DNA from: Alicyclobacillus tolerans
GTDB lineage: Bacteria > Bacillota > Bacilli > Alicyclobacillales > Alicyclobacillaceae
Reading direction: 5' to 3'
Assembly: GCF_001447355.1 (NCBI RefSeq)
Contig: NZ_JXBW01000008.1
Coordinates: 62,001-126,000, forward strand
DNA: 64,000 nt
In this document: positions 1 to 64,000 of the stretch, one piece after another
Layout: each line of letters opens with the position of its first letter
Position numbering within the stretch: the stretch's first letter is position 1
Notes under the pieces: generated by a model
Database searches by the model: none
What the model was told of the DNA's origin: nothing
Seen by the model: the letters and a program-made list of their open reading frames with translations, nothing else
Translations under genes and position numbers: made by a program

Positions 1-288
1 GTACCGCCAATTGCTTATCATATGACAGAGGGCGGTCTGGTCTGTGGTGTATGCAGGCGTGACATGGACAGAACCGCGGAATTTGTCGTTCCAGAACGAA
101 CTGGGCGTTTGCTTTCGGTGTTTACAGAAGTGGACGTGCGTCGATTGGGCCGAATTCAAGTTTCACCGCCGACGCGGCGCGCACTGGACACCATTCTCTC
201 ACATCAACTGCGCGAGTTTGCAGGTTTGCATGGCCGAGCGAGAGACGTTCTTGACCAAATTGTTCAGTCTTTGCGATTTGATTTATAA
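1..288 (+). CDS. recO: DNA repair protein RecO, C-terminal part (5' end outside window)
   Basis: The reading frame is open from the first base and stops at 286-288, so only about 95 C-terminal residues are present. It carries one CxxC half of a zinc-binding module (GGLVCGVC) followed by a helical tail with a conserved-looking 'RRALDTIL...HQLREFAG' stretch, the usual end of RecO. RecO loads RecA onto SSB-coated DNA with RecR in recombinational repair. Placement directly before dnaG and sigA fits Bacillales, where glyQS and a small regulator often lie between; they are absent here. Identification rests on a fragment plus context. Confidence 0.72.
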   Translation, partial: VPPIAYHMTEGGLVCGVCRRDMDRTAEFVVPERTGRLLSVFTEVDVRRLGRIQVSPPTRRALDTILSHQLREFAGLHGRARDVLDQIVQSLRFDL

Positions 289-588
289 CAAAAGCTAAAA
301 TCGGTGACATTGCACACATAAGTGGATTTGTCAAACCATACACTGATTGCGGGACATCCAAGAGGATAAATTTGTCTCAATGCGTCGATACTAGGTTTGT
401 CTTGAACGCGAACGGACATCGTCGTTCGTCGCGCCATGAAGAGGTGTCCTGCCGTTATCCAGCTTGGCAACGATAAACTTTGATCAGATAGGAGGAAAGT
501 GTCTTACTTTGTAGAATAACTGTATATAAGCCGCAAGGCAAGGAACATTCGACGTACCGAATTCCGGTCGCACCGAATTGGGGGTGCC
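289..588. other. Intergenic region recO-dnaG, no gene supported
   Basis: About 300 bases with only antisense or overlapping short frames. An AGGAGG-like string near 490-496 is followed by a five-codon frame only, and an AT-rich TGTATATAA near 530 could be a -10 element for dnaG, but no convincing -35 is seen. No RNA gene is recognised. Confidence 0.4.
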
Positions 589-2400
589 GTGGTGAACGTA
601 CCCGATTCGTTCCTAGAGTCGCTGCGTCAACAGGTTGACATCGTGGAAGTGGTCAGCGAGTACGTCCAATTGCGAAAAAACGGGCGCTCTTTGACAGGAC
701 TTTGTCCGTTTCATAACGAACGTACTCCTTCATTTTCTGTGTCACCTGAACGACAAATGTATCACTGTTTTGGGTGCGGAGCCGGTGGTACCGTATTTCG
801 CTTCATCATGGATATCGAGGGCTTGCCGTTTGCTGAAGCTGTTGCTTATCTCGCTGAGCGGCAGGGCATTGCTTTGCCTGCACATTTTGGCGTCGGGCGC
901 ACTGCATCGAATCCAAAGTTGGAACGCTTTCGCGAAGCTCATGCTCTGGCTGCAAAAGTGTTCAACCACATTCTAATGAATACAGATGCTGGTGTGCAAG
1001 CCCTGAATTACTTGCTTTCGCGAGGAATTTCCCGAACAACCATCATGTCTTATCAATTGGGTTTTGCGCCCAAGCCCGGCAATGTGCTGATTCCATTTTT
1101 GAAACGAAAAGGCTTCTCGGAATCGGAGTTACTCGAGTGCGGTTTGGCTGTCGAACTTGGGTCGGCCGTGACCGACCGTTTTCGGGGACGCGTCATGATC
1201 CCTATTGCGGATCGCAAAGGGCGGGTTGTCGCGTTTGGCGGGAGAGCGATGGATGAAGGCGTAAAGCCCAAGTACTTGAACTCGCCCGAGTATGAACTGT
1301 TTCACAAGAGTCAGTTGTTGTTTCATTACCATCTTGCGCGCAAGGCCATCCGCAAAGAGAAGCAGGCACTGTTGCTCGAAGGCTATATGGACGTCATTGC
1401 GGTACAGCAGGCAGGCATCGAACATGGCGTGGCGACCTTGGGGACGTCGTTGACCGAGGAGCAGGCGCATCTGCTCAAGGCAGACTGTGACAAAGTCGTG
1501 ATCGCGTACGACGGAGACCAGGCGGGACGCAAGGCGACCGTGCGGGCAATCGACATTCTGGAGGGCGTCGGTATCTCACCGCTCGTGTTGCGAATACCAG
1601 ATGGCATGGATCCGGATGAATACATTCGAGCGAACGGCGCTACGGCATTTGCACGTTTGTTGAACCGGAACACACTGTCGGTCGTGCAATTTTTGCTCGA
1701 TGAATTGAGACAAGGCGCACAGTTGGTGAGTGCCGTCGGGCGGACCGAGTTTGTTCGTCAGGCGTTGAAGATTCTTGCCGAACGGGCGACGCCGGTCGAG
1801 CAGGAGTACGAGTTGCGAAATTTGTCACAGGAATTTAACCTCTCTGTCGAAACATTGAAGGAGGAACTGCGAACCTTCTCGAAACAATCTAGGCGTCGTA
1901 CTTTCGGACGGGAAACGAGCGGTTCGAAGACGGTGGCACAGCCGCTGGCGCGCGCGGATCAACAGGCGAGTATGAGGCTATTGCAGGCAGTGCTGTTTAG
2001 TCGTGAGGCAGCCGAGTATCTGATGGAGAAGGGGCTCACCGAATTGGCTGAGCCGTTGCAGACTGCCTTGTTATCCAATTTGTACGCATGGCGTTTGGAG
2101 AATCCGGACGGTTCGCCGTCTGCCTTCGTAGATCAACTGGAGGATGAGTCGTTGGCTCACTTTGCCTCGTCATTGTTCTTTTACGAAGTGCCCGAGTTTT
2201 CCACGGCCTTGTTGGACGATTATCTGCGTGCGTTAGAATTGCATCGGCTTGAGCAGCTGCACAGAAGCCTGCTTCGTCAATGGATTGAAGCGGAAGCTGG
2301 CGGCGATGAAGAAAGATCCACAGAGATAAAGTTGCAAGTGGAACAGATCCAGGACCAGATTGCAACATTGAAGCAGCCCCGAGCGATTCACGCGGAGTGA
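589..2400 (+). CDS. dnaG: DNA primase
   Basis: 603 residues, normal for bacterial DnaG. Synthesises RNA primers at the replication fork in partnership with the DnaB-type helicase. The N-terminal CHC2 zinc finger is intact (C39, H42, C60, C63 in CPFHNERTPSF...HCFGCG). A TOPRIM domain follows, with EGYMDV near residue 264 and DGDQAG about 45 residues later, giving the acidic metal ligands. The C-terminal helicase-binding region (about 440-603) is helical and diverged. The start is GTG at 589; the second GTG at 592 is possible and the ribosome site is weak (GGGGGTG). Followed after 26 bases by sigA, the standard macromolecular-synthesis arrangement. Confidence 0.97.
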   Translation: MVNVPDSFLESLRQQVDIVEVVSEYVQLRKNGRSLTGLCPFHNERTPSFSVSPERQMYHCFGCGAGGTVFRFIMDIEGLPFAEAVAYLAERQGIALPAHFGVGRTASNPKLERFREAHALAAKVFNHILMNTDAGVQALNYLLSRGISRTTIMSYQLGFAPKPGNVLIPFLKRKGFSESELLECGLAVELGSAVTDRFRGRVMIPIADRKGRVVAFGGRAMDEGVKPKYLNSPEYELFHKSQLLFHYHLARKAIRKEKQALLLEGYMDVIAVQQAGIEHGVATLGTSLTEEQAHLLKADCDKVVIAYDGDQAGRKATVRAIDILEGVGISPLVLRIPDGMDPDEYIRANGATAFARLLNRNTLSVVQFLLDELRQGAQLVSAVGRTEFVRQALKILAERATPVEQEYELRNLSQEFNLSVETLKEELRTFSKQSRRRTFGRETSGSKTVAQPLARADQQASMRLLQAVLFSREAAEYLMEKGLTELAEPLQTALLSNLYAWRLENPDGSPSAFVDQLEDESLAHFASSLFFYEVPEFSTALLDDYLRALELHRLEQLHRSLLRQWIEAEAGGDEERSTEIKLQVEQIQDQIATLKQPRAIHAE

Positions 2401-2426
2401 CCTTGGGGTAAAGGAGGCGGGGAACT

Positions 2427-3542
2427 ATGGCGAAGGCAAAAGATGAAGTCCGCGAGGAAGATCAGGGACTGACCCTTCAGGCTGCAAAACAGCAACTGGT
2501 GGAGCTAGGGAAAAAGCAAGGCTCGTTGACATATGAAGAAATTTCGGACCGATTGGCGCAGTTTGATCAAGACACGGATGCCTTGGACGATTTTTTTGAA
2601 CAGCTTGCAGAACAAGGTATCGATGTCGTAAACGAGCGCGACGGGGATCCGAGCCAACAGGACGGCGGCGAAGAGGATTATGATTTGCATGATCTTTCCA
2701 TGCCCCCTGGTGTCAAGATTTCCGATCCGGTTCGCATGTATCTAAAAGAAATTGGCCGCGTACCACTTTTGTCGGCCCAAGAAGAAATTGAATTGGCAAA
2801 GCGAATTGAAGCCGGCGACGAAGAGGCAAAACGCCGGTTGGCCGAAGCCAATCTCCGTCTTGTCGTAAGCATTGCAAAGCGCTACGTAGGGCGCGGTATG
2901 TTGTTCCTCGACCTCATTCAGGAGGGCAACTTAGGCTTGATCAAAGCGGTTGAAAAATTTGACTACCGCAAGGGCTATAAGTTCAGCACATATGCGACAT
3001 GGTGGATACGCCAGGCCATCACGCGTGCGATTGCCGACCAGGCACGAACCATCCGCATTCCCGTGCATATGGTCGAGACCATCAATAAATTGATTCGCGT
3101 TTCGCGCCAATTGCTGCAGGAACTCGGGCGAGAACCTACTGCAGAGGAAATTGCCGCAGAGATGGACCTGACTCCTGATAAGGTGCGGGAGATTCAAAAG
3201 ATTGCTCAAGAGCCTGTCTCCCTGGAAACGCCTATCGGTGAGGAGGACGATTCTCACCTAGGCGACTTTATCCCGGATGACGAAGCCCCTGCACCGGCGG
3301 ATGCCGCTGCTTATGAATTGTTGAAAGAACAATTGGAAGATGTTCTCGATACGTTGACGGAACGCGAAGAAAATGTTTTGCGCCTGCGTTTCGGATTAGA
3401 TGACGGCCGTACACGAACGCTCGAAGAAGTCGGCAAGGTGTTTGGCGTTACGCGTGAACGCATCCGCCAGATCGAAGCGAAAGCACTCCGCAAACTGCGG
3501 CATCCAAGTCGCAGCAAGCGGTTGAAGGATTTCCTGGAATGA
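2427..3542 (+). CDS. sigA: RNA polymerase primary sigma factor SigA/RpoD
   Basis: 371 residues, the Bacillus-type housekeeping sigma length. An acidic region 1.1 (about 1-90) is followed by region 1.2 ([11 protein letters not shown]), region 2 with the core-binding and -10 recognition helix ([28 protein letters not shown]), region 3, and region 4 helix-turn-helix ([18 protein letters not shown]) that reads -35 elements. Strong Shine-Dalgarno AAAGGAGGCGG precedes the ATG. The gene lies 26 bases after dnaG and is closed by a hairpin terminator, so dnaG-sigA probably forms one unit. Many promoters in the window look SigA-like. Confidence 0.98.
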
Positions 3543-3564
3543 GTTTGTAAGCTACATGCAGATC

Positions 3565-3611
3565 AACAGGCTGTTTATATCCCGTCTTGACCGGGGAACA
3601 GCCTGTTTTGC
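3565..3611 (+). terminator. Rho-independent terminator after sigA
   Basis: Perfect 11-bp inverted repeat AACAGGCTGTT / AACAGCCTGTT at 3565-3575 and 3597-3607, with a smaller CCCG/CGGG hairpin in the loop, followed by a short T run. Confidence 0.85.
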
Positions 3612-3671
3612 ATTTCAAGCTTGCCGTTCGGTCTAGAGAGACACCCCTCTGCGTATGGTGGAAGGGAGACT

Positions 3672-4307
3672 TTGTCATGTTCACCTCGCGAGGCGGTGAG
3701 TGGTGTGCTCGTCTGGATTCTGTTCGCGCTGTTTGCGGTCGTGATCGCACTGTGCGGCACTTCGATCTTTATAGAGCGGTTTGCACAACATTTGCGTCGC
3801 GAGGGTTTGCGCGAGCGTCCGGTGCCGAGCGACGTCGGTATCGTGTTGGGTGCGTATACGGATGGCTACCGCCCGAGTAAGCCACTTTTATCTCGGTTGC
3901 GCGCGGCACTACACCTCTACCGACATGGTTATATTCGGGCGTTTATCGTGAGCGGTGGTCGCGGCGATGACGAGACGGTGAGCGAATCGTCGTCCATGAA
4001 GCGGTTTTTGATCATGAATGGTGTACCGCCACAGTTGATTCACGAGGAGCGCTGGTCCAGCAACACATGGGAAAACTTGAAGAACAGCCAGGCCTTGATG
4101 GAAAGATTGCGGTATCGGACTGCCGTCATCGTTACGTCCGATTATCACTTGCCGCGCGCGCTGGCGGTCGCGCGCACTCTCGGCATCGAAGCGAGTGGGT
4201 GCGGAGCGCCATCAAGCCGTCAGGAATTTCGCGCCGCGACGCGTGAGGTATTCGCGCATATCCAATATACTTTACGAGGACGCGAAGCGCCGTTTTGGAA
4301 TTCGTGA
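3672..4307 (+). CDS. YdcF-like (DUF218) membrane-anchored protein
   Basis: About 211 residues. One N-terminal membrane span (VLVWILFALFAVVIALCG) is followed by a DUF218 fold: GIVLGAY, SGGRGDDE, SSSMKRFL, and SNTWENLKNS then VTSDYHLPRA, the usual order of DUF218 motifs. Family members are linked to cell-envelope processes (SanA/ElyC/YdcF), but the substrate is unknown. The start is uncertain: the GAAGGGAG site is best spaced for ATG 3677, which is out of frame, while in-frame candidates are TTG 3672 (chosen), GTG 3696 and TTG 3621. It lies between the sigA terminator and trmK. Confidence 0.75.
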   Translation: MSCSPREAVSGVLVWILFALFAVVIALCGTSIFIERFAQHLRREGLRERPVPSDVGIVLGAYTDGYRPSKPLLSRLRAALHLYRHGYIRAFIVSGGRGDDETVSESSSMKRFLIMNGVPPQLIHEERWSSNTWENLKNSQALMERLRYRTAVIVTSDYHLPRALAVARTLGIEASGCGAPSSRQEFRAATREVFAHIQYTLRGREAPFWNS

Positions 4308-4340
4308 CGATCCGGCAGATCGTCGAAACTGGAGTGGAGT

Positions 4341-5105
4341 ATGTCTGAATTACGTTTGTCACCGCGACTGCAACAAGTTGCGGACTATGCCTTGCCATGT
4401 GCAGTGTTGGCCGATATCGGCACGGATCACGCCAATTTACCGATTTACGCCATTGAGCACGCGTTGGCTCAAAGGGCGATTGCAACCGATTTGCGCACGG
4501 GCCCGCTCGATCGCGCCCGGACCAACGTCGCTTTCCATCGCCTGACCACGCAAATCTCGTTGCGCCATGGCGACGGCCTTGCGCCCATCGAACAAGGGGA
4601 GGCCGACGTGATCGTATCCGCTGGCATTGGTGGTCATGTCCATGCGCAGCTGCTGCGGGCGGGTGAGCCTGTCGCAAAAGCGGCCAAGCGCATCGTACTG
4701 CAGCCGATGAACGCGGGACACTTGGTACGCTCGACATTGTACGAACTCGGTTTTCACATCGTGGCCGAAACATTGGTCGCCGAAGGGGACAAGCTGTATG
4801 AAATCATTGCGGCGGAGCCGAAGGATGATCTAGATCCCGCGTATGCATCGGCTGCATTGCCGAAGTTTTTGACAGAAGTTTCAGCGGCCGCAGCTCGTCA
4901 CTTTTTGTACACGTACGGGCCGATGATTGTCCGCTTGGGCCACCCACTCGCCCCACGGCGGGCCTCGATGGATCTTGAGCGCTTACGTTGGGTGTTGTCG
5001 AGATTGCCTGCCGAGGCTTCGGATAACAGAGATAAGCAGCTTCAGCTAAGCCATTCCATACGCATGTTGGAATCGTGGCTTCAACAGATGGAGGAAAGTA
5101 CGTGA
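4341..5105 (+). CDS. trmK: tRNA (adenine(22)-N(1))-methyltransferase TrmK
   Basis: 254 residues. An SAM-dependent class I methyltransferase that makes m1A22 in tRNA. Motif I is ADIGTDHANLP near residue 25, where the family's D-x-G-TDHA signature replaces GxGxG. Motif IV is SAGIGG (usually AGMGG) and a QPMN catalytic-loop equivalent follows. The C-terminal helical extension (about 160-254) is typical of the TrmK/YqfN family. The position after sigA and overlapping a NIF3 gene is conserved in Bacillales (yqfN-yqfO). The stop TGA overlaps the next start as TGATG, implying translational coupling. Confidence 0.93.
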   Translation: MSELRLSPRLQQVADYALPCAVLADIGTDHANLPIYAIEHALAQRAIATDLRTGPLDRARTNVAFHRLTTQISLRHGDGLAPIEQGEADVIVSAGIGGHVHAQLLRAGEPVAKAAKRIVLQPMNAGHLVRSTLYELGFHIVAETLVAEGDKLYEIIAAEPKDDLDPAYASAALPKFLTEVSAAAARHFLYTYGPMIVRLGHPLAPRRASMDLERLRWVLSRLPAEASDNRDKQLQLSHSIRMLESWLQQMEEST

Positions 5106-6214
5106 TGGATATACGCGTTTCTGACGTCATACGGGAGATGGAGCGGATTGCACCGAAACACTTGGCACTGGCGGATGACCGAATCGGACTGCAGCTTGGA
5201 GACCCAAACGCCATCGTCAAACGCCTTTGGGTAGCTTTGGAGGTGACTCCCGAACTGGTCACTCGTGCGGTTGCAGAAGGCGTCGACATGGTGGTCACTC
5301 ATCACGCACCGCTGTATCGACCGCTTTCGCAAGTCGACTGGTCGCAGCCGCGGCAACGAGCCATCGCGGAGCTCGTGGCGCATCGTATCTCCGTCTTCGC
5401 GGCTCATACCAACCTCGATGTGGCGCCAGGAGGAGTCAATGACGTGATCGCAAAAAGGCTTGATCTTGTCGATCAAGAGCCGCTCGATATCACGTACCGA
5501 ACTCGACTCAAGAAGTTGGTCGTTTACACGCCTGCAGCGAGCGTCGAGGCTGTACGGCAGGCGCTTTGCGACAAAGGAGCTGGGCACATCGGGAATTACT
5601 CTTACTGTACGTTTGCTGCGCCAGGAACGGGTTCGTTTGTGCCTGGCGATGGGACGCATCCATACATTGGTGAGGCAGGGGAAATGGAGCTGGTCTCGGA
5701 AGTGCGTCTGGAGACGGTCGTGCCAGAGCACCTCCTAGAAGATGTGGTTTCTGCCATGTTGGCTGTGCATCCCTATGAAGAAGTCGCCTACGACGTGTTC
5801 GATCTCGCTTTGCCTGGGGCTTCCTTTGGAATCGGGCGCATCGGACAACTGTCGGTTGCACAGACCCTTGCTGAGTTTGCCGATCGCGCTCGTCTTGCAT
5901 TTGGCCTTCCTCACGTGCGTTACGCGGGAGATCCGGGACGGAGTGTCAAAACCGTAGCGGTACTTGGCGGATCGGGCAGTGGTTGGATAGGCAAGGCTTT
6001 GATGGCGGGGGCGGACGTGTTGGTCACGGCGGACATCTCACATCATCAGGCGGCCGATGCAGTGCACGATGGTATTGCCGTGATCGATATACCTCACGCG
6101 GCGTTGGAAGCACCGGTATGCGAGGTGGTTGCAACACGGTTACAGGCCGCGCTAGGCAGTCGTGTTACCGTGAAGACGGCACCTGTTGCCGTTGATCCAT
6201 GGCGCTGGCTGTGA
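5105..6214 (+). CDS. NIF3-family dinuclear metal-centre protein (YqfO-like)
   Basis: 369 residues from ATG 5105, preceded by GGAGG at about 5091. The N- and C-terminal NIF3 halves carry metal ligands (VTHHAPLYRPL early; TADISHHQAADAV late) and are separated by a PII-like insertion (about 130-230), the three-domain form found in Firmicutes. Family members are hexameric toroids with a two-metal site; proposed to be GTP cyclohydrolase I-like or hydrolases, true role unsettled. Coupled to trmK by a TGATG overlap. A second, shorter NIF3 paralogue occurs at 51367-52176. Confidence 0.93.
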   Translation: MDIRVSDVIREMERIAPKHLALADDRIGLQLGDPNAIVKRLWVALEVTPELVTRAVAEGVDMVVTHHAPLYRPLSQVDWSQPRQRAIAELVAHRISVFAAHTNLDVAPGGVNDVIAKRLDLVDQEPLDITYRTRLKKLVVYTPAASVEAVRQALCDKGAGHIGNYSYCTFAAPGTGSFVPGDGTHPYIGEAGEMELVSEVRLETVVPEHLLEDVVSAMLAVHPYEEVAYDVFDLALPGASFGIGRIGQLSVAQTLAEFADRARLAFGLPHVRYAGDPGRSVKTVAVLGGSGSGWIGKALMAGADVLVTADISHHQAADAVHDGIAVIDIPHAALEAPVCEVVATRLQAALGSRVTVKTAPVAVDPWRWL

Positions 6215-6236
6215 ATTGTAACTTTATGGTGTGTGG

Positions 6237-6265
6237 TTGTCAGTGTGCGCCGACCGGAGTATACT
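6237..6265 (+). promoter_or_regulatory. SigA-type promoter of rnpB
   Basis: TTGTCA at 6237-6242, 17-bp spacer, TATACT at 6260-6265. Transcription would begin at about 6272, a few bases before the RNase P RNA P1 helix. Confidence 0.75.
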
Positions 6266-6272
6266 ATGAGAG

Positions 6273-6690
6273 GTTTCAAGCGAGGAAGTAAGCTGGGCAA
6301 TCGCCGGTGCATGGCCGAAAGGCAGCACGGGAGGAAAGTCCGAGCTCCGCAGGGCAGGGTGCCGGATAACGTCCGGCGAGAGCGATCTCAGGGAAAGTGC
6401 CACAGAAATGAAGACCGCCGATGGCCTGTTACAGGCACAGGCAAGGATGCAACGGTGCGGTAAGAGCGCACCAGCAGTCCGGAGACGGATTGGCTAGGTA
6501 AACCCCACCTGGAGCAAGACCGGATAGGAGTGCTGATGTGGTGGCCCGCCACGCACTCGGGTTGGTCGCTTGAGCCGACTGGCAACAGTCGGCCTAGATA
6601 GATGATTGCTGCTCCATACGTGCGAGGCCGCCGCGCGCGTGCCGTTTGTAGCACAGGAGTACAGAACTCGGCTTACAGGCTTACTTCTTC
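6273..6690 (+). ncRNA. rnpB: RNase P RNA, class A-like
   Basis: Catalytic RNA that matures tRNA 5' ends. Recognised by the universal P4 block GAGGAAAGTCCGAGCTC (from about 6331), GAAGACCGCCGATGGCC, GGTGCGGTAAGAGCGCACC, AAACCCCACCTGGAGCAAGA, and the 3' P4 partner in AGAACTCGGCTTACAG. P1 can form between GAAGTAAGCTG (6285-6295) and CAGGCTTACTTC (6676-6687). The GGTCGCTTGAGCC...CCTAGATAGATGA block closely resembles the E. coli-type (class A) P13/P14 region rather than the Bacillus subtilis class B layout. End positions are estimates. Confidence 0.95.
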
Positions 6691-6719
6691 GTACCCTATA
6701 TCGCACATACATCATCATG

Positions 6720-6766
6720 AACCGCGCTACGCTTGATTTTACACCGAGCCTGAGCGCGGTTTTTGC
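6720..6766 (+). terminator. Terminator after rnpB
   Basis: AACCGCGCT (6720-6728) pairs with AGCGCGGTT (6753-6761), followed by TTTTGCTTT. Confidence 0.8.
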
Positions 6767-6843
6767 TTTATTCAATTCTGTAAGTGGGCATGCGTCTTCT
6801 TTCAAGTCCAATGTCACATATGTATTGCACTTTGAGTACATGA

Positions 6844-7263
6844 GTGTGGGAGTGGTGGCAATTGAAAAATGTCGGATGGGTATTATTGGGTGTCCTTATT
6901 GGCGCTGGGGGTTTTTGGTTCGTTGACTACCCATTGAGGTCAAGCGTAATGAGGCCAACGAGTCCAACCAGCGTGTCCTTGATGTTTGAACAAGCAATCG
7001 TTAGTGACCAACCGGAAAAGGCACAACAACTGATGACACCCCTAACAAGGAATACATTCACTCGCACAGACTTTAATGCCCTTCGCCAGTATATTGGGGG
7101 TGGTAGGGTGGCATCAGATTTCTCTACATTGAAGACCTACGAGGTTTTAACATTTGGAAATGGACATTCTGTAACCTTATGGATAACTCATTTCAACAAC
7201 GATGGAATATGGGAAATCCAACGGATCATAAAGGGATCCACATTTTCAAGTGACGACCAGTGA
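6844..7263 (+). CDS. Hypothetical membrane-anchored protein
   Basis: 139 residues, not recognised. One N-terminal hydrophobic segment (WVLLGVLIGAGGFWFV) and an outside domain of about 105 residues ending in 'LWITHFNNDGIWEIQRII', which resembles the small alpha+beta extracytoplasmic domains of the NTF2-like type (inference only). A GTG start at 6844 is used; TTG 6865 (LKNVGW) has the better-spaced GGAGTGGTGG site. Convergent with the DUF2231 gene, 11 bases between stop codons. Confidence 0.6.
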   Translation: MWEWWQLKNVGWVLLGVLIGAGGFWFVDYPLRSSVMRPTSPTSVSLMFEQAIVSDQPEKAQQLMTPLTRNTFTRTDFNALRQYIGGGRVASDFSTLKTYEVLTFGNGHSVTLWITHFNNDGIWEIQRIIKGSTFSSDDQ

Positions 7264-7274
7264 CATGCTTATGT

Positions 7275-7724
7275 TTATGCGATACCAAACGCATCGTGAT
7301 AAACAAGCGTTCCTCCCAGGTGCCCGGCGAGGCTGACGAGTACCGTGGCGACGAGCGACGCGATGAAGCCAATCATAGCCACTCGTTGTTTCCGTAAGCC
7401 AAGCAGCCATTGCGCCACGAAGGCGATGATGAGTGCGACACCTGTTAACACGCCGTACTCCTTGTGACGATGGAACATGGGTGCAACTGTCGGTGAGATG
7501 TGACGAATGTAGGATTCACTGATCACACCCGCGACACCTGCAGCGATGGTGGCAAGGATACCTAGACCAAGCAGATACAAAAACGATGTAGGCCAGAAAT
7601 CAGACTTGCGGCGTATAAGCCCAATAAGGCCTGCAAGTGTTGCAAGATACGTAATGGCAATCGTGAAATGAACGACCATTGGATGAATCGTAGCAGGAAA
7701 CATGTGTTCAATCGTTGCGAGCAC
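7275..7724 (-). CDS. DUF2231 four-helix membrane protein
   Basis: 149 residues with four predicted membrane spans and a MFPATIHPMVVHFTIA start. The IHPMVVHF pattern at the head of TM1 is the DUF2231 hallmark; His residues (HRHKEYG, AGHLGG) fall near helix ends, so the family is often suspected of haem or metal binding. Function is not established. Starts at GTG 7724 behind AAGGAG. Same strand as the upstream coat genes but separated by about 190 bases with a hairpin. Confidence 0.85.
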   Translation of the reverse strand: MLATIEHMFPATIHPMVVHFTIAITYLATLAGLIGLIRRKSDFWPTSFLYLLGLGILATIAAGVAGVISESYIRHISPTVAPMFHRHKEYGVLTGVALIIAFVAQWLLGLRKQRVAMIGFIASLVATVLVSLAGHLGGTLVYHDAFGIA

Positions 7725-7872
7725 GTGGACGGATGCTCCTTTCTATGCAGTGCAGTCCGTTGCAGAAGCGAAAAATTTCATAGATCTATGTTTATAATCT
7801 CACAGTAACATTGAAAAATGGTTTGAACATTCCTTGGATGAAAATGGATAACGGCGTGGAGTGTATGTAGAA

Positions 7873-7891
7873 CCCCCAACTTGCGTGGGGG
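7873..7891 (-). terminator. Hairpin after cotF-like gene
   Basis: On the minus strand CCCCC-N9-GGGGG followed by TTCT. A second hairpin, TTCACGG-TTG-CCGTGAA (7911-7927), overlaps the cotF-like stop codon. The T run is poor, so termination is plausible rather than certain. Confidence 0.45.
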
Positions 7892-7910
7892 ATAGTCTTG
7901 GTAAACCGCT

Positions 7911-8195
7911 TCACGGTTGCCGTGAACGAATCGGCATAGCTATCGCAGACTTTGCGTTGCGAATATCGTGTTCAATGATCTTTTCCACGTCGTATGCTGG
8001 GTATAAATCATGTTGAAGCATATAGTTGAAGATTTGCTCGTGGAGTTCAATGGCTTGTTGCAAATGTCGGTTGAGCACTTGCCGGACAGCGGGTGTGGCT
8101 GTCTCGGTGATCGCGGCTGACGTGTTGCGCACAGCCGCCTTGGCGTAACCAAGAAGGCTACCGGCGTATATGGCATCTCGGTAAGAACGCTCCAT
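7911..8195 (-). CDS. CotF-like spore coat protein
   Basis: 94 residues from ATG 8195, preceded by CGGAGGTCC at good spacing, which excludes the longer frame. Coat F domain pattern: MERSYRDAIYAGSLLGYAKA, then a helical core 'RQVLNRHLQQAIELHEQIFNYMLQHDLYPAYD', the usual ferritin-like four-helix stretch of the CotF/YhcQ family. Expected to sit in the spore coat, made in the mother cell. Lies 2 bases after the small gene at 8198-8434; together they form a bicistron. Confidence 0.85.
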   Translation of the reverse strand: MERSYRDAIYAGSLLGYAKAAVRNTSAAITETATPAVRQVLNRHLQQAIELHEQIFNYMLQHDLYPAYDVEKIIEHDIRNAKSAIAMPIRSRQP

Positions 8196-8197
8196 GA

Positions 8198-8434
8198 TTA
8201 GGACCTCCGCTGTATCGAGTATTGTTCGAGAAGTGCAGCCAACTCCTGAATCTGTTTCGTCGTAACCTGAATGCATGTAAGATACATGTCTCGCAATTGC
8301 GGATCAGTAATTTTTGCTACGGTTCGTTTGTCTTGCGCTAGGCGATTCGATTTCATGGCGAGAAGTTCATGTAATTCCAGTGTTTCATGCATGGCGAGGG
8401 AATGCTGCGCTGCTGACCGGGCGCTTTCATCCAT
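8198..8434 (-). CDS. Small helical protein, cotF-like operon partner
   Basis: 78 residues, almost entirely helical, with a conserved-looking MHETLELHELLAMKSNRLAQ segment and a DPQLRDMYLTCIQ helix. Small proteins of this type are commonly encoded beside CotF/YhcQ coat proteins in Bacillales and are probably spore-associated. No catalytic motif is visible. GGAGG lies upstream of the ATG. Function is inferred from the neighbour. Confidence 0.75.
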   Translation of the reverse strand: MDESARSAAQHSLAMHETLELHELLAMKSNRLAQDKRTVAKITDPQLRDMYLTCIQVTTKQIQELAALLEQYSIQRRS

Positions 8435-8643
8435 GATAGCTCCTCCTTGATGAGTGATTGATATACGTTCCGTATCATCATAGGGCGGGCGGTTGTCCGG
8501 TGTTCCGGGGTCCCAGACTCACGTTTACTCATACGGTCTTGTCACCCCACCGAGTATCAGGAGCAAATTCAATTTCAAGTTTCTTTGGGTAATGTAATAG
8601 ACCAATGTCATCGATGGAATGGGCATAAGGATGTGTAGTACAT

Positions 8644-9318
8644 ATGCGAGTCTTGTTAATCGAGGACGATCCCGGTCTGCGTGCCATTGTTGCAAAAATC
8701 TTGGAAGAGGCGGCGTATCAAGTCGACGTCGCGGAGACTGGCGACGATGGACTTTATTTTGCAGAATCGGCCGTCTACGACGTGCTCATTGTCGACATCA
8801 TGTTACCCGGACTCAACGGGATCGAGCTGGTCAAGCAATTGCGCCTGCAACAGATTTTTGTGCCCGTGCTGTTTCTCACCGCGCGCGGGGATGTCGATGA
8901 TCGTGTGGTTGGCCTGAATGCGGGGGCGGACGACTATCTGGCGAAACCGTTCGCCACGGAAGAGTTGCTCGCCCGTCTGCGGGCGCTGCTTCGACGCAAT
9001 CGCGATGTTGGCGCTGATATGACGGTGAGAAGTGGTTATCTCGTGCTTAATCCAGCAGCCAAAGAGGCCGTGTATGAGGATACGCCACTTGTTCTGACAG
9101 ACAAAGAATTCGATTTGCTCGAATATCTCTTGTTGCATCAAGGTGAAATTCTCACGCGCGAGCGAATTTCGTATCGCCTTTGGGGACACGATGCAGAGAC
9201 GAGCGAATCGACTGTCGATTTGTATATACATTACGTGCGTAAAAAGTTGAAGCCGTTTGACCTGGACAAGCGCATTCGCACCATTCGCAATGTCGGCTAT
9301 ATCTGGAGTGAGTCGTGA
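8644..9318 (+). CDS. OmpR/PhoB-family response regulator
   Basis: 224 residues. Receiver domain (1-120) with the acidic pocket (IEDD), phospho-acceptor Asp in LIVDIMLPG (about residue 52), Thr in FLTARG and Lys in AKPFATEEL. Winged-helix DNA-binding domain (about 130-224) with LTDKEFDLLEYLLLHQGEIL and a terminal VRNVGY-like hairpin (TIRNVGYIW). The stop overlaps the kinase start (GTGA), so regulator and kinase are co-translated. Target genes are not apparent from the window. Confidence 0.96.
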   Translation: MRVLLIEDDPGLRAIVAKILEEAAYQVDVAETGDDGLYFAESAVYDVLIVDIMLPGLNGIELVKQLRLQQIFVPVLFLTARGDVDDRVVGLNAGADDYLAKPFATEELLARLRALLRRNRDVGADMTVRSGYLVLNPAAKEAVYEDTPLVLTDKEFDLLEYLLLHQGEILTRERISYRLWGHDAETSESTVDLYIHYVRKKLKPFDLDKRIRTIRNVGYIWSES

Positions 9319-10661
9319 CCGTGTTCAGGAAGACCGCATGGCAACTCGTTGCGTTGTATACCCTCGCGTTTATCGGCATTCTCGTGTTGTTTGCATGGGT
9401 CGTGGATCGCGTCATGGCCCAGCGCTTATGGTCACTCGAAGCCCAGGCAGTGAACTCAGCCGCTACGCAAATGCTCGCGCACCATAACGACCAAATTTTT
9501 GGCGATCACGATGAAATCGATGGCAGTCCTATGCATCGTGCCAAGCCGAAGTCGAATCCCGCACCGGAGCATGATCCGCCCCCGACTTCGCTCGATGAGG
9601 AAGAGCGGGAAACGCGCGACCAACACATGGTTTACGTGTTACAAGGGACCGCAGGGCAGGCGGTTGTTCAGACGCCCGCTGGCAGTCTGTCCAACACGGA
9701 ACTCAAACAACTGTTTGCGTTCCCCGCGTCGAATCGATTGCGCGCAGTTTCGCTCGACAACACGCCATTTCTCCTTCAAGCGGTTTACCCTACATCGCCG
9801 ATCGTATACCATGGTCAACCCGTAAAGGCTGTCTACCTTCTCTATAACCGCACGATGGACGTCGCCTTTTTGCGCCATATGGCGAAGGTCATGGAAGTGA
9901 GCATCATCGGTTTTGCCGGACTTGCTGCAGCCATCGGTATCTTTTTGGCCAATCGAGCGTTAGCGCCCATTTCGCGGGCTTGGACCCGCCAACAGCAGTT
10001 TGTTGCCAACGCTTCACACGAGCTGCGAACACCCCTTTCCATTGTGCAACTTCACGTCGAGCGGATGTTTCGCAATCCGTCGGCGACCGTCGAAGAAATG
10101 GGAGAAACATTGGCCGCGCTCGATCGCGAAACGCGGCGATTGCAAAAGTTGGTTGGCGATTTACTGACCTTGGCGCGAGCAGACTCCGGACATGCATGGC
10201 TGCAAATGCGCGAAGTTCAGTTGGACGTTCTCGCCAGGGAAGCAGAGAAGCGTTTTGTCGATCTCGCCCGTGCCCACGGCGTGCACATTCTGACCGGCGC
10301 GTTGGCGTCCGTACAGCTTCAGGCGGATCCTGAGCGGCTACGGCAATGGTTCGCCATTGTTCTTGACAACGCCTTGTCGTTCACCCCGGAAGGGGGACGT
10401 ATCGTGATCGAAGTGTTACGGCACCGCAACCGTGCTTTGCTCGTCGTGAAAGACACCGGATCGGGCATTGCTCCAGAACACTTGTCGCGCGTATGGGAAC
10501 GGTTTTATCAGGCTGATCCATCTCGCGCGACAGTTGGCGCGGGGCTTGGCCTTGCGATCGCGAAGTGGATCGTCGAAGCACATAGCGGCGAGATGAGCAT
10601 CGCGAGCCCTGCCGATTGGGGTGTGGGCACACAGGTGACGGCCTCGTTTCCAGTTCGTTAA
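9315..10661 (+). CDS. Membrane sensor histidine kinase
   Basis: 448 residues. TM1 (about 10-30), an extracytoplasmic loop of about 150 residues rich in charged residues and prolines with no recognised sensor domain, TM2 (about 193-215), a short HAMP-like linker, HisKA with phospho-accepting His near residue 235 (NASHELRTPLS), and HATPase_c with N box (LDNALSFTPEGG), G1 (DTGSGI), F box (RFYQAD) and G2 (GAGLGLAIAK). GTG start overlapping the response-regulator stop. The pair resembles CssRS/ArlRS-like envelope sensors, but the signal is unknown. Confidence 0.95.
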   Translation: MTVFRKTAWQLVALYTLAFIGILVLFAWVVDRVMAQRLWSLEAQAVNSAATQMLAHHNDQIFGDHDEIDGSPMHRAKPKSNPAPEHDPPPTSLDEEERETRDQHMVYVLQGTAGQAVVQTPAGSLSNTELKQLFAFPASNRLRAVSLDNTPFLLQAVYPTSPIVYHGQPVKAVYLLYNRTMDVAFLRHMAKVMEVSIIGFAGLAAAIGIFLANRALAPISRAWTRQQQFVANASHELRTPLSIVQLHVERMFRNPSATVEEMGETLAALDRETRRLQKLVGDLLTLARADSGHAWLQMREVQLDVLAREAEKRFVDLARAHGVHILTGALASVQLQADPERLRQWFAIVLDNALSFTPEGGRIVIEVLRHRNRALLVVKDTGSGIAPEHLSRVWERFYQADPSRATVGAGLGLAIAKWIVEAHSGEMSIASPADWGVGTQVTASFPVR

Positions 10662-10843
10662 GCCGGTCGGGGCCCCTTCTTGGAGACCTACCCAACGTGG
10701 ATTTTTGCATGGCCTTTGCGAATGTGCTATAAAAAAAGTAGTAAGTAAATAGACGATAGTTTGATGCCTGGGCGCGCTTTAGGGCACCATGAGGGTGAAA
10801 GGCCCGCTTGGGTGCGATTTTTGGAGATGGGGAGCGGTGGACG

Positions 10844-11866
10844 ATGGCACACCTGTTTACGCCGTTTACGGTGGGAAGTCTTGAGCTAAAAAACCGGATT
10901 GTCATGGCGCCAATGTGCCAATACTCAGTGACGGCTAAAGACGGTAAACCGAATGACTGGCATTACACACACTATACGAGTCGGGCGATTGGCGGGGCCG
11001 CACTGGTCATTATCGAGATGACAGACGTCGAGCCGGATGGTCGGATCAGCGACTTTGATCTCGGGCTTTGGTCGGATGATCACATTGCGCCGTTTGCGCG
11101 CATTGTTGACGCCTGCCACGGTTATGGCGCCAAAATCGGCGTGCAAATTGCACATGCGGGACGTAAAGCCGAGGATGCAGCAACGCCTGTGGCGCCATCC
11201 GCAATTGCATTTGAGGGACCACAGTACAAGGTGCCCCGTGAATTGTCGACAGACGAGGTCAAGCGCATGGTCGAACGGTTTGGCCAAGCGGCAAAGCGGG
11301 CCGTGGCCGCTGGATTTGACACGATTGAGCTACACGGCGCACACGGTTATCTCATTCATCAGTTCCAATCGCCTGTGACCAATCGCCGTTCTGATGAATA
11401 CGGACAAGACCTCGCCCGCTTCGGCGTCGAAGTCATCCAGGCGGTCAAAAGCGAAATGCCAAGCAATATGCCGCTTTTGATTCGCATCTCGGCAGTCGAA
11501 TACGTCGATGGCGGTTACGGGATCGATCACGCTATCGAGCTGTGCCGTCGTTATCGTGAGGCTGGGGTCGACGTCGTGCATGTCAGCTCTGGCGGCGAGG
11601 GTCGGCCGGGCAAGCGCAAACCTGGTAACTATCCGGGCTATCAGGTACCGTTTGCACGCCAAATCAAGGAGGCGCTTGACGTGCCCGTTATTGCCGTGGG
11701 TATGCTCGACGAGTACGCCTTGGCCGAGTCCGTCATCGCCAGCGGTGATGCTGATCTCGTCGCCATCGGGCGCGGCCTGCTTCGGGATCCATACTGGCCG
11801 ATTCACGCGGCACAGGCACTGGGTGTAGAGCTAAATGTGCCAAAGCAGTATGCACGGGCATTTTGA
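10844..11866 (+). CDS. namA: NADPH dehydrogenase NamA (YqjM-type old yellow enzyme)
   Basis: 340 residues, close to the 338 of B. subtilis YqjM. FMN-dependent ene-reductase acting on alpha,beta-unsaturated carbonyls, linked to oxidative and electrophile stress. TIM-barrel motifs: LKNRIVMAPMCQYS with the YqjM-type Cys near residue 26, VQIAHAGRKA carrying the substrate-binding His, ELHGAHGYLIHQFQSP (HGAHGYL signature), and VGMLDEYALAE ... ADLVAIGRGLLRDPYW. ATG 10844 follows GGAGATGGGGAG; the longer upstream frame is not needed. Confidence 0.95.
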   Translation: MAHLFTPFTVGSLELKNRIVMAPMCQYSVTAKDGKPNDWHYTHYTSRAIGGAALVIIEMTDVEPDGRISDFDLGLWSDDHIAPFARIVDACHGYGAKIGVQIAHAGRKAEDAATPVAPSAIAFEGPQYKVPRELSTDEVKRMVERFGQAAKRAVAAGFDTIELHGAHGYLIHQFQSPVTNRRSDEYGQDLARFGVEVIQAVKSEMPSNMPLLIRISAVEYVDGGYGIDHAIELCRRYREAGVDVVHVSSGGEGRPGKRKPGNYPGYQVPFARQIKEALDVPVIAVGMLDEYALAESVIASGDADLVAIGRGLLRDPYWPIHAAQALGVELNVPKQYARAF

Positions 11867-11879
11867 CATTCACTGGTCG

Positions 11880-11908
11880 TTGCGAATCTGCGTTTCGCCA
11901 CGTATGAT
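11880..11908 (+). promoter_or_regulatory. Putative SigA promoter of the PAS kinase
   Basis: TTGCGA (11880-11885), 17-bp spacer, TATGAT (11903-11908). It would give a leader of about 125 nt before ATG 12040. Confidence 0.5.
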
Positions 11909-11963
11909 ACAACAAGTAGAATAGATAGAGATGCATTGCACGGAATCGGTTTGTTGCTGACTT

Positions 11964-12039
11964 GAGCCGAAAGGCACTAAATGCGCCTGTCGGCTCTTCT
12001 TGGCAACATCCGTTCGGTTGCGGAACGCGGGTGGTTGCC
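11964..12039 (+). promoter_or_regulatory. Structured leader upstream of the PAS kinase
   Basis: Hairpin 1: GAGCCGA (11964-11970) with TCGGCTC (11990-11996), with an inner AGGC/GCCT stem. Hairpin 2: GGCAAC (12002-12007) with GTTGCC (12034-12039), containing CGTTC/GAACG. Hairpin 2 ends at the base before the ATG and encloses the GCGGGTGG ribosome site. It could be a namA terminator plus chance structure, or a translational control element. No known riboswitch consensus was matched. Confidence 0.45.
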
Positions 12040-13923
12040 ATGACTGAGTGGCCGGGAGATTCCCCGCGCAGGCGTGCGCGGCGGATCAAGCAATTATTCG
12101 ATATCATTTCACATAATTCACAAGATGTCATTACATATTGCACGTCAACGGGGATTTGCGAGTATGTCTCGCCATCCGTTTCACATATTTTAGGATATAC
12201 ATGCGAAGAAGTGTTGGGGCAAACAATTGAACCGTTTTCACACCCAGAAGACCGGGATATCTGGGACGAAGCCATCAAGGCGCTGGAGCAAGGGGCTACT
12301 CACAAGCGAATTACGCTGCGTATTCGCCATAAGAGTGGCCGTTACCGTTGGTTTGAGGTGACCCTGAGCGTACAACGCAATGCGCACGGTCGGATTGCGG
12401 GTGTCATCGGAATTGGTCGCGATGTGACCGATGAGCGGCTTGCGGATGAAGAACTGGCGGCGATAAAGCGGAAATACGAGTGGATATTAAATGCGGCCAG
12501 TGAAGGGATTATCGGCATTGATCCGCAACAGTGTATCATTTTCGCCAATCCAGCTGCGGCAAACATCCTGGGGCTCGGCATTAAGGACATGATTGGCAGG
12601 CCGTTTGCTTCCGTAACAGGGTTTTTGGGACGGCAGAGGCACGACCTGTTTGCTTCTACACTCGAAGCCGGCCAGGTGATCACGGACTGCAGAGCATGGT
12701 TTCAGCGATGTGACGATGGGCACGCGCCCATCCCCGTCGAATATTCCATCACGCCGATCAACGAGGCTGGCGAGATTGTCGGAGCTGTGATGACGTTTCG
12801 GGACATCACGGACAAGCTGGCACAAGAACATGAGTTACAGCGCAGCCGAGACAATCTGAAGCAAGCACATCAACTGGCTCGTTCGGGCTACTGGGAACTC
12901 GATGTGCGACACGATCACCTCGTATGGTCCGATGAGATGTTTGTCATTTGGGATATGAACCCAAGAGAATTTGCTGGCACGTACGAAGCCTTTTTACAAA
13001 CCGTTGTGGAAGAGGATCGAACGGCAGTTCATCAAGCGGTGCAAGAGTCGCTTTATGGGCAATTGTATGAAATTGAGTTCCGGATTCTTACTGGGCGCGG
13101 TGAAATCCGGCATATTTCGGCCCTGGGTCAAACGGATATGGATGCCGACGGCCGGCCTGTCCGCTTTTTCGGCGTGGCTCAAGATATTACGGCTCGCAAA
13201 GAGCAGGAGTTGGCATTGGAAACGTCTCGGGAGCTGTTGGAGCGGTCTGAAAAGTTGGCGGCCGTCGGTCAATTGGCGGCTGGCATTGCCCACGAGATTC
13301 GCAACCCGCTCACGGCCCTAAAAGGGTTTATTGACTTGATGCACCGCAAATCAAAAGGAAATAACAAGCGATATCTTGAAATTATGAAAGGCGAAGTCGG
13401 GCGCATGGAGCTCATTTTGGGCGAACTGCTCATGCTCGCGAAGCCGCAACAGGTTCATTATTCGACCGAAGATGTCGATTTGCTGTTACAGGAAATTGTT
13501 TCGTTCATGAGCCCACAGGCGATTATTCACAACGTCGTGATCGAGACAACCTTTCGTGACGACTTGCCACAGATTACGTGTGAACCCAATCAATTGAAAC
13601 AGGTTTTCATCAATATTGTTCGCAACGGGATCGAAGCGATGGAGCGCGGCGGAACTTTGCGCGTCGTGGCGAAGCGGCGCGATGGTCACGTGCAAATCGA
13701 CTTTGTCGACGAGGGAGTTGGCATCCCACCGGAGAAGTTGAAGCATATCGGGGAGCCGTTTTTTACGACGAAGGAGCAAGGGACGGGTCTAGGTATGATG
13801 GTGAGTCAGAGAATTGTTGCAGAGCACGGCGGTCGCCTCTCCGTGCAGAGCACCATCGGGCAAGGGACGACCGTAACGATTCTGCTACCGGTTGCCCAAA
13901 AGCCAAGCGTTGCGACAGAATAA
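12040..13923 (+). CDS. Orphan cytoplasmic PAS-domain sensor histidine kinase
   Basis: 627 residues from ATG 12040 (an upstream TTG frame at 11962 runs through a hairpin and is unlikely). No membrane span. Three PAS/PAC units: about 15-130 (SQDVITYCTSTGICEYVSPS), 145-265 (AASEGIIGIDPQQCIIFANP) and 280-395. HisKA has phospho-acceptor His near residue 417 (AGIAHEIRNPLTALKG); HATPase_c has NGIEAMERGG, DEGVGIPPE and TGLGMMVSQRIV. Layout resembles the Bacillus sporulation kinases KinA/KinE, which feed Spo0F. No response regulator is adjacent. A role in the phosphorelay is inference, supported by the spore genes nearby. Confidence 0.92.
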   Translation: MTEWPGDSPRRRARRIKQLFDIISHNSQDVITYCTSTGICEYVSPSVSHILGYTCEEVLGQTIEPFSHPEDRDIWDEAIKALEQGATHKRITLRIRHKSGRYRWFEVTLSVQRNAHGRIAGVIGIGRDVTDERLADEELAAIKRKYEWILNAASEGIIGIDPQQCIIFANPAAANILGLGIKDMIGRPFASVTGFLGRQRHDLFASTLEAGQVITDCRAWFQRCDDGHAPIPVEYSITPINEAGEIVGAVMTFRDITDKLAQEHELQRSRDNLKQAHQLARSGYWELDVRHDHLVWSDEMFVIWDMNPREFAGTYEAFLQTVVEEDRTAVHQAVQESLYGQLYEIEFRILTGRGEIRHISALGQTDMDADGRPVRFFGVAQDITARKEQELALETSRELLERSEKLAAVGQLAAGIAHEIRNPLTALKGFIDLMHRKSKGNNKRYLEIMKGEVGRMELILGELLMLAKPQQVHYSTEDVDLLLQEIVSFMSPQAIIHNVVIETTFRDDLPQITCEPNQLKQVFINIVRNGIEAMERGGTLRVVAKRRDGHVQIDFVDEGVGIPPEKLKHIGEPFFTTKEQGTGLGMMVSQRIVAEHGGRLSVQSTIGQGTTVTILLPVAQKPSVATE

Positions 13924-13942
13924 GGAATGATCAGACCGCCGC

Positions 13943-14368
13943 TTAGTCGACTGGCGGTGCAGGGGGCAAAGGGCGGCCTGACCGAACTAACACGATACCT
14001 TCTTCACAAACGCCATAGGTGCGCCAGGAACACGTTTTGCATAACCCGTGAATGTCATGGGACTCCACGCGCTGGGCGATGCGTTCTTGGATTTCGGACC
14101 AGGTTGCCCAACCACTAGGCTTGAGCCCAAGGCGAGCCAATACGGCTGCATCGCGCCTGTGGACACTTGCATTTTGACAGTGGTACGGTTTGTCAACTGG
14201 AAATCGCGCGCACAAATCGTCTGGGCCGGCCACCAATCGGATACGCGTCTCTGGATTTTTGCGCAAAGTTTCATAGATTTGTGTCATGTTACTTACGTAG
14301 TCCTGCGAGTAGCCCATGCCCCGATATCCGAGCAGACACAGCAAGTGATGGCCACGCAGTCGAATCAT
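13943..14368 (-). CDS. DUF1284 domain protein
   Basis: 141 residues. Starts with IRLRGHHLLCLLGYRGMGYS, the DUF1284 signature, and has further cysteines at CARF, YHCQN, LCKTCSW and GVCEEG, suggesting an iron-sulfur or metal site. No reaction is known for this family. ATG 14368 has AGGAAGGGG at good spacing and is preferred to the upstream ATG at 14389. Convergent with the PAS kinase and 17 bases downstream of the oxidase-subunit gene on the same strand. Confidence 0.82.
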   Translation of the reverse strand: MIRLRGHHLLCLLGYRGMGYSQDYVSNMTQIYETLRKNPETRIRLVAGPDDLCARFPVDKPYHCQNASVHRRDAAVLARLGLKPSGWATWSEIQERIAQRVESHDIHGLCKTCSWRTYGVCEEGIVLVRSGRPLPPAPPVD

Positions 14369-14385
14369 GCAAATCCCCTTCCTCG

Positions 14386-14700
14386 TCATGAAACGCCGCT
14401 TCGAAAGGTCATCACCAAATAGGTAAAGCTAACGACGACGACGGCGATAAATGTGCCGCCAAGGAGGGCGGCCAAGCGCACCCAGCGCTCGTCTTTGAAA
14501 CTGGCGTGCAACAACAATGTAAGTTGAAGAATGACTTGCACCAGTGCCATGCCAAGGATGATAACGACGGTAACAGCATGAGGCATATGAAGTTCGTTCG
14601 CAATCAAAATGGCGAGTCCGGTCAAGGCAACGCAAATGAGAAATGCCGAAACATAACGCCAAGGAAATGGCAGTGATGAATCTTCGTCCGTCGGTTGCAT
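14386..14700 (-). CDS. Cytochrome/quinol oxidase subunit IV-like protein
   Basis: 104 residues, three membrane helices, with ELHMPHAVTVVIILGMALVQ in the centre, the COX4_pro (CyoD/QoxD/CtaF) signature. Such subunits assist assembly of the haem-copper oxidase. The start ATG 14700 follows AAGGAGG. No other oxidase subunit is in the window, so it is an isolated copy or the end of an operon broken by rearrangement. Confidence 0.75.
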   Translation of the reverse strand: MQPTDEDSSLPFPWRYVSAFLICVALTGLAILIANELHMPHAVTVVIILGMALVQVILQLTLLLHASFKDERWVRLAALLGGTFIAVVVVSFTYLVMTFRSGVS

Positions 14701-14887
14701 CGAAATGCCTCCTTGCCAAAGAAAACGGCGGTACGCCAACTGCACACGGTCATACAGCTCATGTTCATTTCACTATAGGGATTCCGCGAATGCAAGATAT
14801 AGAAGAATAGATTCGGCAATTGTTCGCATAGTCGGTCGTCGTGAAGATGATACTGGGGGTGTTGGAAAGTAAAGAGGTGGATGTGAC

Positions 14888-15853
14888 ATGGAACGCGAAT
14901 TGGCGATGGAAATTGTCCGCGTAACTGAACTGGCGGCGCTTAAGAGCGCGCACTGGATGGGGCGGGGCAACAAGATGGAAGCAGACAGAGCGGCGACCGA
15001 AGCGATGCGAAAGATGTTTGACACCGTCTCGATGGACGGAACCGTCGTCATTGGCGAGGGGGAAATGGATGAAGCCCCTATGCTGTACATCGGTGAGCGA
15101 CTGGGTACTGGCGTGCCTCCCATCGTCGACGTTGCGGTAGATCCGTTGGAAGGGACAGAGGTCGTCGCCAGTGGTCAGACGGACGCGATGACCGTCGTCG
15201 CGATTGCGCCGCGCGGGAACCTGCTCCATGCACCGGATATGTACATGGATAAGCTTGTCGTTGGACCAAGTGCCAAGGGACGCGTACATATGGAACAGAG
15301 CGTTCGTGAAAATCTGGAGGCTGTTGCAAAGGCCAATCATAAGCCTGTGTCACAGGTCGTTGCTGTCATTTTGGACAGGCCCCGGCACGCGGAACTCATT
15401 GAGCAAGTGCGGGCGGCTGGTGCCCGGATCAAGCTCATTCCGAGCGGCGATGTGGCCGCTGCCATACAAACGGCGTTTCCGGAAAGCGGAGTGGATATCT
15501 TGCTGGGGGCGGGCGGCGCTCCGGAAGGGGTCCTGGCCGCGTGTGCCCTGAAATGTCTGGGTGGGGAGATGCAGGGGCGCCTGCTTCCCGAGAATGAAGA
15601 GCAGCGTCAGCGCTGTCTGGACATGGGAATCACGGATGTGGATCACGTATTCATGTTGGATGACATGGTTGCAGGTGACGATGCCATTTTCTCGGCTACG
15701 GGTGTAACGGAAGGATCGCTATTGCATGGTGTGCGGTTCCTTGCGAACGGCCGTGCCCGTACACAGTCGATTGTGATGCGTGCGAAAACGGGTACAGTGC
15801 GTTTTGTCGATGCCATTCATAATCTGGATCGCAAAGTGGGGTGGAACGACTGA
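14888..15853 (+). CDS. glpX: Fructose-1,6-bisphosphatase class II
   Basis: 321 residues, full length. Gluconeogenic hydrolysis of fructose-1,6-bisphosphate to fructose-6-phosphate. Motifs: [46 protein letters not shown] metal site, and [26 protein letters not shown] precedes ATG 14888. Monocistronic, with an inverted repeat after the stop. Confidence 0.97.
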
Positions 15854-15863
15854 GTGGCTATTT

Positions 15864-15894
15864 CGTTAGGGCAAGCGGTTTCGTTAGCCTAACG
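15864..15894 (+). terminator. Possible terminator after glpX
   Basis: CGTTAGG (15864-15870) pairs with CCTAACG (15888-15894); TTTCGTTAG occurs twice. The downstream T run is weak (TTTCGTAC). Confidence 0.4.
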
Positions 15895-16007
15895 TTTCGT
15901 ACAACATTCTGATGCTAGCGCATACAATCGACGTTTTTTCGATTGAGTGCACAACGCCTCCGGAATACACTACATATGAAAGATGGAATTCAGGAGGCGA
16001 GCATAGC

Positions 16008-16181
16008 ATGATGAGCGTATACAAGGTGTTTGCATATAAGACGATGTACGAAGTGATTGCCAAGAAGCCGAAAATCGTTCTCACGCCCCCCCTTGGAAGT
16101 GCAAAAGAAGCAGAGGCGTTTGCCAAGCAAGAAATGCCAGACTCCTTCCTTGTGCAGGTACAGCTGTTCCAACGGGCCTAA
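16008..16181 (+). CDS. Small hypothetical protein
   Basis: 57 residues starting MMSVYKVFAYKTMYEVIAKK, with 'GSAKEAEAFAKQEMPDSFLVQVQLF' at the end. AGGAGG at 15992-15997 sets the start at ATG 16008 or 16011. The predicted beta-alpha-beta pattern and the Lys-rich middle suggest a small folded cytosolic protein. No family recognised, but coding is well supported by the ribosome site. Confidence 0.7.
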   Translation: MMSVYKVFAYKTMYEVIAKKPKIVLTPPLGSAKEAEAFAKQEMPDSFLVQVQLFQRA

Positions 16182-16609
16182 TACAAAGGGGGCGCGACGT
16201 CGCATTGGTGGAGTCTCTTGCGGCATCGTCGCCCCGGATAATCACACCCCCGACGGTTCCCGTAATTTCCCCCGATCACGATGACATCGACACGTACCGA
16301 CGGCCGCTGTCGTTTGGCTTTGTTTATACAATGCGGCGACTACGCGCAAGACCAAGCACTTTCCTCCTAACATTCCTGATTTTGATGCGCAGAGAATGGA
16401 CAGTCCACCACGCTCACTTGTGACACAGTCAGCGCTTTTGCCACAGGCATCAACCGTATCGTACATAGAACATGACGGGCGTTAGCCGAAAAGCACGCAC
16501 ACGAAATTCGTACGTGCCAGGTCGCTGCAAGCATTTTGGCGTTTTCATTTGGACAGGTTAAACTGAGTGTGGAGAACTAAACATTTGTAAGAGACGTGGA
16601 GGAATACAC
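16182..16609. other. Gene-free stretch before the aldo/keto reductase
   Basis: 428 bases with no ribosome-site-backed frame on either strand. GGGCGCGACG near 16192 and CGTCGCCCC near 16227 could form a stem after the small gene. No promoter is convincing. Confidence 0.4.
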
Positions 16610-17479
16610 ATGACCAATGAAACGATGTCCGCGAAGCGATCTGGGTCGTTGACCATCGGCGGCGATTTGACTGTGCATCGTCTCGGGTACGGCGCTATGC
16701 AATTGACAGGCCCAGGGGTTTGGGGAGATCCTCGCGATCCTGATGAAGCTGTAAGAGTCCTGCGCCGCGCGGTGGAACTCGATGTCACGTTTATTGATAC
16801 AGCTGACGCCTACGGACCGTTTGTGTCCGAAATGTTGATTCGCAAGGCGTTACACCCGTACCCGGATAACCTCGTCATCGCCACAAAGGCGGGACTTACC
16901 CGCTCCGGTCCGGACGATTGGCGCCCAGTCGGACGACCCGAATATTTACGACAACAGGTCCATTTAAGCTTGCGCCATCTAGGGGTTGAGCGAATTGATC
17001 TGTTACAACTGCACCGAATCGATCCCAAGGTTCCTCTGGAAGAGCAAATCGGCGAGTTAAAGCTATTGCAAGACGAGGGGAAGATTCGCCACATCGGTTT
17101 AAGCGAAGTGAGTGTGGAGCAAATTGAAGCCGCCAGCAAGATTGCCAAAATCGTATCTGTGCAGAATCTGTATAACCTTGTAAAACGCGATGCCGAGCCG
17201 GTTTTACAGTACTGCGAGGCGAATCAGATTGCATTCATCCCGTGGTTTCCACTGGCGACTGGCCAGCTTGCGAAAGCGGGCGGACCCCTTGACGAGATCG
17301 CCACGCGGTTGCAGGCCAAACCATCCCAATTGGCTTTAGCCTGGTTACTGAAGCGCTCGCCTGTCATGCTTCCGATTCCCGGAACATCATCTGTCGCACA
17401 TTTGGAAGAGAACATGGCGGCCGTCAGTATTGAGCTTAGTGATGCCGATTTTCAAACGTTGTTGGGCTTAGCGCAGTAA
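16610..17479 (+). CDS. Aldo/keto reductase family oxidoreductase
   Basis: 289 residues. NADPH-dependent carbonyl reductase fold. The catalytic tetrad is visible: Asp in [10 protein letters not shown], Tyr in that motif, Lys in VIATKAGL, His in LLQLHRID. Cofactor region near [16 protein letters not shown]-barrel length is typical of the AKR_tas/YajO branch. GGAGG lies 8 bases before ATG 16610. Substrate unknown. Convergent with the germination operon. Confidence 0.93.
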
Positions 17480-17484
17480 CATCG

Positions 17485-18657
17485 TTACACTTTTCCTTTG
17501 GCACGGCGCTGAAGCCGCTGGTACCTGCGACTTGGCTGCTTGATTTGTTTCGGGCCTTCTTCTCGGTCATCGGTACGGATGTTTCGTACATACGACGTGA
17601 CGAGCTTGACGGTCGGAATAATGACCACAAGCAGCCAAGTCACCGGGGTCAGAATGTTGTATACGAGCGAGCGCGCTTCGACGGTCGACTGCACAATCAT
17701 GCTGATGGTATACACACACGGCGCAACGAACAAGGTGAACGGCTTAAACTTGTGATCAGACTGGCCAAAGATCCGAGCAATGGTCGTCGAAATGCCCCAG
17801 ATATGATTGCTGATAAAAAGCGTGGTGAACGCGACCGATAGGATGATAATCACAATCCCTAAGCGTTCGACCAAAAAGCCACGCATGCGGATGAGCTGAA
17901 TTACCACTTGGACAGGATAGGCCAGCCGTTCCACAGGGGACCAGCCGAGGTTCATGACGATTGAAAAGAAAACCAAGAGTACGATGATGCCGCTGGCGAT
18001 AGATCCGTATACTGGGTACCATGCGCTGACCTTGTTTTTGTGTGCGTAATATGGACTCAAGATGAGAATGAGATCCACACCGAGATAAAGCGGCAGCAGA
18101 TGATAGGTTGCGATGGCGGTCGCCTTCGGGCTTGCCATCGTAAGCGGGATCATCGGATGCTTCGCTTGAAACAAAATGGCTGTAAACGCCGCAATAATGC
18201 CAGCAAAGGTCAAAGGATGAACAATGGCGGCCGTGCGGCCAAGCGCCTCGATCCCGCACCAAGCCCCACGCCAACTGACGAGCATCATCGCGGCGCCAAG
18301 GATATAGCGAGGCGTGTGCGGGAAAAAGTACTTCATCAAACTAATTGCGAAATATAGACTAAGTGCCACAAACAGAATGTAGACTGGCATATAGCTGATG
18401 ACAATCAGTTTGCCCAAGGGCTTTCCGAACAGCAGGATGGCTGGATCTGCCCCTGTCATATTCGGGAAGCGGTCATTAAACTTGCCATGCATCCAATTGA
18501 CCCAAACGCCGATCAGCACCACAGCGAGAACTGCCCACTGTGCGTCGAGCAGCGCGTAGTGTACAGCAACGCTTGGGTAAAACCAGAACATGACAGGCAG
18601 GTAACTTGATGAAGAAAGCGCGATGGCTTGGTACTTAGAAAGGGTTACCTTGGTCAA
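17485..18657 (-). CDS. GerAB-type spore germination permease subunit
   Basis: 390 residues, about ten membrane spans, APC-superfamily fold (GerAB/YndE family). Opening segment KVTLSKYQAIALSSSSYLP and the amphipathic loops match germinant-receptor B subunits, which bind the germinant in the spore inner membrane. TTG 18657 is chosen because ACAGGAGG precedes it by 8 bases; ATG 18675 would start inside that site. Third gene of a gerAA-gerAC-gerAB operon, so the order differs from the classical A-B-C. Confidence 0.9.
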   Translation of the reverse strand: MTKVTLSKYQAIALSSSSYLPVMFWFYPSVAVHYALLDAQWAVLAVVLIGVWVNWMHGKFNDRFPNMTGADPAILLFGKPLGKLIVISYMPVYILFVALSLYFAISLMKYFFPHTPRYILGAAMMLVSWRGAWCGIEALGRTAAIVHPLTFAGIIAAFTAILFQAKHPMIPLTMASPKATAIATYHLLPLYLGVDLILILSPYYAHKNKVSAWYPVYGSIASGIIVLLVFFSIVMNLGWSPVERLAYPVQVVIQLIRMRGFLVERLGIVIIILSVAFTTLFISNHIWGISTTIARIFGQSDHKFKPFTLFVAPCVYTISMIVQSTVEARSLVYNILTPVTWLLVVIIPTVKLVTSYVRNIRTDDREEGPKQIKQPSRRYQRLQRRAKGKV

Positions 18658-18671
18658 GTGTTTACCTCCTG

Positions 18672-19805
18672 TCATATGAGGTTGCCCTCGCGGGAAATGG
18701 TGCAATGAGCTTGCACGTCGAGACGCGCATGGCTAAACATGTCACCCCAGTGATCGCGCACGAGAAACGCCGCTTTCGGATGCTTAATCATATACCAAAA
18801 GCCAAATCCAACAATATCTGTTTGATTCTCCTGTAGTCTTTTCAGCACATTTAGTGCATTCGCCTTGACGTAGGATTCGATGGCGTCTTCGTACCGCTCA
18901 CTCTCGGCGTTCGTAATGGGGCGTTCGCCAAGTCCTTCAGAAGACGCGAGGTCTGCGCTTACATGGATCACATCGTGCAGGGTCAGCCCGCCATGGTCAT
19001 TTGTGACATAGAAATTCGAGTGGCTCGACGCATTTTTAATGTCAAAAGATTTGTCGCCATCCGGGATGTTCAGGGCCAAGGCATGGATATCGTGAGCGAG
19101 CAAGTTGTAAAAAACCGTATCATCAGGCGTGAGCGCTCCAACCGGTCGATATCCTTGAAAGGCCAGCGTTCCACCGACCTTGATGCTGTTGTCCAGACTT
19201 TCGACGAGGGGCATGTGCGGTTCACGGCCAATCAACTCGGCGTCTCGCCAAAATTCCCACAGGCGCGTCGGCGCCGTGAAGCCGCGTTGCGGGATGGCTC
19301 GCGTCCACATCGATTCGATATAGGTGGCGGGTGGAGAACTGGTGTTGGCTTCCAAGACGGAGCGCGCTGATGACGATGTTGCGACGATTACGGCAAGCTT
19401 GTCAAGCGACTCGTCCCGCATCATCTGCTCCGTGACGCGCATCACCGCTTGTTCGCTCAGTCCTGACTGTAAAACAATGGATTCCATGTTGCCAAGAAAA
19501 AACGATTTGTCATAGGTCGTCTGTGCCCGAGCGAGTGCGGATTGCAACGAAGTCGCTTCGACATAAAAGTTTTTATACGCCTGCGATTCTCCACCTTGCC
19601 TGCCGTCTGTACCAAGGTTCATGTTTTCCGACGCAGGTTTTTCTAAATTCGGTATCTGCAGTGTGAACGCCAGCATGTCGTCGCGCCCTGGCACTGGATC
19701 GACACCGATGCCAATGATTTGCGAGCGCTCGTTAATTTTTTGGTAATCGCCGCATCCTGTCACACCAAAAAGGACGAGGAGCAGCACAGGCCACAGTCGT
19801 TTCAT
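18672..19805 (-). CDS. GerAC-type germination lipoprotein
   Basis: 377 residues. Lipoprotein signal MKRLWPVLLLVLFGVTGCG with lipobox Cys at residue 19, then the Ger(x)C fold beginning DYQKINERSQIIGIGVD. C subunits of germinant receptors are anchored on the outer face of the inner spore membrane, and the Lgt in this window would lipidate it. The start ATG 19805 overlaps the gerAA stop as ATGA. Ends 14 bases before gerAB. Confidence 0.93.
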   Translation of the reverse strand: MKRLWPVLLLVLFGVTGCGDYQKINERSQIIGIGVDPVPGRDDMLAFTLQIPNLEKPASENMNLGTDGRQGGESQAYKNFYVEATSLQSALARAQTTYDKSFFLGNMESIVLQSGLSEQAVMRVTEQMMRDESLDKLAVIVATSSSARSVLEANTSSPPATYIESMWTRAIPQRGFTAPTRLWEFWRDAELIGREPHMPLVESLDNSIKVGGTLAFQGYRPVGALTPDDTVFYNLLAHDIHALALNIPDGDKSFDIKNASSHSNFYVTNDHGGLTLHDVIHVSADLASSEGLGERPITNAESERYEDAIESYVKANALNVLKRLQENQTDIVGFGFWYMIKHPKAAFLVRDHWGDMFSHARLDVQAHCTISREGNLI

Positions 19806-21445
19806 GGCTGACGTTGCCACCACCTTCGCCTACGCTTTGGGGTGGTGGGCGGTGGCGGCCATTTCTCAAGCTGCGGATGGGGGATGGGCACCACCAGATC
19901 CGTATCGCCGGTTGCGTCGAACGGATGCAAGTGCTTTGTGCGCTTGTCCATCACCGTGATGGGCAGACGGATCAAGCCATCGACAAAGACGTCTTTGACA
20001 TAATCGCCCCCTAAAGGATCGACATATGGCACACCAAAAGACTTTAAGTTGCAGATTTCATACAAGGCCCAGATGGTGACGAGCACGACCCCATAAAATC
20101 CAAGCAGCGTAGCCGCTAAAATCATGATCCAGCCGCCCAGGCGAATCATGACGGTGAATTCATAACTGGGAGTCACGAAGATGCTGACCGCAGTCAGCGC
20201 GACCACGATGATCAGAATGTTACTGACAATGCCCGCTTCAACAGACGCCTGACCGACGACCAAGCCGCCGACAATGCTGATGGTCTGGCCCATCTGTTTC
20301 GGCATGCGTAGGGTCGCTTCTCGCAAAATCTCGACGACCGTTTGCATGATGATGACTTCCATGACGGCGGGAAACGGCACGCCTTGCCGCGATTGCGCGA
20401 TTTGTAACGCCATGGTCTTGGGCAACAGTTCCGGGCTGAAGTCGGCAAATGAGATATAGAGTGCGGGAAGCCACACGGCTAGGACAAACGCAATGATGCG
20501 CAGCCAGCGAATAAATGTCCCTTCCCACCAAGAGTGCACGTAATCCTCTTCGGTTTGGAAAAAGTCCTGAAACGTCGCAGGTGCAAGGAGTACGGTGGGG
20601 TCGCCGTCGACAATCACGACCACCTTTCCTTGGTTTAATTCGCGGCAGACGCTATCCACGCGCGTCGTCACCCGCGTCAGATTGAACAGTGACCAAGGAT
20701 GATCGCTAATGCGCTGCTCGATGGCAGCCGAGTTGCTGATGTGGTCGATATGAATACTTTCCAAGCGCTTCATGACGGTATCGACCAAGACCGGGTTGGC
20801 GACGTCCCGAATGAATGCCAGGGCCACAGTATGATGCGAGCGAACGCCGATGGTCCAGCGCTTAATGACCAAGGTATCGGAGCTCAGCAGTTGCCGAATC
20901 ATGCCCAGATTGATGTCGATATTTTCAACAAAGGCAACCTGCGATCCGCGCGATGCACTTTCAACCGTAGGCTGTTCTGGGGTGCGATGCTCCACTGCTT
21001 TCGCGCTGATGACGACGGCCGGTTTGTGTTGGTCAAACAACAAAACCAGCTTGCCCGATGCTACGGCTTCGCGCAGTTCGAACATATTGACCATGAAAAT
21101 GGCGTCGGAGCCGATGAGCACGTGTTCGATCAAATATTGAGACAAGTTCTTTGGCATGCGGCGGGGGAAGCGGTGCGAATGAATCGAGCGCAGCGTGTCT
21201 TCCACCGCACGCTTGTCGCAGATACTCGAATAGAAAATCAACGCTCCCGAAACCCCTTGAACCTCAATCATGCGAACGACATAGTCGTCGCTTACGCCGA
21301 GTGTCCGGGCAAGGTAGTCAAGCGTCTCGTCCAGCTTGCCTGTATAGTCAGGGAAGTCCCTGAAATTTGGTATGTGTGGGGCATAGCGGCCGTGTACCGG
21401 ATTGGTAAACGACCAGCGCTCTGTCAGTTGTTTGAACCATCCCAT
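19802..21445 (-). CDS. GerAA-type spore germination protein
   Basis: 547 residues. A soluble N-terminal half (about 30-300) with RRMPKNLSQYLIEHVLIGSD is followed by 5-6 membrane helices (about 305-480) containing FPAVMEVIIMQTVVEILREA and GLVVGQASVEAGIVS, all characteristic of GerA/SpoVAF family A subunits, which form the oligomeric germination channel. C-terminal tail is basic and Pro/Trp-rich. First gene of the operon; promoter (SigG expected) was not identified with confidence. Confidence 0.95.
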   Translation of the reverse strand: MGWFKQLTERWSFTNPVHGRYAPHIPNFRDFPDYTGKLDETLDYLARTLGVSDDYVVRMIEVQGVSGALIFYSSICDKRAVEDTLRSIHSHRFPRRMPKNLSQYLIEHVLIGSDAIFMVNMFELREAVASGKLVLLFDQHKPAVVISAKAVEHRTPEQPTVESASRGSQVAFVENIDINLGMIRQLLSSDTLVIKRWTIGVRSHHTVALAFIRDVANPVLVDTVMKRLESIHIDHISNSAAIEQRISDHPWSLFNLTRVTTRVDSVCRELNQGKVVVIVDGDPTVLLAPATFQDFFQTEEDYVHSWWEGTFIRWLRIIAFVLAVWLPALYISFADFSPELLPKTMALQIAQSRQGVPFPAVMEVIIMQTVVEILREATLRMPKQMGQTISIVGGLVVGQASVEAGIVSNILIIVVALTAVSIFVTPSYEFTVMIRLGGWIMILAATLLGFYGVVLVTIWALYEICNLKSFGVPYVDPLGGDYVKDVFVDGLIRLPITVMDKRTKHLHPFDATGDTDLVVPIPHPQLEKWPPPPTTPKRRRRWWQRQP

Positions 21446-21598
21446 GCGATACCACCCTTATCCATAGGTGCGCCTTTAGCATGTGTATAATTCTGGAAGG
21501 TTATGCGTGTTGATGGTATGTGTCTGCTCGTCCTAGGCATAACGCCCACCGTCGCATGGGGATGCTATCCGTACATCTGCGGAAGGGGTGTTCTTTCC

Positions 21599-21817
21599 AT
21601 GGCTATTTCAACGATCACGCTGCAATCTGCAACATGTCCACTTTGTGCCAATCGCGTATCGGTGGCCTTACACGCCGTTGCGGGCGTACGCAACTTCGAC
21701 GTCGACCTCTCGGATGAAATTGCGGTCATCACGTACGACGACGATACAGTCGATGATGCAGTGATTCGCAACGTGATCGACGAAGTGAATTGCGACGCAC
21801 ACAAAACTGTGCATTGA
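21599..21817 (+). CDS. Small heavy-metal-associated (HMA) domain protein
   Basis: 72 residues. Ferredoxin-like HMA fold with metal site CPLC (SATCPLCANRVSVALHAV) near residues 13-16; canonical CopZ/MerP sites are MxCxxC. Second half 'VRNFDVDLSDEIAVITYDD' fits the beta strands. Likely a copper or other soft-metal chaperone. ATG 21599 follows GGAAGGGG. No metal ATPase is adjacent, but a Csp-like copper protein lies at 26884-27537. Confidence 0.8.
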   Translation: MAISTITLQSATCPLCANRVSVALHAVAGVRNFDVDLSDEIAVITYDDDTVDDAVIRNVIDEVNCDAHKTVH

Positions 21818-21978
21818 GATTGGCGTTTGCCGCATTTTTCGAATTCGCTTCAAGGAATTTTTGATATACATAGCGAAAGGAGATTTGATCAAGCGAGCTG
21901 GATGAAAGGCAATTCGGACCTTTCCACGTGGCAGAGCTCGAAAGGGTGACAGCGATGGCGGATCGCGAGGAGGAGCAC

Positions 21979-22839
21979 ATGCGGGGGGTAGATGCCACAC
22001 GACGTCAGGCATGGCGACGTCTGTGGCGCGGGGCGGGCCTGGTCATCAGTGGGGCCATGCTGATGGTCGGCGGTTGGTGTATTGGAACCTTGCAAAACCG
22101 CTCCGCCAACGTGCTGGCGGCGACGCCTACAGGGCAATTATCCAGCCAACTGACCACCCAAAAGGTGATGATTATCGGCGGATCCATGGCACACGGGTGG
22201 AAAGATCCGAACAACGATAGTTATCTAAAGCGCGCGTTTGCGGCACTTTCGAATTCGACCGATACGCAGTATGCGTATGATGATCGTACGGTGGTGGGCG
22301 GATCGCCGGTGGGATTGGACAAGAGTGGCAAGTATGCGACCTGGCTGGCCGAGGATAAGCCTCAGATTGTCGTCATTTCTTGGGGCTTGCTTAATGATGT
22401 GTTTGACAAGACTCCGATGGCCGCGTTTAGCCAAGCCATACACGACGAGATTCAGGAAGCGCTTGCGGCGAATGCTGTGGTGATCTTTGTGACGTCGCCT
22501 GTGACCAAGGCCACAGCCACGTACAATCACGCCGAAGTGGAGAATTACATCGCTCTGGAACAGCAACAGGCGAGCTCTTTTGACAACCCAAACATTTATT
22601 TCATCGATTTAAACCACGACATGTCTGTGTATATGGCCGCGCACGGTCAGACTTGGCAGCAATATTACGGCGACAGTTGGCATCCGAACGAGGCTGGACA
22701 CGAACTGGCTGGAGAACTTCTCTTTGACGATTTCATCGAAACCTTTGGCACGGGGCCCATCGAGTGGCAGGATCCGGGGGCCGGAGACACTGCGAACCAA
22801 GGTTCTGGTGGCGGCGGAACTGCGGATACCAGCGCGTAA
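21979..22839 (+). CDS. SGNH/GDSL-family hydrolase, membrane anchored
   Basis: 286 residues from ATG 21979, which follows GAGGAGGAG; ATG 21955 and GTG 21928 are alternatives. One N-terminal membrane segment (GLVISGAMLMVGGWCIG) and an outside SGNH domain: nucleophile Ser in MIIGGSMAHGW (GGS instead of GDS), Asn in WGLLND, and Asp/His in DSWHPNEAGH. The C-terminal Gly/Ser-rich tail (about 265-286) is low complexity. Likely an esterase or O-acetyl hydrolase acting on envelope polymers. Distinct from the pair at 56.7-58.2 kb. Confidence 0.85.
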   Translation: MRGVDATRRQAWRRLWRGAGLVISGAMLMVGGWCIGTLQNRSANVLAATPTGQLSSQLTTQKVMIIGGSMAHGWKDPNNDSYLKRAFAALSNSTDTQYAYDDRTVVGGSPVGLDKSGKYATWLAEDKPQIVVISWGLLNDVFDKTPMAAFSQAIHDEIQEALAANAVVIFVTSPVTKATATYNHAEVENYIALEQQQASSFDNPNIYFIDLNHDMSVYMAAHGQTWQQYYGDSWHPNEAGHELAGELLFDDFIETFGTGPIEWQDPGAGDTANQGSGGGGTADTSA

Positions 22840-22919
22840 CTTGGAACATATGAACAAGCACGCAAACAATATGCTGAATCGAACACCACGTCTGCGGATG
22901 TGGGGAGGAGGCGATTTGC

Positions 22920-23312
22920 GTGCTGAGGAAAGTGTGCAAAGGTAAGCTTCACCGTGTTCGCGTCACGCAGGCAGATCTCAATTACATGGGAAGCATCACG
23001 CTGGATCCGGCTTTGATGCGAGCCGCTCGCATTCGACCTTACGAAATGGTGCAAATCACGAGCCTCGAGAACGGTGTTATCTGGCAAACCTATGCGATTG
23101 AAGGCCAGGAGAACAGCGGTGTTGTCTGCCTGAACGGCCCGCCGGCCCGCCACTTTCAGCCGGGCGATCAAGCCATTGTCCTATCACTAGCTTGGATCGA
23201 CGAAAGCGAATGGGAGGACTTTACCGCGAGTGTCGTGTTTGTAGGTGATCACAACGAGATCACCTCCGTCGTGACAAGTAGGCCCTTTGACGGTTGGCAG
23301 GACGGACCTTGA
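22920..23312 (+). CDS. panD: Aspartate 1-decarboxylase
   Basis: 130 residues. Pyruvoyl-dependent enzyme making beta-alanine for pantothenate. Self-cleavage site G24-S25 is intact in NYMGSITLDP, where Ser25 becomes the pyruvoyl group; Lys9 and the N-terminal MLRKVCKGKLHRVRVT are as in the family. GTG 22920 follows GGAGGAGG. panB and panC are not adjacent. Confidence 0.97.
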   Translation: MLRKVCKGKLHRVRVTQADLNYMGSITLDPALMRAARIRPYEMVQITSLENGVIWQTYAIEGQENSGVVCLNGPPARHFQPGDQAIVLSLAWIDESEWEDFTASVVFVGDHNEITSVVTSRPFDGWQDGP

Positions 23313-23490
23313 TGGGATCGCCGCAGCGCTTGGCGTTGCGGCGCAGAAACTTAGGACAAGCGACAATTGCAACCGCATCTTCAGTATGCTACACTGCTCT
23401 AAATCCGACTTTTCTATTTGGTTTAATGTGTTTTTCGCTTAGGACTTATGATGATTTGGGTACCATGAAGGTACGTCAAGAGGGATGTCC

Positions 23491-24543
23491 ATGGTTATAG
23501 CAGCTTGGCTGATCGCCTTGTTCTTTGCCGCCAACATTGGGGCAAGCGGTACAGCCGCGTCGATGGGTGCGGCATATGGGGCTGGCGCAGTGCGTAAAAA
23601 GTGGGTTGCGTTGCTGCTGGTTGCCATGGCGGCGTTTCTCGGTGCGGTGATTGGCGGGGGAAGCGTGGTCAAAACCATCGGTAGCGGCATTGTTCCTTCG
23701 CACGTGATCACGGTTGAGATCACCGTCATCATTCTGGGTGCAGCTTGTCTTACCTTGTTTGGATCCAACCTGTTTGGCGTCCCGTTGTCCACGAGTGAGG
23801 TAACCGTGGGCGCGGTCGTCGGTGCGGGTCTCGCAATGGGCCACGTGTATTACGCACACCTGCTATTCATCATCGCCGTCTGGCTGGTGATGCCGTTTAT
23901 CGCGATGTGTATCGCATTTATGTTAGGGATTCTGGTTCGCCACGTAGAGCCACGTTTGTTGCGCAACGTAAAGGGAATGGTGCCAGTCCTCATCGCCGTG
24001 CTGGTTTTGGCCGGATGTTATGAGGCGTTTTCGGCGGGGATGAACAACGTGGCGAACGCGGTTGGACCAATGGTGGCATCTGGAATTCTTACGGTACACG
24101 CAGGATTGTATTGGGGAGCCCTCTTCGTTTCCCTGGGCGCTTTGACGCTCGGTAGCAAAGTCTTAGATACAAATGCGAAAAAGATTACGAAATTGTCGCT
24201 GATGCAAGGCATTGTGGTTTCCTTTACGAGTGCGACGCTGGTTCTGGTTGCTTCGATTCTTGGTTTACCTGTGCCGCAGACACAGGCGACGACAATGGCC
24301 ATTTTTGGCGTGGGTCAATCTCATGTCGGGTCGGACATTTGGCGGCAAGGCGTGGTTACGCGCATTCTGAAGACTTGGATTGTGTCTCCTGTGACATCGT
24401 TACTCGTCAGCTATTTGTTGGTCGATATCTTGGCTCGCAATCAATATACGTCTTTATTTATCGCCGTTGCTTCCGTTGTTGTGGCCTTTCTTTATTGGAG
24501 TATGCGCCCGCATACCCGACGCGTAAAGGTCGAAGAAGAGTAG
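23491..24543 (+). CDS. PiT-family anion permease, CysP-like
   Basis: 350 residues, about ten membrane helices with internal duplication. The first repeat reads NIGASGTAASMGAAYG and the second AGMNNVANAVGP, where phosphate transporters have GANDxAN; this matches my recollection of B. subtilis CysP, the PiT-family sulfate permease, so sulfate or thiosulfate is the likelier substrate than phosphate (inference). ATG 23491 is chosen because AAGAGGG abuts the earlier ATG 23485. No sulfur-assimilation genes are adjacent except metA 3 kb away. Confidence 0.85.
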   Translation: MVIAAWLIALFFAANIGASGTAASMGAAYGAGAVRKKWVALLLVAMAAFLGAVIGGGSVVKTIGSGIVPSHVITVEITVIILGAACLTLFGSNLFGVPLSTSEVTVGAVVGAGLAMGHVYYAHLLFIIAVWLVMPFIAMCIAFMLGILVRHVEPRLLRNVKGMVPVLIAVLVLAGCYEAFSAGMNNVANAVGPMVASGILTVHAGLYWGALFVSLGALTLGSKVLDTNAKKITKLSLMQGIVVSFTSATLVLVASILGLPVPQTQATTMAIFGVGQSHVGSDIWRQGVVTRILKTWIVSPVTSLLVSYLLVDILARNQYTSLFIAVASVVVAFLYWSMRPHTRRVKVEEE

Positions 24544-24585
24544 GAAATGGCGTTGCTGGACAGGCCACATTCTCGTTCGGCTATT

Positions 24586-24664
24586 GACAAAATCCATGGT
24601 GATCGGCAAACAATAGGGTTTGTGGAGTTTTTCCATGAACGTAAGCCGATACCATGGATTTGTC
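24586..24664 (+). repeat. Long imperfect inverted repeat in ABC-exporter leader
   Basis: Left arm 24586-24607 and right arm 24645-24664 pair over 20 bp with two single-base bulges; cores are ATCCATGGT/ACCATGGAT and ATCGGC/GCCGAT, loop 37 nt. A TTGACA (24584-24589) overlaps the left arm. The right arm ends 5 bases before the GAGGAGGGG ribosome site of the ABC ATPase gene. It could be an operator, an attenuator or a small-RNA-like hairpin. Confidence 0.7.
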
Positions 24665-24680
24665 TTTGAGGAGGGGCTGC

Positions 24681-25610
24681 ATGCCAAACGCCATCGTATT
24701 GCGAGGGCTCACCAAACGGATTGGCCAAAAGACGATTGTCGACAACCTGACGTTCGACATTCCTTCCGGCGAGGTATTTGGTCTGCTTGGTCCAAACGGA
24801 GCGGGAAAGACCACAACCATTCGGATGATGGTCGGTCTCATCCGCATGACCTCAGGAACGGTCGAAATTGCGGGGCACGACATCGTGCGCGACTATGGAC
24901 AAGCCATCCGCCAAGTGGGTGCGATTGTCGAGAATCCTGAGATGTACAAGTACTTGTCTGGGTATCAGAATTTACGGCAATTTGCGCGCATGACGCCGGG
25001 GATTGAGCCGCGGCGAATCGATGAAGTCGTGGAGTTTGTCGGACTGTCCGAGCGCATTCACGACAAAGTCCGTCAATATTCGTTAGGCATGCGCCAGCGT
25101 CTCGGCCTCGCACAAGCGCTTTTGCATCGCCCATCTGTGTTAATTTTGGATGAACCTACAAATGGGCTCGATCCGGCAGGTATTCGCGAGTTGCGCGATC
25201 ATCTGCGACGTTTGGCTCGCGAGGAAGGCGTAGCTGTCGTTGTGTCCAGTCACTTGCTCAGCGAGATGGAATTAATGTGCGATCGCGTCGCCGTCATCCA
25301 ACAGGGGAGGCTTGTCAGCGTCGGGCGGATCGACCAGATGGTTGCGGCTGGAACAGATGGACTGGTGCGCCTATTTGTCGAGACTGAGTGTGGGCAGGAA
25401 GCAAAGACGGCCCTGATCGGACGCGTGGATGGCATGGCGGATCTCGCCGTAGTCGATGGCGGCATTGAAATGAAACTCCCGCGGGATGTCATCCCACGCG
25501 TTCATCAATTGCTGGTGCAATCGGATATACCGGTCTTTGAAGTGCGTATCGTTACGCAGACGTTGGAAGATCGATTCTTAGAAATGACGGGAGGTGGAGA
25601 CAAAGCATGA
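24681..25610 (+). CDS. ABC transporter ATP-binding protein (BcrA/CcmA type)
   Basis: 309 residues. Walker A GPNGAGKTT, Q-loop region VGAIVENPEMYKYLSG, signature YSLGMRQRLGLAQ, Walker B VLILDEPTNGLDP and H-loop SSHLLSEM. The C-terminal about 80 residues form the extra domain of drug/bacitracin-type exporters. ATG 24681 has GAGGAGGGG upstream. The stop overlaps the permease start (ATGA), so the two make an exporter. Confidence 0.95.
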   Translation: MPNAIVLRGLTKRIGQKTIVDNLTFDIPSGEVFGLLGPNGAGKTTTIRMMVGLIRMTSGTVEIAGHDIVRDYGQAIRQVGAIVENPEMYKYLSGYQNLRQFARMTPGIEPRRIDEVVEFVGLSERIHDKVRQYSLGMRQRLGLAQALLHRPSVLILDEPTNGLDPAGIRELRDHLRRLAREEGVAVVVSSHLLSEMELMCDRVAVIQQGRLVSVGRIDQMVAAGTDGLVRLFVETECGQEAKTALIGRVDGMADLAVVDGGIEMKLPRDVIPRVHQLLVQSDIPVFEVRIVTQTLEDRFLEMTGGGDKA

Positions 25611-26401
25611 TGGGTCTCATCTGCAATGAACACGTGAAAATCTATCGTCGGGCGAGAACTTGGATATTTTTCGCTGCTATTCCGGCCATTGCGATATTAG
25701 GGGCCGCCTTAAAACATCATACGGCCGTTCAGTTGCATGACAAGGAAACAGTTTGGATGTTCATGGATAGTATGGGCCGTGCCGTCTATCTTGTTATCGT
25801 GTTTGCATCGATTGTCGCCGGTGACATTGTCGGCGGGGAATTTGCAGGCGGTACCGTCAAACTTTTGCTTATTCGGCCACACCGCCGATGGAAAATACTC
25901 CTTAGCAAGTATCTGTCCGTTCTTTCGTTCAGTTTTACACTTCTCGTGTTCACCGTCTTCGTCGCATGGCTTGTCGGCGGCCTTGTCTTTGGCTTTTCGG
26001 GAGCGGGTGAACCATACCTACTTTCGTACGGCGGACACGCCGTGTCGATCCCGGCTTCTTCAGAAAGTGTGCGAACGTACGCATATCTGGCCATTCCGCT
26101 ACTCTTGACGTCGACGTTAGCCTTTATGATTTCTACACTATTTCGCAGTTCTGTGGTGGCGATTGCACTCTCGGTGTTTCTGGTCCTCTTTGGCCCGGTC
26201 ATCACAGAAGTGTTGCGCAGCTATGCGTGGGATCGGTTTGTCTTGTTTGCAAACTGGAACCTCGCACCGTACTTTGAGAACGATATGTCGCCTTTGCCGA
26301 ACATGACTCTATCGTTTTCTATCATCGTACTCATCGTGTACTATGTCGTTTTTCTCGCCATATCTTGGTTGTCCTTTACGAAGCGAGACGTTTCCGCATA
26401 A
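25607..26401 (+). CDS. ABC-2 type permease subunit
   Basis: 264 residues, six membrane spans. N-terminal ICNEHVKIYRRARTWIFF and the 'GDIVGGEFAGGTVKLLLIRP' loop are standard for the ABC-2 (NatB/BcrB) class; with the preceding ATPase it likely exports a small molecule, peptide or antibiotic. The 3' end overlaps the convergent gene at 26376-26789 by 26 bases. Confidence 0.93.
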   Translation: MMGLICNEHVKIYRRARTWIFFAAIPAIAILGAALKHHTAVQLHDKETVWMFMDSMGRAVYLVIVFASIVAGDIVGGEFAGGTVKLLLIRPHRRWKILLSKYLSVLSFSFTLLVFTVFVAWLVGGLVFGFSGAGEPYLLSYGGHAVSIPASSESVRTYAYLAIPLLLTSTLAFMISTLFRSSVVAIALSVFLVLFGPVITEVLRSYAWDRFVLFANWNLAPYFENDMSPLPNMTLSFSIIVLIVYYVVFLAISWLSFTKRDVSA

Positions 26402-26789
26402 CGACGTGCAACCACGTGAATACGCTCGATCCGAGCACGGGTGTAATCAGTAAAATGGTGATGTGACGTGGTAGGGACCCGACTAGAAAAATGCCCATGG
26501 ATACGCCCATAAACACGTTCATCGCAAGCTCGGAAAACGCCTCGAGGTGGGCGGATCGCATCGTCAACAAGCCGGCGCTGACGCCCGCTACGCAGGCTGC
26601 GATCCCGCCCACCGTTTTATTGTGGACCAAGAGTTCGACAATCAGTTGCGTCGCAAACGTCAGTCGCATCAACACGCTGTTTGCGATGTCGCGAGAGACG
26701 ACGGCGTCCGCGTCGGCGCTTGCGCCAATCCGCTTCCATATGAGCCACGTTTCAATCAGCGCGATCGGCACTACCATGGCGATGAGCAC
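26376..26789 (-). CDS. Hypothetical four-helix membrane protein
   Basis: 137 residues with four hydrophobic segments (MLIAMVVPIALIETWLIW; GGIAACVAGVSAGLL; VFMGVSMGIFLVG; ITILLITPVLGSSVF). No family recognised. Starts at GTG 26789 with GAGGGGG about ten bases upstream. Lies 94 bases downstream of the Csp-like gene on the same strand, so it may share its transcript. Confidence 0.65.
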   Translation of the reverse strand: MLIAMVVPIALIETWLIWKRIGASADADAVVSRDIANSVLMRLTFATQLIVELLVHNKTVGGIAACVAGVSAGLLTMRSAHLEAFSELAMNVFMGVSMGIFLVGSLPRHITILLITPVLGSSVFTWLHVVMRKRLAS

Positions 26790-26883
26790 CCGCGAGCACC
26801 CCCTCTGTACAACCTATGCGGACGCGCTGGTTAGCATGTCGACAAAGGGGGGCGGTTGGATTCACTCAGTCTTCAACCTTCGG

Positions 26884-27537
26884 CTACATCCACGTGTATC
26901 CCGCGATAAACTTTTCGCAGGCGTCCGCGCAACGTAGGCAACACTGTTTTGCAGACTGCGAGACGGGGTCCGCATAGCTCGCACACTCGTCTGCGCACGT
27001 ACGACATACTTTTGCGCAATAGAGTAGTGCCGATTTCATCAACGGACTCTTGCGAGCGATAACGCGTGTGGTCATCAGCGATACGTCAACCATGTCCTGT
27101 AATAGGGCCAGTTGTCGCCTGCGCAGCGGGGCGTCGGGTTGGCACATGAGCATATGCAGGGCCCGCTCACAATGCAGCATGCAGTCTTTCACGTACTCGC
27201 AGATGTTCAGGCACTGATGGTGCGGATGGGGTTTAAACCATATTTCCTCGATCTCGACCTTTTCTTCCACTACCTCATATTGCACGCCCGGCGCCTCGAA
27301 GCCCGTCGCCATCGGTGGGGCCGAAGGCATCTGCGGTGTGTGAAAGACTACCTCCGCGGGCGAGCTGTCGGGGTCGTCGAACGAGAACGGTGGCATAGGC
27401 GCAATGGGTGTTACGGGGTCGGAGGCAGATGGTGAGGATGGCTCCAAGATTGCATGACTCTCCTGTTTTGCAGTATGTGACGGTGATTCGCTACGCCCAT
27501 GCTCTGCGTCAAACATCCACGGAAATTCACTTGCCAC
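26884..27537 (-). CDS. Four-helix-bundle copper-binding protein (Csp/DUF326-like) with N-terminal extension
   Basis: 217 residues. The C-terminal half (about 108-217) has Cys at helix intervals: CLNICEYVKDCMLHCERAL, YCAKVCRTCADECASYA, QCCLRCADACEKF, the Csp pattern in which Cys side chains line a four-helix core and store Cu(I). The N-terminal 105 residues are Pro/Ser/Glu-rich, probably disordered, without a Tat or Sec signal, so it is probably cytosolic. GTG 27537 follows AGGAGG. Copper binding is inference from Cys spacing. Confidence 0.8.
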   Translation of the reverse strand: MASEFPWMFDAEHGRSESPSHTAKQESHAILEPSSPSASDPVTPIAPMPPFSFDDPDSSPAEVVFHTPQMPSAPPMATGFEAPGVQYEVVEEKVEIEEIWFKPHPHHQCLNICEYVKDCMLHCERALHMLMCQPDAPLRRRQLALLQDMVDVSLMTTRVIARKSPLMKSALLYCAKVCRTCADECASYADPVSQSAKQCCLRCADACEKFIAGYTWM

Positions 27538-27728
27538 GCGTACACATCCTCCTAATCGCGAAGTCATCACCATAGAATGCATTGAACTGAAGTCCTGTGC
27601 GAGTGTCCCGAGTGTTTTGGGCGCAAGGTGAGACGGGGCGATTTATGCTACACTGATACCATTGCGGAATTTGTCCGATTCTGATGTTTTTCGAATCAAG
27701 GCAAACTCAGATGAGAGGTGGCTTCGAC

Positions 27729-28664
27729 GTGCCAATCAAGATTCCGGACCACTTACCTGCGAAAGAAATTTTGCAGTCTGAACATATTTTTGTTATGGGC
27801 GAAGAACGAGCTTATACGCAGGACATTCGCCCGCTCAAGATCTTGATTTTAAATCTCATGCCGCGCAAGGAAGTCACCGAGACGCAGTTATTGCGTTTGC
27901 TCGGTAACTCGCCGCTGCAGGTGGAAGTCACGTTGTTGCGCATGCGATCCCATGTTGCGAAAAATACTTCGACGGAGCACCTTGAGGCGTTTTATCAGAC
28001 TTTTGATGAAGTGGAACAACAGGCATATGACGGGATGATCATCACGGGAGCACCTGTTGAACACTTGCCGTTTGAAGAAGTGACGTATTGGCCAGAGCTT
28101 TGTGAAATTCTCGACTGGACCAAGGGTGCGGTGACCTCGACGCTGCATATTTGCTGGGCCGCGCAGGCGGGGTTATATAGACATTATGGACTTCCGAAAT
28201 ACGCGCTGGAGCGCAAGACGTTCGGGATTTTCGAACACGTCGTCAACGTTCGATGTAACTTGACGCGAGGTTTTGACGACGTGTTTCTGGCGCCGCACTC
28301 GCGCCATACAGAAGTGCGGCCGGACGATATTCGGCGCGTCAAAGGGCTCGATATCCTCGCCGAGTCAGCCGATGCCGGTGCCTTTCTTATCGCCACCCCG
28401 GATGCTCGTCAGATTTTTGTCACCGGACATCCGGAGTACGACGCTATAACGCTAGCCGAAGAATACCAAAGGGACATCGAACGAGGATTGGAAATCGATG
28501 TGCCATACAACTATTACCCATTGGACGATCCGCGGCGTGAGCCGTTGAATCGGTGGCGCGGCCACGCCAATCTCTTGTTTGCGAACTGGCTGAATTACTG
28601 CGTATACCAAGAGACACCGTACGACCTGAGCGGGCGTATTCGACAGCGCGTGGCGAAGTCGTAA
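27729..28664 (+). CDS. metA: Homoserine O-acetyltransferase (MetA fold)
   Basis: 311 residues from GTG 27729 ([11 protein letters not shown], the standard N-terminus; GAGGTGG upstream). Activates homoserine in methionine synthesis. Catalytic Cys142 lies in [10 protein letters not shown], with His/Glu in VTGHPEYD. Residue 111 is Glu ([11 protein letters not shown]); in characterised MetA enzymes Glu111 selects acetyl-CoA and Gly111 succinyl-CoA, so acetyl transfer is predicted despite the common 'succinyltransferase' label. No S-box riboswitch seen upstream. Confidence 0.95.
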
Positions 28665-28710
28665 GCATCAATGACAGCGCGATCATCTCATTTGCAAGGA
28701 GTGTGTCGTC

Positions 28711-28965
28711 ATGGTCTGGTGGATTCGCGTGGTGACGGCATTGCTATGCTCCGCAACCACATGGGGGATCGCGCGCGTGGTTGGCGATTCTGTCAAAATT
28801 GCGTGTGTATTGGGATTCTTTGTCCTCGCTTTTGGCCTGTTGTCGACAGTCCGTAAGTACCTGTTACAACATCGGTTTTTACGACGCGATTTGCTGTCAC
28901 AATATATCGATCCGATGGTCGCCAGTGCGATTGTCGCTGCGATCGTTCGGCTTGTTCGTGGATAA
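28711..28965 (+). CDS. Small two-helix membrane protein
   Basis: 84 residues with hydrophobic segments at about 3-22 and 27-44, then a basic stretch (RKYLLQHRFLRRDLL) and a weak third segment. GCAAGGAGTG precedes the ATG. Follows metA by 46 bases on the same strand. No family recognised. Confidence 0.65.
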   Translation: MVWWIRVVTALLCSATTWGIARVVGDSVKIACVLGFFVLAFGLLSTVRKYLLQHRFLRRDLLSQYIDPMVASAIVAAIVRLVRG

Positions 28966-29122
28966 CCTTTAGCTATCCAATCCGATTTCACGAAATCCCT
29001 TTCGGATCGACTTTGTTCGACAATCTTGTCACGTTTTTGTTCCAACTATTTTTCCCCTCACACGACAAAACGTCGTATAATGTTGAACGTTGGTTTTGTG
29101 TCACTTGGGTGGGGGGAATTTC

Positions 29123-29425
29123 ATGGCCTGCGCGGGCAACACCACAGATTTGGTTGAATATCTGCGCAAAAAGATGGTTGAGACCGCAGAGGAAACAGGT
29201 AATCTGTTAGACGAGCGGGTCATTCGCATCAGTCAGTTGCTGGATCTTCATTTGGTGGCGGCGATGCGCAACCAGCTCGGAACTGTCGCGAACGACGATA
29301 GGCAGATTGGATTTGCTCCTCGTGTCTCAGGAGAACACACGTATATCGAAAAACGTATACTTCCCCTCCAGTATCGTAGAAGGTTTCACGTCGTCCAGTT
29401 TACGGATCGCACGACCACGAGTTGA
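29123..29425 (+). CDS. Spo0E-like aspartyl-phosphate phosphatase
   Basis: 100 residues from ATG 29123 behind GGGTGGGGGG. Residues 8-50 match the Spo0E family: LVEYLRKKMVETAEE and the SQLLD motif (37-41), where the conserved Asp41 acts in dephosphorylating Spo0A~P, restraining sporulation. The last 50 residues form a charged tail not seen in the shortest family members. Stands alone between metA and lgt. Confidence 0.82.
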   Translation: MACAGNTTDLVEYLRKKMVETAEETGNLLDERVIRISQLLDLHLVAAMRNQLGTVANDDRQIGFAPRVSGEHTYIEKRILPLQYRRRFHVVQFTDRTTTS

Positions 29426-29493
29426 CTGGGCGGTGCGAATCCATGTACGCTGGCTACGGAAATTGGTACGAGTGACTAACTCGAACAAAGGAT

Positions 29494-30309
29494 GTGGCAA
29501 GCGTGCATTCGTATTGGTTTCACATTGGTGCATTTCCGGTTCGCTCTTACAGCACAATTTTTGCACTGGCGTTTCTACTCGGACTCGGCATCACGCTTTA
29601 TTTAGCCAAGGTTCGGGGAAATCCTGGGGATTCCGAGCATTGGTGGGCGCTCGCACCGCTGTGTCTCATCGGCGGTGTCGTGGGAGCCCGGTTTTGGCAA
29701 GTATTTTTCTTCGACTTCGGCTATTACGCGTCACATCCGGGTCAGATTCTACAGGTTTGGCACGGAGGCCTGTCTATCCAGGGCGGTATTGCGGGTGCGC
29801 TAGCGGCGTCCATCATCTACTTATGGCGAAAGCGGCAGAGCTTTTTGCACTTTGCCGATATTGCGACACCAGGCATTTTGCTGGGGCAGAGCATTGGTCG
29901 TGACGCAGACTTTATGAACGGAAGTGCCTTTGGTGCGCCGACTCACCAAGGCTTTGGCGTGTTATTCCCACCCGGAACCTTGGCGTATGAGCAATATGGA
30001 CACCAACCCCTATGGCCTGCGGTCATTTGGGAGGGACAAGTTGATATTGTGCTCTTGGCCCTTTTGTTTGTCATATTGCAGCGCAAGAAGGGTTGGCCGC
30101 TCGGGTTCCCGTTCGTGTATTACTTGGTCGTGTATAACATATGCCGATTCTTTCTCGAGATACTTCGCGGGGACTCACCACGGGGTATCTTTGGCTGGGA
30201 CGCCGCACAGTGGACCGCACTCGCGACTGTTCTTGTCGGCTTGTTGCTTGGCGTTTGGATCTTTTTGAAGGAAAAACGCAAAACTCCGTTGGGTGTGCAG
30301 GGTGAGTGA
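29494..30309 (+). CDS. lgt: Prolipoprotein diacylglyceryl transferase
   Basis: 271 residues, seven membrane helices. Transfers diacylglycerol from phosphatidylglycerol to lipobox Cys. Signatures: GGLSIQGGIAGALAA, and QSIGRDADFMNGSAFG, equivalent to the GRxxNFxNxExxG Lgt motif (Asp and Ser-Ala replace N and E-V). GTG 29494 used; GTG 29503 is possible. Downstream hairpin terminator. Clients in this window include the GerAC and BtuF lipoproteins. Confidence 0.95.
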   Translation: MASVHSYWFHIGAFPVRSYSTIFALAFLLGLGITLYLAKVRGNPGDSEHWWALAPLCLIGGVVGARFWQVFFFDFGYYASHPGQILQVWHGGLSIQGGIAGALAASIIYLWRKRQSFLHFADIATPGILLGQSIGRDADFMNGSAFGAPTHQGFGVLFPPGTLAYEQYGHQPLWPAVIWEGQVDIVLLALLFVILQRKKGWPLGFPFVYYLVVYNICRFFLEILRGDSPRGIFGWDAAQWTALATVLVGLLLGVWIFLKEKRKTPLGVQGE

Positions 30310-30335
30310 ATCGCGATACATGGGGATCATATGAT

Positions 30336-30387
30336 GGCCCAAGCTGTCGGAGCGTTTCCGGCAGACCTGGGCCGTTTTGTCTTTCTT
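30336..30387. terminator. Bidirectional terminator between lgt and ppx
   Basis: GGCCCA (30336-30341) with TGGGCC (30368-30373), extended by CTGTCGGA/TCCGGCAG with one GU pair; followed on the plus strand by GTTTTGTCTTTCTTT. Placed between convergent genes. Confidence 0.8.
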
Positions 30388-31856
30388 TATGATGAGGCTT
30401 GCGAGAAGTGAAGCGTGACCCCGAACAGCCGTTGTGCATCCTCCACGACTTTCGCGTCTGCAGTATCTGGTGCAATCAGGCAGAGATCTGCACCGCCAGC
30501 GATGGACAATTGACGGGGCTGTGTGACCCATCCGATATCCGTGAGGGGAACGCCGAGTTCTAACGTTAGCCAGCGCGCAAGTCGAAGCAATACGGAGAGC
30601 TTCGCGCAACGTGGATCGGGCGTTTTTCCGCTTACCACATGTCCAACCCTGGCCCATTGTTCGTTGGACAAGCCATACAAGTACGTCGATTGCACAAGGT
30701 AAGCGGCGTGATCCGCCGCATGTTCCGGATGTATATATGTACCTGCACCTTCAATTTGAGCAGCGGTCCATAAAATCATTCTGTCTTCTTGATTCAGATC
30801 CGCATCAGGCTGCATGACATCAAATAGTCGCAGGGCGGCGGTCGTCACGATGGCGGCAATATTGCGATCCACCTCGAACTGCCTTTGCAAGTTGCCCACG
30901 CTGTGCGCCAACACGGAGCCGACGACAGGCGTTTGGGCTTCGGCAAGCAGTGCTTCGAAAAGCAACCCTTCGCGAATGCCGTTGCGACTGATATGAATGG
31001 TGGCGGGGCGTACGTGATCGATAATAGCTTGTAATATTGCCATCCCGGACGTGATAATTTCCGCTCGGTGTTTGGCAATACCTTTAATTTTACGCCGTTT
31101 ATTCACACTCATGGCCTGCAGCTCGCGCAGCTTTCCACTTGTGTAAGAAGCGGGGAACGAATAGCCATGTAGCCGTGTCCATTCAGCGCCCGTATCTCCC
31201 ATATGAAGTTTGGCCATGGCGCGGGCGGTTCCGCCAAGGCCGATGAGCGGCAACGCACAGGCGTTTGCCAACCATACAACGTCTTCTAACGCCTCCGTTA
31301 CGACTGCGTAAGCCCGTTCGACAGCTCCCTGCTCGCCAAGGGTGCCATACATTTCACGGAGATTGAGTGCCCCATAGGGGATACTGATGGCGTTCAGCAG
31401 TTGACGATTGCGCACAAGGCACAATTCGCTGCTGGCACCACCAATGTCAAAGATTAACGCATCGTTTAGGGCGACGGTATTGATCACGCCTAAGTATCCG
31501 TAGCGGGCTTCCTCGTCCCCAGTTAAGACGCGAAATGGAACGCCGGTTTCATGCTCCAGCAACGAGAGCGCATATTCGCGGTTATCGGCTTGGCGAACCG
31601 CAGCGGTGGCGACGGCAAGCCACCGAGTGACTCCATACAATTTTCCAACGCGGACGAATCGTTTCAGACAATAGATGGCTCGTGACAGACTTTCGTCAGT
31701 CAAACTGCCGTCATTTGAAAGGCCCTCCGCGAGACGTACATTTTGTTTGACTTCATAAACAGGACGATACGTCGTGTCTGCAAACGTATCAAATAGCGAC
31801 ATCCGGCACGAGTTGGAACCGAGATCGAGAATACCGAGCCGCTCGCTTCGTTCCAT
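30387..31856 (-). CDS. ppx: Ppx/GppA phosphatase family (exopolyphosphatase)
   Basis: 489 residues from ATG 31856 behind GGAAGAGG. N-terminal actin-like ATPase fold (about 1-305) with LGILDLGSNSCRMSLFD phosphate-1 loop, VATAAVRQADNRE, and DIGGASSEL phosphate-2 loop. C-terminal HD-type helical domain (about 310-489). Hydrolyses polyphosphate or (p)ppGpp-family substrates. ppk is not in the window, so either specificity remains possible. Confidence 0.9.
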   Translation of the reverse strand: MERSERLGILDLGSNSCRMSLFDTFADTTYRPVYEVKQNVRLAEGLSNDGSLTDESLSRAIYCLKRFVRVGKLYGVTRWLAVATAAVRQADNREYALSLLEHETGVPFRVLTGDEEARYGYLGVINTVALNDALIFDIGGASSELCLVRNRQLLNAISIPYGALNLREMYGTLGEQGAVERAYAVVTEALEDVVWLANACALPLIGLGGTARAMAKLHMGDTGAEWTRLHGYSFPASYTSGKLRELQAMSVNKRRKIKGIAKHRAEIITSGMAILQAIIDHVRPATIHISRNGIREGLLFEALLAEAQTPVVGSVLAHSVGNLQRQFEVDRNIAAIVTTAALRLFDVMQPDADLNQEDRMILWTAAQIEGAGTYIHPEHAADHAAYLVQSTYLYGLSNEQWARVGHVVSGKTPDPRCAKLSVLLRLARWLTLELGVPLTDIGWVTQPRQLSIAGGADLCLIAPDTADAKVVEDAQRLFGVTLHFSQASS

Positions 31857-32042
31857 GTGTTCATCCTCTTCCGCTTTGATTTCAGTCAGTATCATGATAA
31901 GCGTATGGCTGCCGGAAGTCGATTCAGCAGGATGAATGTGGGTATTAATGGATTATTAGGAATGATAAATGTGGCATAGATCGTAGCTATGGGGTCACAA
32001 TACAACTGTCATCATCACCACACCACAAGGAGGTAAATGACG

Positions 32043-32240
32043 ATGGCCAACAACAATAACAACAGCAAGTTGATTCCGCAAGCAGAGAAGGCTTTGGAGC
32101 AAATGAAGTACGAAATTGCTTCCGAGTTTGGTGTCAACTTGGGCGCCGAAACGACATCGCGCCAAAACGGCTCGGTCGGCGGCGAGATCACGAAACGCCT
32201 GGTCGCATTTGCTGAGCAAAACCTTGCTGGTCGTGTGTAA
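32043..32240 (+). CDS. Small acid-soluble spore protein, alpha/beta type
   Basis: 65 residues. Binds and protects DNA in the dormant spore. Contains the GPR protease recognition segment KYEIASEFG (cleavage expected after Glu24), a Gly-rich turn [12 protein letters not shown] and a C-terminal AEQNLAG. AAGGAGG is upstream; ATG 32043 is better spaced than ATG 32037. SigG promoter expected but not convincingly located. Confidence 0.96.
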
Positions 32241-32255
32241 TTAGATTGGGTTTGC

Positions 32256-32290
32256 AAAAGGGGCTGAACATTGGGTTCGGCCCCTTTTCA
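32256..32290 (+). terminator. Terminator after SASP gene
   Basis: AAAAGGGGCTGAA (32256-32268) pairs with TTCGGCCCCTTTT (32276-32288), seven-base loop. Works in both directions and would also end the convergent HAD gene. Confidence 0.85.
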
Positions 32291-32303
32291 CCGTGATACA
32301 ACA

Positions 32304-32978
32304 TCATGATTCGGCCAGGATGGCAGGCAACTCAGCAAGCGTTGCGATCACGTAATCCGGCTTTTGTCCGGGCGATATATATGGCGCTTGACTTCGATTG
32401 CACCAACACGTGCGAAATCCGTACGCTTTCGCACCGGCGATATCCCAACTGTTGCTTGAGACAAAGAGAACTTCCCGCTTCTCGCAGCCTAAGGCCGATT
32501 GTACAAGGGCATAAGCCTTGCGCGACGGTTTATAGGTGCGAATGGGATCGACGCTGAGGATGAAATCGAACGAAAATAAAACATCGTTTGCAACGGCCAA
32601 GGCTTGTAGAGAGCGCAGGGTTCCATTGGATAAAACGGCCGTTTTGTAATTGCCCAATTGATGAAGTGTCGGCTTGACATCAGGGTACACAGGAACTTTT
32701 TGCATGTGTTTAAGTAGCTGTTGGGCGACCGCATCGGCATCTGTCCGCACCATCTCATGCTCGGCGAGTGCGGCGTAGAGGGATTGTTTTGCGAGTTGAT
32801 CGAAATCGCGATACTGCTCAGCCAATGCCGATTGCCACGCAAACTCGAGATGAAGCTGTCGCCAACGTTGGTAAAATGCATCGGCGGCGGGTTGGTCCGC
32901 AAACCAGGGGCGCGCAACATCCGCCAAATCACTTATATCAAACAGTGTTCCATAGGCATCAAACGCCACAACCGCCAT
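32304..32978 (-). CDS. HAD-superfamily hydrolase, haloacid dehalogenase type II
   Basis: 224 residues. Nucleophile motif VAFDAYGTLFD (Asp near residue 7), motif II VLSNGT, Lys in TYKPSRKAY, and acidic motif replaced by SSNSWDIAGAKAYG, exactly the 2-haloacid dehalogenase subgroup. Reaction would be hydrolytic dehalogenation of 2-haloalkanoates, though many members act on other substrates. Same strand as queDE, 26 bases downstream of queE. Confidence 0.88.
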   Translation of the reverse strand: MAVVAFDAYGTLFDISDLADVARPWFADQPAADAFYQRWRQLHLEFAWQSALAEQYRDFDQLAKQSLYAALAEHEMVRTDADAVAQQLLKHMQKVPVYPDVKPTLHQLGNYKTAVLSNGTLRSLQALAVANDVLFSFDFILSVDPIRTYKPSRKAYALVQSALGCEKREVLFVSSNSWDIAGAKAYGFRTCWCNRSQAPYISPGQKPDYVIATLAELPAILAES

Positions 32979-33004
32979 TTTTCATATCCCCCTGCCGCAT
33001 AAGT

Positions 33005-33781
33005 TCATACGCCGCGCTGATTCGGATCCCAAATGACTTTGTGTATTTGTAGATTCAGCTTGACCCGTGAGAGTCGGTGTTGCAGTATCCGGTTGACCAG
33101 TTCATGAGGAGGCATCGACTCCCAAACAGGGCTGAATAGGACCTGAGCCTTGGTTGGATAGGCCGCCAAGACAGAGACGGCTGTGTCAAAGTCGTGATCG
33201 TCCGCAATCACGAATTTCACTTCATCCCGATCCGAGAGGGCAGCCAGGTGTTCGTGCACCATCTGCGCCTGTTCGCCGCTTGACGGGAGTTTGTAATCGA
33301 CGATAAATCGCAGCTTTGCCGCCAATTCGGGAGACTGCTCGCGCAGGGCTGCAAATGGCCGGACGTCGATCGCGCCGTTGGTCTCGACATGTAAGTCCTC
33401 GATTTGTGGCAGGCTCGCGATGGCGTCGATGAGCAACTGGGATTTGTGCCGATGAATCAGCGGTTCCCCGCCAGTTAGGCAGACCTGATGCCAGCCGAAC
33501 CGATCCACGCGGTCTACGATCTCGCCAATCGACGCTTCGAATTCCGGCTTGGCAGGGGCATAGCTGTAGGGTGTGTCGCACCAGGTACAACGCAGGTTAC
33601 AGTGAAAGACGCGCACAAAGACGGTAGGATACCCTGCGCGCGTACCTTCGCCCTCCACCGTTTCGAAAATCTCAACCATCGGTAAGCGACTGGATCGCCA
33701 ATCGCCCTTGCGGGCCTGCTCGTATTGTACGTGCCAGTCGACGTTACGCCGAACCGTTGTGCCAGCGGAGCTTCCAGTCAT
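33005..33781 (-). CDS. queE: 7-carboxy-7-deazaguanine synthase (radical SAM)
   Basis: 258 residues. Rearranges carboxytetrahydropterin to CDG in queuosine/preQ0 synthesis. Cluster motif CNLRCTWC (C61, C65, C68) is the QueE CX3CX2C form. Other motifs are EGEGTRAGYPTVFVR and LTGGEPL. The first 30 residues are an extra N-terminal extension relative to short QueE. ATG 33781 overlaps the queD stop as ATGA, so translation is coupled. Confidence 0.94.
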   Translation of the reverse strand: MTGSSAGTTVRRNVDWHVQYEQARKGDWRSSRLPMVEIFETVEGEGTRAGYPTVFVRVFHCNLRCTWCDTPYSYAPAKPEFEASIGEIVDRVDRFGWHQVCLTGGEPLIHRHKSQLLIDAIASLPQIEDLHVETNGAIDVRPFAALREQSPELAAKLRFIVDYKLPSSGEQAQMVHEHLAALSDRDEVKFVIADDHDFDTAVSVLAAYPTKAQVLFSPVWESMPPHELVNRILQHRLSRVKLNLQIHKVIWDPNQRGV

Positions 33782-34245
33782 ATCATCCACTCCCGCTTGA
33801 GCGTTGCTTTACTCGTCGGCGTCTCGAAAAGTTCAATTTGCTCCAAACGAAGGCCGCGGTAAGCATCATACTGGGCCAAGGCCGCCTCAAATTGTTCCCA
33901 GATCCATACGACCATGTTTTCGGCGGTCGTGTTCATCTTTGGCAGCACTTCATTCAGATATTGGTGATCCAGCTTGCGCTCAATGACATCGCGATATATC
34001 TGCTTTAATTCGCCGAAGTCGATCACGATGCCAATGGCATTGACGAAGCCGCTGACGGTCACGACCAGCCGATAGGTGTGGCCGTGCAAGTTCGTACACT
34101 TGCCGTCGTACGCGTGCAGATGGTGTGCCGCATCGAACGTAAATTCTTTGGTGACGGCGACGCGCTTTTGATGATAAGGGAGTTCCGATTTCTCTATATC
34201 GACGCCGAGAACCTGCAGGCGCTCCGGGATTTTGTATTCGGCCAT
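33778..34245 (-). CDS. queD: 6-carboxy-5,6,7,8-tetrahydropterin synthase
   Basis: 155 residues. Converts dihydroneopterin triphosphate to carboxytetrahydropterin. Zinc ligands: a His in FDAAHHLHAY plus H54 and H56 in NLHGHTYRL; catalytic Cys50 in GKCTNLHGH; LDHQYLN carries the second catalytic pair. ATG 34245 follows AAGGAGTGGAG. First gene of queD-queE; queC, queF and folE are not in the window. Confidence 0.94.
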   Translation of the reverse strand: MAEYKIPERLQVLGVDIEKSELPYHQKRVAVTKEFTFDAAHHLHAYDGKCTNLHGHTYRLVVTVSGFVNAIGIVIDFGELKQIYRDVIERKLDHQYLNEVLPKMNTTAENMVVWIWEQFEAALAQYDAYRGLRLEQIELFETPTSKATLKREWMI

Positions 34246-34319
34246 CGTCTCCACTCCTTACTACCGACTGAACGGTTGTTTGTGCGCATAAGAGGAGTAT
34301 GTTCCTATACACGTAAATG

Positions 34320-34355
34320 AGGCTGTCACCAAGGATACCCGTTGGATGACAGCCT
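34320..34355 (-). terminator. Hairpin terminator after hxlR-like gene
   Basis: AGGCTGTCA (34320-34328) pairs with TGACAGCCT (34347-34355), with inner CCAA/TTGG; minus-strand downstream is CATTTACG, so the T run is weak. It separates the HxlR gene from queD. Confidence 0.6.
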
Positions 34356-34373
34356 TCCATCGCTGTATTGGTC

Positions 34374-34727
34374 TCAGCGACTCAATTTCGACGTGAGTTC
34401 TTGACACTCCTCCGGGGTCACCCATTCGTCGCCCCACTGTTGCACCGCATCCATCACAGGGCGGAGTGCCTTGCCTTTGGGTGTCAACTCGTATTCGATG
34501 CGCACCGGTGTTTCCGGGTACACGTGACGAATCAAAATGCCCGCCTTTTCAAGTTCCTTAAACCTCTCGGCAAGCATTCGATCACTCATGTTCGGGATCA
34601 TTTCCGAGATATCCTTAAATCGTTTCGGACCCTGCAAAAGAACCCGTATGATGAGCCCGGTCCAGCGCTTGCCCAAAAGGGCGAAAGCCGACTCGAAGCG
34701 CGGGCATATCTGCTCATGGTTGCCCAT
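34374..34727 (-). CDS. HxlR-family transcriptional regulator
   Basis: 117 residues. Winged-helix HxlR fold: CPRFESAFALLGKRWTGLII, GPKRFKDISEMIPNMSDRMLAERFKEL, then the YELTPKGKAL wing. The lone N-terminal Cys8 is in the position used by YodB/HypR-type redox and quinone sensors. ATG 34727 follows TTAGGAG. Divergent from cobT-bluB, with a TACT-N7-AGTA palindrome in between. Confidence 0.92.
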   Translation of the reverse strand: MGNHEQICPRFESAFALLGKRWTGLIIRVLLQGPKRFKDISEMIPNMSDRMLAERFKELEKAGILIRHVYPETPVRIEYELTPKGKALRPVMDAVQQWGDEWVTPEECQELTSKLSR

Positions 34728-34775
34728 GACGATCATCTCCTAACGATATTGTACCACAATTCTTTCAACGTCTCC

Positions 34776-34790
34776 TACTGAATGTGAGTA
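34776..34790. promoter_or_regulatory. Candidate HxlR-type operator
   Basis: TACT-GAATGTG-AGTA, a 15-bp palindrome resembling YodB/CatR-type TACT...AGTA sites, 48 bases upstream of the hxlR-like start and on the shared divergent region with cobT-bluB. Suggests autoregulation; no footprint known. Confidence 0.4.
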
Positions 34791-34914
34791 ACTTTTCTTT
34801 GCCGTCGCCAGAATCTTCGACCACTCGTGGCGAAACCCTCCATCCATTGCAGATTGCCGCCAGTTCTGTTACATCTGAGACAAGTGAATGCGCACGATGA
34901 AGGAGATGACAGCG

Positions 34915-36732
34915 GTGGACGGCCCTTTGCAATTTCCTGATCCGCGCCCGGTCGACCCAAAGGCGTATGCCAGAGCACAGGATCGATTAAATCAATTGAC
35001 CAAGCCGGTTGGAAGTCTCGGTTTGCTCGAACCCATCTTATGCGATCTCGCCGCCATCCAAGGCCGAGCGATTCCATCCGTGAGCCGGCCGCATTTCCTG
35101 TTATTCGCCGCTGATCACGGTGTCGCATCGAATCGCTCTATTTCGCGCTACGGCCAGCATGTGACGGAAGAGATGGTGGTCAACATCGCGATGGGCACCA
35201 GCGTGTCTTCGGTGATGGCTCGCAACATGGGCGTTGCTCTCGACGTCTACGACGTCGGGGTATTGCGCAAGCCGCGCCATCCACGCGTGCACGTCGAGAA
35301 AGTTGGGCTTGGCACGTCCGACTTTACGTCCGGCCCGGCGATGACCGAAGAGCAGTGTGGACAAGCGCTTGCAATTGGCATGAAGGCCGCGTTACGAGCC
35401 ATTGAGGAACATGGCATGGATTTGCTGATTCTTGGTGAAATGGGAATTGGCAATACGACGGCGGCCAGCGCGCTTGCCGCATGGTTGCTGGGTCTCGACG
35501 CACAGGAGGTGGTCGGGCCAGGTACGGGCATCGCCGACGAAGCGGTCGCGAGCAAGCGCGATGCCGTTGAGCGAGCGTGTGCGCTCTGGCAGGGCGCCAG
35601 TCAGGCCTACGAGCCGGATAGCGACGCATACTGGTTAGCCGGGATGGCACAACTGGGTGGCTTTGAGCTGGCCGCGATGGCGGGAGCCATCTTACAAGCC
35701 AGCGCATCGGGCGTGGCCGTTTTGCTCGACGGATTGCTCGCAGGCGTTTGCGCACTGTGGGCAACGCGTCTGCGGCCCCAGACGAGCGCGTATCTCATTG
35801 CCGGCCATCGTTCGCCTGAACCGGCGCATGGCCGGATTTTGTCCGCGCTTGGAAAGACGCCTATGCTCGATATGCGCCTGCGCGTCGGTGAAGGAACGGG
35901 GGCCATGATGGCTTGGCCGCTGATCAAAGCAGGGTGTGAAATCATGGCGGAAACAGCGACGTTTGCCGACGCGCGCGTCTCCAATCCGTTTGCCGGCGAT
36001 CTGCCTAAAGATGAAGGCCATCTTGTATTCAACGATGCAGATACAAGGCGCGAGATGCCGCCGGTCGCTGTGGACTTTGACGATGCCGAGCGCAAGGCGG
36101 TGTACAAAGCGATTGCCACAAGGCGCGACGTTCGCGTGTTTTTGCCCGATCCCGTGCCTGTCACGGTCGTGCGGCGCATTTTGGAAGCCGGGCATCAAGG
36201 GCCGTCGGTTGGCTATATGCAACCTTGGAACTTCATTGCGATTCGCGACAAACAGCTGCTTTTCGAACTCGCCGAGCTCGTCGAACGCGAACGCGTCCGT
36301 GCCGGTGAGAAATTTCCAGATGAGCAGAGGGACTACTATTTGCGGCTAAAGGTAGAGGGATTGCGCGAGGCGCCGTGGACCATTTGCGTCACCAACGACC
36401 CGACGCGGGGCGGACCCGTCGTACTCGGGCGCAACACGATTCCTGAAACCGACCTGATGTCGACTGCCTGTGCCATTGAGAACATGTGGTTGGCCGCGCG
36501 TGCGGAAGGGATAGGTATGGGCTGGGTATCGATGTATGAAAAGAAGGATTTGCGAACCCTCTTAGGTATTCCTGAACACGTCGATCCCGTTGCCTTGCTT
36601 TCGCTGGGCTATACGCCTCATTTTGCGGACGAACCCATCTTGCAGAGGGTCGGTTGGCGCAATCGCATCGACATTGATGAAATTGTCTTTCTTAATGGCT
36701 GGGCAAAACTATGGAAGGAGAATATACGATGA
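34915..36732 (+). CDS. CobT-BluB fusion: DMB phosphoribosyltransferase / DMB synthase
   Basis: 605 residues from GTG 34915 (AAGGAG nine bases upstream). Residues 1-350 are CobT: LTKPVGSLGLLE, FAADHGV, GEMGIGNTTAASAL and RVGEGTGAM with catalytic Glu326, which attaches ribose phosphate to dimethylbenzimidazole (DMB). Residues about 385-605 are BluB, a nitroreductase-like flavoenzyme that makes DMB from FMNH2 and O2: RRDVRVFLPDPVP, GPSVGYMQPWNF, PWTICVTND, TACAIENMWLAARAEGIGMGWVS. Fusion passes DMB straight to its activating enzyme. No frameshift separates the halves. Overlaps pduO by ATGA. Confidence 0.95.
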   Translation: MDGPLQFPDPRPVDPKAYARAQDRLNQLTKPVGSLGLLEPILCDLAAIQGRAIPSVSRPHFLLFAADHGVASNRSISRYGQHVTEEMVVNIAMGTSVSSVMARNMGVALDVYDVGVLRKPRHPRVHVEKVGLGTSDFTSGPAMTEEQCGQALAIGMKAALRAIEEHGMDLLILGEMGIGNTTAASALAAWLLGLDAQEVVGPGTGIADEAVASKRDAVERACALWQGASQAYEPDSDAYWLAGMAQLGGFELAAMAGAILQASASGVAVLLDGLLAGVCALWATRLRPQTSAYLIAGHRSPEPAHGRILSALGKTPMLDMRLRVGEGTGAMMAWPLIKAGCEIMAETATFADARVSNPFAGDLPKDEGHLVFNDADTRREMPPVAVDFDDAERKAVYKAIATRRDVRVFLPDPVPVTVVRRILEAGHQGPSVGYMQPWNFIAIRDKQLLFELAELVERERVRAGEKFPDEQRDYYLRLKVEGLREAPWTICVTNDPTRGGPVVLGRNTIPETDLMSTACAIENMWLAARAEGIGMGWVSMYEKKDLRTLLGIPEHVDPVALLSLGYTPHFADEPILQRVGWRNRIDIDEIVFLNGWAKLWKENIR

Positions 36733-37331
36733 GATTATACACGCGCGGGGGCGATCTCGGTACGACAGCGCTGATCGGCGGCGAGCGGAGGCGCAAAAGC
36801 GATTTGCGCGTCGAAGCATACGGTACCGTGGACGAGGCCGGGGCCTTTCTTGGCTTGGCCTCAAGCCAGCTTGTCGATCCACAGTTTGCGGATATCCGCG
36901 AGCTACTCTTTGCCATCCAGCAGCGCTTGTGGGACGTCGGAGCCGATTTGGCCGCACCAAAGTCCGCGACTGCCTATGTGCTGCGCACGCCTGAAGATGC
37001 GGCGTCAGTGCTTGAACCATACATCGATACATACCAAGCAGAGGCAGATAAGTTGGACAAGTTTGTCCTCCGGCAGGGCTCGCAACCAGCGGCAACCCTG
37101 CACGTCGCCTGCACAGTGGTGCGCCGAGCAGAGCGTCAGGTTGTCCGTTTGGCCGAGTTCGAGGAGGTCCCAGGCGCGGTACTGCGGTATTTAAATCGGC
37201 TGTCAGACCTGCTCTTTGTCCTTGCCCGGGCCGTTAATGCCCGCATGCACGTGGACGACATCGACTACTTGAATAGCCCACCAGTCTTTCGCGATCCGCG
37301 TTCGCGCCGCGATCGCCCACAAGAGGATTGA
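36729..37331 (+). CDS. Cob(I)alamin adenosyltransferase, PduO type
   Basis: 200 residues. Transfers adenosyl from ATP to Co(I). N-terminal RLYTRGGDLGTTALIGGERRRKSD is the PduO ATP-binding signature, and the helical core ends in VRRAERQVV...LRYLNRLSDLLFVLARA with the conserved Arg/Asn/Asp. GGAAGGAG precedes ATG 36729, which overlaps the CobT-BluB stop. Ends 46 bases before the B12 riboswitch. Confidence 0.95.
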   Translation: MRLYTRGGDLGTTALIGGERRRKSDLRVEAYGTVDEAGAFLGLASSQLVDPQFADIRELLFAIQQRLWDVGADLAAPKSATAYVLRTPEDAASVLEPYIDTYQAEADKLDKFVLRQGSQPAATLHVACTVVRRAERQVVRLAEFEEVPGAVLRYLNRLSDLLFVLARAVNARMHVDDIDYLNSPPVFRDPRSRRDRPQED

Positions 37332-37377
37332 CAGCAGGGCCGCCGCTGACTAGGATGAAAGGCGTACTGAACCAGCC

Positions 37378-37547
37378 GCTAGGTGCTTCGCGCGAAGCGA
37401 AGAGAATAGGGAAACCGGTGTAAATCCGGTGCGGTCCCGCCACTGTGAACAGGATAGGCGCCTTTGCTACGAGGCACGTATTGCAATCCACTGCCGTAGG
37501 GTGGGAAGGATGCGACACGAACCTGTGAGCCAGGAGACCTGCCTAGC
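37378..37547 (+). ncRNA. Adenosylcobalamin riboswitch
   Basis: Conserved core AATAGGGAAACCGGTGTAAATCCGGTGCGGTCCCGCCACTGT and 3' box GAGCCAGGAGACCTGCC in the standard order, P1 closed by GCTAGG (37378-37383) with CCTAGC (37542-37547). It lies between pduO and btuF and should control btuFCD-cobUS, not cobT-bluB-pduO. A GGAC/GTCC stem before TTTTTTT at 37638-37670, just ahead of the btuF ATG, is a weak candidate expression platform. Confidence 0.95.
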
Positions 37548-37670
37548 TGCTTACGAGCCAACCTTCGAGGAAAGGTTTGTTTCGACATGCGCGTCTAGAG
37601 AGGCGTGTACGACGGACACAGGCAACTTTCTCGCAAGGGACGCTCCAGATGAATGGGGGTCCATTTTTTT

Positions 37671-38654
37671 ATGAGACAAAAGACAAGCTGGGCAATCTGG
37701 ACGACCGCACTGGCTGCGGTTGCGGCACTGACCGGGTGCGGTACGGCCGCGAGCGGATCGGGCGCCAACACGGCGCAGGCGACCAACACCGCCGCCGCAT
37801 CCAGCTCCGCTTCGTTTCCAATCACGCTGACCGACGACACCGGAACCAAGGTCACCATTCAGAAAGAGCCGATGCACATCGTGTCCGGCACCGAGGGAAC
37901 CGACGAGATTTTGGTATCGCTCGTGCCGAAATCGCGCATTTCACTCGTGACCAACCTCTCCAGCGACGCCACGTATTCGGACGTCACATCGCTCGTCAAA
38001 GGCATTCACCAGTGGAGCGGTGACGACGCTGAGCAGGCGCTCGCCGTCAATCCCGACCTGGTGCTCATGGCTTCGTATGCACCACAAAAAGTGGTGAGCC
38101 AGATCCGCAGCGCTGGCGTCCCGGTCTATGAGTTCAACGACTTCACGTCGGTGGCCATGATTGAGCACAACATCGGCGTGATTGGCAAGCTGGTAGGGGA
38201 GCCGCAAAAGGCCCAGGCCATCGTGAACAATATGAACCGCAACATCGCAAGCATCGAGCATGCGGTGGCGCCATACGGTCGTCCCTCTGTGCTCGACTAC
38301 AGTTCGTACGGCTACGCCGCCGGGCAAGGCACGACGGTCAACGACATCATCCGCATGGCGGGTGGGAAGAACGCCGCCGCCAGCTTAAACGGCTGGGCAA
38401 AAATCACCGACGAGGAGATTGTCAAGCTCAATCCCAGCGTGATCATCGATTCGAGCGACGACGCCGCGTTCCTCAAAAAACTGGCGTCCGATCCCGCCCT
38501 GCAGTCGGTTGCAGCCGTGCGTGAGCACCATCTCTACGCCATCGACAGCGCCGACTTATCATCCGTATCGCAGTATGTCGTGAAAGGCGTGTACGACGTG
38601 GCCAAGGTCATCCACCCGAACGCGCACGTTCCTGCTGTTCGGGTACTTTCATGA
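37671..38654 (+). CDS. btuF: Corrinoid ABC transporter substrate-binding lipoprotein
   Basis: 327 residues. Lipoprotein signal MRQKTSWAIWTTALAAVAALTGCG with lipobox Cys, a low-complexity Ala/Ser/Thr linker, then the two-lobed class III binding fold (about 55-327) with long central helix. Location behind a B12 riboswitch, followed by btuC and btuD, assigns corrinoid as ligand. ATG 37671 follows GGGGGT. Overlaps btuC by four bases. Confidence 0.88.
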   Translation: MRQKTSWAIWTTALAAVAALTGCGTAASGSGANTAQATNTAAASSSASFPITLTDDTGTKVTIQKEPMHIVSGTEGTDEILVSLVPKSRISLVTNLSSDATYSDVTSLVKGIHQWSGDDAEQALAVNPDLVLMASYAPQKVVSQIRSAGVPVYEFNDFTSVAMIEHNIGVIGKLVGEPQKAQAIVNNMNRNIASIEHAVAPYGRPSVLDYSSYGYAAGQGTTVNDIIRMAGGKNAAASLNGWAKITDEEIVKLNPSVIIDSSDDAAFLKKLASDPALQSVAAVREHHLYAIDSADLSSVSQYVVKGVYDVAKVIHPNAHVPAVRVLS

Positions 38655-39664
38655 GGCGTCGGCGGCGGCTCGCGTTCGCGTCGCTCGTGCTGGCCTTGTG
38701 CGTCGCCGTCGCGCTCGAAATCGGGATTGGCCCTGTCTACATCCCGTTTTGGCACATCCCGGCTGATACCATTGCGTATGCGAGCGGCCATCGGTCGCTC
38801 GACGCGATTGTCGTCGGCGCCATTCGCTGGCCTCGCTTGTTGGTCGCGCTGCTCGTGGGGGCGGCGCTTGCCGTCGCCGGTTGCGTGCTGCAGGCGATTT
38901 TTAAGAACCCGATGTCCGATCCCGGGGTGATTGGTGTTTCGAGCGGCGGCGCCCTTGGCGCCGTGCTGACGATTGCCTTCGGGTGGTCCAGCAGATGGCT
39001 GTGGGTGACACCCGCCGGATCGTTTATCTGCGGCCTGGCGGTCGTCGTCCTCATCTACCGCTTAGCGACCTTCGGGCGGCGGACGAATCTCTACGCGTTG
39101 CTCCTCGCGGGCGTCGCCGTTGGTTCGCTGTGCAGCGCCATCATCACGGCCATTCTCGACATGTCGCCGCTGCAGACGATGGAGCAGATGATGTTCTGGC
39201 TATTTGGCGGACTCGACGGCAGCAATTGGCGCGAGACGTGCATTCTCACCATCGTCGACGGCATTGTCTTGCCTGTCTTTATGGCCTTGGCGTGGGCATT
39301 GGACATCATGGTAACCGGCGAAGAACACGCAGAGGGCGTCGGCGTCGCCGTGCAGCGGGTCAAACAAATCGCGCTCGGGCTGTGTGCGCTGATCGTCGGG
39401 GTATCCGTGAGTACAACAGGCGTCATCTCGTTTGTAGGCCTCATCGTTCCACACGTCCTCCGCTACCTGGTCGGGCCTCGCCATCGCCACTTAATTCCGG
39501 CCTGTGCGCTCGGCGGCGCCACTTTACTCGCACTATCCGATCTCGTTGCGCGCACGGTGGTCGCGCCGGTCGAGCTCAACGTGGGCATCGTCACGTCGTG
39601 TCTCGGTGCGCCATTCTTTCTCTTCCTATTATTTCAGCATGGCCGCAATTGGCAAAGGAGATGA
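38651..39664 (+). CDS. btuC: Corrinoid ABC transporter permease (FecCD/BtuC family)
   Basis: 337 residues, about ten membrane helices. Signatures: IRWPRLLVALLVGAALAVAG, LQAIFKNPMSDPGVIGVSSG, and SFVGLIVPHVLRYLVGPRHR coupling helix that contacts the ATPase. Start overlaps the btuF stop (ATGA). Next gene begins six bases later. Confidence 0.93.
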   Translation: MRRRRRLAFASLVLALCVAVALEIGIGPVYIPFWHIPADTIAYASGHRSLDAIVVGAIRWPRLLVALLVGAALAVAGCVLQAIFKNPMSDPGVIGVSSGGALGAVLTIAFGWSSRWLWVTPAGSFICGLAVVVLIYRLATFGRRTNLYALLLAGVAVGSLCSAIITAILDMSPLQTMEQMMFWLFGGLDGSNWRETCILTIVDGIVLPVFMALAWALDIMVTGEEHAEGVGVAVQRVKQIALGLCALIVGVSVSTTGVISFVGLIVPHVLRYLVGPRHRHLIPACALGGATLLALSDLVARTVVAPVELNVGIVTSCLGAPFFLFLLFQHGRNWQRR

Positions 39665-39669
39665 GCGCG

Positions 39670-40467
39670 ATGGTTGGCGTGCGATTAGACGCTGCTGCGT
39701 ATCGTCCGGTGTTGCAACCGATGTCCATCGCGCTTGAGCTCGGCCAAGTCGTCGGTGTGATTGGACCCAATGGGGCAGGGAAATCGACGCTTCTGCGCCT
39801 GATGGCAGGCCTCATCGCACCGACGTCGGGCCAAGTGCTGGTGGCAGAGCTGCCCATCGCGAGTCAGTCGCCGCGCTGGCGTGCTCAACACATCGCGTAT
39901 CTGCCGCAGTTGATTGGCGACGACATCCCGTTTACCGTGCGCGAATTTGTGGAAATGGGAAGGTATAGTCGGGAATCCGCCTGGGCACAGGGCGCGTCGC
40001 GGCGCGAGGCCGTCATGGCCGCCGTCGCTCAAATGGGCCTCGAGCGCCTGCTCGATGTGCCACTTGCTCAGATATCGGGGGGAGAGCGGCAACGGGCAGG
40101 GATTGCCCGCTGTTTGGCACAGGCTTCGCCCGTGTTTTTACTCGATGAGCCAATTGCCAATCTCGATGTGTTTTACCAACTGGACATCCTATCGCGTCTA
40201 CGTGGTCTCGCAGCGGATGGGCGACTCATCGTCCTCGCTATTCATCATTTAGAGTTTGCCATGCGTTTTTGCGATGCTTGCATCGTGCTTGATCACGGTG
40301 CTGTCGTGGCATTTGGACCACGCGACGAAGTGTTTCAGACAGAGCTTGTGCAGCGAGTCTTTCACATTGGTGTGCGACGTTTTGCCGATCCATTCACAGG
40401 TGATCCACGTCTGAGTGTTATGGGCTGTCTGCCTGTCAAGGATGGAGAGGAAAGGGAAGAGTCATGA
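39670..40467 (+). CDS. btuD: Corrinoid ABC transporter ATPase
   Basis: 265 residues. Walker A GPNGAGKST, Q-loop IAYLPQ, signature ISGGERQRAGIARCLAQ, Walker B VFLLDEPIANLD, H-loop IHHLEFAM. ATG 39670 has AAAGGAG nine bases upstream; the long open frame upstream is an out-of-frame reading of btuC. Its stop overlaps cobU (ATGA). Confidence 0.93.
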   Translation: MVGVRLDAAAYRPVLQPMSIALELGQVVGVIGPNGAGKSTLLRLMAGLIAPTSGQVLVAELPIASQSPRWRAQHIAYLPQLIGDDIPFTVREFVEMGRYSRESAWAQGASRREAVMAAVAQMGLERLLDVPLAQISGGERQRAGIARCLAQASPVFLLDEPIANLDVFYQLDILSRLRGLAADGRLIVLAIHHLEFAMRFCDACIVLDHGAVVAFGPRDEVFQTELVQRVFHIGVRRFADPFTGDPRLSVMGCLPVKDGEEREES

Positions 40468-41009
40468 GCTTAATTTTGGTCACCGGCGGCGCGCGTAGCG
40501 GGAAGAGCCGATTTGCCGAGATGCTGGCTGACCATCATGCCAACTCCGGCGCCAAGGTCATCTTTGTCGCAACAGCTGAGGCGTTTGATGACGAAATGGC
40601 GGAGCGGATCAAGCGCCATCGAGCCGCGCGCGATCGGCGCTGGCGCACTGTGGAAGAGCCGTGTAATCCAGCGGCCGTCGTGCGCGCAGCACAAGCCGAT
40701 GTCTATCTGATCGACTGTTTGACCCTGTTGCTCGCGAATTGGATGTTTCAGGCGAAGGTAGACGAAGCGGGTTTTTGGGACAAGCTCACAGATTTAGTTG
40801 AAACCTTGGCCGCATCTAGTGCCACCTGTATCGCCGTAACGAATGAAATTGGTCTCGGCATTGTGCCTGCGGATCCAGAGACGCGGTTGTACCGCGATTG
40901 GCTCGGTTGGATGAATCAGGCGTTTGCGCGTGCCGCAGAGCAAGTGTTTCTCGTCACAAGTGGGATTGCAGTCGATCTCAAGGCGCTCCCAGGTGCGAGG
41001 GTCCTTTGA
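40464..41009 (+). CDS. cobU: Adenosylcobinamide kinase / guanylyltransferase
   Basis: 181 residues. Phosphorylates adenosylcobinamide and adds GMP. P-loop VTGGARSGKSRFAE, RIKRHRAARDRRWRTVEEP with the guanylylated His, LIDCLTLLLANW, and VTNEIGLGIVPADPETRLYRD. Complete. Overlaps btuD and is followed after 14 bases by cobS. Confidence 0.96.
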   Translation: MSLILVTGGARSGKSRFAEMLADHHANSGAKVIFVATAEAFDDEMAERIKRHRAARDRRWRTVEEPCNPAAVVRAAQADVYLIDCLTLLLANWMFQAKVDEAGFWDKLTDLVETLAASSATCIAVTNEIGLGIVPADPETRLYRDWLGWMNQAFARAAEQVFLVTSGIAVDLKALPGARVL

Positions 41010-41023
41010 AAGGGGACGTCAGC

Positions 41024-41809
41024 TTGCAACTGTTAGGGAGGACTTTTGCGTTAGCTTGGTCGTTTTTTACGATTTTGCCTACGCCTGAGCTTAAACGCTC
41101 ACCGACTCCGGACGAGTTGGCCAAGTCCGCATATTGGTTGCCATTTGTGGGATGTGTAATCGGCGGCCTGGCGTGGTTGGCCAATCGCGCCGGCTTCTGG
41201 CTAGGCGGGTCTTTGCTTGCGAGCCTGTTGGCGGTTGTTGCCCAGGGCATGCTCACCGGTTTTTTGCACGTGGACGGTTTGCTGGACGTCGCAGATGCGT
41301 TGGGGAGCCGATCCCGCGGCGATGCGGCACTCGCGGTGATGAAGGACAGCCGTGTCGGCGCGATGGGGGCGATTGCCGCGGTGCTGTTATTCCTGGGCAA
41401 GTGGCTTGGGGCGTATGGGCTTGGCGGATCGAACTGGTTGATCCTGTGGCTCGCGCCGGTCTGGAGCCGGGTCGCGCTTCTTTGGGGTATTGTCGCAATC
41501 CCCGCCGCGAGGCCGAGCGGGCTTGGCGCACTGTTTGCACAGCGGCTTCGCGTTCGTGCTGTGACGCTCATCACGCTAGGTAGCATTGCGGCGACGTTGT
41601 TTGTTTGCCGATGGTTTCCTGCTGTTGTTTGCATGGGTGCGCAAGCGGTCCTCACGGCCTGGTCCATCCGCTTTGCAAAGCGTCGGTTTGGCGGCGCCAC
41701 AGGCGACGTCTACGGTGCACTCGTCGAGAGCGGCGAATGGTGCATCGGACTTGTGGCGTTAGCGATGCACCATCACGGCGTCTTCTTTGCAAGGTTCGTC
41801 TGGGGGTAA
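41024..41809 (+). CDS. cobS: Adenosylcobinamide-GDP ribazoletransferase
   Basis: 261 residues, seven or so membrane helices. Joins AdoCbi-GDP to alpha-ribazole (phosphate), completing cobalamin. Motifs: LTGFLHVDGLLDVADALGSR, MKDSRVGAMGAIA (aspartates binding Mg) and the C-terminal RRFGGATGDVYGALVE. TTG 41024 is chosen because AAAGGGG is eight bases upstream; TTG 41006 overlapping the cobU stop is an alternative. Membrane assembly step of the salvage route. Confidence 0.93.
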   Translation: MQLLGRTFALAWSFFTILPTPELKRSPTPDELAKSAYWLPFVGCVIGGLAWLANRAGFWLGGSLLASLLAVVAQGMLTGFLHVDGLLDVADALGSRSRGDAALAVMKDSRVGAMGAIAAVLLFLGKWLGAYGLGGSNWLILWLAPVWSRVALLWGIVAIPAARPSGLGALFAQRLRVRAVTLITLGSIAATLFVCRWFPAVVCMGAQAVLTAWSIRFAKRRFGGATGDVYGALVESGEWCIGLVALAMHHHGVFFARFVWG

Positions 41810-41820
41810 AACGCCCCGTT

Positions 41821-42465
41821 TTAGGTAGGGTCGGCGATGTGACGTGTGTCATTCCAGCGCACGATGTCCCATGTGCAGTCGCCCGGATGAAGGACGAGCT
41901 CAGAAATGCTGGCGTGCTGCGGTTGATACGTGCGAAAGCGAGCGAATGGCACGCCGGCGAGGCGGGCGTGAAACAATCCCAGCACGGCCCCATGCGTCAC
42001 GACGCATATCGTTTGCGCAGAAGCATGCTCTGCGGCATCCAACAACCCTTTATGAAACCGATCCGCCGCATGGCTCCAACATTCCCCACCCGGAAACGCA
42101 AAGTCCTTGTCATCCTCGACGAACGATGCTTCAAACCAAGGTCGATACCGTTCGTATGCATCCCAGACGGACATGCCGTCGACAACCCCAAGGTCGATCT
42201 CGGCAAGGCGTTCATCGATTTGCACTTCGTCGAGCGCAAGTCGCTTAGCGATTGCGTTTGCCGTCTGTCGCGCGCGCAATCGCGGGCTCGACCAAATTGC
42301 CGTTATCGACAAATCCGCCAGCGCCGTCGCCACTCGCTCTGCCAGTTGCTCGCCTGCGGTCGATAAAGGCGGATCCGTGCGGCCGATGAGGATGTGGCGG
42401 GCGTTTTCTGCCGTCGGCGCATGCCTGATCAGGATCATGCGCGAGAAAACAGATTTTGTTTGCAT
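41821..42465 (-). CDS. cobC: Histidine phosphatase, probable alpha-ribazole phosphatase
   Basis: 214 residues. Phosphoglycerate-mutase-like fold: RHG motif LIRHAPTAEN, SSPRLRARQTANAIAKRL, EIDLGVVDG, and catalytic THGAVLGLF. The genomic position, convergent with cobS by 11 bases, supports dephosphorylation of alpha-ribazole phosphate or cobalamin phosphate. ATG 42465 overlaps the stop of the upstream AIM24 gene (TGATG). Confidence 0.85.
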   Translation of the reverse strand: MQTKSVFSRMILIRHAPTAENARHILIGRTDPPLSTAGEQLAERVATALADLSITAIWSSPRLRARQTANAIAKRLALDEVQIDERLAEIDLGVVDGMSVWDAYERYRPWFEASFVEDDKDFAFPGGECWSHAADRFHKGLLDAAEHASAQTICVVTHGAVLGLFHARLAGVPFARFRTYQPQHASISELVLHPGDCTWDIVRWNDTRHIADPT

Positions 42466-43145
42466 CAATTTTGTCCTGAATCCCAATATTCCTGAATGAT
42501 ATGCACGAGATTGTGGACCGTGAGCGAATGCATCCAGACGCGCCCGGGCCCGGTCAACTGCACCAGGAAGACTCCGTCGCCACCGAACAACATGTTGCTG
42601 ACACCCTGCATCACCTGCACGCGGTAGTCGATGGACGACGTGAACGCGGCGATGTGACCCGGGTGGACTAGCAGGCTTTCGCCGCGGGCGAGATCGCGCT
42701 CAATGACTTCGCCATCGATGGATAAAAAGCCGGTGCCATTGCCATCGAGATACGTGAACACGAGCCCGTTGCCGCCGAGCAGACGCCCGATGTTCAGGGT
42801 CGCTTCGATGCCAAAGTCGATGTGTTCTTCCGCACATAAAAACGCATGGCGCTGTGCGATCACGCGGCCGTAATTGCGCAGGTGAAGCGGCAGGATATGC
42901 CCTGGCATACGAGTTGTAAACTGGACGGTAGAGTCCTCACGCGTCGCCCGAAAATAGTTGAGAAATAAGCTGTTGCCACTAAATGCTCGCCGAAACATGC
43001 CACCGAGACCGCCGGGCGATTTCGTTTCCATGTGCGTGTTTGGGCTCATGCTCAGTAGACAGCCAGCCTCTGAGAACACCGATTCTCCAGGCCGCAAGTG
43101 AACTTCGAGTGTTTGCATTGTCGTGCCATGAATCTGATACTCCAT
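42465..43145 (-). CDS. AIM24/TIGR00266-family protein
   Basis: 226 residues of repeated beta strands: EAGCLLSMSPNTHMETKSPGGL, SLFLNYFRA, PGHILPLHL and GEVIERDLARGESLLVHPGHIAAF. Family of unknown biochemical role, TRAP-like beta barrel; eukaryotic AIM24 is mitochondrial. Start ATG 43145 with GGAGGCGAAGGC upstream. Translationally coupled to cobC. Confidence 0.88.
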   Translation of the reverse strand: MEYQIHGTTMQTLEVHLRPGESVFSEAGCLLSMSPNTHMETKSPGGLGGMFRRAFSGNSLFLNYFRATREDSTVQFTTRMPGHILPLHLRNYGRVIAQRHAFLCAEEHIDFGIEATLNIGRLLGGNGLVFTYLDGNGTGFLSIDGEVIERDLARGESLLVHPGHIAAFTSSIDYRVQVMQGVSNMLFGGDGVFLVQLTGPGRVWMHSLTVHNLVHIIQEYWDSGQN

Positions 43146-43253
43146 GCCTTCGCCTCCACTCTATTCGCCTTCGGTATCCGTATCTTACCATGGTCTAAAG
43201 ATGTCTGAACGTCAATTTTCATCGTGAATCTTTAATGAATTTAATATTCCGGC

Positions 43254-43282
43254 TTGACGCGCGTAGTACCTGTTTATATAGT
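43254..43282 (+). promoter_or_regulatory. SigA promoter of marR-MFS operon
   Basis: TTGACG (43254-43259), 17-bp spacer, TATAGT (43277-43282). The start site would fall inside the palindrome that follows. Confidence 0.7.
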
Positions 43283-43284
43283 AT

Positions 43285-43308
43285 AAATGTTAATTGATAT
43301 AAACATTT
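43285..43308 (+). promoter_or_regulatory. Candidate MarR operator
   Basis: Perfect inverted repeat AAATGTT-N10-AACATTT directly after the -10 box, 46 bases before the marR ATG. Size and placement are typical of MarR autorepression. Confidence 0.65.
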
Positions 43309-43354
43309 TAAGGGTTGAACATGTATCTCGTAAAGGATGTGGAGGACTTCATCG

Positions 43355-43831
43355 ATGGCAGAGGATATTGACACATTGACGGAGCGATTTGACCGGTCAT
43401 TATCGGTCTTGGCACACCATCTCGGGCCGCATCTGGTCCACCGCATGCATGTCGGATTGACTGCCGGCCAATTTTTCACTTTGCACGTCATCCAGGAGGA
43501 AGGCCGTTGCAAGGTTTCACAGTTGGCCGAGAAGATGGAGGTCACACCAAGTGCCATTACCGTCATGCTGGACCGTTTAGAGAGCCATGGACTTGTGACT
43601 CGCCTGCGCGATCAAGAAGATCGGCGCGTCGTCGTGATCGAACTGACGGCGGCGGGCGAGGCGAAGTTAAAGCAGGTTGAGCGCGTATGGCGAAACTTGT
43701 TTCGCCACTGTTTGGGTCAATTGGATGTGGGCGAGTTGTCCGCATGTATTGGCACGTTGGAATCGCTCGCGCAAATTGCGGCGAAGGTCGATGTCGACCG
43801 CATTATTCAAGAATCGGCAGAGGGGGCCTAA
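43355..43831 (+). CDS. MarR-family transcriptional regulator
   Basis: 158 residues. Winged helix: LTAGQFFTLHVIQEEGRCKVSQLAEKM, VTPSAITVMLDRLESHGLV recognition helix, RDQEDRRVVVIELTAAG wing. Likely represses itself and the downstream exporter until a ligand binds. ATG 43355 follows GTGGAGG. Three bases separate its stop from the MFS start. Confidence 0.94.
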   Translation: MAEDIDTLTERFDRSLSVLAHHLGPHLVHRMHVGLTAGQFFTLHVIQEEGRCKVSQLAEKMEVTPSAITVMLDRLESHGLVTRLRDQEDRRVVVIELTAAGEAKLKQVERVWRNLFRHCLGQLDVGELSACIGTLESLAQIAAKVDVDRIIQESAEGA

Positions 43832-43834
43832 TGG

Positions 43835-45457
43835 ATGTCGCAGACAGCCGCCGCTGTGCAAACGACGAATCAAATTACGGGTCAACGAAAATGGTGGGCG
43901 TTTGCCACGGTTTTGTTGACGATGTTTTTTTCATCTATGGACCAGACCGTCGTCTCGACCGCCATGCCGACCATTATCGGCGACTTAAAGGGTTTTAGCC
44001 TGTACTCATGGGTGTTCACCGCGTATATGATCACGTCTTCAATCACGGTTCCGATTTACGGAAAGTTGTCGGATGTGTTCGGGCGCAAGCCATTCTACCT
44101 GTTTGGTCTCATCATGTTTGGCGTTGGTTCCGCGGTTTCGGGCATGGCGCACACGATGACGGAACTGGTTTTTGCTCGTGCATTTCAAGGCATCGGCGCA
44201 GGTGCGATGATGAGCATGCCGCGGGCCACCGTTGGCGACATCTTTTCGCCGCAGGAGCGCGCGAAATGGATGGGCGTAATGATGGCGGTGTTTGGTATTT
44301 CGAGCATCGTGGGTCCTGCGCTCGGTGGCTGGATCACCGACAGCTTGTCGTGGCGCTGGGTGTTTTATATTAACTTGCCGTTTGCTGTACTTGCCATCGT
44401 CGGCGTGATCGCCGCGCTGCCAAGGGTTCGTTCCGAAGCGCGCGTGCAGGTCGATTGGCTGGGGGCGATGGTACTCACCATTGGGTTGATTCCCATGCTG
44501 CTCGGCTTCACCTGGGCAGGTACGAAATACGCGTGGGGGTCGGCGCCGACCTTGGCCCTGCTACTTGGCGGCGCGGCGGTGCTCGTGTTGTTTGTGTTGT
44601 GGGAACGCAAAGCTGCTGATCCGCTGCTCGCACCGTCTCTCTTTAAAAACAGGATTTTTAGCACGTCTCTGATTCTCGGCATGTTTGTCGGCATGACGAT
44701 GTTTGGCAGCTTGATGTTCCTGCCGATTTATGTTCAAGGTGTCATCGGTTTAAACGCGCAGAACAGCGGTTGGGTCATGACGCCGATGATGGGTGGCTTT
44801 ATCGTGGGAAGCATGGTGTCTGGCCAGGTGATGTCGAAGACCGGGCGCTACCGCTATCTCGCCTGGTTGAGTGGAGCGGTCATTGTCGTGGGCTCGATTC
44901 TGCTGAATCAAATGAACCTTCACACGACGTGGGGCACGGTCATGGTCAACATGGTCGTGATTGGCCTTGGTATTGGCTCGTTGATGCCGTTAATGAACAT
45001 GGCCGTACAAAACGCTTTCCCCTACAAGATGATGGGCACGGTCAACTCGACGCAACAGTTTGTCAGTTCGCTCGCGGGCGTAATCGCATCGCCCATCTTT
45101 GGCTCGATCCTCAACAAGGCGTTCAGTCATAAACTGAGCGAATCGTTGCCGGCGTCGCTGACGGCGTTCAAAAGTAAACTTGCTGGCCTTAATCCGCAGT
45201 CCCTGCTCACGTCGCAGGCACAAACGTCCATTGCGCGGGAATTTAACAAATTCGGTGCGGCAGGGCACCATATGTATTTGCAGTTGATGGATGCTATCAA
45301 GACGTCGTTGACTTTTGGCATTCAGCACCTATTTGAGGTGGGGTTGGTGTTTGCCATTCTAAGCTTCATCGGCACCTTCTTCCTGCCGGAGGTGAAGTTA
45401 AAGGGCAAAGAATATTTTGAATCCCACTCGGCTCAAGATGAAGAAAGTGTTTCCTGA
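43835..45457 (+). CDS. MFS drug exporter, DHA2 (EmrB/QacA) family
   Basis: 540 residues, 14 membrane helices. Motif A-like loop GKLSDVFGRKPFYLFG, motif D1 SSMDQTVVSTAMPTIIGDL, motif C GISSIVGPALGGWIT. Proton-driven export of drugs or toxic lipophiles. A soluble loop of about 70 residues before the last helix (LTAFKSKLAGLNPQ...) is usual for this branch. Shares the promoter with marR; ends at a strong terminator. Confidence 0.94.
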   Translation: MSQTAAAVQTTNQITGQRKWWAFATVLLTMFFSSMDQTVVSTAMPTIIGDLKGFSLYSWVFTAYMITSSITVPIYGKLSDVFGRKPFYLFGLIMFGVGSAVSGMAHTMTELVFARAFQGIGAGAMMSMPRATVGDIFSPQERAKWMGVMMAVFGISSIVGPALGGWITDSLSWRWVFYINLPFAVLAIVGVIAALPRVRSEARVQVDWLGAMVLTIGLIPMLLGFTWAGTKYAWGSAPTLALLLGGAAVLVLFVLWERKAADPLLAPSLFKNRIFSTSLILGMFVGMTMFGSLMFLPIYVQGVIGLNAQNSGWVMTPMMGGFIVGSMVSGQVMSKTGRYRYLAWLSGAVIVVGSILLNQMNLHTTWGTVMVNMVVIGLGIGSLMPLMNMAVQNAFPYKMMGTVNSTQQFVSSLAGVIASPIFGSILNKAFSHKLSESLPASLTAFKSKLAGLNPQSLLTSQAQTSIAREFNKFGAAGHHMYLQLMDAIKTSLTFGIQHLFEVGLVFAILSFIGTFFLPEVKLKGKEYFESHSAQDEESVS

Positions 45458-45510
45458 GGCGTCGCGCACGCACGCGTGAGAATGCAGCATGTTCACAACG
45501 TGAACGAACA

Positions 45511-45570
45511 GGCGGCTGTTCAGATGATGGGTACCAGGATCATCATCTAGAACAGCCGCCTTTTACGTTT
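45511..45570. terminator. Strong terminator between MFS and thi operons
   Basis: GGCGGCTGTTC and AGATGATG pair with CATCATCT and GAACAGCCGCC (45511-45529 with 45541-45560), followed by TTTTACGTTTGTTT. Stops the plus-strand MFS transcript and can act on thiE. A separate perfect palindrome GTTCAC-AAC-GTGAAC lies at 45491-45505. Confidence 0.85.
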
Positions 45571-45612
45571 GTTTCACTTCTCAGGCAAACGGCGTTCGAA
45601 TATTTGGCATGG

Positions 45613-46263
45613 TCATCGCGATCGATCTGATTCTCGGTAGAGAGAGGCAAATGCCCGAGCGGCATCGCGTGGCGACGGAGCCGACATGATTGCCGAAACG
45701 ACGGCGAGCCCGTCTGCTCCAGCCGCCAAGACTTGCGGAGCTCGTGCAATGTCGATGCCGCCGATGGCGACGACGGGAATGGAACTTGTGCCCGCAATAG
45801 CGCGCAGTGTGTCGATCCCGCTGTGGATTGCGTCCGCCTTGGTCGTCGTGGGAAAGACGGCGCCGACTCCGACATAATCTGCGCCGTCACGTTCCGCCTC
45901 TAAGGCCTCGGCGGTCGTGCGCGCCGATAAGCCGATGAGCTTGTCCGGTGCCAGTTCGCGCACCCGCTTGCAGGGAATATCGGTCTGCCCGACATGAATG
46001 CCATCTGCTTCCGTGAGTAATGCAATGTCCACGCGATCGTTCACGATATAGAGCGCTCCCGCTTCTCGCGTCAGACGCCGAATTTCGAGGCCGAGCCGCA
46101 ACATCGGACCGCCATCGTCGCGTTTACGGCGCAGTTGAATCGCGGTTGCACCGCCCGCCAGTGCAGCCTCGACGGCGGCAAGAAGGCTCTTTGTATCTTC
46201 GCGATCGTCCGTGATCGCGTAAACGGCCAGCTTGCTCTTCCAGTCATCCCGTATGTCTATCAT
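45613..46263 (-). CDS. thiE: Thiamine-phosphate synthase
   Basis: 216 residues. Couples HMP-PP with HET-P. TIM barrel: LAVYAITDD, ATAIQLRRKRDDG, LYIVNDRVDIALLTEADGIHVGQ, VGVGAVFPTTTKAD, PVVAIGGIDI. AAGGAGG precedes the ATG. Last gene of the tenA-thiD-thiM-thiE operon. The final 40 residues are complete. Confidence 0.96.
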   Translation of the reverse strand: MIDIRDDWKSKLAVYAITDDREDTKSLLAAVEAALAGGATAIQLRRKRDDGGPMLRLGLEIRRLTREAGALYIVNDRVDIALLTEADGIHVGQTDIPCKRVRELAPDKLIGLSARTTAEALEAERDGADYVGVGAVFPTTTKADAIHSGIDTLRAIAGTSSIPVVAIGGIDIARAPQVLAAGADGLAVVSAIMSAPSPRDAARAFASLYRESDRSR

Positions 46264-46274
46264 CGCGGTCCTCC

Positions 46275-47093
46275 TTATAAGGTGCGCACCTGCGCAGCTT
46301 TGTCGATCTCATCGGGCGTGATGTGGTATAGGGCGTCGAGTAGTGCAACTTGAAAGCTGCTTGGCCCGTCTGCGCGAGTGGCCGCGCGTTCGGCAGCGAC
46401 GTTGAAGCATGTCACGGCAGCGATTGCGGCTTCGGCGTACAGGTGCAGGTCACACGTGTCAACGGTGCCGACGAATGCGCCGATGACCGCGGTCAAAGAA
46501 CAGCCAGAGCCGGTAATGGCGGCGAGCAGCGGGTGCCCGTTGGCCAATTCCCAAACCGTTTGTCCGTCTGTGACAAGATCGCGCGGGCCGGTGGCGACGA
46601 CGACGGTTTGGTGCGCAGAGGCAAACGCGCGCATTGCATCGATCAGATACTCGCTCGCCTGACCCGCGTCGACACCGACGACCGAGCCGCCTGCACCTGT
46701 TAAAATACCAATTTCTGATGCGTTGCCTCGCAAGATGGCAAGTTGATGGCCATCGATGATCTCGTTGGCCGCTCGTGTACGGTAGGGAGTCGCTCCGGCA
46801 CCCACCGGATCGAGCACAATGGGGACGCCGGTGCGATTGGCGGCCGTGCTGGCCAACCGCATGGCGACGACAATCTCGGGATCGAGCGTGCCAAGGTTGA
46901 GCGCGAGCGACTTGGCGATGCTAGCCATATCGGCGACCTCTTCATGTGCATACGCCATGACAGGCGACGCACCGAGGGCCAGCAATGTGTTGGCCGCCAC
47001 GTTGGTGACGACCAAGTTGGTGATGTTGTGCACCAGCGGGCGCTGATCGCGCACGCGTGTCAACCACGATCCGATACTCATGCTATATACCAT
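46275..47093 (-). CDS. thiM: Hydroxyethylthiazole kinase
   Basis: 272 residues. Phosphorylates the thiazole alcohol for salvage. Ribokinase-like fold: RPLVHNITNLVVTNVAANTL, LGASPVMAYAHEEV, VLDPVGAGATPYR, LRGNASEIG and ITGSGCSLTAVIGAF with catalytic Cys. ATG 47093 is used; ATG 47081 is also possible as AGAGAGG sits just ahead of 47093. Confidence 0.96.
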   Translation of the reverse strand: MVYSMSIGSWLTRVRDQRPLVHNITNLVVTNVAANTLLALGASPVMAYAHEEVADMASIAKSLALNLGTLDPEIVVAMRLASTAANRTGVPIVLDPVGAGATPYRTRAANEIIDGHQLAILRGNASEIGILTGAGGSVVGVDAGQASEYLIDAMRAFASAHQTVVVATGPRDLVTDGQTVWELANGHPLLAAITGSGCSLTAVIGAFVGTVDTCDLHLYAEAAIAAVTCFNVAAERAATRADGPSSFQVALLDALYHITPDEIDKAAQVRTL

Positions 47094-47117
47094 CCTCTCT
47101 AGCGGACCACCCTGCGG

Positions 47118-48023
47118 TCACGCGATATCGTTACGTTCCAGCCACTGATCGCCGTCGAACAGATAAAACATGCCCGGCGCGATATTGGCTGTGAAGACTG
47201 GTTGCACGGAATGATCCGTTGGCCCGTGTCCGTGGCCTACATCCCAATTGCGGGCTTCCAGAATGGCCCGGTGAATAAACGCCTTGGCCGCGGCGATGGC
47301 CGCCAACGGTTCCATGCCGCGTGCTAAACAGGACGCGATCGCGGATGAAAACGTACATCCTGTGCCGTGTGTCTTGGTGGTTTGCAAGCGCGGCGCGGCA
47401 AAATACGTAAATGTACCGTTCGCATACACCACGTCGACGGAGAGCTCGCGTTCAGCGATGTCTGTCGCAATGTGTCCACCCTTGACCACCACCATCTGCG
47501 GCCCGTGCTCGGCAATGCGCACGGCTGCAGCCTTGCAGTCCGCGAGCGATTGCACGTCAATGCCAGTCAATGCTGACGCTTCTGGGGCGTTGGGCGTGAT
47601 GATGGTTGCTACAGGCAACAAGTGCTCGATCACGGCCTTGACATCGGCCGGATCGAGCAATGGAGTGCCACCTTTCGCCACCATCACCGGATCGACGACA
47701 ATTGGACAAGTCGCCCGCTCTGACAGGAACGATGCGATGGTGTAAATCGCAGCGGCGTTGCCCAACATGCCGGTCTTTACGGCGTCGAACCCGAGATCGT
47801 CGGCGATGGACGTCAGCTGTTGCAAGATGGCATCTGGAGAAAGTGGGAAGACGCCTTGTACGCCGAGCGTGTTCTGAGCCGTGATGGCTGTGATGGCGGA
47901 CATCCCATATACGGCAAACTGATGGGCCGTCTTCAAGTCAGCCTGAATGCCTGCGCCACCGCCGGAATCCGAACCAGCGATGGTCAGCATGCGCGCAATG
48001 TGCCCAGCGTTCGTTTTAAACAT
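47118..48023 (-). CDS. thiD: Hydroxymethylpyrimidine/phosphomethylpyrimidine kinase
   Basis: 301 residues. Two-step phosphorylation of HMP. Ribokinase fold: LTIAGSDSGGGAGIQADLKT, VKTGMLGN, PIVVDPVMVAKGG, HGTGCTFSSAIASCLA with catalytic Cys. ATG 48023 overlaps the tenA stop by eight bases; the upstream GTG 48041 would extend further into tenA. The C-terminal 40 residues (QPVFTANIAPGMFYLFD...) are a tail often found on ThiD encoded beside TenA. Confidence 0.95.
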   Translation of the reverse strand: MFKTNAGHIARMLTIAGSDSGGGAGIQADLKTAHQFAVYGMSAITAITAQNTLGVQGVFPLSPDAILQQLTSIADDLGFDAVKTGMLGNAAAIYTIASFLSERATCPIVVDPVMVAKGGTPLLDPADVKAVIEHLLPVATIITPNAPEASALTGIDVQSLADCKAAAVRIAEHGPQMVVVKGGHIATDIAERELSVDVVYANGTFTYFAAPRLQTTKTHGTGCTFSSAIASCLARGMEPLAAIAAAKAFIHRAILEARNWDVGHGHGPTDHSVQPVFTANIAPGMFYLFDGDQWLERNDIA

Positions 48024-48732
48024 CGCAATCACGCCCGCCACTGACCAGTGTGCTATTTGCGGGCAACCATGACTCGCCGCGGTAAGCCATATCGAAGAAG
48101 CGGTATTCCAAATAACAGCTTGTCATGTAAGCCGTGCGCATGAACGCCTTGGCTTCTTCATTGGCGATGGCGGCCCCCCGATCAAGCATGTTCAGCAAGC
48201 GGTCTAGACTGGCTTTCATGTCGTCGCTTGCGTAAAAGGAGAGCCACGTTGAAAACGGATGGTCGGGGCCGGGTTGCACCTTGTTCACAATGTTGTGCGC
48301 GAGATCGACGTACAGCCAGTGGCAAGGTAGGATGGCGGCGATGATGGCACCGAAATCGGAAGTCGCCGCGACGGCGAGCAAATGGCTTTCGTAATGGTGC
48401 AGGGTGGGAAGTTTTTCGGCACTTGTGCCGCGTTGATCCGGGCGTACCGCCGCAACCTGCAGGAGATTGTCGTGCGCCTCGTGTTCACCTTCCAGCAGTA
48501 GTCCAACGCGATCGTAAAAATCGCGCATATGTTCGTCTGTGTCTGCGCAGGCAAGCGCTTTGGCGTAGACGCGGCAGTATGTGTTTAAGTAAAGTTCATC
48601 CTGTTGTACGTAGCGCACAATGGCGTCGCGCGGCAATTCGCCTTGCGCAATGCCTTGCAAGAAAGGATGTGCGAGCGTGGCCGCAAAAATCGGCCGCGAT
48701 GCCTCGTAGAGTTCTGTGGAAAAATGCATCAT
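48016..48732 (-). CDS. tenA: Aminopyrimidine aminohydrolase / thiaminase II
   Basis: 238 residues, all-helical TenA fold. Hydrolyses degraded thiamine pyrimidines to HMP for salvage. Motifs: LYEASRPIFAATLAHPFLQGIAQG, RYVQQDELYLNTYCRVYA, EHEAHDNLL, ILPCHWLYVDLA with active-site Cys, and FDMAYRGESW. ATG 48732 with GAAGGAGG upstream. First gene behind the TPP riboswitch, so the operon is salvage-oriented; thiC and thiG are not here. Confidence 0.95.
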   Translation of the reverse strand: MMHFSTELYEASRPIFAATLAHPFLQGIAQGELPRDAIVRYVQQDELYLNTYCRVYAKALACADTDEHMRDFYDRVGLLLEGEHEAHDNLLQVAAVRPDQRGTSAEKLPTLHHYESHLLAVAATSDFGAIIAAILPCHWLYVDLAHNIVNKVQPGPDHPFSTWLSFYASDDMKASLDRLLNMLDRGAAIANEEAKAFMRTAYMTSCYLEYRFFDMAYRGESWLPANSTLVSGGRDCDV

Positions 48733-48735
48733 CCA

Positions 48736-48755
48736 GCCTCCTTCAGGGTGGAGGC
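48736..48755 (-). promoter_or_regulatory. RBS-sequestering hairpin of tenA
   Basis: Minus strand GCCTCC-N8-GGAGGC, six perfect pairs that hide the tenA Shine-Dalgarno GGAGG. Placed between the TPP aptamer and the start codon, it is a plausible OFF-state for translational control. A 14-bp palindrome GCGGATCGATCCGC lies upstream at about 48782-48795. Confidence 0.55.
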
Positions 48756-48802
48756 CAACAAGGGGAAAAACGGCGCAGTCGGCGGATCGATCCGCGCAGC
48801 GA

Positions 48803-48895
48803 GCCACTTTCCTACGCTGGTATTACCCAGATCAGGTGCTAAGGGTCCGGAGCCGCACTCCGTCTCAGCAAGCGCTCCCCTAGTGGCATCCATGT
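48803..48895 (-). ncRNA. TPP riboswitch (thi box)
   Basis: Minus strand contains ACTAGGGGAGC, GCTGAGA, GACCCTT, ACCTGATCTGGGTAATACC and AGCGTAGGAAAGT in the canonical order. Controls tenA-thiD-thiM-thiE. Confidence 0.96.
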
Positions 48896-48951
48896 GTGAT
48901 CGACTGTAATGATAGCATAACGAGACGCGCGTGTCCCGCGCATCAGAGGAC

Positions 48952-49731
48952 CTATCTGTGCGGCGTTGCGTCCGTGGCCAGGCGTTCCGATAAGCCAGCG
49001 AATGTGTCTTCCAGCGTTTCACTTGCCTTCTGCAACCCGTGCCAGTTGACGCCGTCCGTCCAACCACTCGCGTCCTCTCGCAGCATATCGATGGCAAGCG
49101 CCAATTTCCAAGACACTTCCGCGAGCATGTCGACAATCATTTGCCGCTCTTGACGCAGCTCTTCTTCGGCGCTCGGGCTGGTTGCGTCGCCTGTGCCCGC
49201 TGCTGCCTGCGCCGCGGTTGACATCGCCATCTCTTCATCTTCTTCATCGTCGACGACGTAAGCGTTTGCCAGAAGTTGTTCGAACAACTCTTCCTCGCTT
49301 AAATAATCGATGAACAGCACACCTTGCAGATGATCGTACTCGTGACAGACGATGCGTGCCAAAAGACCGGAAGCTTCCAGTTCGAAGGGCGTGCCATGGA
49401 TGTCCTGAGCACGCACGATCACCCGCGTGGGGCGTTCAATGCATAAGGCGTGATCGGGAAAACTGAGGCACGATTCGTATGCTTTTGCGTACCCGCTGGG
49501 TTCGTGTAGCGTGGGGTTGACGAATATCTTCACGCCATCGCCGGCGTCTGTCACGAAGACGTTCTGTAAACAACCGATTTGCGGTGCGGACAACCCAAGC
49601 CCGCGGTGCGCTTCGAGCGTATCGATAAGGTCCCTGACAAGCTCGGCAAGTTGGTCGTCAAATTGCGTGACGGGCTGTGAGGCCTGGCGCAGTTCAGGGA
49701 TATCCCCTTGCAAAATCGATTTTATGGCCAC
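48952..49731 (-). CDS. def: Peptide deformylase with C-terminal extension
   Basis: 259 residues against about 150-185 in usual deformylases. Removes the N-formyl group from nascent proteins. Motif 1 GLGLSAPQ (44-51), motif 2 ESCLS (86-90, usually EGCLS) with metal Cys88, motif 3 HEYDH (130-134) with both His ligands and catalytic Glu131. From about residue 160 there is an acidic stretch (DDEEDEE), an Ala/Gly/Ser linker and a helical segment to 259 with no recognised family. GTG 49731 with GGAGG upstream. Divergent from the Map-GNAT gene. Confidence 0.93.
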   Translation of the reverse strand: MAIKSILQGDIPELRQASQPVTQFDDQLAELVRDLIDTLEAHRGLGLSAPQIGCLQNVFVTDAGDGVKIFVNPTLHEPSGYAKAYESCLSFPDHALCIERPTRVIVRAQDIHGTPFELEASGLLARIVCHEYDHLQGVLFIDYLSEEELFEQLLANAYVVDDEEDEEMAMSTAAQAAAGTGDATSPSAEEELRQERQMIVDMLAEVSWKLALAIDMLREDASGWTDGVNWHGLQKASETLEDTFAGLSERLATDATPHR

Positions 49732-49873
49732 ATCGGTTCCTCCATCCTGTCATCTCTATCGATCTCTATACAATGCAGCAGGTATGACGTTTGACCAAGC
49801 GTCCACCTATGCCAACGGCTGTTGCACACATGTGCGGGCTAGCGTATCGATGCTGGGAGAGGAGAGTGCAAAG

Positions 49874-51079
49874 ATGATTGAGGTGCGTACAGATGGTGAG
49901 CTGGATGCGTTGCGCACTTGCGGGCGGGCCAATGCCGAGGTCCATCGCGCAGTCGCCAAGGCCATACAATCCGGGATCACGACGGGCGATTTAGAGGAAG
50001 TTGCCGTCGCTGCGATGCGGCTTGCTGGGGCGAAGTCGGCCATCAAGGGTGTGCACGGCTTTCCGGGCGAAATTTGCGTGTCGGTGAACAGCGAGATAGG
50101 GCATAGCGTGCCGGGGGCGTACAGATTACAGTCTGGGGATCTCGTCAAAGTTGACATCGCCGTCGCAGTCGACGGCTGGATCACCGATGCCGCGCGATCG
50201 TACGTGGTAGGGGATGGCACACGCGAAGCGCGTAGGATGCTGGAAGTCGCGGAGGCAGCTTTAGCGGCGGGAATCCAGCATGCAAAGGCCGGGGGTAGAT
50301 GTTCGGACATTTCGCATGCCATCGGCGAGATGGTCAAACACTCTGGCATGCGCATCATCCACAAGGCCGTCGGACACGGTACTGGAATAAGTTTGCATGA
50401 GGATCCGTGGCTTCCTAACTTTGGGCCGCCTGGTTTAGGACCCCGCTTGCGCGAAGGGATGGTCTTGGCCATTGAACCGGTGATTGCGCAGGTCAGCCGC
50501 TACGCACGTCGTGCCGACAACGGGTGGGCGGATGTCACGATGCATGGCGACTTGAGCGTGCACGTCGAAGATACCGTGATCGTGAGGGATGGCGTGGCAG
50601 AAGTGATCACGCGATCCGCAGATGAGCAACAGCCGATTCGGGTCGCGGAAATGCTCCTCGTTCCGGCTGCAAAGGTGGATCAGACCGAGCTTGTACAATT
50701 GGTCGCAAAGGAGATGGATCCCATCCTTCTCGAGGCTTGGGGCCGCCGCGTAACGCCTCAAGATTTGTTTACTGGCGGAGCGATCCCGCTGGCGATACAG
50801 GATGAAGGCGGTCGCCTTTTGGGCTTTGTATCCTACGCGCGGCAGGGAAGGCGCTTGCACCTGCACACAATCGTCCTACGGCGGGAGCAGCAGGGCAGAC
50901 AGCGAGGCCGAGCGATCCTGGCATGGCTGGAAGGGGAGGGGAGACGGCTCGGCTGCAACACCTTGCAACTGTGTGTCCAAACGAACAACGAACGAGCGTT
51001 GCGCTTTTATCAGCGACTCGGATTCGTGGAAGTAGGAAGGCCGCAAAGCAACACTTGGTTGATGACTAAACGCTTGTGA
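49874..51079 (+). CDS. Methionine aminopeptidase type I fused to a GNAT acetyltransferase
   Basis: 401 residues from ATG 49874 (GGAGAGGAGAG upstream). Residues 1-250 are a type I MetAP with all ligands: H77, D94, D105, H168, E201, E232, in FPGEICVSVNSEIGHSVPG, KVDIAVAVDGWITDAA, GHGTGISLHEDPW, AIEPV and VEDTVIV. Residues about 290-401 are a GNAT fold: acetyl-CoA loop QQGRQRGRAIL (339-349) and NNERALRFYQRLGFVEVGR near the end. Removal of Met and acetylation could therefore be physically linked. No frameshift at the junction. Divergent from def; promoter region is short (49732-49873). Confidence 0.9.
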   Translation: MIEVRTDGELDALRTCGRANAEVHRAVAKAIQSGITTGDLEEVAVAAMRLAGAKSAIKGVHGFPGEICVSVNSEIGHSVPGAYRLQSGDLVKVDIAVAVDGWITDAARSYVVGDGTREARRMLEVAEAALAAGIQHAKAGGRCSDISHAIGEMVKHSGMRIIHKAVGHGTGISLHEDPWLPNFGPPGLGPRLREGMVLAIEPVIAQVSRYARRADNGWADVTMHGDLSVHVEDTVIVRDGVAEVITRSADEQQPIRVAEMLLVPAAKVDQTELVQLVAKEMDPILLEAWGRRVTPQDLFTGGAIPLAIQDEGGRLLGFVSYARQGRRLHLHTIVLRREQQGRQRGRAILAWLEGEGRRLGCNTLQLCVQTNNERALRFYQRLGFVEVGRPQSNTWLMTKRL

Positions 51080-51198
51080 TGCGCAAATGGACACTCATGA
51101 AGTTAGTCTGGAAGGACTATCGGAAAATCGTACAGATGGGCGATGAAGCAAACGTTGTGGTCTGCGACAATCAAGGTGTCTCCAGAGGGCGGATATAA
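51079..51198 (+). CDS. Possible 39-residue ORF coupled to map-GNAT
   Basis: ATG 51079 overlaps the map-GNAT stop (TGATG) and the frame runs MRKWTLMKLVWKDYRKIVQM... to TAA 51198, directly ahead of two hairpins. No own ribosome site is evident, so expression would rely on coupling. No family recognised; a chance frame is possible. Confidence 0.3.
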   Translation: MRKWTLMKLVWKDYRKIVQMGDEANVVVCDNQGVSRGRI

Positions 51199-51244
51199 CG
51201 CCGCCTTTATTGCACTCGACCAAGCGGTCGGGTGGTTTTTTTGT
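51187..51244 (+). terminator. Tandem hairpins and terminator after map-GNAT
   Basis: First hairpin GGCGG/CCGCC near 51188-51205 then TTTATT. Second: CACTCGACC (51213-51221) with GGTCGGGTG (51226-51234), AAGC loop, then G and a seven-T run. The second is a textbook terminator. Confidence 0.85.
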
Positions 51245-51366
51245 TCTTGGGGATTGCAAAGGTCTGCGAAAGACTCGCCGAGGATAGTAAACATGCCGTT
51301 TTCTTCGCAACAAGGTATTCCTCCCCAAGCAGGAGTTGATGTAAGCTAAAGTCTGGGGGAGTCATC

Positions 51367-52176
51367 ATGACGACTGTACGCGATATTGTGCATCACCTGG
51401 AATTCATAATGCCGTGGTCCAATGGCGAATGCGAGACGGTGGATCAACTCGTGTTTGGCGATATGGACGATTTGGTACACGGCGTGGCTGTCACGTTTAT
51501 CGCATCGTACGAGGTGCTTCAAGATGCAGTACAGCAGGAGGCTAATCTCATCATTTCGCACGAAGGGTTGTTCTATCAGCATATGGGCGGTTCGGGGGAA
51601 CTAAGCCAAGATCCGGTGTATGCTGAAAAGCTGGAATATATTGTGAAGAATAATTTGGCGGTGTATAGATTGCACGACCGTCCTCACCGAACTCGTCCCG
51701 ACTGGATTGTTCAGGGGATGGCCAAAAGGCTCGGTTGGCGTGACATGATGGGCGATGGTTATCGTACTTCCTTCGACGCTCCCATTGTGCAATTATCGCC
51801 CATTTCATTGGGACAGCTTATAAACCAAATCAAAAAGGCCTTTTGTCTTTCACAAGTACGCGTCGTGGGTCACCCGACGCTAATATGTCGCCGCGCAGGC
51901 TTGTTGCCGGGATACCGCGGCGGCGGGGCGGCCGCCATTCCCTATTTGCGGCAAGCCGATCTCGACGTGATTATTGTAGGCGAAGGACCGGAATGGGAGA
52001 CGGCAGAGTATGTGCGCGACGCTGTGGCGATGGGGCACGCCAAAGCGATGGTGATCATCGGCCATCAGCAGAGCGAAGAAGCTGGCATGGAAATGATAGC
52101 GGACAGTCTGCGAGACCTTGTTGCCCCAATCCCAGTGCGTTTTTTTCCACTGCATCCCGTATTCCGGGTTCTGTAA
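51367..52176 (+). CDS. NIF3-like dinuclear metal-centre protein, short paralogue
   Basis: 269 residues, lacking the PII-like insert of the gene at 5105. Motifs: MTTVRDIVHHLEFIMP, LIISHEGLFYQHM (His/Glu ligand region), YRLHDRPHRTRPD and the C-terminal IIGHQQSEEAGMEMIADSL carrying metal ligands. Function unknown as for the family. GGGGGAG precedes the ATG. Stands alone after the terminator at 51213. Confidence 0.85.
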   Translation: MTTVRDIVHHLEFIMPWSNGECETVDQLVFGDMDDLVHGVAVTFIASYEVLQDAVQQEANLIISHEGLFYQHMGGSGELSQDPVYAEKLEYIVKNNLAVYRLHDRPHRTRPDWIVQGMAKRLGWRDMMGDGYRTSFDAPIVQLSPISLGQLINQIKKAFCLSQVRVVGHPTLICRRAGLLPGYRGGGAAAIPYLRQADLDVIIVGEGPEWETAEYVRDAVAMGHAKAMVIIGHQQSEEAGMEMIADSLRDLVAPIPVRFFPLHPVFRVL

Positions 52177-52188
52177 CGATAAAGTACA

Positions 52189-52623
52189 TTATCCTGGGTA
52201 GTGTTCCGCGAAATACGGCGCCAGTCGCTCCAGTTCCGGTTCGCTGAGGGCGGCTTCAATCATGGGAAATACGACTTGTTCCTCATTGCGAACATGACTT
52301 TGCAACAACTTACCCAGTTCTTGCATCACGTCATCGCGGTGCTCGTCACAGATTTGGCTGACCATGCTGCGCACCTGAACGTGTTCCAGGAGTAACTGCA
52401 CAATTTCGGGTCTGTTGAGTGGCGCGTGTTTCGCGTAGGCCGGTAAAAGCACTTCTTCCTCTTCGCGGAAATGCTCTTGGCCTCCATTGTGCCAAAAGCG
52501 CTCAAGTTCTGCGCGCAGTTCGTCGCTGGGCAGTTCCTGTTTAATCAGATGCAAAGCCACGACGAGTGCATGGTGGTGGTGGCGGGAGAGCGGCTGCAGG
52601 GATGGATGGCGCTTGGTTGCCAT
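52189..52623 (-). CDS. Hemerythrin-like HHE domain protein
   Basis: 144 residues. Four-helix di-iron pattern: SRHHHHALVVALHLIKQ, EHFREEEEVLLPAY, LLEHVQVRSMV, LLQSHVRNEEQVVFPMIE, giving the H/E ligand set of HHE proteins. May bind O2 or sense or repair oxidative/nitrosative damage. ATG 52623 behind GAAAGGGG. Convergent with the NIF3-like gene and divergent from the EamA gene. Confidence 0.9.
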   Translation of the reverse strand: MATKRHPSLQPLSRHHHHALVVALHLIKQELPSDELRAELERFWHNGGQEHFREEEEVLLPAYAKHAPLNRPEIVQLLLEHVQVRSMVSQICDEHRDDVMQELGKLLQSHVRNEEQVVFPMIEAALSEPELERLAPYFAEHYPG

Positions 52624-52748
52624 AACGTGTGCCCCTTTCTTGGAAAGTGCGTACATTGTCTTTGGCAACGAGTGTACCACAAAGATATATCATCGCTTCA
52701 TCATTCGGTGAAGTGCGTTCTGGAATGAGAAAAACAGGGGGGATTTTG

Positions 52749-53696
52749 TTGTCAGAATTAACGACGCAGACGTCCTTACAGCCGGACGTCGTATCCGACG
52801 CAAACAGGTTCAAACGCTTAAAAGGCCTGTTTCTTGCCTTGCTCGGCGCGGTTTTGTGGGGCGTTTCTGGCACCGCGGCGCAAGTTCTCTTTCAGCGTCA
52901 CGGCGTTGCCCCAGGCTGGCTCGTCGCCGTACGCATGACCATCGCCGGTTTTTTGCTAGTCGTCATCGTTGGCTTGCGCGAAGGATGGGCGAGCGTGTTT
53001 GCCCCGTGGCGCAATCTGCGATCCGCCGCCGGAATGTTGGTGTTCGGCCTTGTTGGTTTGCTGGGTGTGCAATACACATACTTTGCGGCCATCGGCTATG
53101 GCAATGCGGCGACAGCGACCATCCTGCAGTATCTAAGCCCGCTCGTCATCGTCGCCTATAGTGCCTTTCGGAGTCGACGACTACCTTCAGGCACTCAATT
53201 TATTTGCCTGGCACTGGCGCTTGTTGGGTCGGCCCTCCTCGTTACGGACGGGCGCGTCACGAGCTTGTCGATAGCACCTCTTGCGGTGGTTTGGGGACTA
53301 GCTTCCGCATTCGCGGTCGCGTTTTACTCTATTTATCCGCAACGTCTTCTCGCGCAATTTGGTGCCGCGGCAACGACAGGATGGGGAATGCTTGTTGGCG
53401 GGGTGATGATGAGCGTCGCTACTGTGCGCCCCCAAACGATGCCGACCTTGCCGATTGGGGCATGGGGATTAGTCGCATTTGTTGTACTCTTTGGCACATT
53501 ACTTGCCTTTTACCTATACATGGTAAGCCTGCAATACATTGAGCCTGCTGAGGCGAGTTTGCTCGCTTGCGGAGAGCCGCTTTCGGCGGCCATCTTGGCT
53601 CTGACCGTACTTCATGTTCAAATGGGCCCGTTGTCTATCTGTGGTGGCCTTTGTGTCCTTCTGACCGTGTCCATCCTGTCGCGATCGCGCAAATGA
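52749..53696 (+). CDS. EamA-family (DMT) transporter
   Basis: 315 residues from TTG 52749, which follows AGGGGGG by seven bases; ATG 52725 is the alternative. Ten membrane helices in two EamA repeats: LALLGAVLWGVSGTAAQVLF and PLAVVWGLASAFAVAFYSIYP. Likely exports amino acids or metabolites (RhaT/YicL/YdcZ branch). Ends before a hairpin terminator at 53767. Confidence 0.9.
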   Translation: MSELTTQTSLQPDVVSDANRFKRLKGLFLALLGAVLWGVSGTAAQVLFQRHGVAPGWLVAVRMTIAGFLLVVIVGLREGWASVFAPWRNLRSAAGMLVFGLVGLLGVQYTYFAAIGYGNAATATILQYLSPLVIVAYSAFRSRRLPSGTQFICLALALVGSALLVTDGRVTSLSIAPLAVVWGLASAFAVAFYSIYPQRLLAQFGAAATTGWGMLVGGVMMSVATVRPQTMPTLPIGAWGLVAFVVLFGTLLAFYLYMVSLQYIEPAEASLLACGEPLSAAILALTVLHVQMGPLSICGGLCVLLTVSILSRSRK

Positions 53697-53766
53697 TCTT
53701 CTTACTTTGGATATGTGAAATATGTAAGTCGGTTAGCCAATTGGATTGTTATGATTTATACTATAG

Positions 53767-53806
53767 GGGTTGTCGAACGTTGCTGAATCTTCGACAGCCC
53801 GTTTTT
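53767..53806 (+). terminator. Terminator after the EamA gene
   Basis: GGGTTGTCGAA (53767-53777) pairs with TTCGACAGCCC (53790-53800), one GU, followed by GTTTTT. Confidence 0.85.
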
Positions 53807-53896
53807 ATGCTTTCAATCTAATATCCATGTTTGAATGTAACTTTATTGCGTCAATCTCCGAAATAAAGGTTAATGGCTATAAGGATGGGGACCCGG

Positions 53897-55390
53897 ATGG
53901 AAGTACAAAACAGATCAGATGTTGTGTTGATCGGTGCCGGCATCATGAGTGCCACGTTAGGCACGTTGCTTCAACAGTTGGCTCCCGACTGGACTATCAG
54001 TGTCTTTGAGCGTCTGGATCAAATTGCTGTCGAGAGCTCAAATGAGTGGAATAACGCAGGCACGGGTCACTCAGCTTTGTGTGAGCTCAATTATACCGTG
54101 GAGCGTCCCGACGGATCGATCGATATCAGTAAAGCGATACACGTCAATGAACAGTTTCTGGTCTCAAGGCAGTTTTGGTCGTATTTGGTGAACCAAGGCA
54201 TCATCGAGAATCCGCGCGACTTCATCGTGCCTGTTCCCCACATGAGCTTTGTTCAAGGGGATGCCAATGTCGCTTTTTTACGAAAGCGATTTTCCTTGTT
54301 GTCAGAGCATCCACTGTTTCAAGGAATGGAGTATTCGGATGATCCGCAGCAATTGTCCGAGTGGATTCCCTTGATGATGAAGGATCGATCGGCGGACAAA
54401 CCCATTGCAGCTACCTGGATCGGTTCTGGCACAGATGTGAATTTTGGTGCTCTGACGCGTCTGTTGTTCTCCTATTTAGAGAAGAACGGGGTAAACATTC
54501 AGTGTAACAAACAGGTTCAGAATTTGCGGCGAACGAGCGATGGCTATTGGAATCTAGATGTGCGTGATACCAAGACAGGCGCGATCGAACAGCATAGTGC
54601 TCGCTTTGTATTCATTGGCGCAGGTGGATGGAGCCTGCATTTGTTGCAAAAGTCCGGCATTCTCGAGGGGAAGGGGATTGGTGGATTTCCGGTCAGCGGG
54701 CTCTTCATGGTCTGTGAAAATCCAGATGTCGTCAAAGAACACCGCGCGAAGGTGTATGGCAAGGCGCCTGTTGGCGCGCCGCCGATGTCGGTTCCGCATC
54801 TGGATACGCGGGTGATTAACAACCGCGAGTACCTGTTGTTCGGGCCGTTTGCCGGATTCTCACCAAAGTTCTTGAAGACCGGCTCAATGTTGGACTTGCT
54901 GAAGTCCGTAAAGCCACACAACTTCACCACGCTCCTTGCCGCCGGACTGAAAAATGCCGGTCTTACATGGTATTTGATCAAGCAATTGATGTTGACAAAA
55001 AACCAACGTATGAATGAGTTGCGTGAGTTTGTACCCACAGCCCGCAATGAGGATTGGAGCTTAATTGTGGCGGGGCAACGCGTGCAGGTCATTAAGAGCA
55101 ATCCACGAGGCACGCTTCAATTTGGTACGGAAGTTGTCAGTGCGTCGGATGGTTCAGTGGCGGCATTGCTTGGGGCATCGCCCGGAGCTTCGGTCGTCGT
55201 TTCCATCATGATGGATGTCATCAGAAAGTGCTTCCCGGATAAGCTACCCGACTGGGAGCCAAAAATTCGCGAAATGATTCCGTCTTATGGCGAAGCGTTA
55301 AATGAAAATCCGGATTTGATGCGCTCCATTCAGGCTATGACTGCCGAGGCTTTGGGGCTCGCTTCAGCGCATGGCAGCGTGCAAGCGTAA
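53897..55390 (+). CDS. mqo: Malate:quinone oxidoreductase
   Basis: 497 residues. FAD-dependent peripheral membrane enzyme oxidising malate and reducing quinone in the TCA cycle. FAD motif [78 protein letters not shown], and HLDTRVINN...[17 protein letters not shown] 53897 with GGGGA five bases upstream; other starts at 53885 or 53873. Between two clear terminators, so monocistronic. Confidence 0.97.
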
Positions 55391-55482
55391 TGTCTTTAGA
55401 GTACGTCCGTATGTTTCACCGCCTGCATTGCACGAGATAAGCCTTCAGGCAGGTGTTCATAAAGAACGCTGGTTTTGAATTG

Positions 55483-55519
55483 CAGCTCTGCTGGGAAATG
55501 ACCTAGCAGAGCTGTTTTT
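55483..55519 (+). terminator. Terminator after mqo
   Basis: CAGCTCTGCT (55483-55492) pairs perfectly with AGCAGAGCTG (55505-55514), then TTTTT. The remaining bases to 55727 hold no recognised gene. Confidence 0.9.
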
Positions 55520-55727
55520 GTCTTTACAAGCGACACACCAAACGGAAATCAACCATCGCGGGTTGACGTCACATCGGCAAGAGCGGCATGCGTGAACATA
55601 CGTCCTCTTGTTTGAGCTATCAAAGCTTCTACGAAAATAGGCACGCTTGTTCAGGCGGTTGCCGATAGCGATGAGCAGTCAAAGTCACGTAACGTAAAGC
55701 ATGCCGCAAGGGAAAGGGGTGTGACAC

Positions 55728-55847
55728 ATGTACGGTGCATTTGGTGGCTACACAAGGTGGGCGGTTGTGTTTCTGATTATCTTCGTGTTGTTCTTCCTCC
55801 TCGTTCCTAATTACGTTACAACTTGCACAACAACACCGGTGTACTGA
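55728..55847 (+). CDS. Tiny YjcZ-like membrane protein (cassette copy 1)
   Basis: 39 residues: GGYTRWAVVFLIIFVLFFLLV single span and TTCTTTPVY tail. GGAAAGGGG precedes ATG 55728. Nearly identical to the gene at 59155-59280. It resembles the tiny single-span sporulation proteins of the YjcZ group in hydrophobic pattern, but the Cys/Thr tail is different. Followed after 67 bases by the Gly/Trp-rich gene that shares its RWAVxFLII segment. Confidence 0.75.
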   Translation: MYGAFGGYTRWAVVFLIIFVLFFLLVPNYVTTCTTTPVY

Positions 55848-55914
55848 TGACGGGCTGATGGTCGTCCATAACTCCATATGTAATGCAAGTTGTGGAACAA
55901 AGGAGGTTGCGGAC

Positions 55915-56253
55915 GTGTGTACAAAAGCGGATTGTGAGCGGTATATCGGAAAGATGGTTGGCTTTCGAACCAAATATGGGTATCACGTGGGATTTGTCGA
56001 ACGGGTTACCCAAGACTCAGCCATCATCCTTTCGCCACGCAAATATATCCCTACTGAGTTCGCCAGTGCCAATGTCAGTGATGACGAGTTGCAGAGGTTG
56101 GACCTGGCCCTAGCACAATGGGGAGGTGCTCCAGGAGCCGGATACGGCGGCTTTGGCGGAGGATATGGTGGCTGGGGGTGGGGTTGGGGCCGCTGGGCGG
56201 TTTCCTTCCTCATCATCTACGTCTTGTGGGGGCTGGCCGGCTGGTGGTGGTAA
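55915..56253 (+). CDS. Gly/Trp-rich membrane-associated protein (cassette copy 1)
   Basis: 112 residues from GTG 55915 behind AAAGGAGG. N-terminal globular part has two Cys (MCTKADCERYIGKMV), YGYHVGFVERV and AIILSPRKYIP, a small beta-barrel-like unit; then a Gly/Tyr/Trp-rich linker (about 76-95) and a C-terminal span GRWAVSFLIIYVLWGL ending GWWW. Paralogue of 59335-59667. Probably a spore coat or spore-membrane protein by analogy with Gly/Tyr-rich coat proteins; this is inference. Confidence 0.75.
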   Translation: MCTKADCERYIGKMVGFRTKYGYHVGFVERVTQDSAIILSPRKYIPTEFASANVSDDELQRLDLALAQWGGAPGAGYGGFGGGYGGWGWGWGRWAVSFLIIYVLWGLAGWWW

Positions 56254-56708
56254 CCATACAGTAGGCATTGCTTCTTATGTTCACGAATCACTGGCCAACT
56301 TTCGTTTGGGCAGGGACTCGTCACACCTCTCTTCGCTTGTTTGTCGATCACGGCATTGGCGAAGGAGTGTCAGTACTATCTTGAAAGATTTGCGTTGGAT
56401 GGCTACATGGCTATGTAAGACGCTGTGTAGCCGCCCATTCCTTTTGCAAGCCTGCTGTGGACTGCATACATCTCTGAGAATGACACGCAACGCAAGGCTT
56501 GTGGTAGTCTTATTGTGAAATTGTGTATGGAGTCAAGATTATACATATGGCAGGATATACTTTCGGGGCGTTCATACGTGCAACTGGAGCAATAGGATGC
56601 GATATAGTCGAGGGTATACCGTCGATGCGAGGTCATCGTTGCATCGGACATTGTGATATGGTGTGTGGTCTGTTTCGGCTTCGGCGTGCACCAAGCCTTC
56701 CTCTCAGT
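56254..56708. other. 455-base stretch with no supported gene
   Basis: Short frames occur on both strands but none has a ribosome site or compositional support. No terminator with a T run was found directly after the cassette. Confidence 0.4.
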
Positions 56709-57449
56709 TCACGTTGTTAAGCGCCTGCGAAGTTTTCCCGGCCGATTGGTTCCCGACTTTTGGCTTTGCTTCTTTTTGGTCAACAATTGGCTGAGACGTT
56801 GGGTGATCAGATGTGCAATCAGCTTATGCCCTGCGTTGTTAGGCAGAATCGGCTTGCGCAAAGGATTCATCAAGTCTAGGACACTTCCAGTGCGGTACCC
56901 GTCAATTAGATACGCCTCGTTATGGGCAAACCCCTTTTCCAAATCAACGACAGGGAATTTATAGTAACTAGCACAGTCGTAAATGATACTGTTCATTCCT
57001 TCGACAAACTCACGGGCGGGCGCAAACCCAGGCAGCGGGTTATACAATGTTGTAACGAGCACATGTGGTACCTGTTTCTCGCGAATGAGACGAAACAATT
57101 GATCCGTATGATAGCCAAACTCGTCCGCGTGTTTTAACACACTCCGCGGTGGGCGGGCATGTGTATGGGAGCTGCGAACGGCCGGTCGCAACAGTCGAAG
57201 TAGGTCGGCGCTACCAAAACAAACAGTAATAAGATTGACGTCGTCCCACAGATTGACTCTGGTCGTCGCTACGAGTTGAAACAGTCGTTTAGCCGTAAGA
57301 CCTGGAAGGGCCATGATGACTGTGCGCTGCGCGAACGATTGATCACGTAAATATTTGCTGACATGCTGTACGAACCCGAGTCCCGGATGGCTCGCTCCCT
57401 GTCCCGCTGTAACAGTATCGCCAATCGCCACGTAGATGTCTCTTGCCAT
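56709..57449 (-). CDS. SGNH-hydrolase-like protein lacking catalytic residues
   Basis: 246 residues from ATG 57449 behind AAGGGG. Paralogue of the adjacent SGNH hydrolase (57498-58181), with matching N-terminus RDIYVAIGDTVTAGQGASHP, but the nucleophile is Thr12 instead of Ser, the GGND block reads FGSAD (Asn to Ala), and the catalytic His block IHPN reads ILPN (His to Leu). Basic C-terminal tail (KKKQSQKSGTNRPGKLRRR). Likely a binding or scaffold pseudoenzyme in the spore envelope. Overall fold retained: YNPLPGF, NNAGHKLIAHL. Confidence 0.8.
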   Translation of the reverse strand: MARDIYVAIGDTVTAGQGASHPGLGFVQHVSKYLRDQSFAQRTVIMALPGLTAKRLFQLVATTRVNLWDDVNLITVCFGSADLLRLLRPAVRSSHTHARPPRSVLKHADEFGYHTDQLFRLIREKQVPHVLVTTLYNPLPGFAPAREFVEGMNSIIYDCASYYKFPVVDLEKGFAHNEAYLIDGYRTGSVLDLMNPLRKPILPNNAGHKLIAHLITQRLSQLLTKKKQSQKSGTNRPGKLRRRLTT

Positions 57450-57497
57450 CGCGCTCAACCCCTTGTATATGTATAGATGCCAGTGACCCATAACGTG

Positions 57498-58181
57498 TTA
57501 CGGCAGAGGCGGAGCCATGCTGCGCAACGACTTTTTGATGACTTCGGCGATTCGCGCATGTCCGGCATGATTTGGGTGAATTGGGCGACGAAAAGGTAAG
57601 GCCAGATCCTCGAACTTTCCATTGCGGTAACCTTCAATCAATTGATGTTCGCGGTTTTGAAATCCTGCGAACACGTCGCTGACCGTAAACCGGTACGCTT
57701 CGGCAAGCTTGCGTATCACGGTGTTTAGCCTATCAAAAGCGGCAACCGCAATCGGAAAATGTGGTATGGGGTTGTATACGGTGGTGACAATCACGTACGG
57801 AATGTTACGTTTGTAGATGAAATTACATAATAAGTTCATGTTGTAGGTGAATTCCGCGCTCACGCGATCGATGACGGCTGGGGTAATGGCTGGCCCCGAT
57901 ATTGGGAGATAGAAACGCCGTAACAGGCGTCGCAAGTCATTGCCACCTGTCATCAACGTGATCATATTTGTCTGTTTCCAAACCGCCTCACCGATAACGT
58001 TAACGGCTTTCCACAGATCTCCGCTCGTCCATCCGTTTTGGGCAACGATCATGGTATGGTCTGCAAGTCCCTGTTCGTGTGCAAATTGCGAGACCTGATA
58101 GACAAATGTCGCATGTGGATGGGGCGCACCGTACCCGGCGGTGATGGAGTCCCCGAGCGCAACGTATAGGTTTCGCTTCAT
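57498..58181 (-). CDS. SGNH/GDSL-family hydrolase
   Basis: 227 residues from ATG 58181 behind GAAGGGAG. Block I ALGDSITAGYGAPHP (Ser12), block II Gly50 in AQNGWTSGD, block III TGGND (Asn81), block V IHPNHAGH (His202); the Asp expected three residues before that His is Arg199. No signal peptide, so probably cytosolic or mother-cell made. Likely an esterase/lipase of the YpmR/TesA-like class. Transcribed with, and 48 bases upstream of, its degenerate paralogue. Confidence 0.88.
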   Translation of the reverse strand: MKRNLYVALGDSITAGYGAPHPHATFVYQVSQFAHEQGLADHTMIVAQNGWTSGDLWKAVNVIGEAVWKQTNMITLMTGGNDLRRLLRRFYLPISGPAITPAVIDRVSAEFTYNMNLLCNFIYKRNIPYVIVTTVYNPIPHFPIAVAAFDRLNTVIRKLAEAYRFTVSDVFAGFQNREHQLIEGYRNGKFEDLALPFRRPIHPNHAGHARIAEVIKKSLRSMAPPLP

Positions 58182-58224
58182 ATCGCTTCTCCCTTCAAGC
58201 CTGAAGCGTGTCATGCGAATGGGT

Positions 58225-58803
58225 TCAAGGCCTTCGCTTTCGTATTTGTGAATTGGGATATCGTGACGGGTTTGCAGGGACTGTTGGTCTTTGTTGCATC
58301 CACGGAAACGGGAATGGTTCGTTAAACCCTTTGGCAGGCGACTCCACTTGCCGCGGTTTACCGAACAGTTTCGGCACCAGCTTGCCCCCGCGCTGTCCCT
58401 TATGCGATCGCTTGGAGGCTTCTTCAATCATGCGACGCATCTGGGGATTTTCGCTTAGGAATTGCTGCACCCTTGGATCTCGCAGTAACTGTTTGATTTC
58501 GGCTTCGCTGGGTCCAGTCTTAAAGGGGCCTTTCAGACTTGGGACGGATCCGGAGCCTTTCAAAGCATCCTGGTCGGATAAGCGATTGGGGCTAAGCGGA
58601 CTTCCCAAACCATACGAAAACCCTTGTGTACCAGATGTGTTTGGGGTTCCAGCCATGGGATGCGACGGAACACCCGGCTCCATGGCCCCCCGCAGTTTTC
58701 GTATACCTGTCCACGCTCCTCGGGCTAGTAGATGGATGTTTGGATCCTGAACCATGTTCATCAGAACAGAGCCCCATCGAAATAGCATGCCAATGTTCAA
58801 CAT
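58225..58803 (-). CDS. Hypothetical protein upstream of SGNH pair
   Basis: 192 residues, start near 58803 behind GGAGG. N-terminal amphipathic segment (MLNIGMLFRWGSVLMNMVQ), a Gly/Pro/Ser-rich middle (about 40-95), a helical unit EIKQLLRDPRVQQFLSENPQMRRMIEEASKR (about 102-135; described, not a known domain) and a basic Pro-rich end. Same strand and 43 bases before the SGNH hydrolase, so part of its operon. No homologue recognised. Confidence 0.7.
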   Translation of the reverse strand: MLNIGMLFRWGSVLMNMVQDPNIHLLARGAWTGIRKLRGAMEPGVPSHPMAGTPNTSGTQGFSYGLGSPLSPNRLSDQDALKGSGSVPSLKGPFKTGPSEAEIKQLLRDPRVQQFLSENPQMRRMIEEASKRSHKGQRGGKLVPKLFGKPRQVESPAKGFNEPFPFPWMQQRPTVPANPSRYPNSQIRKRRP

Positions 58804-59154
58804 CATCACCTCCAGAACCTCAGAGTAGTGTATGATCCCCTTTTCTAACGAGCATCGGGTAAATGTGCAATAGAAAAATCAATATGCGCGTTACCAAGAC
58901 CTAGCGGCTGTGCGAATGCCTGTGCGGCAAATACCGATGCAAAAGGTTCATCGCACACATACTTGTACATCACGTCGTGAAACGAGGAGGCAAAAAGAAG
59001 CTTTGACTTTGCAGGCGCCCATTCGTAAGGCGCGGGCATGCCTATTTGCTGGCGTGGTGATGCGTGTACCTGGAAATGCGTTGCGGGCAAGATGATGCGT
59101 CAGGCTCGTGGTTACATTCGGATTTTATATTTTGCATGGCAGGAGGGAAGCAAC
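58804..59154. other. Divergent gap before cassette copy 2
   Basis: 351 bases between the leftward SGNH operon and the rightward cassette copy 2, so it should hold both promoters; no SigA boxes stand out, as expected for sporulation sigma factors. Frames on both strands lack ribosome sites. Confidence 0.35.
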
Positions 59155-59280
59155 ATGTATGATGGCGGTGCGCTCGGTGGCTACACTCGTTGGGCGGTTG
59201 TATTTCTCATTATCTTTGTACTCTTTATTTTGCTAGTGCCTTACTACACCACAACCTGCACGACAACGCCGGTTTACTAA
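59155..59280 (+). CDS. Tiny YjcZ-like membrane protein (cassette copy 2)
   Basis: 41 residues, MYDGGALGGYTRWAVVFLII then FVLFILLVPYY and TTTCTTTPVY. GCAGGAGGG precedes ATG 59155. Differs from copy 1 by an N-terminal DGG insertion and a few substitutions; the single span and terminal TTTPVY are retained. Gap to its partner is 54 bases. Confidence 0.78.
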   Translation: MYDGGALGGYTRWAVVFLIIFVLFILLVPYYTTTCTTTPVY

Positions 59281-59334
59281 TGGTGGATGACACGAAAGTC
59301 GCGTCGTGTGTTGCGTGAAGGGGAGGGCATCAGC

Positions 59335-59667
59335 ATGTGTTCGAGAGCAGAGTGTTTGCGCCACGTTGGACAATATGTGCGCTTTATGACACCCTACGGA
59401 TATCACGAGGGGATCATTGAGCGCGTGACAGGGGAGCAGGCCATTATCTTATCGCCAAGAAGGTACATTCCTCCGCAACTCGCCAGTGAAACGCTTGATC
59501 CAGATGAAGTTAAGCGTTTGGATATAGCATTGGCGTGGGGGGGATATGGGGCTGGTGGCTACCCCGGTTATGGCCGTGGCGGGTATGGAGCCGGTTACGG
59601 CTGGGGATGGGGCCGTTGGGCCGCATCGTTTTTGATCATCTATGTTCTGTGGGGCCTGTGGTGGTAA
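59335..59667 (+). CDS. Gly/Trp-rich membrane-associated protein (cassette copy 2)
   Basis: 110 residues from ATG 59335 behind GAAGGGGAGG. Same plan as copy 1: MCSRAECLRHVGQYV with two Cys, YGYHEGIIERV, AIILSPRRYIPP, a Gly/Tyr-rich run (about 72-93) and span GRWAASFLIIYVLWGLWW. The globular part diverges more than the motifs, so both copies appear maintained. No function known. Confidence 0.78.
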   Translation: MCSRAECLRHVGQYVRFMTPYGYHEGIIERVTGEQAIILSPRRYIPPQLASETLDPDEVKRLDIALAWGGYGAGGYPGYGRGGYGAGYGWGWGRWAASFLIIYVLWGLWW

Positions 59668-59693
59668 CGTGTGTCTCTACCTAAGGGGAAAAT

Positions 59694-59737
59694 GAGTTAC
59701 TCTCAGTAACTGGGTGAGTTACTCTCAGTAACTGGGT
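59694..59737. repeat. Two perfect tandem 22-bp repeats, each with a dyad
   Basis: GAGTTACTCTCAGTAACTGGGT occurs at 59694-59715 and again at 59716-59737 (given here as positions plus core AGTTAC-TCTCA-GTAACT, a 6-bp inverted repeat in each copy). A partial GTGAGTT continues after. Located 27 bases past the cassette stop. Confidence 0.85.
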
Positions 59738-60013
59738 ATTAGTGAGTTCTAACCACATTAATTCCAGCTTTGTTGGCCAAAACTTCCGCAGGACTCTTGC
59801 AAAACGTATTTGCTGGTGTGTCAAGATCGATCACGAACGAGCCTTGTTCATTTAATCGAGCGGCTGGTACGACAGCGGATGCAGAGCAGATTGCGAATCA
59901 CTTGGCCGTGTGTGCAATCTCCTTCGCCCGCTGTTTTTTGTTCCCAGGCTATCTACTGGACAAGGGTCTCGGCGGTGAAAAGTATTGCCTTGTGAGCGTG
60001 AATATAAATTTCG
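59738..60013. other. Unassigned stretch left of IS debris
   Basis: A plus-strand frame (59770-60021) has no ribosome site and runs into the IS-associated repeat, so it is not called as a gene. Possibly further transposon remnant. Confidence 0.35.
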
Positions 60014-60140
60014 TTCGATGAATGGCACTTGAGCATTCCGCCCTTGATTTGCCGTACGGAACAAGACTTCAGTTCGCCGTAAGCGTCAAATCGTACCCAT
60101 CTTGCATTCCTGTCAAAGTTGCACCAAATTCGCGCATGAC
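60014..60140. repeat. About 125-bp dispersed repeat, copy A
   Basis: About 90% alike by eye to 63119-63243, with one-base indels; core CCGTACGGAACAAGACTTCA is identical in both. On the minus strand it encodes a stretch reading WCNFDRNARWVRFDAYG. Lies immediately downstream of an IS66-type remnant, as in copy B. Confidence 0.8.
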
Positions 60141-60302
60141 TCGCAACCTCGCCAGAGAGCCGGCGGGTTCCGTCCGGCAGGTAGTTGGACCACGGTAGTA
60201 AGTCATCCATCGCCGTCCGTCATCAGTCTGGATGTTGGGCAGCCGCTCGAACAGTACTTCAGGTACAAATACGGGTCCAACCTGTTCTCTAGTCGTCTCC
60301 AC
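60141..60302 (-). pseudogene. IS66-type transposase (TnpC) C-terminal remnant
   Basis: Minus-strand frames give FVPEVLFERLPNIQTDD then, after a frame change, DDLLPWSNYLPDG, matching the IS66 TnpC C-terminal pattern LFERLPN...LLPW...LP. The rest of the transposase is missing. Non-functional fragment. Confidence 0.65.
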
Positions 60303-60411
60303 AAGGTGTCAATGGAGAATAGAGACGAAAGCCAATTGGCCATTGACATGTCAGATTGATGGCGTGGCTTTTTCATGATTGCGATGCCACGAGCAAGTCG
60401 TGGTCGAGTTG

Positions 60412-60512
60412 ACGCTTACAACGAATTTGTTGGAACGGCTGAATCGGGGAATTCGTAGGCGACGTGGTTGTCATCTTCCCGAACCGAGATTCCGCAATTC
60501 GCTCAACACCAC
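60412..60512 (+). pseudogene. IS256/Mutator transposase remnant (copy A)
   Basis: TTNLLERLNRGIRRR followed, after a one-base shift, by VVIFPNRDSAIR, the C-terminal signature of IS256-type transposases. Truncated on both sides; the paralogous remnant is at 63498-63668. Confidence 0.7.
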
Positions 60513-60521
60513 GAATTTCGT

Positions 60522-61157
60522 CTAAACACGTGAGTCGAACAACGTCGGCAACGCAGTCATATTATTTCTTACAAACGAGAAATTGTGGACCGCATGCAAG
60601 TCATGACCCAGATATACAGAGCACGTCCATTCCCCAGCAGGTACATCTTTAGTCAGACGTAAAGCGCAATGAGAGACAGCGCTTCCTGAGAAGCGTACTG
60701 GCTTAGAAGTTATCCAGTAAGGCTCGTTATTGTAACTCCATTCCACAAAGACAACGGCATTATGTGTCTTCTTATCCCAACTATGGATTTCAAACGACAA
60801 AATGACTATTGGATTCTCGTCACTAAATAATCTCGTTTCCCCTGCTGCGTAACCTAATTGATCAACCCTTGAACAAATCGTGGAGTAAATTGAGACTCCA
60901 TGGTTTGTATCGATAGTACGCTCAACGGTTGCGAATACGTCATTCCGCAAGGCAACATAAACAGATGTCAATGGATCACTCAACAAAAATCTTTGGTTGA
61001 CAATTAGTAAATAGAATTTATACTCATTTGGTTCATCAACCCAATAGCAATCATTATCAGTGTTGTAAGTAGTATCACGTGTATCCATTCTGTCAAACAC
61101 ATCAAAAGCAACGTGAAGTGAATTCACACGGCGTAGATGAGGGATAGTGATATACAT
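60522..61157 (-). CDS. Hypothetical protein beside FHQTNHD peptide gene
   Basis: 211 residues, not recognised. No signal peptide or membrane span. Sequence pattern of alternating beta strands with many aromatic residues (YKFYLLIVNQRFLL, VILSFEIHSWDKK, AVVFVEWSYNNEPYW, GEWTCSVYLGHDL) suggests an immunoglobulin-like beta sandwich. AGAGGTG lies about 11 bases before the ATG. AT-rich relative to the core genome. Two bases downstream of the 70-residue membrane protein, so likely co-transcribed with it. Confidence 0.65.
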   Translation of the reverse strand: MYITIPHLRRVNSLHVAFDVFDRMDTRDTTYNTDNDCYWVDEPNEYKFYLLIVNQRFLLSDPLTSVYVALRNDVFATVERTIDTNHGVSIYSTICSRVDQLGYAAGETRLFSDENPIVILSFEIHSWDKKTHNAVVFVEWSYNNEPYWITSKPVRFSGSAVSHCALRLTKDVPAGEWTCSVYLGHDLHAVHNFSFVRNNMTALPTLFDSRV

Positions 61158-61159
61158 GC

Positions 61160-61372
61160 CTAAAAAAACACCTCTATAATGGTGTGGATTTCGAGAAAGA
61201 TTCCAACAGCCAGCATAGAATATTTCATAGATCTGAATGCGTCTTCACGAGAACGACGAAAAACCTTGACTAGTATCCAAGTCATTAATTGAGTCATCAG
61301 CATGCACATAAAAAGTATTACTAAAGTAAGAATTAAAAAATGAGGTATCTTATTCATGTCTTTGCTGCTCAC
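61160..61372 (-). CDS. Small two-helix membrane protein
   Basis: 70 residues: span 1 HFLILTLVILFMCMLMTQLM, a basic loop KVFRRSREDAFRS, and span 2 YSMLAVGIFLEIHTIIEVFF. GTG 61372 or ATG 61357. Size and two-span topology resemble small immunity or holin-like proteins, but no family is recognised. Lies 39 bases downstream of the FHQTNHD peptide gene on the same strand. Confidence 0.6.
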   Translation of the reverse strand: MSSKDMNKIPHFLILTLVILFMCMLMTQLMTWILVKVFRRSREDAFRSMKYSMLAVGIFLEIHTIIEVFF

Positions 61373-61411
61373 CTATCTTTTTGTTTATGAATGGGGGCAC
61401 TTGGCTGATTA

Positions 61412-61726
61412 TTAATTTTTCCACCAGCCCATATTCTGACCAAAATGATCAACGAAATCCGCTACGTATCCAACCGCGGCACCACCAATTGCAGCTCCTG
61501 CTATCTCTGGCGCAGCGGCACCAATCACCCCTGCTCCAATTCTAACAGCAGCTCCGGCTCCACCCTCAATTACGGCAGAAGCAAATACGCCTTCCTCAGA
61601 GGCACCTCTAACGACACTAGTTGCCTTAGAAACAGATGCGATTCCTGCGCCTATTCGACTAGCAACATTAACGGTATCGTGATTAGTTTGATGAAATGCG
61701 TTTACAAGACTGTTCCATAGGCTCAT
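61412..61726 (-). CDS. Small Ala/Gly-rich FHQTNHD-motif protein (copy 1), bacteriocin-like
   Basis: 104 residues. N-terminus MSLWNSLVNAFHQTNHDTVN is shared with the partial gene at 63824 (18 of the first 25 residues identical). The rest is Ala/Gly/Val/Ile-rich with GxxxG/AxxxA spacing (AGAAVRIGAGVIGAAAPEIA, AGAAIGGAAVGYVADFV) and ends NMGWWKN, a profile of pore-forming bacteriocins or small holin/toxin peptides. GGGGTGG precedes the ATG and a promoter is visible. No known family; toxin role is inference. Confidence 0.65.
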   Translation of the reverse strand: MSLWNSLVNAFHQTNHDTVNVASRIGAGIASVSKATSVVRGASEEGVFASAVIEGGAGAAVRIGAGVIGAAAPEIAGAAIGGAAVGYVADFVDHFGQNMGWWKN

Positions 61727-61771
61727 AATCTCACGCCACCCCGGAAATCATCTTAAGTGCCCCCTAAAAAT

Positions 61772-61799
61772 AGTATAAATTAAACCAATATATGGTCAA
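61772..61799 (-). promoter_or_regulatory. Putative promoter of FHQTNHD gene copy 1
   Basis: Minus strand TTGACC (61799-61794), 16-bp spacer, TATACT (61777-61772), about 45 bases before the ATG. Confidence 0.5.
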
Positions 61800-62094
61800 G
61801 TTCAAATTTGTGTGTAAATTGCGTCTACATGTAGAATTTGCTGTGTTTCGACGTGCCGCCTTTGACGGCTTTGCTTCGGAAAATCAAATATGTCCGTCGT
61901 CATCACCATCAAGAGGGGCTTCGCCGGTCGTTGATAAGGAACGAAGGGGCAAAGCTTTCACCTGCGGTGTTCACCGCACCACAGCTCCTCCCGTTATCCC
62001 CGCAGCGTGTGCGCCTTTGCGGTTTGCGCGGATGCTGCTTGCTGTTCTCTCCATACCCAATACGCCTCTATATCGAGATATGGTGTTAGGCTTA
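61800..62094. other. Gene-free stretch left of the IS3 element
   Basis: Short plus-strand frames lack ribosome sites. Contains a GCGGTG-TT-CACCGC palindrome near 61953. Composition changes from AT-rich to GC-rich near 61850, a likely rearrangement boundary. Confidence 0.35.
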
Positions 62095-63097
62095 AATGGT
62101 GGACACAACGAACTGAGAATGTGAAAATAAGTAAATCGATTCGAGGTGTCTACATATGGCGAATAAGTATGACAACGATTTTAAGCTGAACACAGTCAAG
62201 CTGGTTCTGGAGGAGGGGCGAGTAGCGTCCCAGGTAGCGCGTGATCTCGGTATTTCCGAGAAGACGCTGTACGGGTGGATTGCTAGATACAAGGACGATC
62301 CGAATAACCCATTTGTGGGCAGTGGAAACTTAAAACCGGAAGCCAAGGCGGCGCGCGATTTGGAGCGCGAGAACCGTGAGTTGAGGGAGGAGAATGAGAT
62401 CTTAAAAAAGCGCTGCGCATCTTCAGCAAGGACCGGAAGTAAGGTACCAGTTCATCTATGAACACCGCGCTTCGAGTTTTCGGTTCAGAGGATGTGCAAA
62501 GTGCTTCAGGTTTATCGAAGCGGCTACTATGCATGGCTGAAGCGTCCGGATAGCGCGCGTAAGCAATGGCGACGCAAAGTCACACAGCGCATTCATGCAA
62601 TCTTTCTATCCTCTCGGCGCTTGTACGGGAGTCCAAAGATTACTCAAATACTGCGTCATGAAGGCATACGGGTGAGCCAGAAAACGGTCGCCCAGATCAT
62701 GTGCGAATGCGGATTGAAGAGCCGTACAGTGCGCAAATACAAGGCGACGACGAACTCGAAACACAATCATCCAGTGCACGAGAATGTACTCAATCAGACG
62801 TTTCGAGCACAGCGTCCCAATCAGGTTTGGATGTCGGACATTACGTATGTCTGGACCGAGGAGGGATGGTTATACGTGGCCAGTGTCATGGATTTGTATA
62901 CCCGCAAAATCGTTGGATGGAAAGCTGGAGCGAGGATGACCAAGGATCTCGTCATGGATGCGTTGGAGCAAGCTTATCAACGGGAGAAGCCTGCAGCCGG
63001 CGTATTACCAGATGCTGTCGAGAAACACCGCATAGCTACGGTGAGAGTTTCGTATGTGGAATCTTCAGAAATTCTCTGTTTGGGGTGTCCACTTTCT
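62095..63097 (+). mobile_element. Degenerate IS3-family element (IS150/IS3 type)
   Basis: Terminal inverted repeats share GTGGACAC (62099-62106) and GTGTCCAC (63085-63092). Contains an orfA-like and an orfB-like frame, both damaged. The element is shorter than usual because the end of the integrase domain is missing. It sits between the two FHQTNHD gene copies. Confidence 0.75.
62156..62461 (+). pseudogene. IS3 orfA, frame-shifted near its end
   Basis: Helix-turn-helix and leucine-zipper protein: NTVKLVLEEGRVASQVARDL, LGISEKTLYGWIARYK, then ERENRELREENEILKK. After an A6G run the frame reads RCASSART..., whereas the -1 frame reads KKALRIFSKDRK and stops, which is the family's normal orfA end. 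The A6G could be the programmed frameshift site or a lost base. Confidence 0.75.
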
Positions 63098-63100
63098 TGA
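62492..63100 (+). pseudogene. IS3 orfB (DDE transposase), C-terminally lost
   Basis: HTH_21 and rve regions: VLQVYRSGYYAWLKRP, LYGSPKITQILRHEGIRVSQ, QVWMSDITYVWTEEGWLY (first Asp), VMDLYTRKIVGWK (second Asp region). After YQREKPAAGV the frame leaves the family: the HSDRGSQY block, the third catalytic acid and the C-terminus are absent. The true N-terminus (YQFIYEHRASF) is in another frame upstream. Inactive. Confidence 0.8.
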
Positions 63101-63118
63101 CTTAATACCAAATTTTAT

Positions 63119-63243
63119 TTCGATGAATGGCAATTGAGCATTCCACCTTGATTTGCCGTACGGAACAAGACTTCAGTTCGCCGTAGGCGTCACATCGTAC
63201 CCATCTTGCATTCCTTTCAAAGTTACACCAAACTCGTTCATGA
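63119..63243. repeat. About 125-bp dispersed repeat, copy B
   Basis: Counterpart of 60014-60140 (see there); begins 22 bases past the IS3 right end. On the minus strand it is read as the tail of the IS66 TnpA-like frame (WCNFERNARWVRCDAYG). Confidence 0.8.
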
Positions 63244-63413
63244 TGACGATTTCTCTTGTTGTTCGGCCCGAAACTTGCAACCCAGTACCAAAGCCGACTT
63301 TCGGTGACCTGATTCTCGGCGCACCATTTCGCGGCGATGAGCCCACTGGCACGAAATGCTGCCACCCGTGCCTGCCATGATTCTCTCAAACTGGCCCGTT
63401 CTGCGCTTGACAC
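63244..63413 (-). pseudogene. IS66 accessory protein TnpA, 5' fragment
   Basis: GTG 63413 behind GGGAGGG, then ESWQARVAAFRASGLIAAKW CAENQV and SRLWYWVASF, the N-terminal helix-turn-helix pattern of IS66 orf1 (TnpA). The frame then runs into repeat copy B and stops at 63102. tnpB and tnpC are absent, so this is a fragment fused to unrelated sequence. Confidence 0.65.
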
Positions 63414-63473
63414 AATGATTCCCTCCCTGGTTGATCATGGGGGAATCATCTCAGAAATCTACGTTTTAAGCGA

Positions 63474-63497
63474 GGTGTGCGCTATTTTACGCACACC
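63474..63497. repeat. Perfect 8-bp inverted repeat at IS junction
   Basis: GGTGTGCG-CTATTTTA-CGCACACC, exactly at the boundary between the IS66-side sequence and the IS256 remnant. Could be an old transposon end or a hairpin at a recombination point. Confidence 0.7.
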
Positions 63498-63668
63498 ATC
63501 TTCCCGAACCGCGAATCAGCCATTCGCCTGATCGGCGCTCTACTCATGGTGATAGACGAAGCATGGACAACGGGGCACAAATATCTCGACATGAAGGACT
63601 ACTTGGTGTGGCGTGAAGAACAACAGAAACGGGCAAATCAGGGCTCAAAGATCAGCGAGATAAGTTGA
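63498..63668 (+). pseudogene. IS256/Mutator transposase C-terminal remnant (copy B)
   Basis: IFPNRESAIRLIGALLMVID and EAWTTGHKYLDMKDY match the C-terminus of IS256-family transposases. About 57 residues remain, ending at TGA 63666-63668. The upstream catalytic part is absent. Confidence 0.8.
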
Positions 63669-63738
63669 CATAATTCCATATCTACTTGGGGGCGAATTTA
63701 CACCACATTTAGGACTTGATCATCTTTCAGCAGCCCTA

Positions 63739-63767
63739 TTTACATTATGTTTACACAATGGTATATT
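63739..63767 (+). promoter_or_regulatory. Putative promoter of FHQTNHD gene copy 2
   Basis: TTTACA (63739-63744), 17-bp spacer, TATATT (63762-63767), 56 bases before the GTG start. Confidence 0.55.
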
Positions 63768-63823
63768 ATGTATTAGAACGTAAATATCAACAAAACAATC
63801 TTTATGAATGGAGTTGAAAAAAC

Positions 63824-64000
63824 GTGAGTTGGTGGAGTTCCGCAGTAAAGGCATTTCATCAAACGAATCATGATGCTGTAAGTGTTGCAAGTGGTATTGC
63901 CGCTGCTGTTACGGGTGGCGGGAAAATGGCGAGTTCCATTAATGCAGCAAGAAACGCAGGCGTCTTTGATGCTGTCGCAATTGACGGTGGCGCCGTTGCA
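63824..64000 (+). CDS. FHQTNHD-motif small protein (copy 2), cut by window end
   Basis: First 59 residues from GTG 63824 (GGAG ten bases upstream): MSWWSSAVKAFHQTNHDAVS then Ala/Gly/Ser-rich sequence with GVFDAVAIDGGAVA, aligning with GVFASAVIEGGAGAA of copy 1. Orientation is opposite to copy 1. The 3' end lies beyond the window. Same inferred role: a small membrane-active or secreted peptide. Confidence 0.65.
   Translation, partial: MSWWSSAVKAFHQTNHDAVSVASGIAAAVTGGGKMASSINAARNAGVFDAVAIDGGAVA

What the first reader, a model, noticed from the sequence alone, without database searches (positions are those of the whole stretch)
61412..64000. Inverted pair of FHQTNHD Ala/Gly-rich peptide genes
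Two small genes in opposite orientations share an N-terminal block MSxWxSxVxAFHQTNHD and an Ala/Gly-rich hydrophobic body. Each has its own promoter, lies in AT-rich accessory DNA and is next to IS debris. The profile suggests a new bacteriocin-like or membrane-active toxin family. The conserved head may be a leader or targeting sequence.
Basis: partly seen in the sequence, partly recalled or inferred. Interest (0 to 1): 0.75.

Follow-up and report, generated by a model that had tools for sequence, protein, structure and literature searches.

The report
Mobile three-gene membrane-protein cassette
Two unlike copies of a rare mobile three-gene cassette, built round a small membrane-loving protein that matched no family model searched, sit head to head in one bacterial genome; it looks like a toxin with its protection genes, but no activity has been tested.

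Summary
Two genes of one family (copy 1: 61726-61412, 104 aa; copy 2: from 63824, 99 aa, ending past the window) point away from each other across IS debris, 57% identical. A is Gly/Ala-rich with conserved ends (FxxTNxD; DFxDHxGQNxGWW). B is a 60-70 aa membrane protein. C (~211 aa) is soluble, all-beta, with an Ig-like C-terminal half. The pair is not an inverted duplication: copy 2 is closer to Sulfoacidibacillus thermotolerans (81/73/68% for A/B/C) than to copy 1 (57/22/32%). In S. thermotolerans the cassette sits between an integrase at tRNA-Pro and a rolling-circle Rep-helicase, at two places. A 70%-identical Rep elsewhere has no cassette beside it, so A-B-C looks like cargo. Two other genomes hold a broken A and an open B. 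A matched no phage record and no viral contig; no family model explains A, B or C. Best reading: a mobile toxin-like module, A membrane-active, B and C protective (about 0.4). The 'leader' and 'glycine zipper' ideas failed tests.

The parts
61412..61726 (-). Gene A, copy 1: 104-aa Gly/Ala-rich protein MSLWNSLVNAFHQTNHD...DFVDHFGQNMGWWKN
61160..61372 (-). Gene B, copy 1: 70-aa membrane protein, 39 bases after A
60522..61157 (-). Gene C, copy 1: 211-aa soluble all-beta protein, Ig-like C-terminal half, 2 bases after B
63824..64000 (+). Gene A, copy 2 (5' part; 99 aa in all, continues to L004:7124); B2 at L004:7166-7348; C2 from L004:7356, broken after about residue 129 by transposase-like DNA
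61772..61799 (-). Promoter-like site of copy 1 (TTGACC-16-TATACT)
   Evidence: consensus match only
63739..63767 (+). Promoter-like site of copy 2 (TTTACA-17-TATATT)
   Evidence: consensus match only
63693..63721 (+). 29-base site, 28 of 29 identical to one just after the Rep gene of the S. thermotolerans element; read as an IS256-family terminal repeat (inference), not part of the cassette
62156..63100 (+). Transposase genes between the copies (62156-62461 and 62492-63100; IS3-type and shortened by recall)

Best explanation
A-B-C is a mobile accessory cassette that works like a toxin-immunity module. A is made without a recognisable signal or leader and binds or inserts in the membrane through its Ala/Gly/Val-rich segment, flanked by conserved amphipathic N- and C-terminal helices, and perturbs the membrane of its own cell or of non-carriers. 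B, a small membrane protein, protects in the membrane. C, a soluble beta-sandwich protein, holds A harmless in the cytoplasm. Shown: the genes, their order, purifying selection, mobile context, B hydrophobic, C Ig-like by model. Inferred: that A is toxic, and the protective roles of B and C.
For: A-B-C order at all five places found with an intact A: copies 1 and 2 of the window's genome (C broken in copy 2), two in S. thermotolerans, one in G025. In two distant genomes A is broken while B next to it is still open. dN/dS copy 2 versus S. thermotolerans is A 0.12, B 0.14, C 0.42 (ratios of the values; C over 128 residues). Cargo status: two near-identical places at tRNA-Pro with integrase and Rep, and a 70%-identical Rep in G042 with no A-B-C seen nearby and no C in that genome. 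Nominally amphipathic N-terminal (3 of 4) and C-terminal (4 of 4) segments, shuffle fraction below 0.05, uncorrected, segments chosen by me. The window's genome carries two unlike cassettes and a further C fragment at the start of contig C17, as diverging toxin-immunity types would. Known parallel: a membrane-depolarizing toxin with separate membrane and soluble immunity proteins (PMC12744356, passages read).
Against: No family model or fold supports toxicity. The model of A is unusable (pLDDT 40). The strict glycine-zipper motif is in 2 of 4 members and not above shuffles. A is acidic (net -2 to -6), unlike most bacteriocins (recalled). Its hydrophobic segment is borderline: top 19-residue mean 1.56-1.77. 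B's second membrane helix passes the threshold in only 2 of 4. The broken-A/open-B pair is poor support for immunity: B's 5 differences between the two genomes all change the amino acid, so B may be drifting too.
Confidence: 0.4

Rival explanations
1. A-B-C is an anti-phage or anti-mobile-element module (abortive-infection or toxin-antitoxin type): C senses, A/B damage the membrane of the infected cell. No secretion is needed.
For: Cargo of an integrating element with a rolling-circle-type Rep; no secretion signal or exporter recognised by eye; diverged types in one genome.
Against: PADLOC: 8 proteins tested, one weak match only (copy 2 A to part of PD-T4-7, E 0.013). No defence gene was recognised beside the cassettes.
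Confidence: 0.2
2. A-B-C serves the mobile element itself (membrane anchoring, stability, entry exclusion) and harms no cell.
For: Cassette between integrase and Rep in S. thermotolerans; B membrane-bound by hydropathy.
Against: A 70%-identical Rep in G042 has no cassette beside it. The window's genome holds cassettes though that Rep gives no match and that integrase only weak partial ones.
Confidence: 0.2
3. A is a small hydrophobic coat or membrane-vesicle protein and C a structural protein of an undescribed minimal virus.
For: Integrase plus rolling-circle-type Rep plus three small genes; hydrophobic Ala/Gly-rich A; all-beta C. Weak viral fold matches of C exist (7 at E <= 0.001), and Rep's helicase half matches phage helicase families.
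Against: No match to A in 50,697 phage records; no confirmed relative of A or C in viral contigs. For C, 78 phage records match at E 0.1 or worse, those listed on DNA polymerase genes or unannotated. Rep as a whole matches 3 plasmid and no phage records and no viral contig. The listed solved-structure matches of C are to Ig/FN3-like and carbohydrate-enzyme accessory domains.
Confidence: 0.08

Closest known systems
EsxX / TelE membrane-destabilizing T7SS effectors and their immunity proteins (PMC12744356, PMC10434224; passages read)
   Same: Membrane-seeking segment rich in small residues; neighbouring genes for membrane-bound and soluble proteins; orphan immunity genes reported for EsxX.
   Different: No LXG domain, no conserved glycine zipper, no secretion gene recognised beside it; C is all-beta rather than DUF5085 alpha/beta.
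Cdz glycine-zipper bacteriocins and class II bacteriocins (PMC5380434; abstract and passages read)
   Same: Small hydrophobic Gly/Ala-rich protein next to a small membrane protein.
   Different: No conserved double-glycine leader, no linked exporter recognised, no model match, acidic.
Geobacillin 26 / alicyclobacillin 24 (PMC13176240; abstract and passages read)
   Same: C is of like size (~24 kDa); alicyclobacillin comes from Alicyclobacillus, taken to be related (recalled).
   Different: Those have a Sec signal, an alpha-helical core and a predicted C-terminal TM helix; C is all-beta with no such segment.
Small plasmids with an SF1 helicase (Acetobacter, Sporosarcina records)
   Same: The carrier Rep shares the helicase half (25-26% identity).
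   Different: They match the helicase half only; the carrier also has an HUH-type half and an integrase, and bears A-B-C.

Membership tests
Class II (double-glycine leader) bacteriocins | match to a bacteriocin model | tested here: not met
   Pfam: A of copies 1 and 2; NCBIfam: all four intact A; none
Class II (double-glycine leader) bacteriocins | conserved GG cleavage site after a leader | tested here: not met
   GGG at 31-33 in 3 of 4 intact A, absent in copy 1 and in the broken relative
Class II (double-glycine leader) bacteriocins | C39 peptidase exporter | tested here: inconclusive
   none recognised by eye beside the cassettes; one unlinked C39 gene in the genome, contig C32
Glycine-zipper membrane toxins (EsxX, TelE, Cdz) | (G/A/S)xxxGxxxG or GxxxGxxx(G/S/T) conserved | tested here: not met
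   2 of 4 members, not above 2000 shuffles; motif as given in PMC12744356
T7SS LXG effectors | N-terminal LXG domain | tested here: not met
   A is 99-104 aa; no LXG match in Pfam for copies 1 and 2
Leaderless bacteriocins | short cationic peptide active as translated (definition recalled) | tested here: not met
   99-104 aa, net charge -2 to -6; activity not testable here
Geobacillin 26 family | Sec signal, alpha core, C-terminal TM helix | tested here: not met
   C is all-beta with no 19-residue window at 1.6 or above in 3 of 3; features from PMC13176240
Phage or virus structural proteins | sequence relative in phage or viral records | tested here: not met
   A: none; C: none, only E 0.1 or worse; PHROGs only weak
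Toxin-immunity pair | A toxic alone, neutralised by B or C | not testable with these tools
   needs expression tests
Ig-like / FN3-like beta-sandwich (gene C, about residues 86-198) | fold match above background | tested here: met
   Z 11.6, rmsd 2.3, 101 residues (5vi0_A); model pLDDT 68, pTM 0.52 from 3 sequences; a fold shows no function

The most novel reading that the evidence does not exclude
A-B-C is a new kind of mobile antagonism module: a leaderless, acidic, Ala/Gly-rich membrane toxin with aromatic amphipathic ends, neutralised both in the membrane (B) and in the cytoplasm by an Ig-fold protein (C), and spread as exchangeable, diverging types on an integrating element whose Rep joins an HUH-type nuclease to an SF1 helicase.
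Probability: 0.2. Interest if true: 0.65.

Novelty: new variant of a known kind. Interest (0 to 1): 0.42.

Why it matters
If A is a membrane toxin, this is a compact three-gene system with two protective proteins of unlike kinds, carried by an integrating rolling-circle-type element in relatives of the acidophile Sulfoacidibacillus (lifestyle recalled). One genome holding two unlike types and a further fragment makes cross-immunity directly testable. If A is not toxic, it is still a well-defined uncharacterised operon with a clear mobile carrier.

Tried and rejected
Inverted duplication: rejected, copy 2 is closer to S. thermotolerans than to copy 1.

Leader peptide with GG cleavage: rejected as a family feature.

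Glycine zipper: rejected.

Conserved 29-base site 63693-63721 as a replication origin: set aside. In S. thermotolerans it lies about 450 bases from the end of a Mutator-type transposase ORF (Transposase_mut, E 2.5e-104) and is read as that IS's end. This is inference from memory of IS256 ends: Pfam found nothing in the neighbouring window ORF 63477-63665, which I took by eye for a transposase end. A 20-of-29 look-alike upstream of copy 1 is inconclusive.

C17 fragment as the other half of copy 2's broken C: not favoured, 41-46% identity to the three full-length C proteins against 68% between copy 2 and S. thermotolerans in the first half. The second half of copy 2 is unknown and the assembly does not resolve the junction.

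Weak A hits dropped as noise: 27 of the 30 genomes with a match at E <= 1 (E 0.0046 or worse), G128 (E 2.0e-4, one stop inside) and G684 (E 0.004-0.009, long frames).

Viral fold matches of C and phage polymerase hits were not used as support: low TM-scores, or E 0.1 and worse. The SecE match of the B of G574 (E 8.2e-4, 19.2 bits against a cut-off of 27.55) was not used.

Structure of A: unusable. Rfam: no match in 58000-64000. Geobacillin 26 kinship of C: rejected. Paper searches showed no paper on this family among the rows listed; only part of two large hit lists was shown, the library holds open-licence PMC papers only, and no search used the A motif as a term.

Full report
What is there. 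The two genes are real and homologous. Copy 1 runs 61726-61412 on the minus strand (104 aa), and copy 2 starts at 63824 on the plus strand. The window is positions 62001-126000 of a 127,675-base contig, so copy 2 could be read to its stop: 99 aa. The two match at E = 9.0e-26 with 57% identity over the whole length; the only other match in that genome was E = 0.024, in a 397-codon frame.

Relatives. Among 101 genomes searched around the window's own, three have strong full-length matches to A: the window's genome, G025 (54%) and G044 (52%, two places). The 27 others at E <= 1 had E 0.0046 or worse and were dropped. With C as the query, 3 of 59 genomes of the order match, the same three. In the class draw A matched 3 of 299 (one weak, dropped) and C 2 of 299. 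In the phylum draw A matched 2 of 398, the window's genome and G574; a second phylum draw with the five-row profile gave 2 of 398, G574 and one weak match that I dropped. G574 and G725 carry a broken A, with in-frame stops, one near the start shared by both; it still shows the KTFHQTNKD head. Two of 37 genomes of that class have it. The draws overlap and cover a small part of known species, but the family looks rare and patchy.

Anatomy of A. Four intact members share 43 invariant columns of 104 at both ends and between: among them W4, A10, F11, T14, N15 and D17 in the head, and D90, F91, D93, H94, G96, Q97, N98, G100, W101, W102 and N104 in the tail. With the broken relative's stop-free piece F11, T14, N15 and D17 remain in the head. 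Gly plus Ala make up 36-40%, the net charge is -2 to -6, and the best 19-residue hydropathy window averages 1.56-1.77, a borderline membrane segment. The N-terminal stretch is nominally amphipathic in 3 of 4 members and the C-terminal one in 4 of 4 (shuffle fraction below 0.05, uncorrected); a strict glycine zipper is in 2 of 4 and not above shuffles. The structure model is unusable (pLDDT 40).

The operon. In copy 1 B follows A after 39 bases and C follows B after 2. The same order is in copy 2 (C broken), at both S. thermotolerans places and in G025. B has one clear membrane segment in 4 of 4 of these and a second that passes the threshold in 2 of 4. The B of G574 aligns to the B profile over 36 columns with 58.7% probability, so that link is tentative by sequence and rests also on position. 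C is modelled at pLDDT 68 as all-beta. About residues 86-198 match Ig/FN3-like domains at Z up to 11.6; the tool gives 7-8 as a typical best Z for models without a clear match. No family explains A, B or C: no Pfam or NCBIfam match reached its curated cut-off, the strongest being SecE for the B of G574 (E 8.2e-4), and PHROG and PADLOC matches were at E 0.013 or worse (not every member was put to every library). PDB sequence searches with the A and C profiles gave nothing below E 1.

Not an inverted duplication. Amino-acid identity of copy 2 to S. thermotolerans is 81, 73 and 68% for A, B and C (C over the 128 residues left). Copy 2 to copy 1 is 57, 22 and 32%. A further C fragment opens contig C17 and is only 41-46% identical to the three full-length C proteins, so the genome may have met the cassette three times. 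C of copy 2 is cut off by transposase-like DNA.

Carrier. In S. thermotolerans the cassette lies between a tyrosine integrase set right after tRNA-Pro and a 996-aa protein with a REP_ORF2-G2P-like half and an SF1 helicase half (PF23343 scored 27.0 against a cut-off of 27.8, so the HUH half is just under threshold). A 6,630-base stretch holding all of this is 99.985% identical at two places. Of 150 genomes searched with Rep, 3 match: G044, G042 (70% identity) and G004 (helicase part only, 32%). Round the G042 gene no A-B-C was seen and that genome has no C match, so A-B-C looks like exchangeable cargo. Rep matches 3 plasmid records over its helicase half, no phage record and no viral contig, though its helicase half matches phage helicase families. 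The window's genome shows no such Rep and only weak partial integrase matches.

Mechanism. I commit to a toxin-immunity-like module, about 0.4: A in the membrane, B protecting there, C holding A in the cytoplasm. The parallel is EsxX, for which separate membrane and soluble immunity proteins are described (PMC12744356, passages read); for TelE and Cdz I read passages too (Cdz abstract). Steps shown: operon, purifying selection, mobility. Steps inferred: toxicity and both protective roles. Against it: no motif or model of a known toxin, acidic charge, and the B of the two distant genomes showing 5 amino-acid-changing and 0 silent differences, so its being open there does not prove selection for immunity.

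Known relatives. It fails tests for double-glycine bacteriocins, glycine-zipper toxins, LXG effectors and the geobacillin 26 family (see Membership tests). The window's genome has a separate locus on contig C32 with a C39-domain gene and, by eye, a small double-glycine-like precursor: probably a conventional bacteriocin locus, from which A differs.

Noticed in passing
L058 (G000 contig C32), 144-377, 451-756, 1495-2967, 2834-3388: A likely conventional bacteriocin locus in the same genome: C39-domain gene and, by eye, a 77-aa precursor with a double-glycine-like leader, a 101-aa membrane protein (putative immunity) and the start of an HlyD-like protein; the C39 frame shows no ATPase part by eye.
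   Followed up: partly
L036:15952-18942 / L035:14947-17937: 996-aa Rep joining a REP_ORF2-G2P-like (HUH) half to an SF1 helicase, in an integrating element at tRNA-Pro, at two places in S. thermotolerans; the pairing recalls Helitron-type Reps (from memory).
   Followed up: partly
L036:15745-15853 and L055:4510-4617: Stretch of 109 bases just upstream of Rep, 82% identical between two genomes and outside the Rep gene; possible replication origin.
   Followed up: no
window 60014-60139 and 63119-63243: Direct repeat, 92% identical over 126 bases, on either side of copy 1; read as remnants of an IS66-type element (recalled; Pfam found nothing in the ORF at 63105-63413).
   Followed up: partly
window 55858-56253 and 59287-59667: Two related 131- and 126-aa proteins with a Gly-rich stretch and a like hydrophobic tail (RWAxSFLIIYVLWGL), flanking two tandem GDSL lipase genes.
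   Followed up: no
L049 and L050 (G574, G725): Broken A genes with in-frame stops, in a stretch 95% alike at DNA level between two genomes, each beside a transposase-like fragment (recalled).
   Followed up: partly
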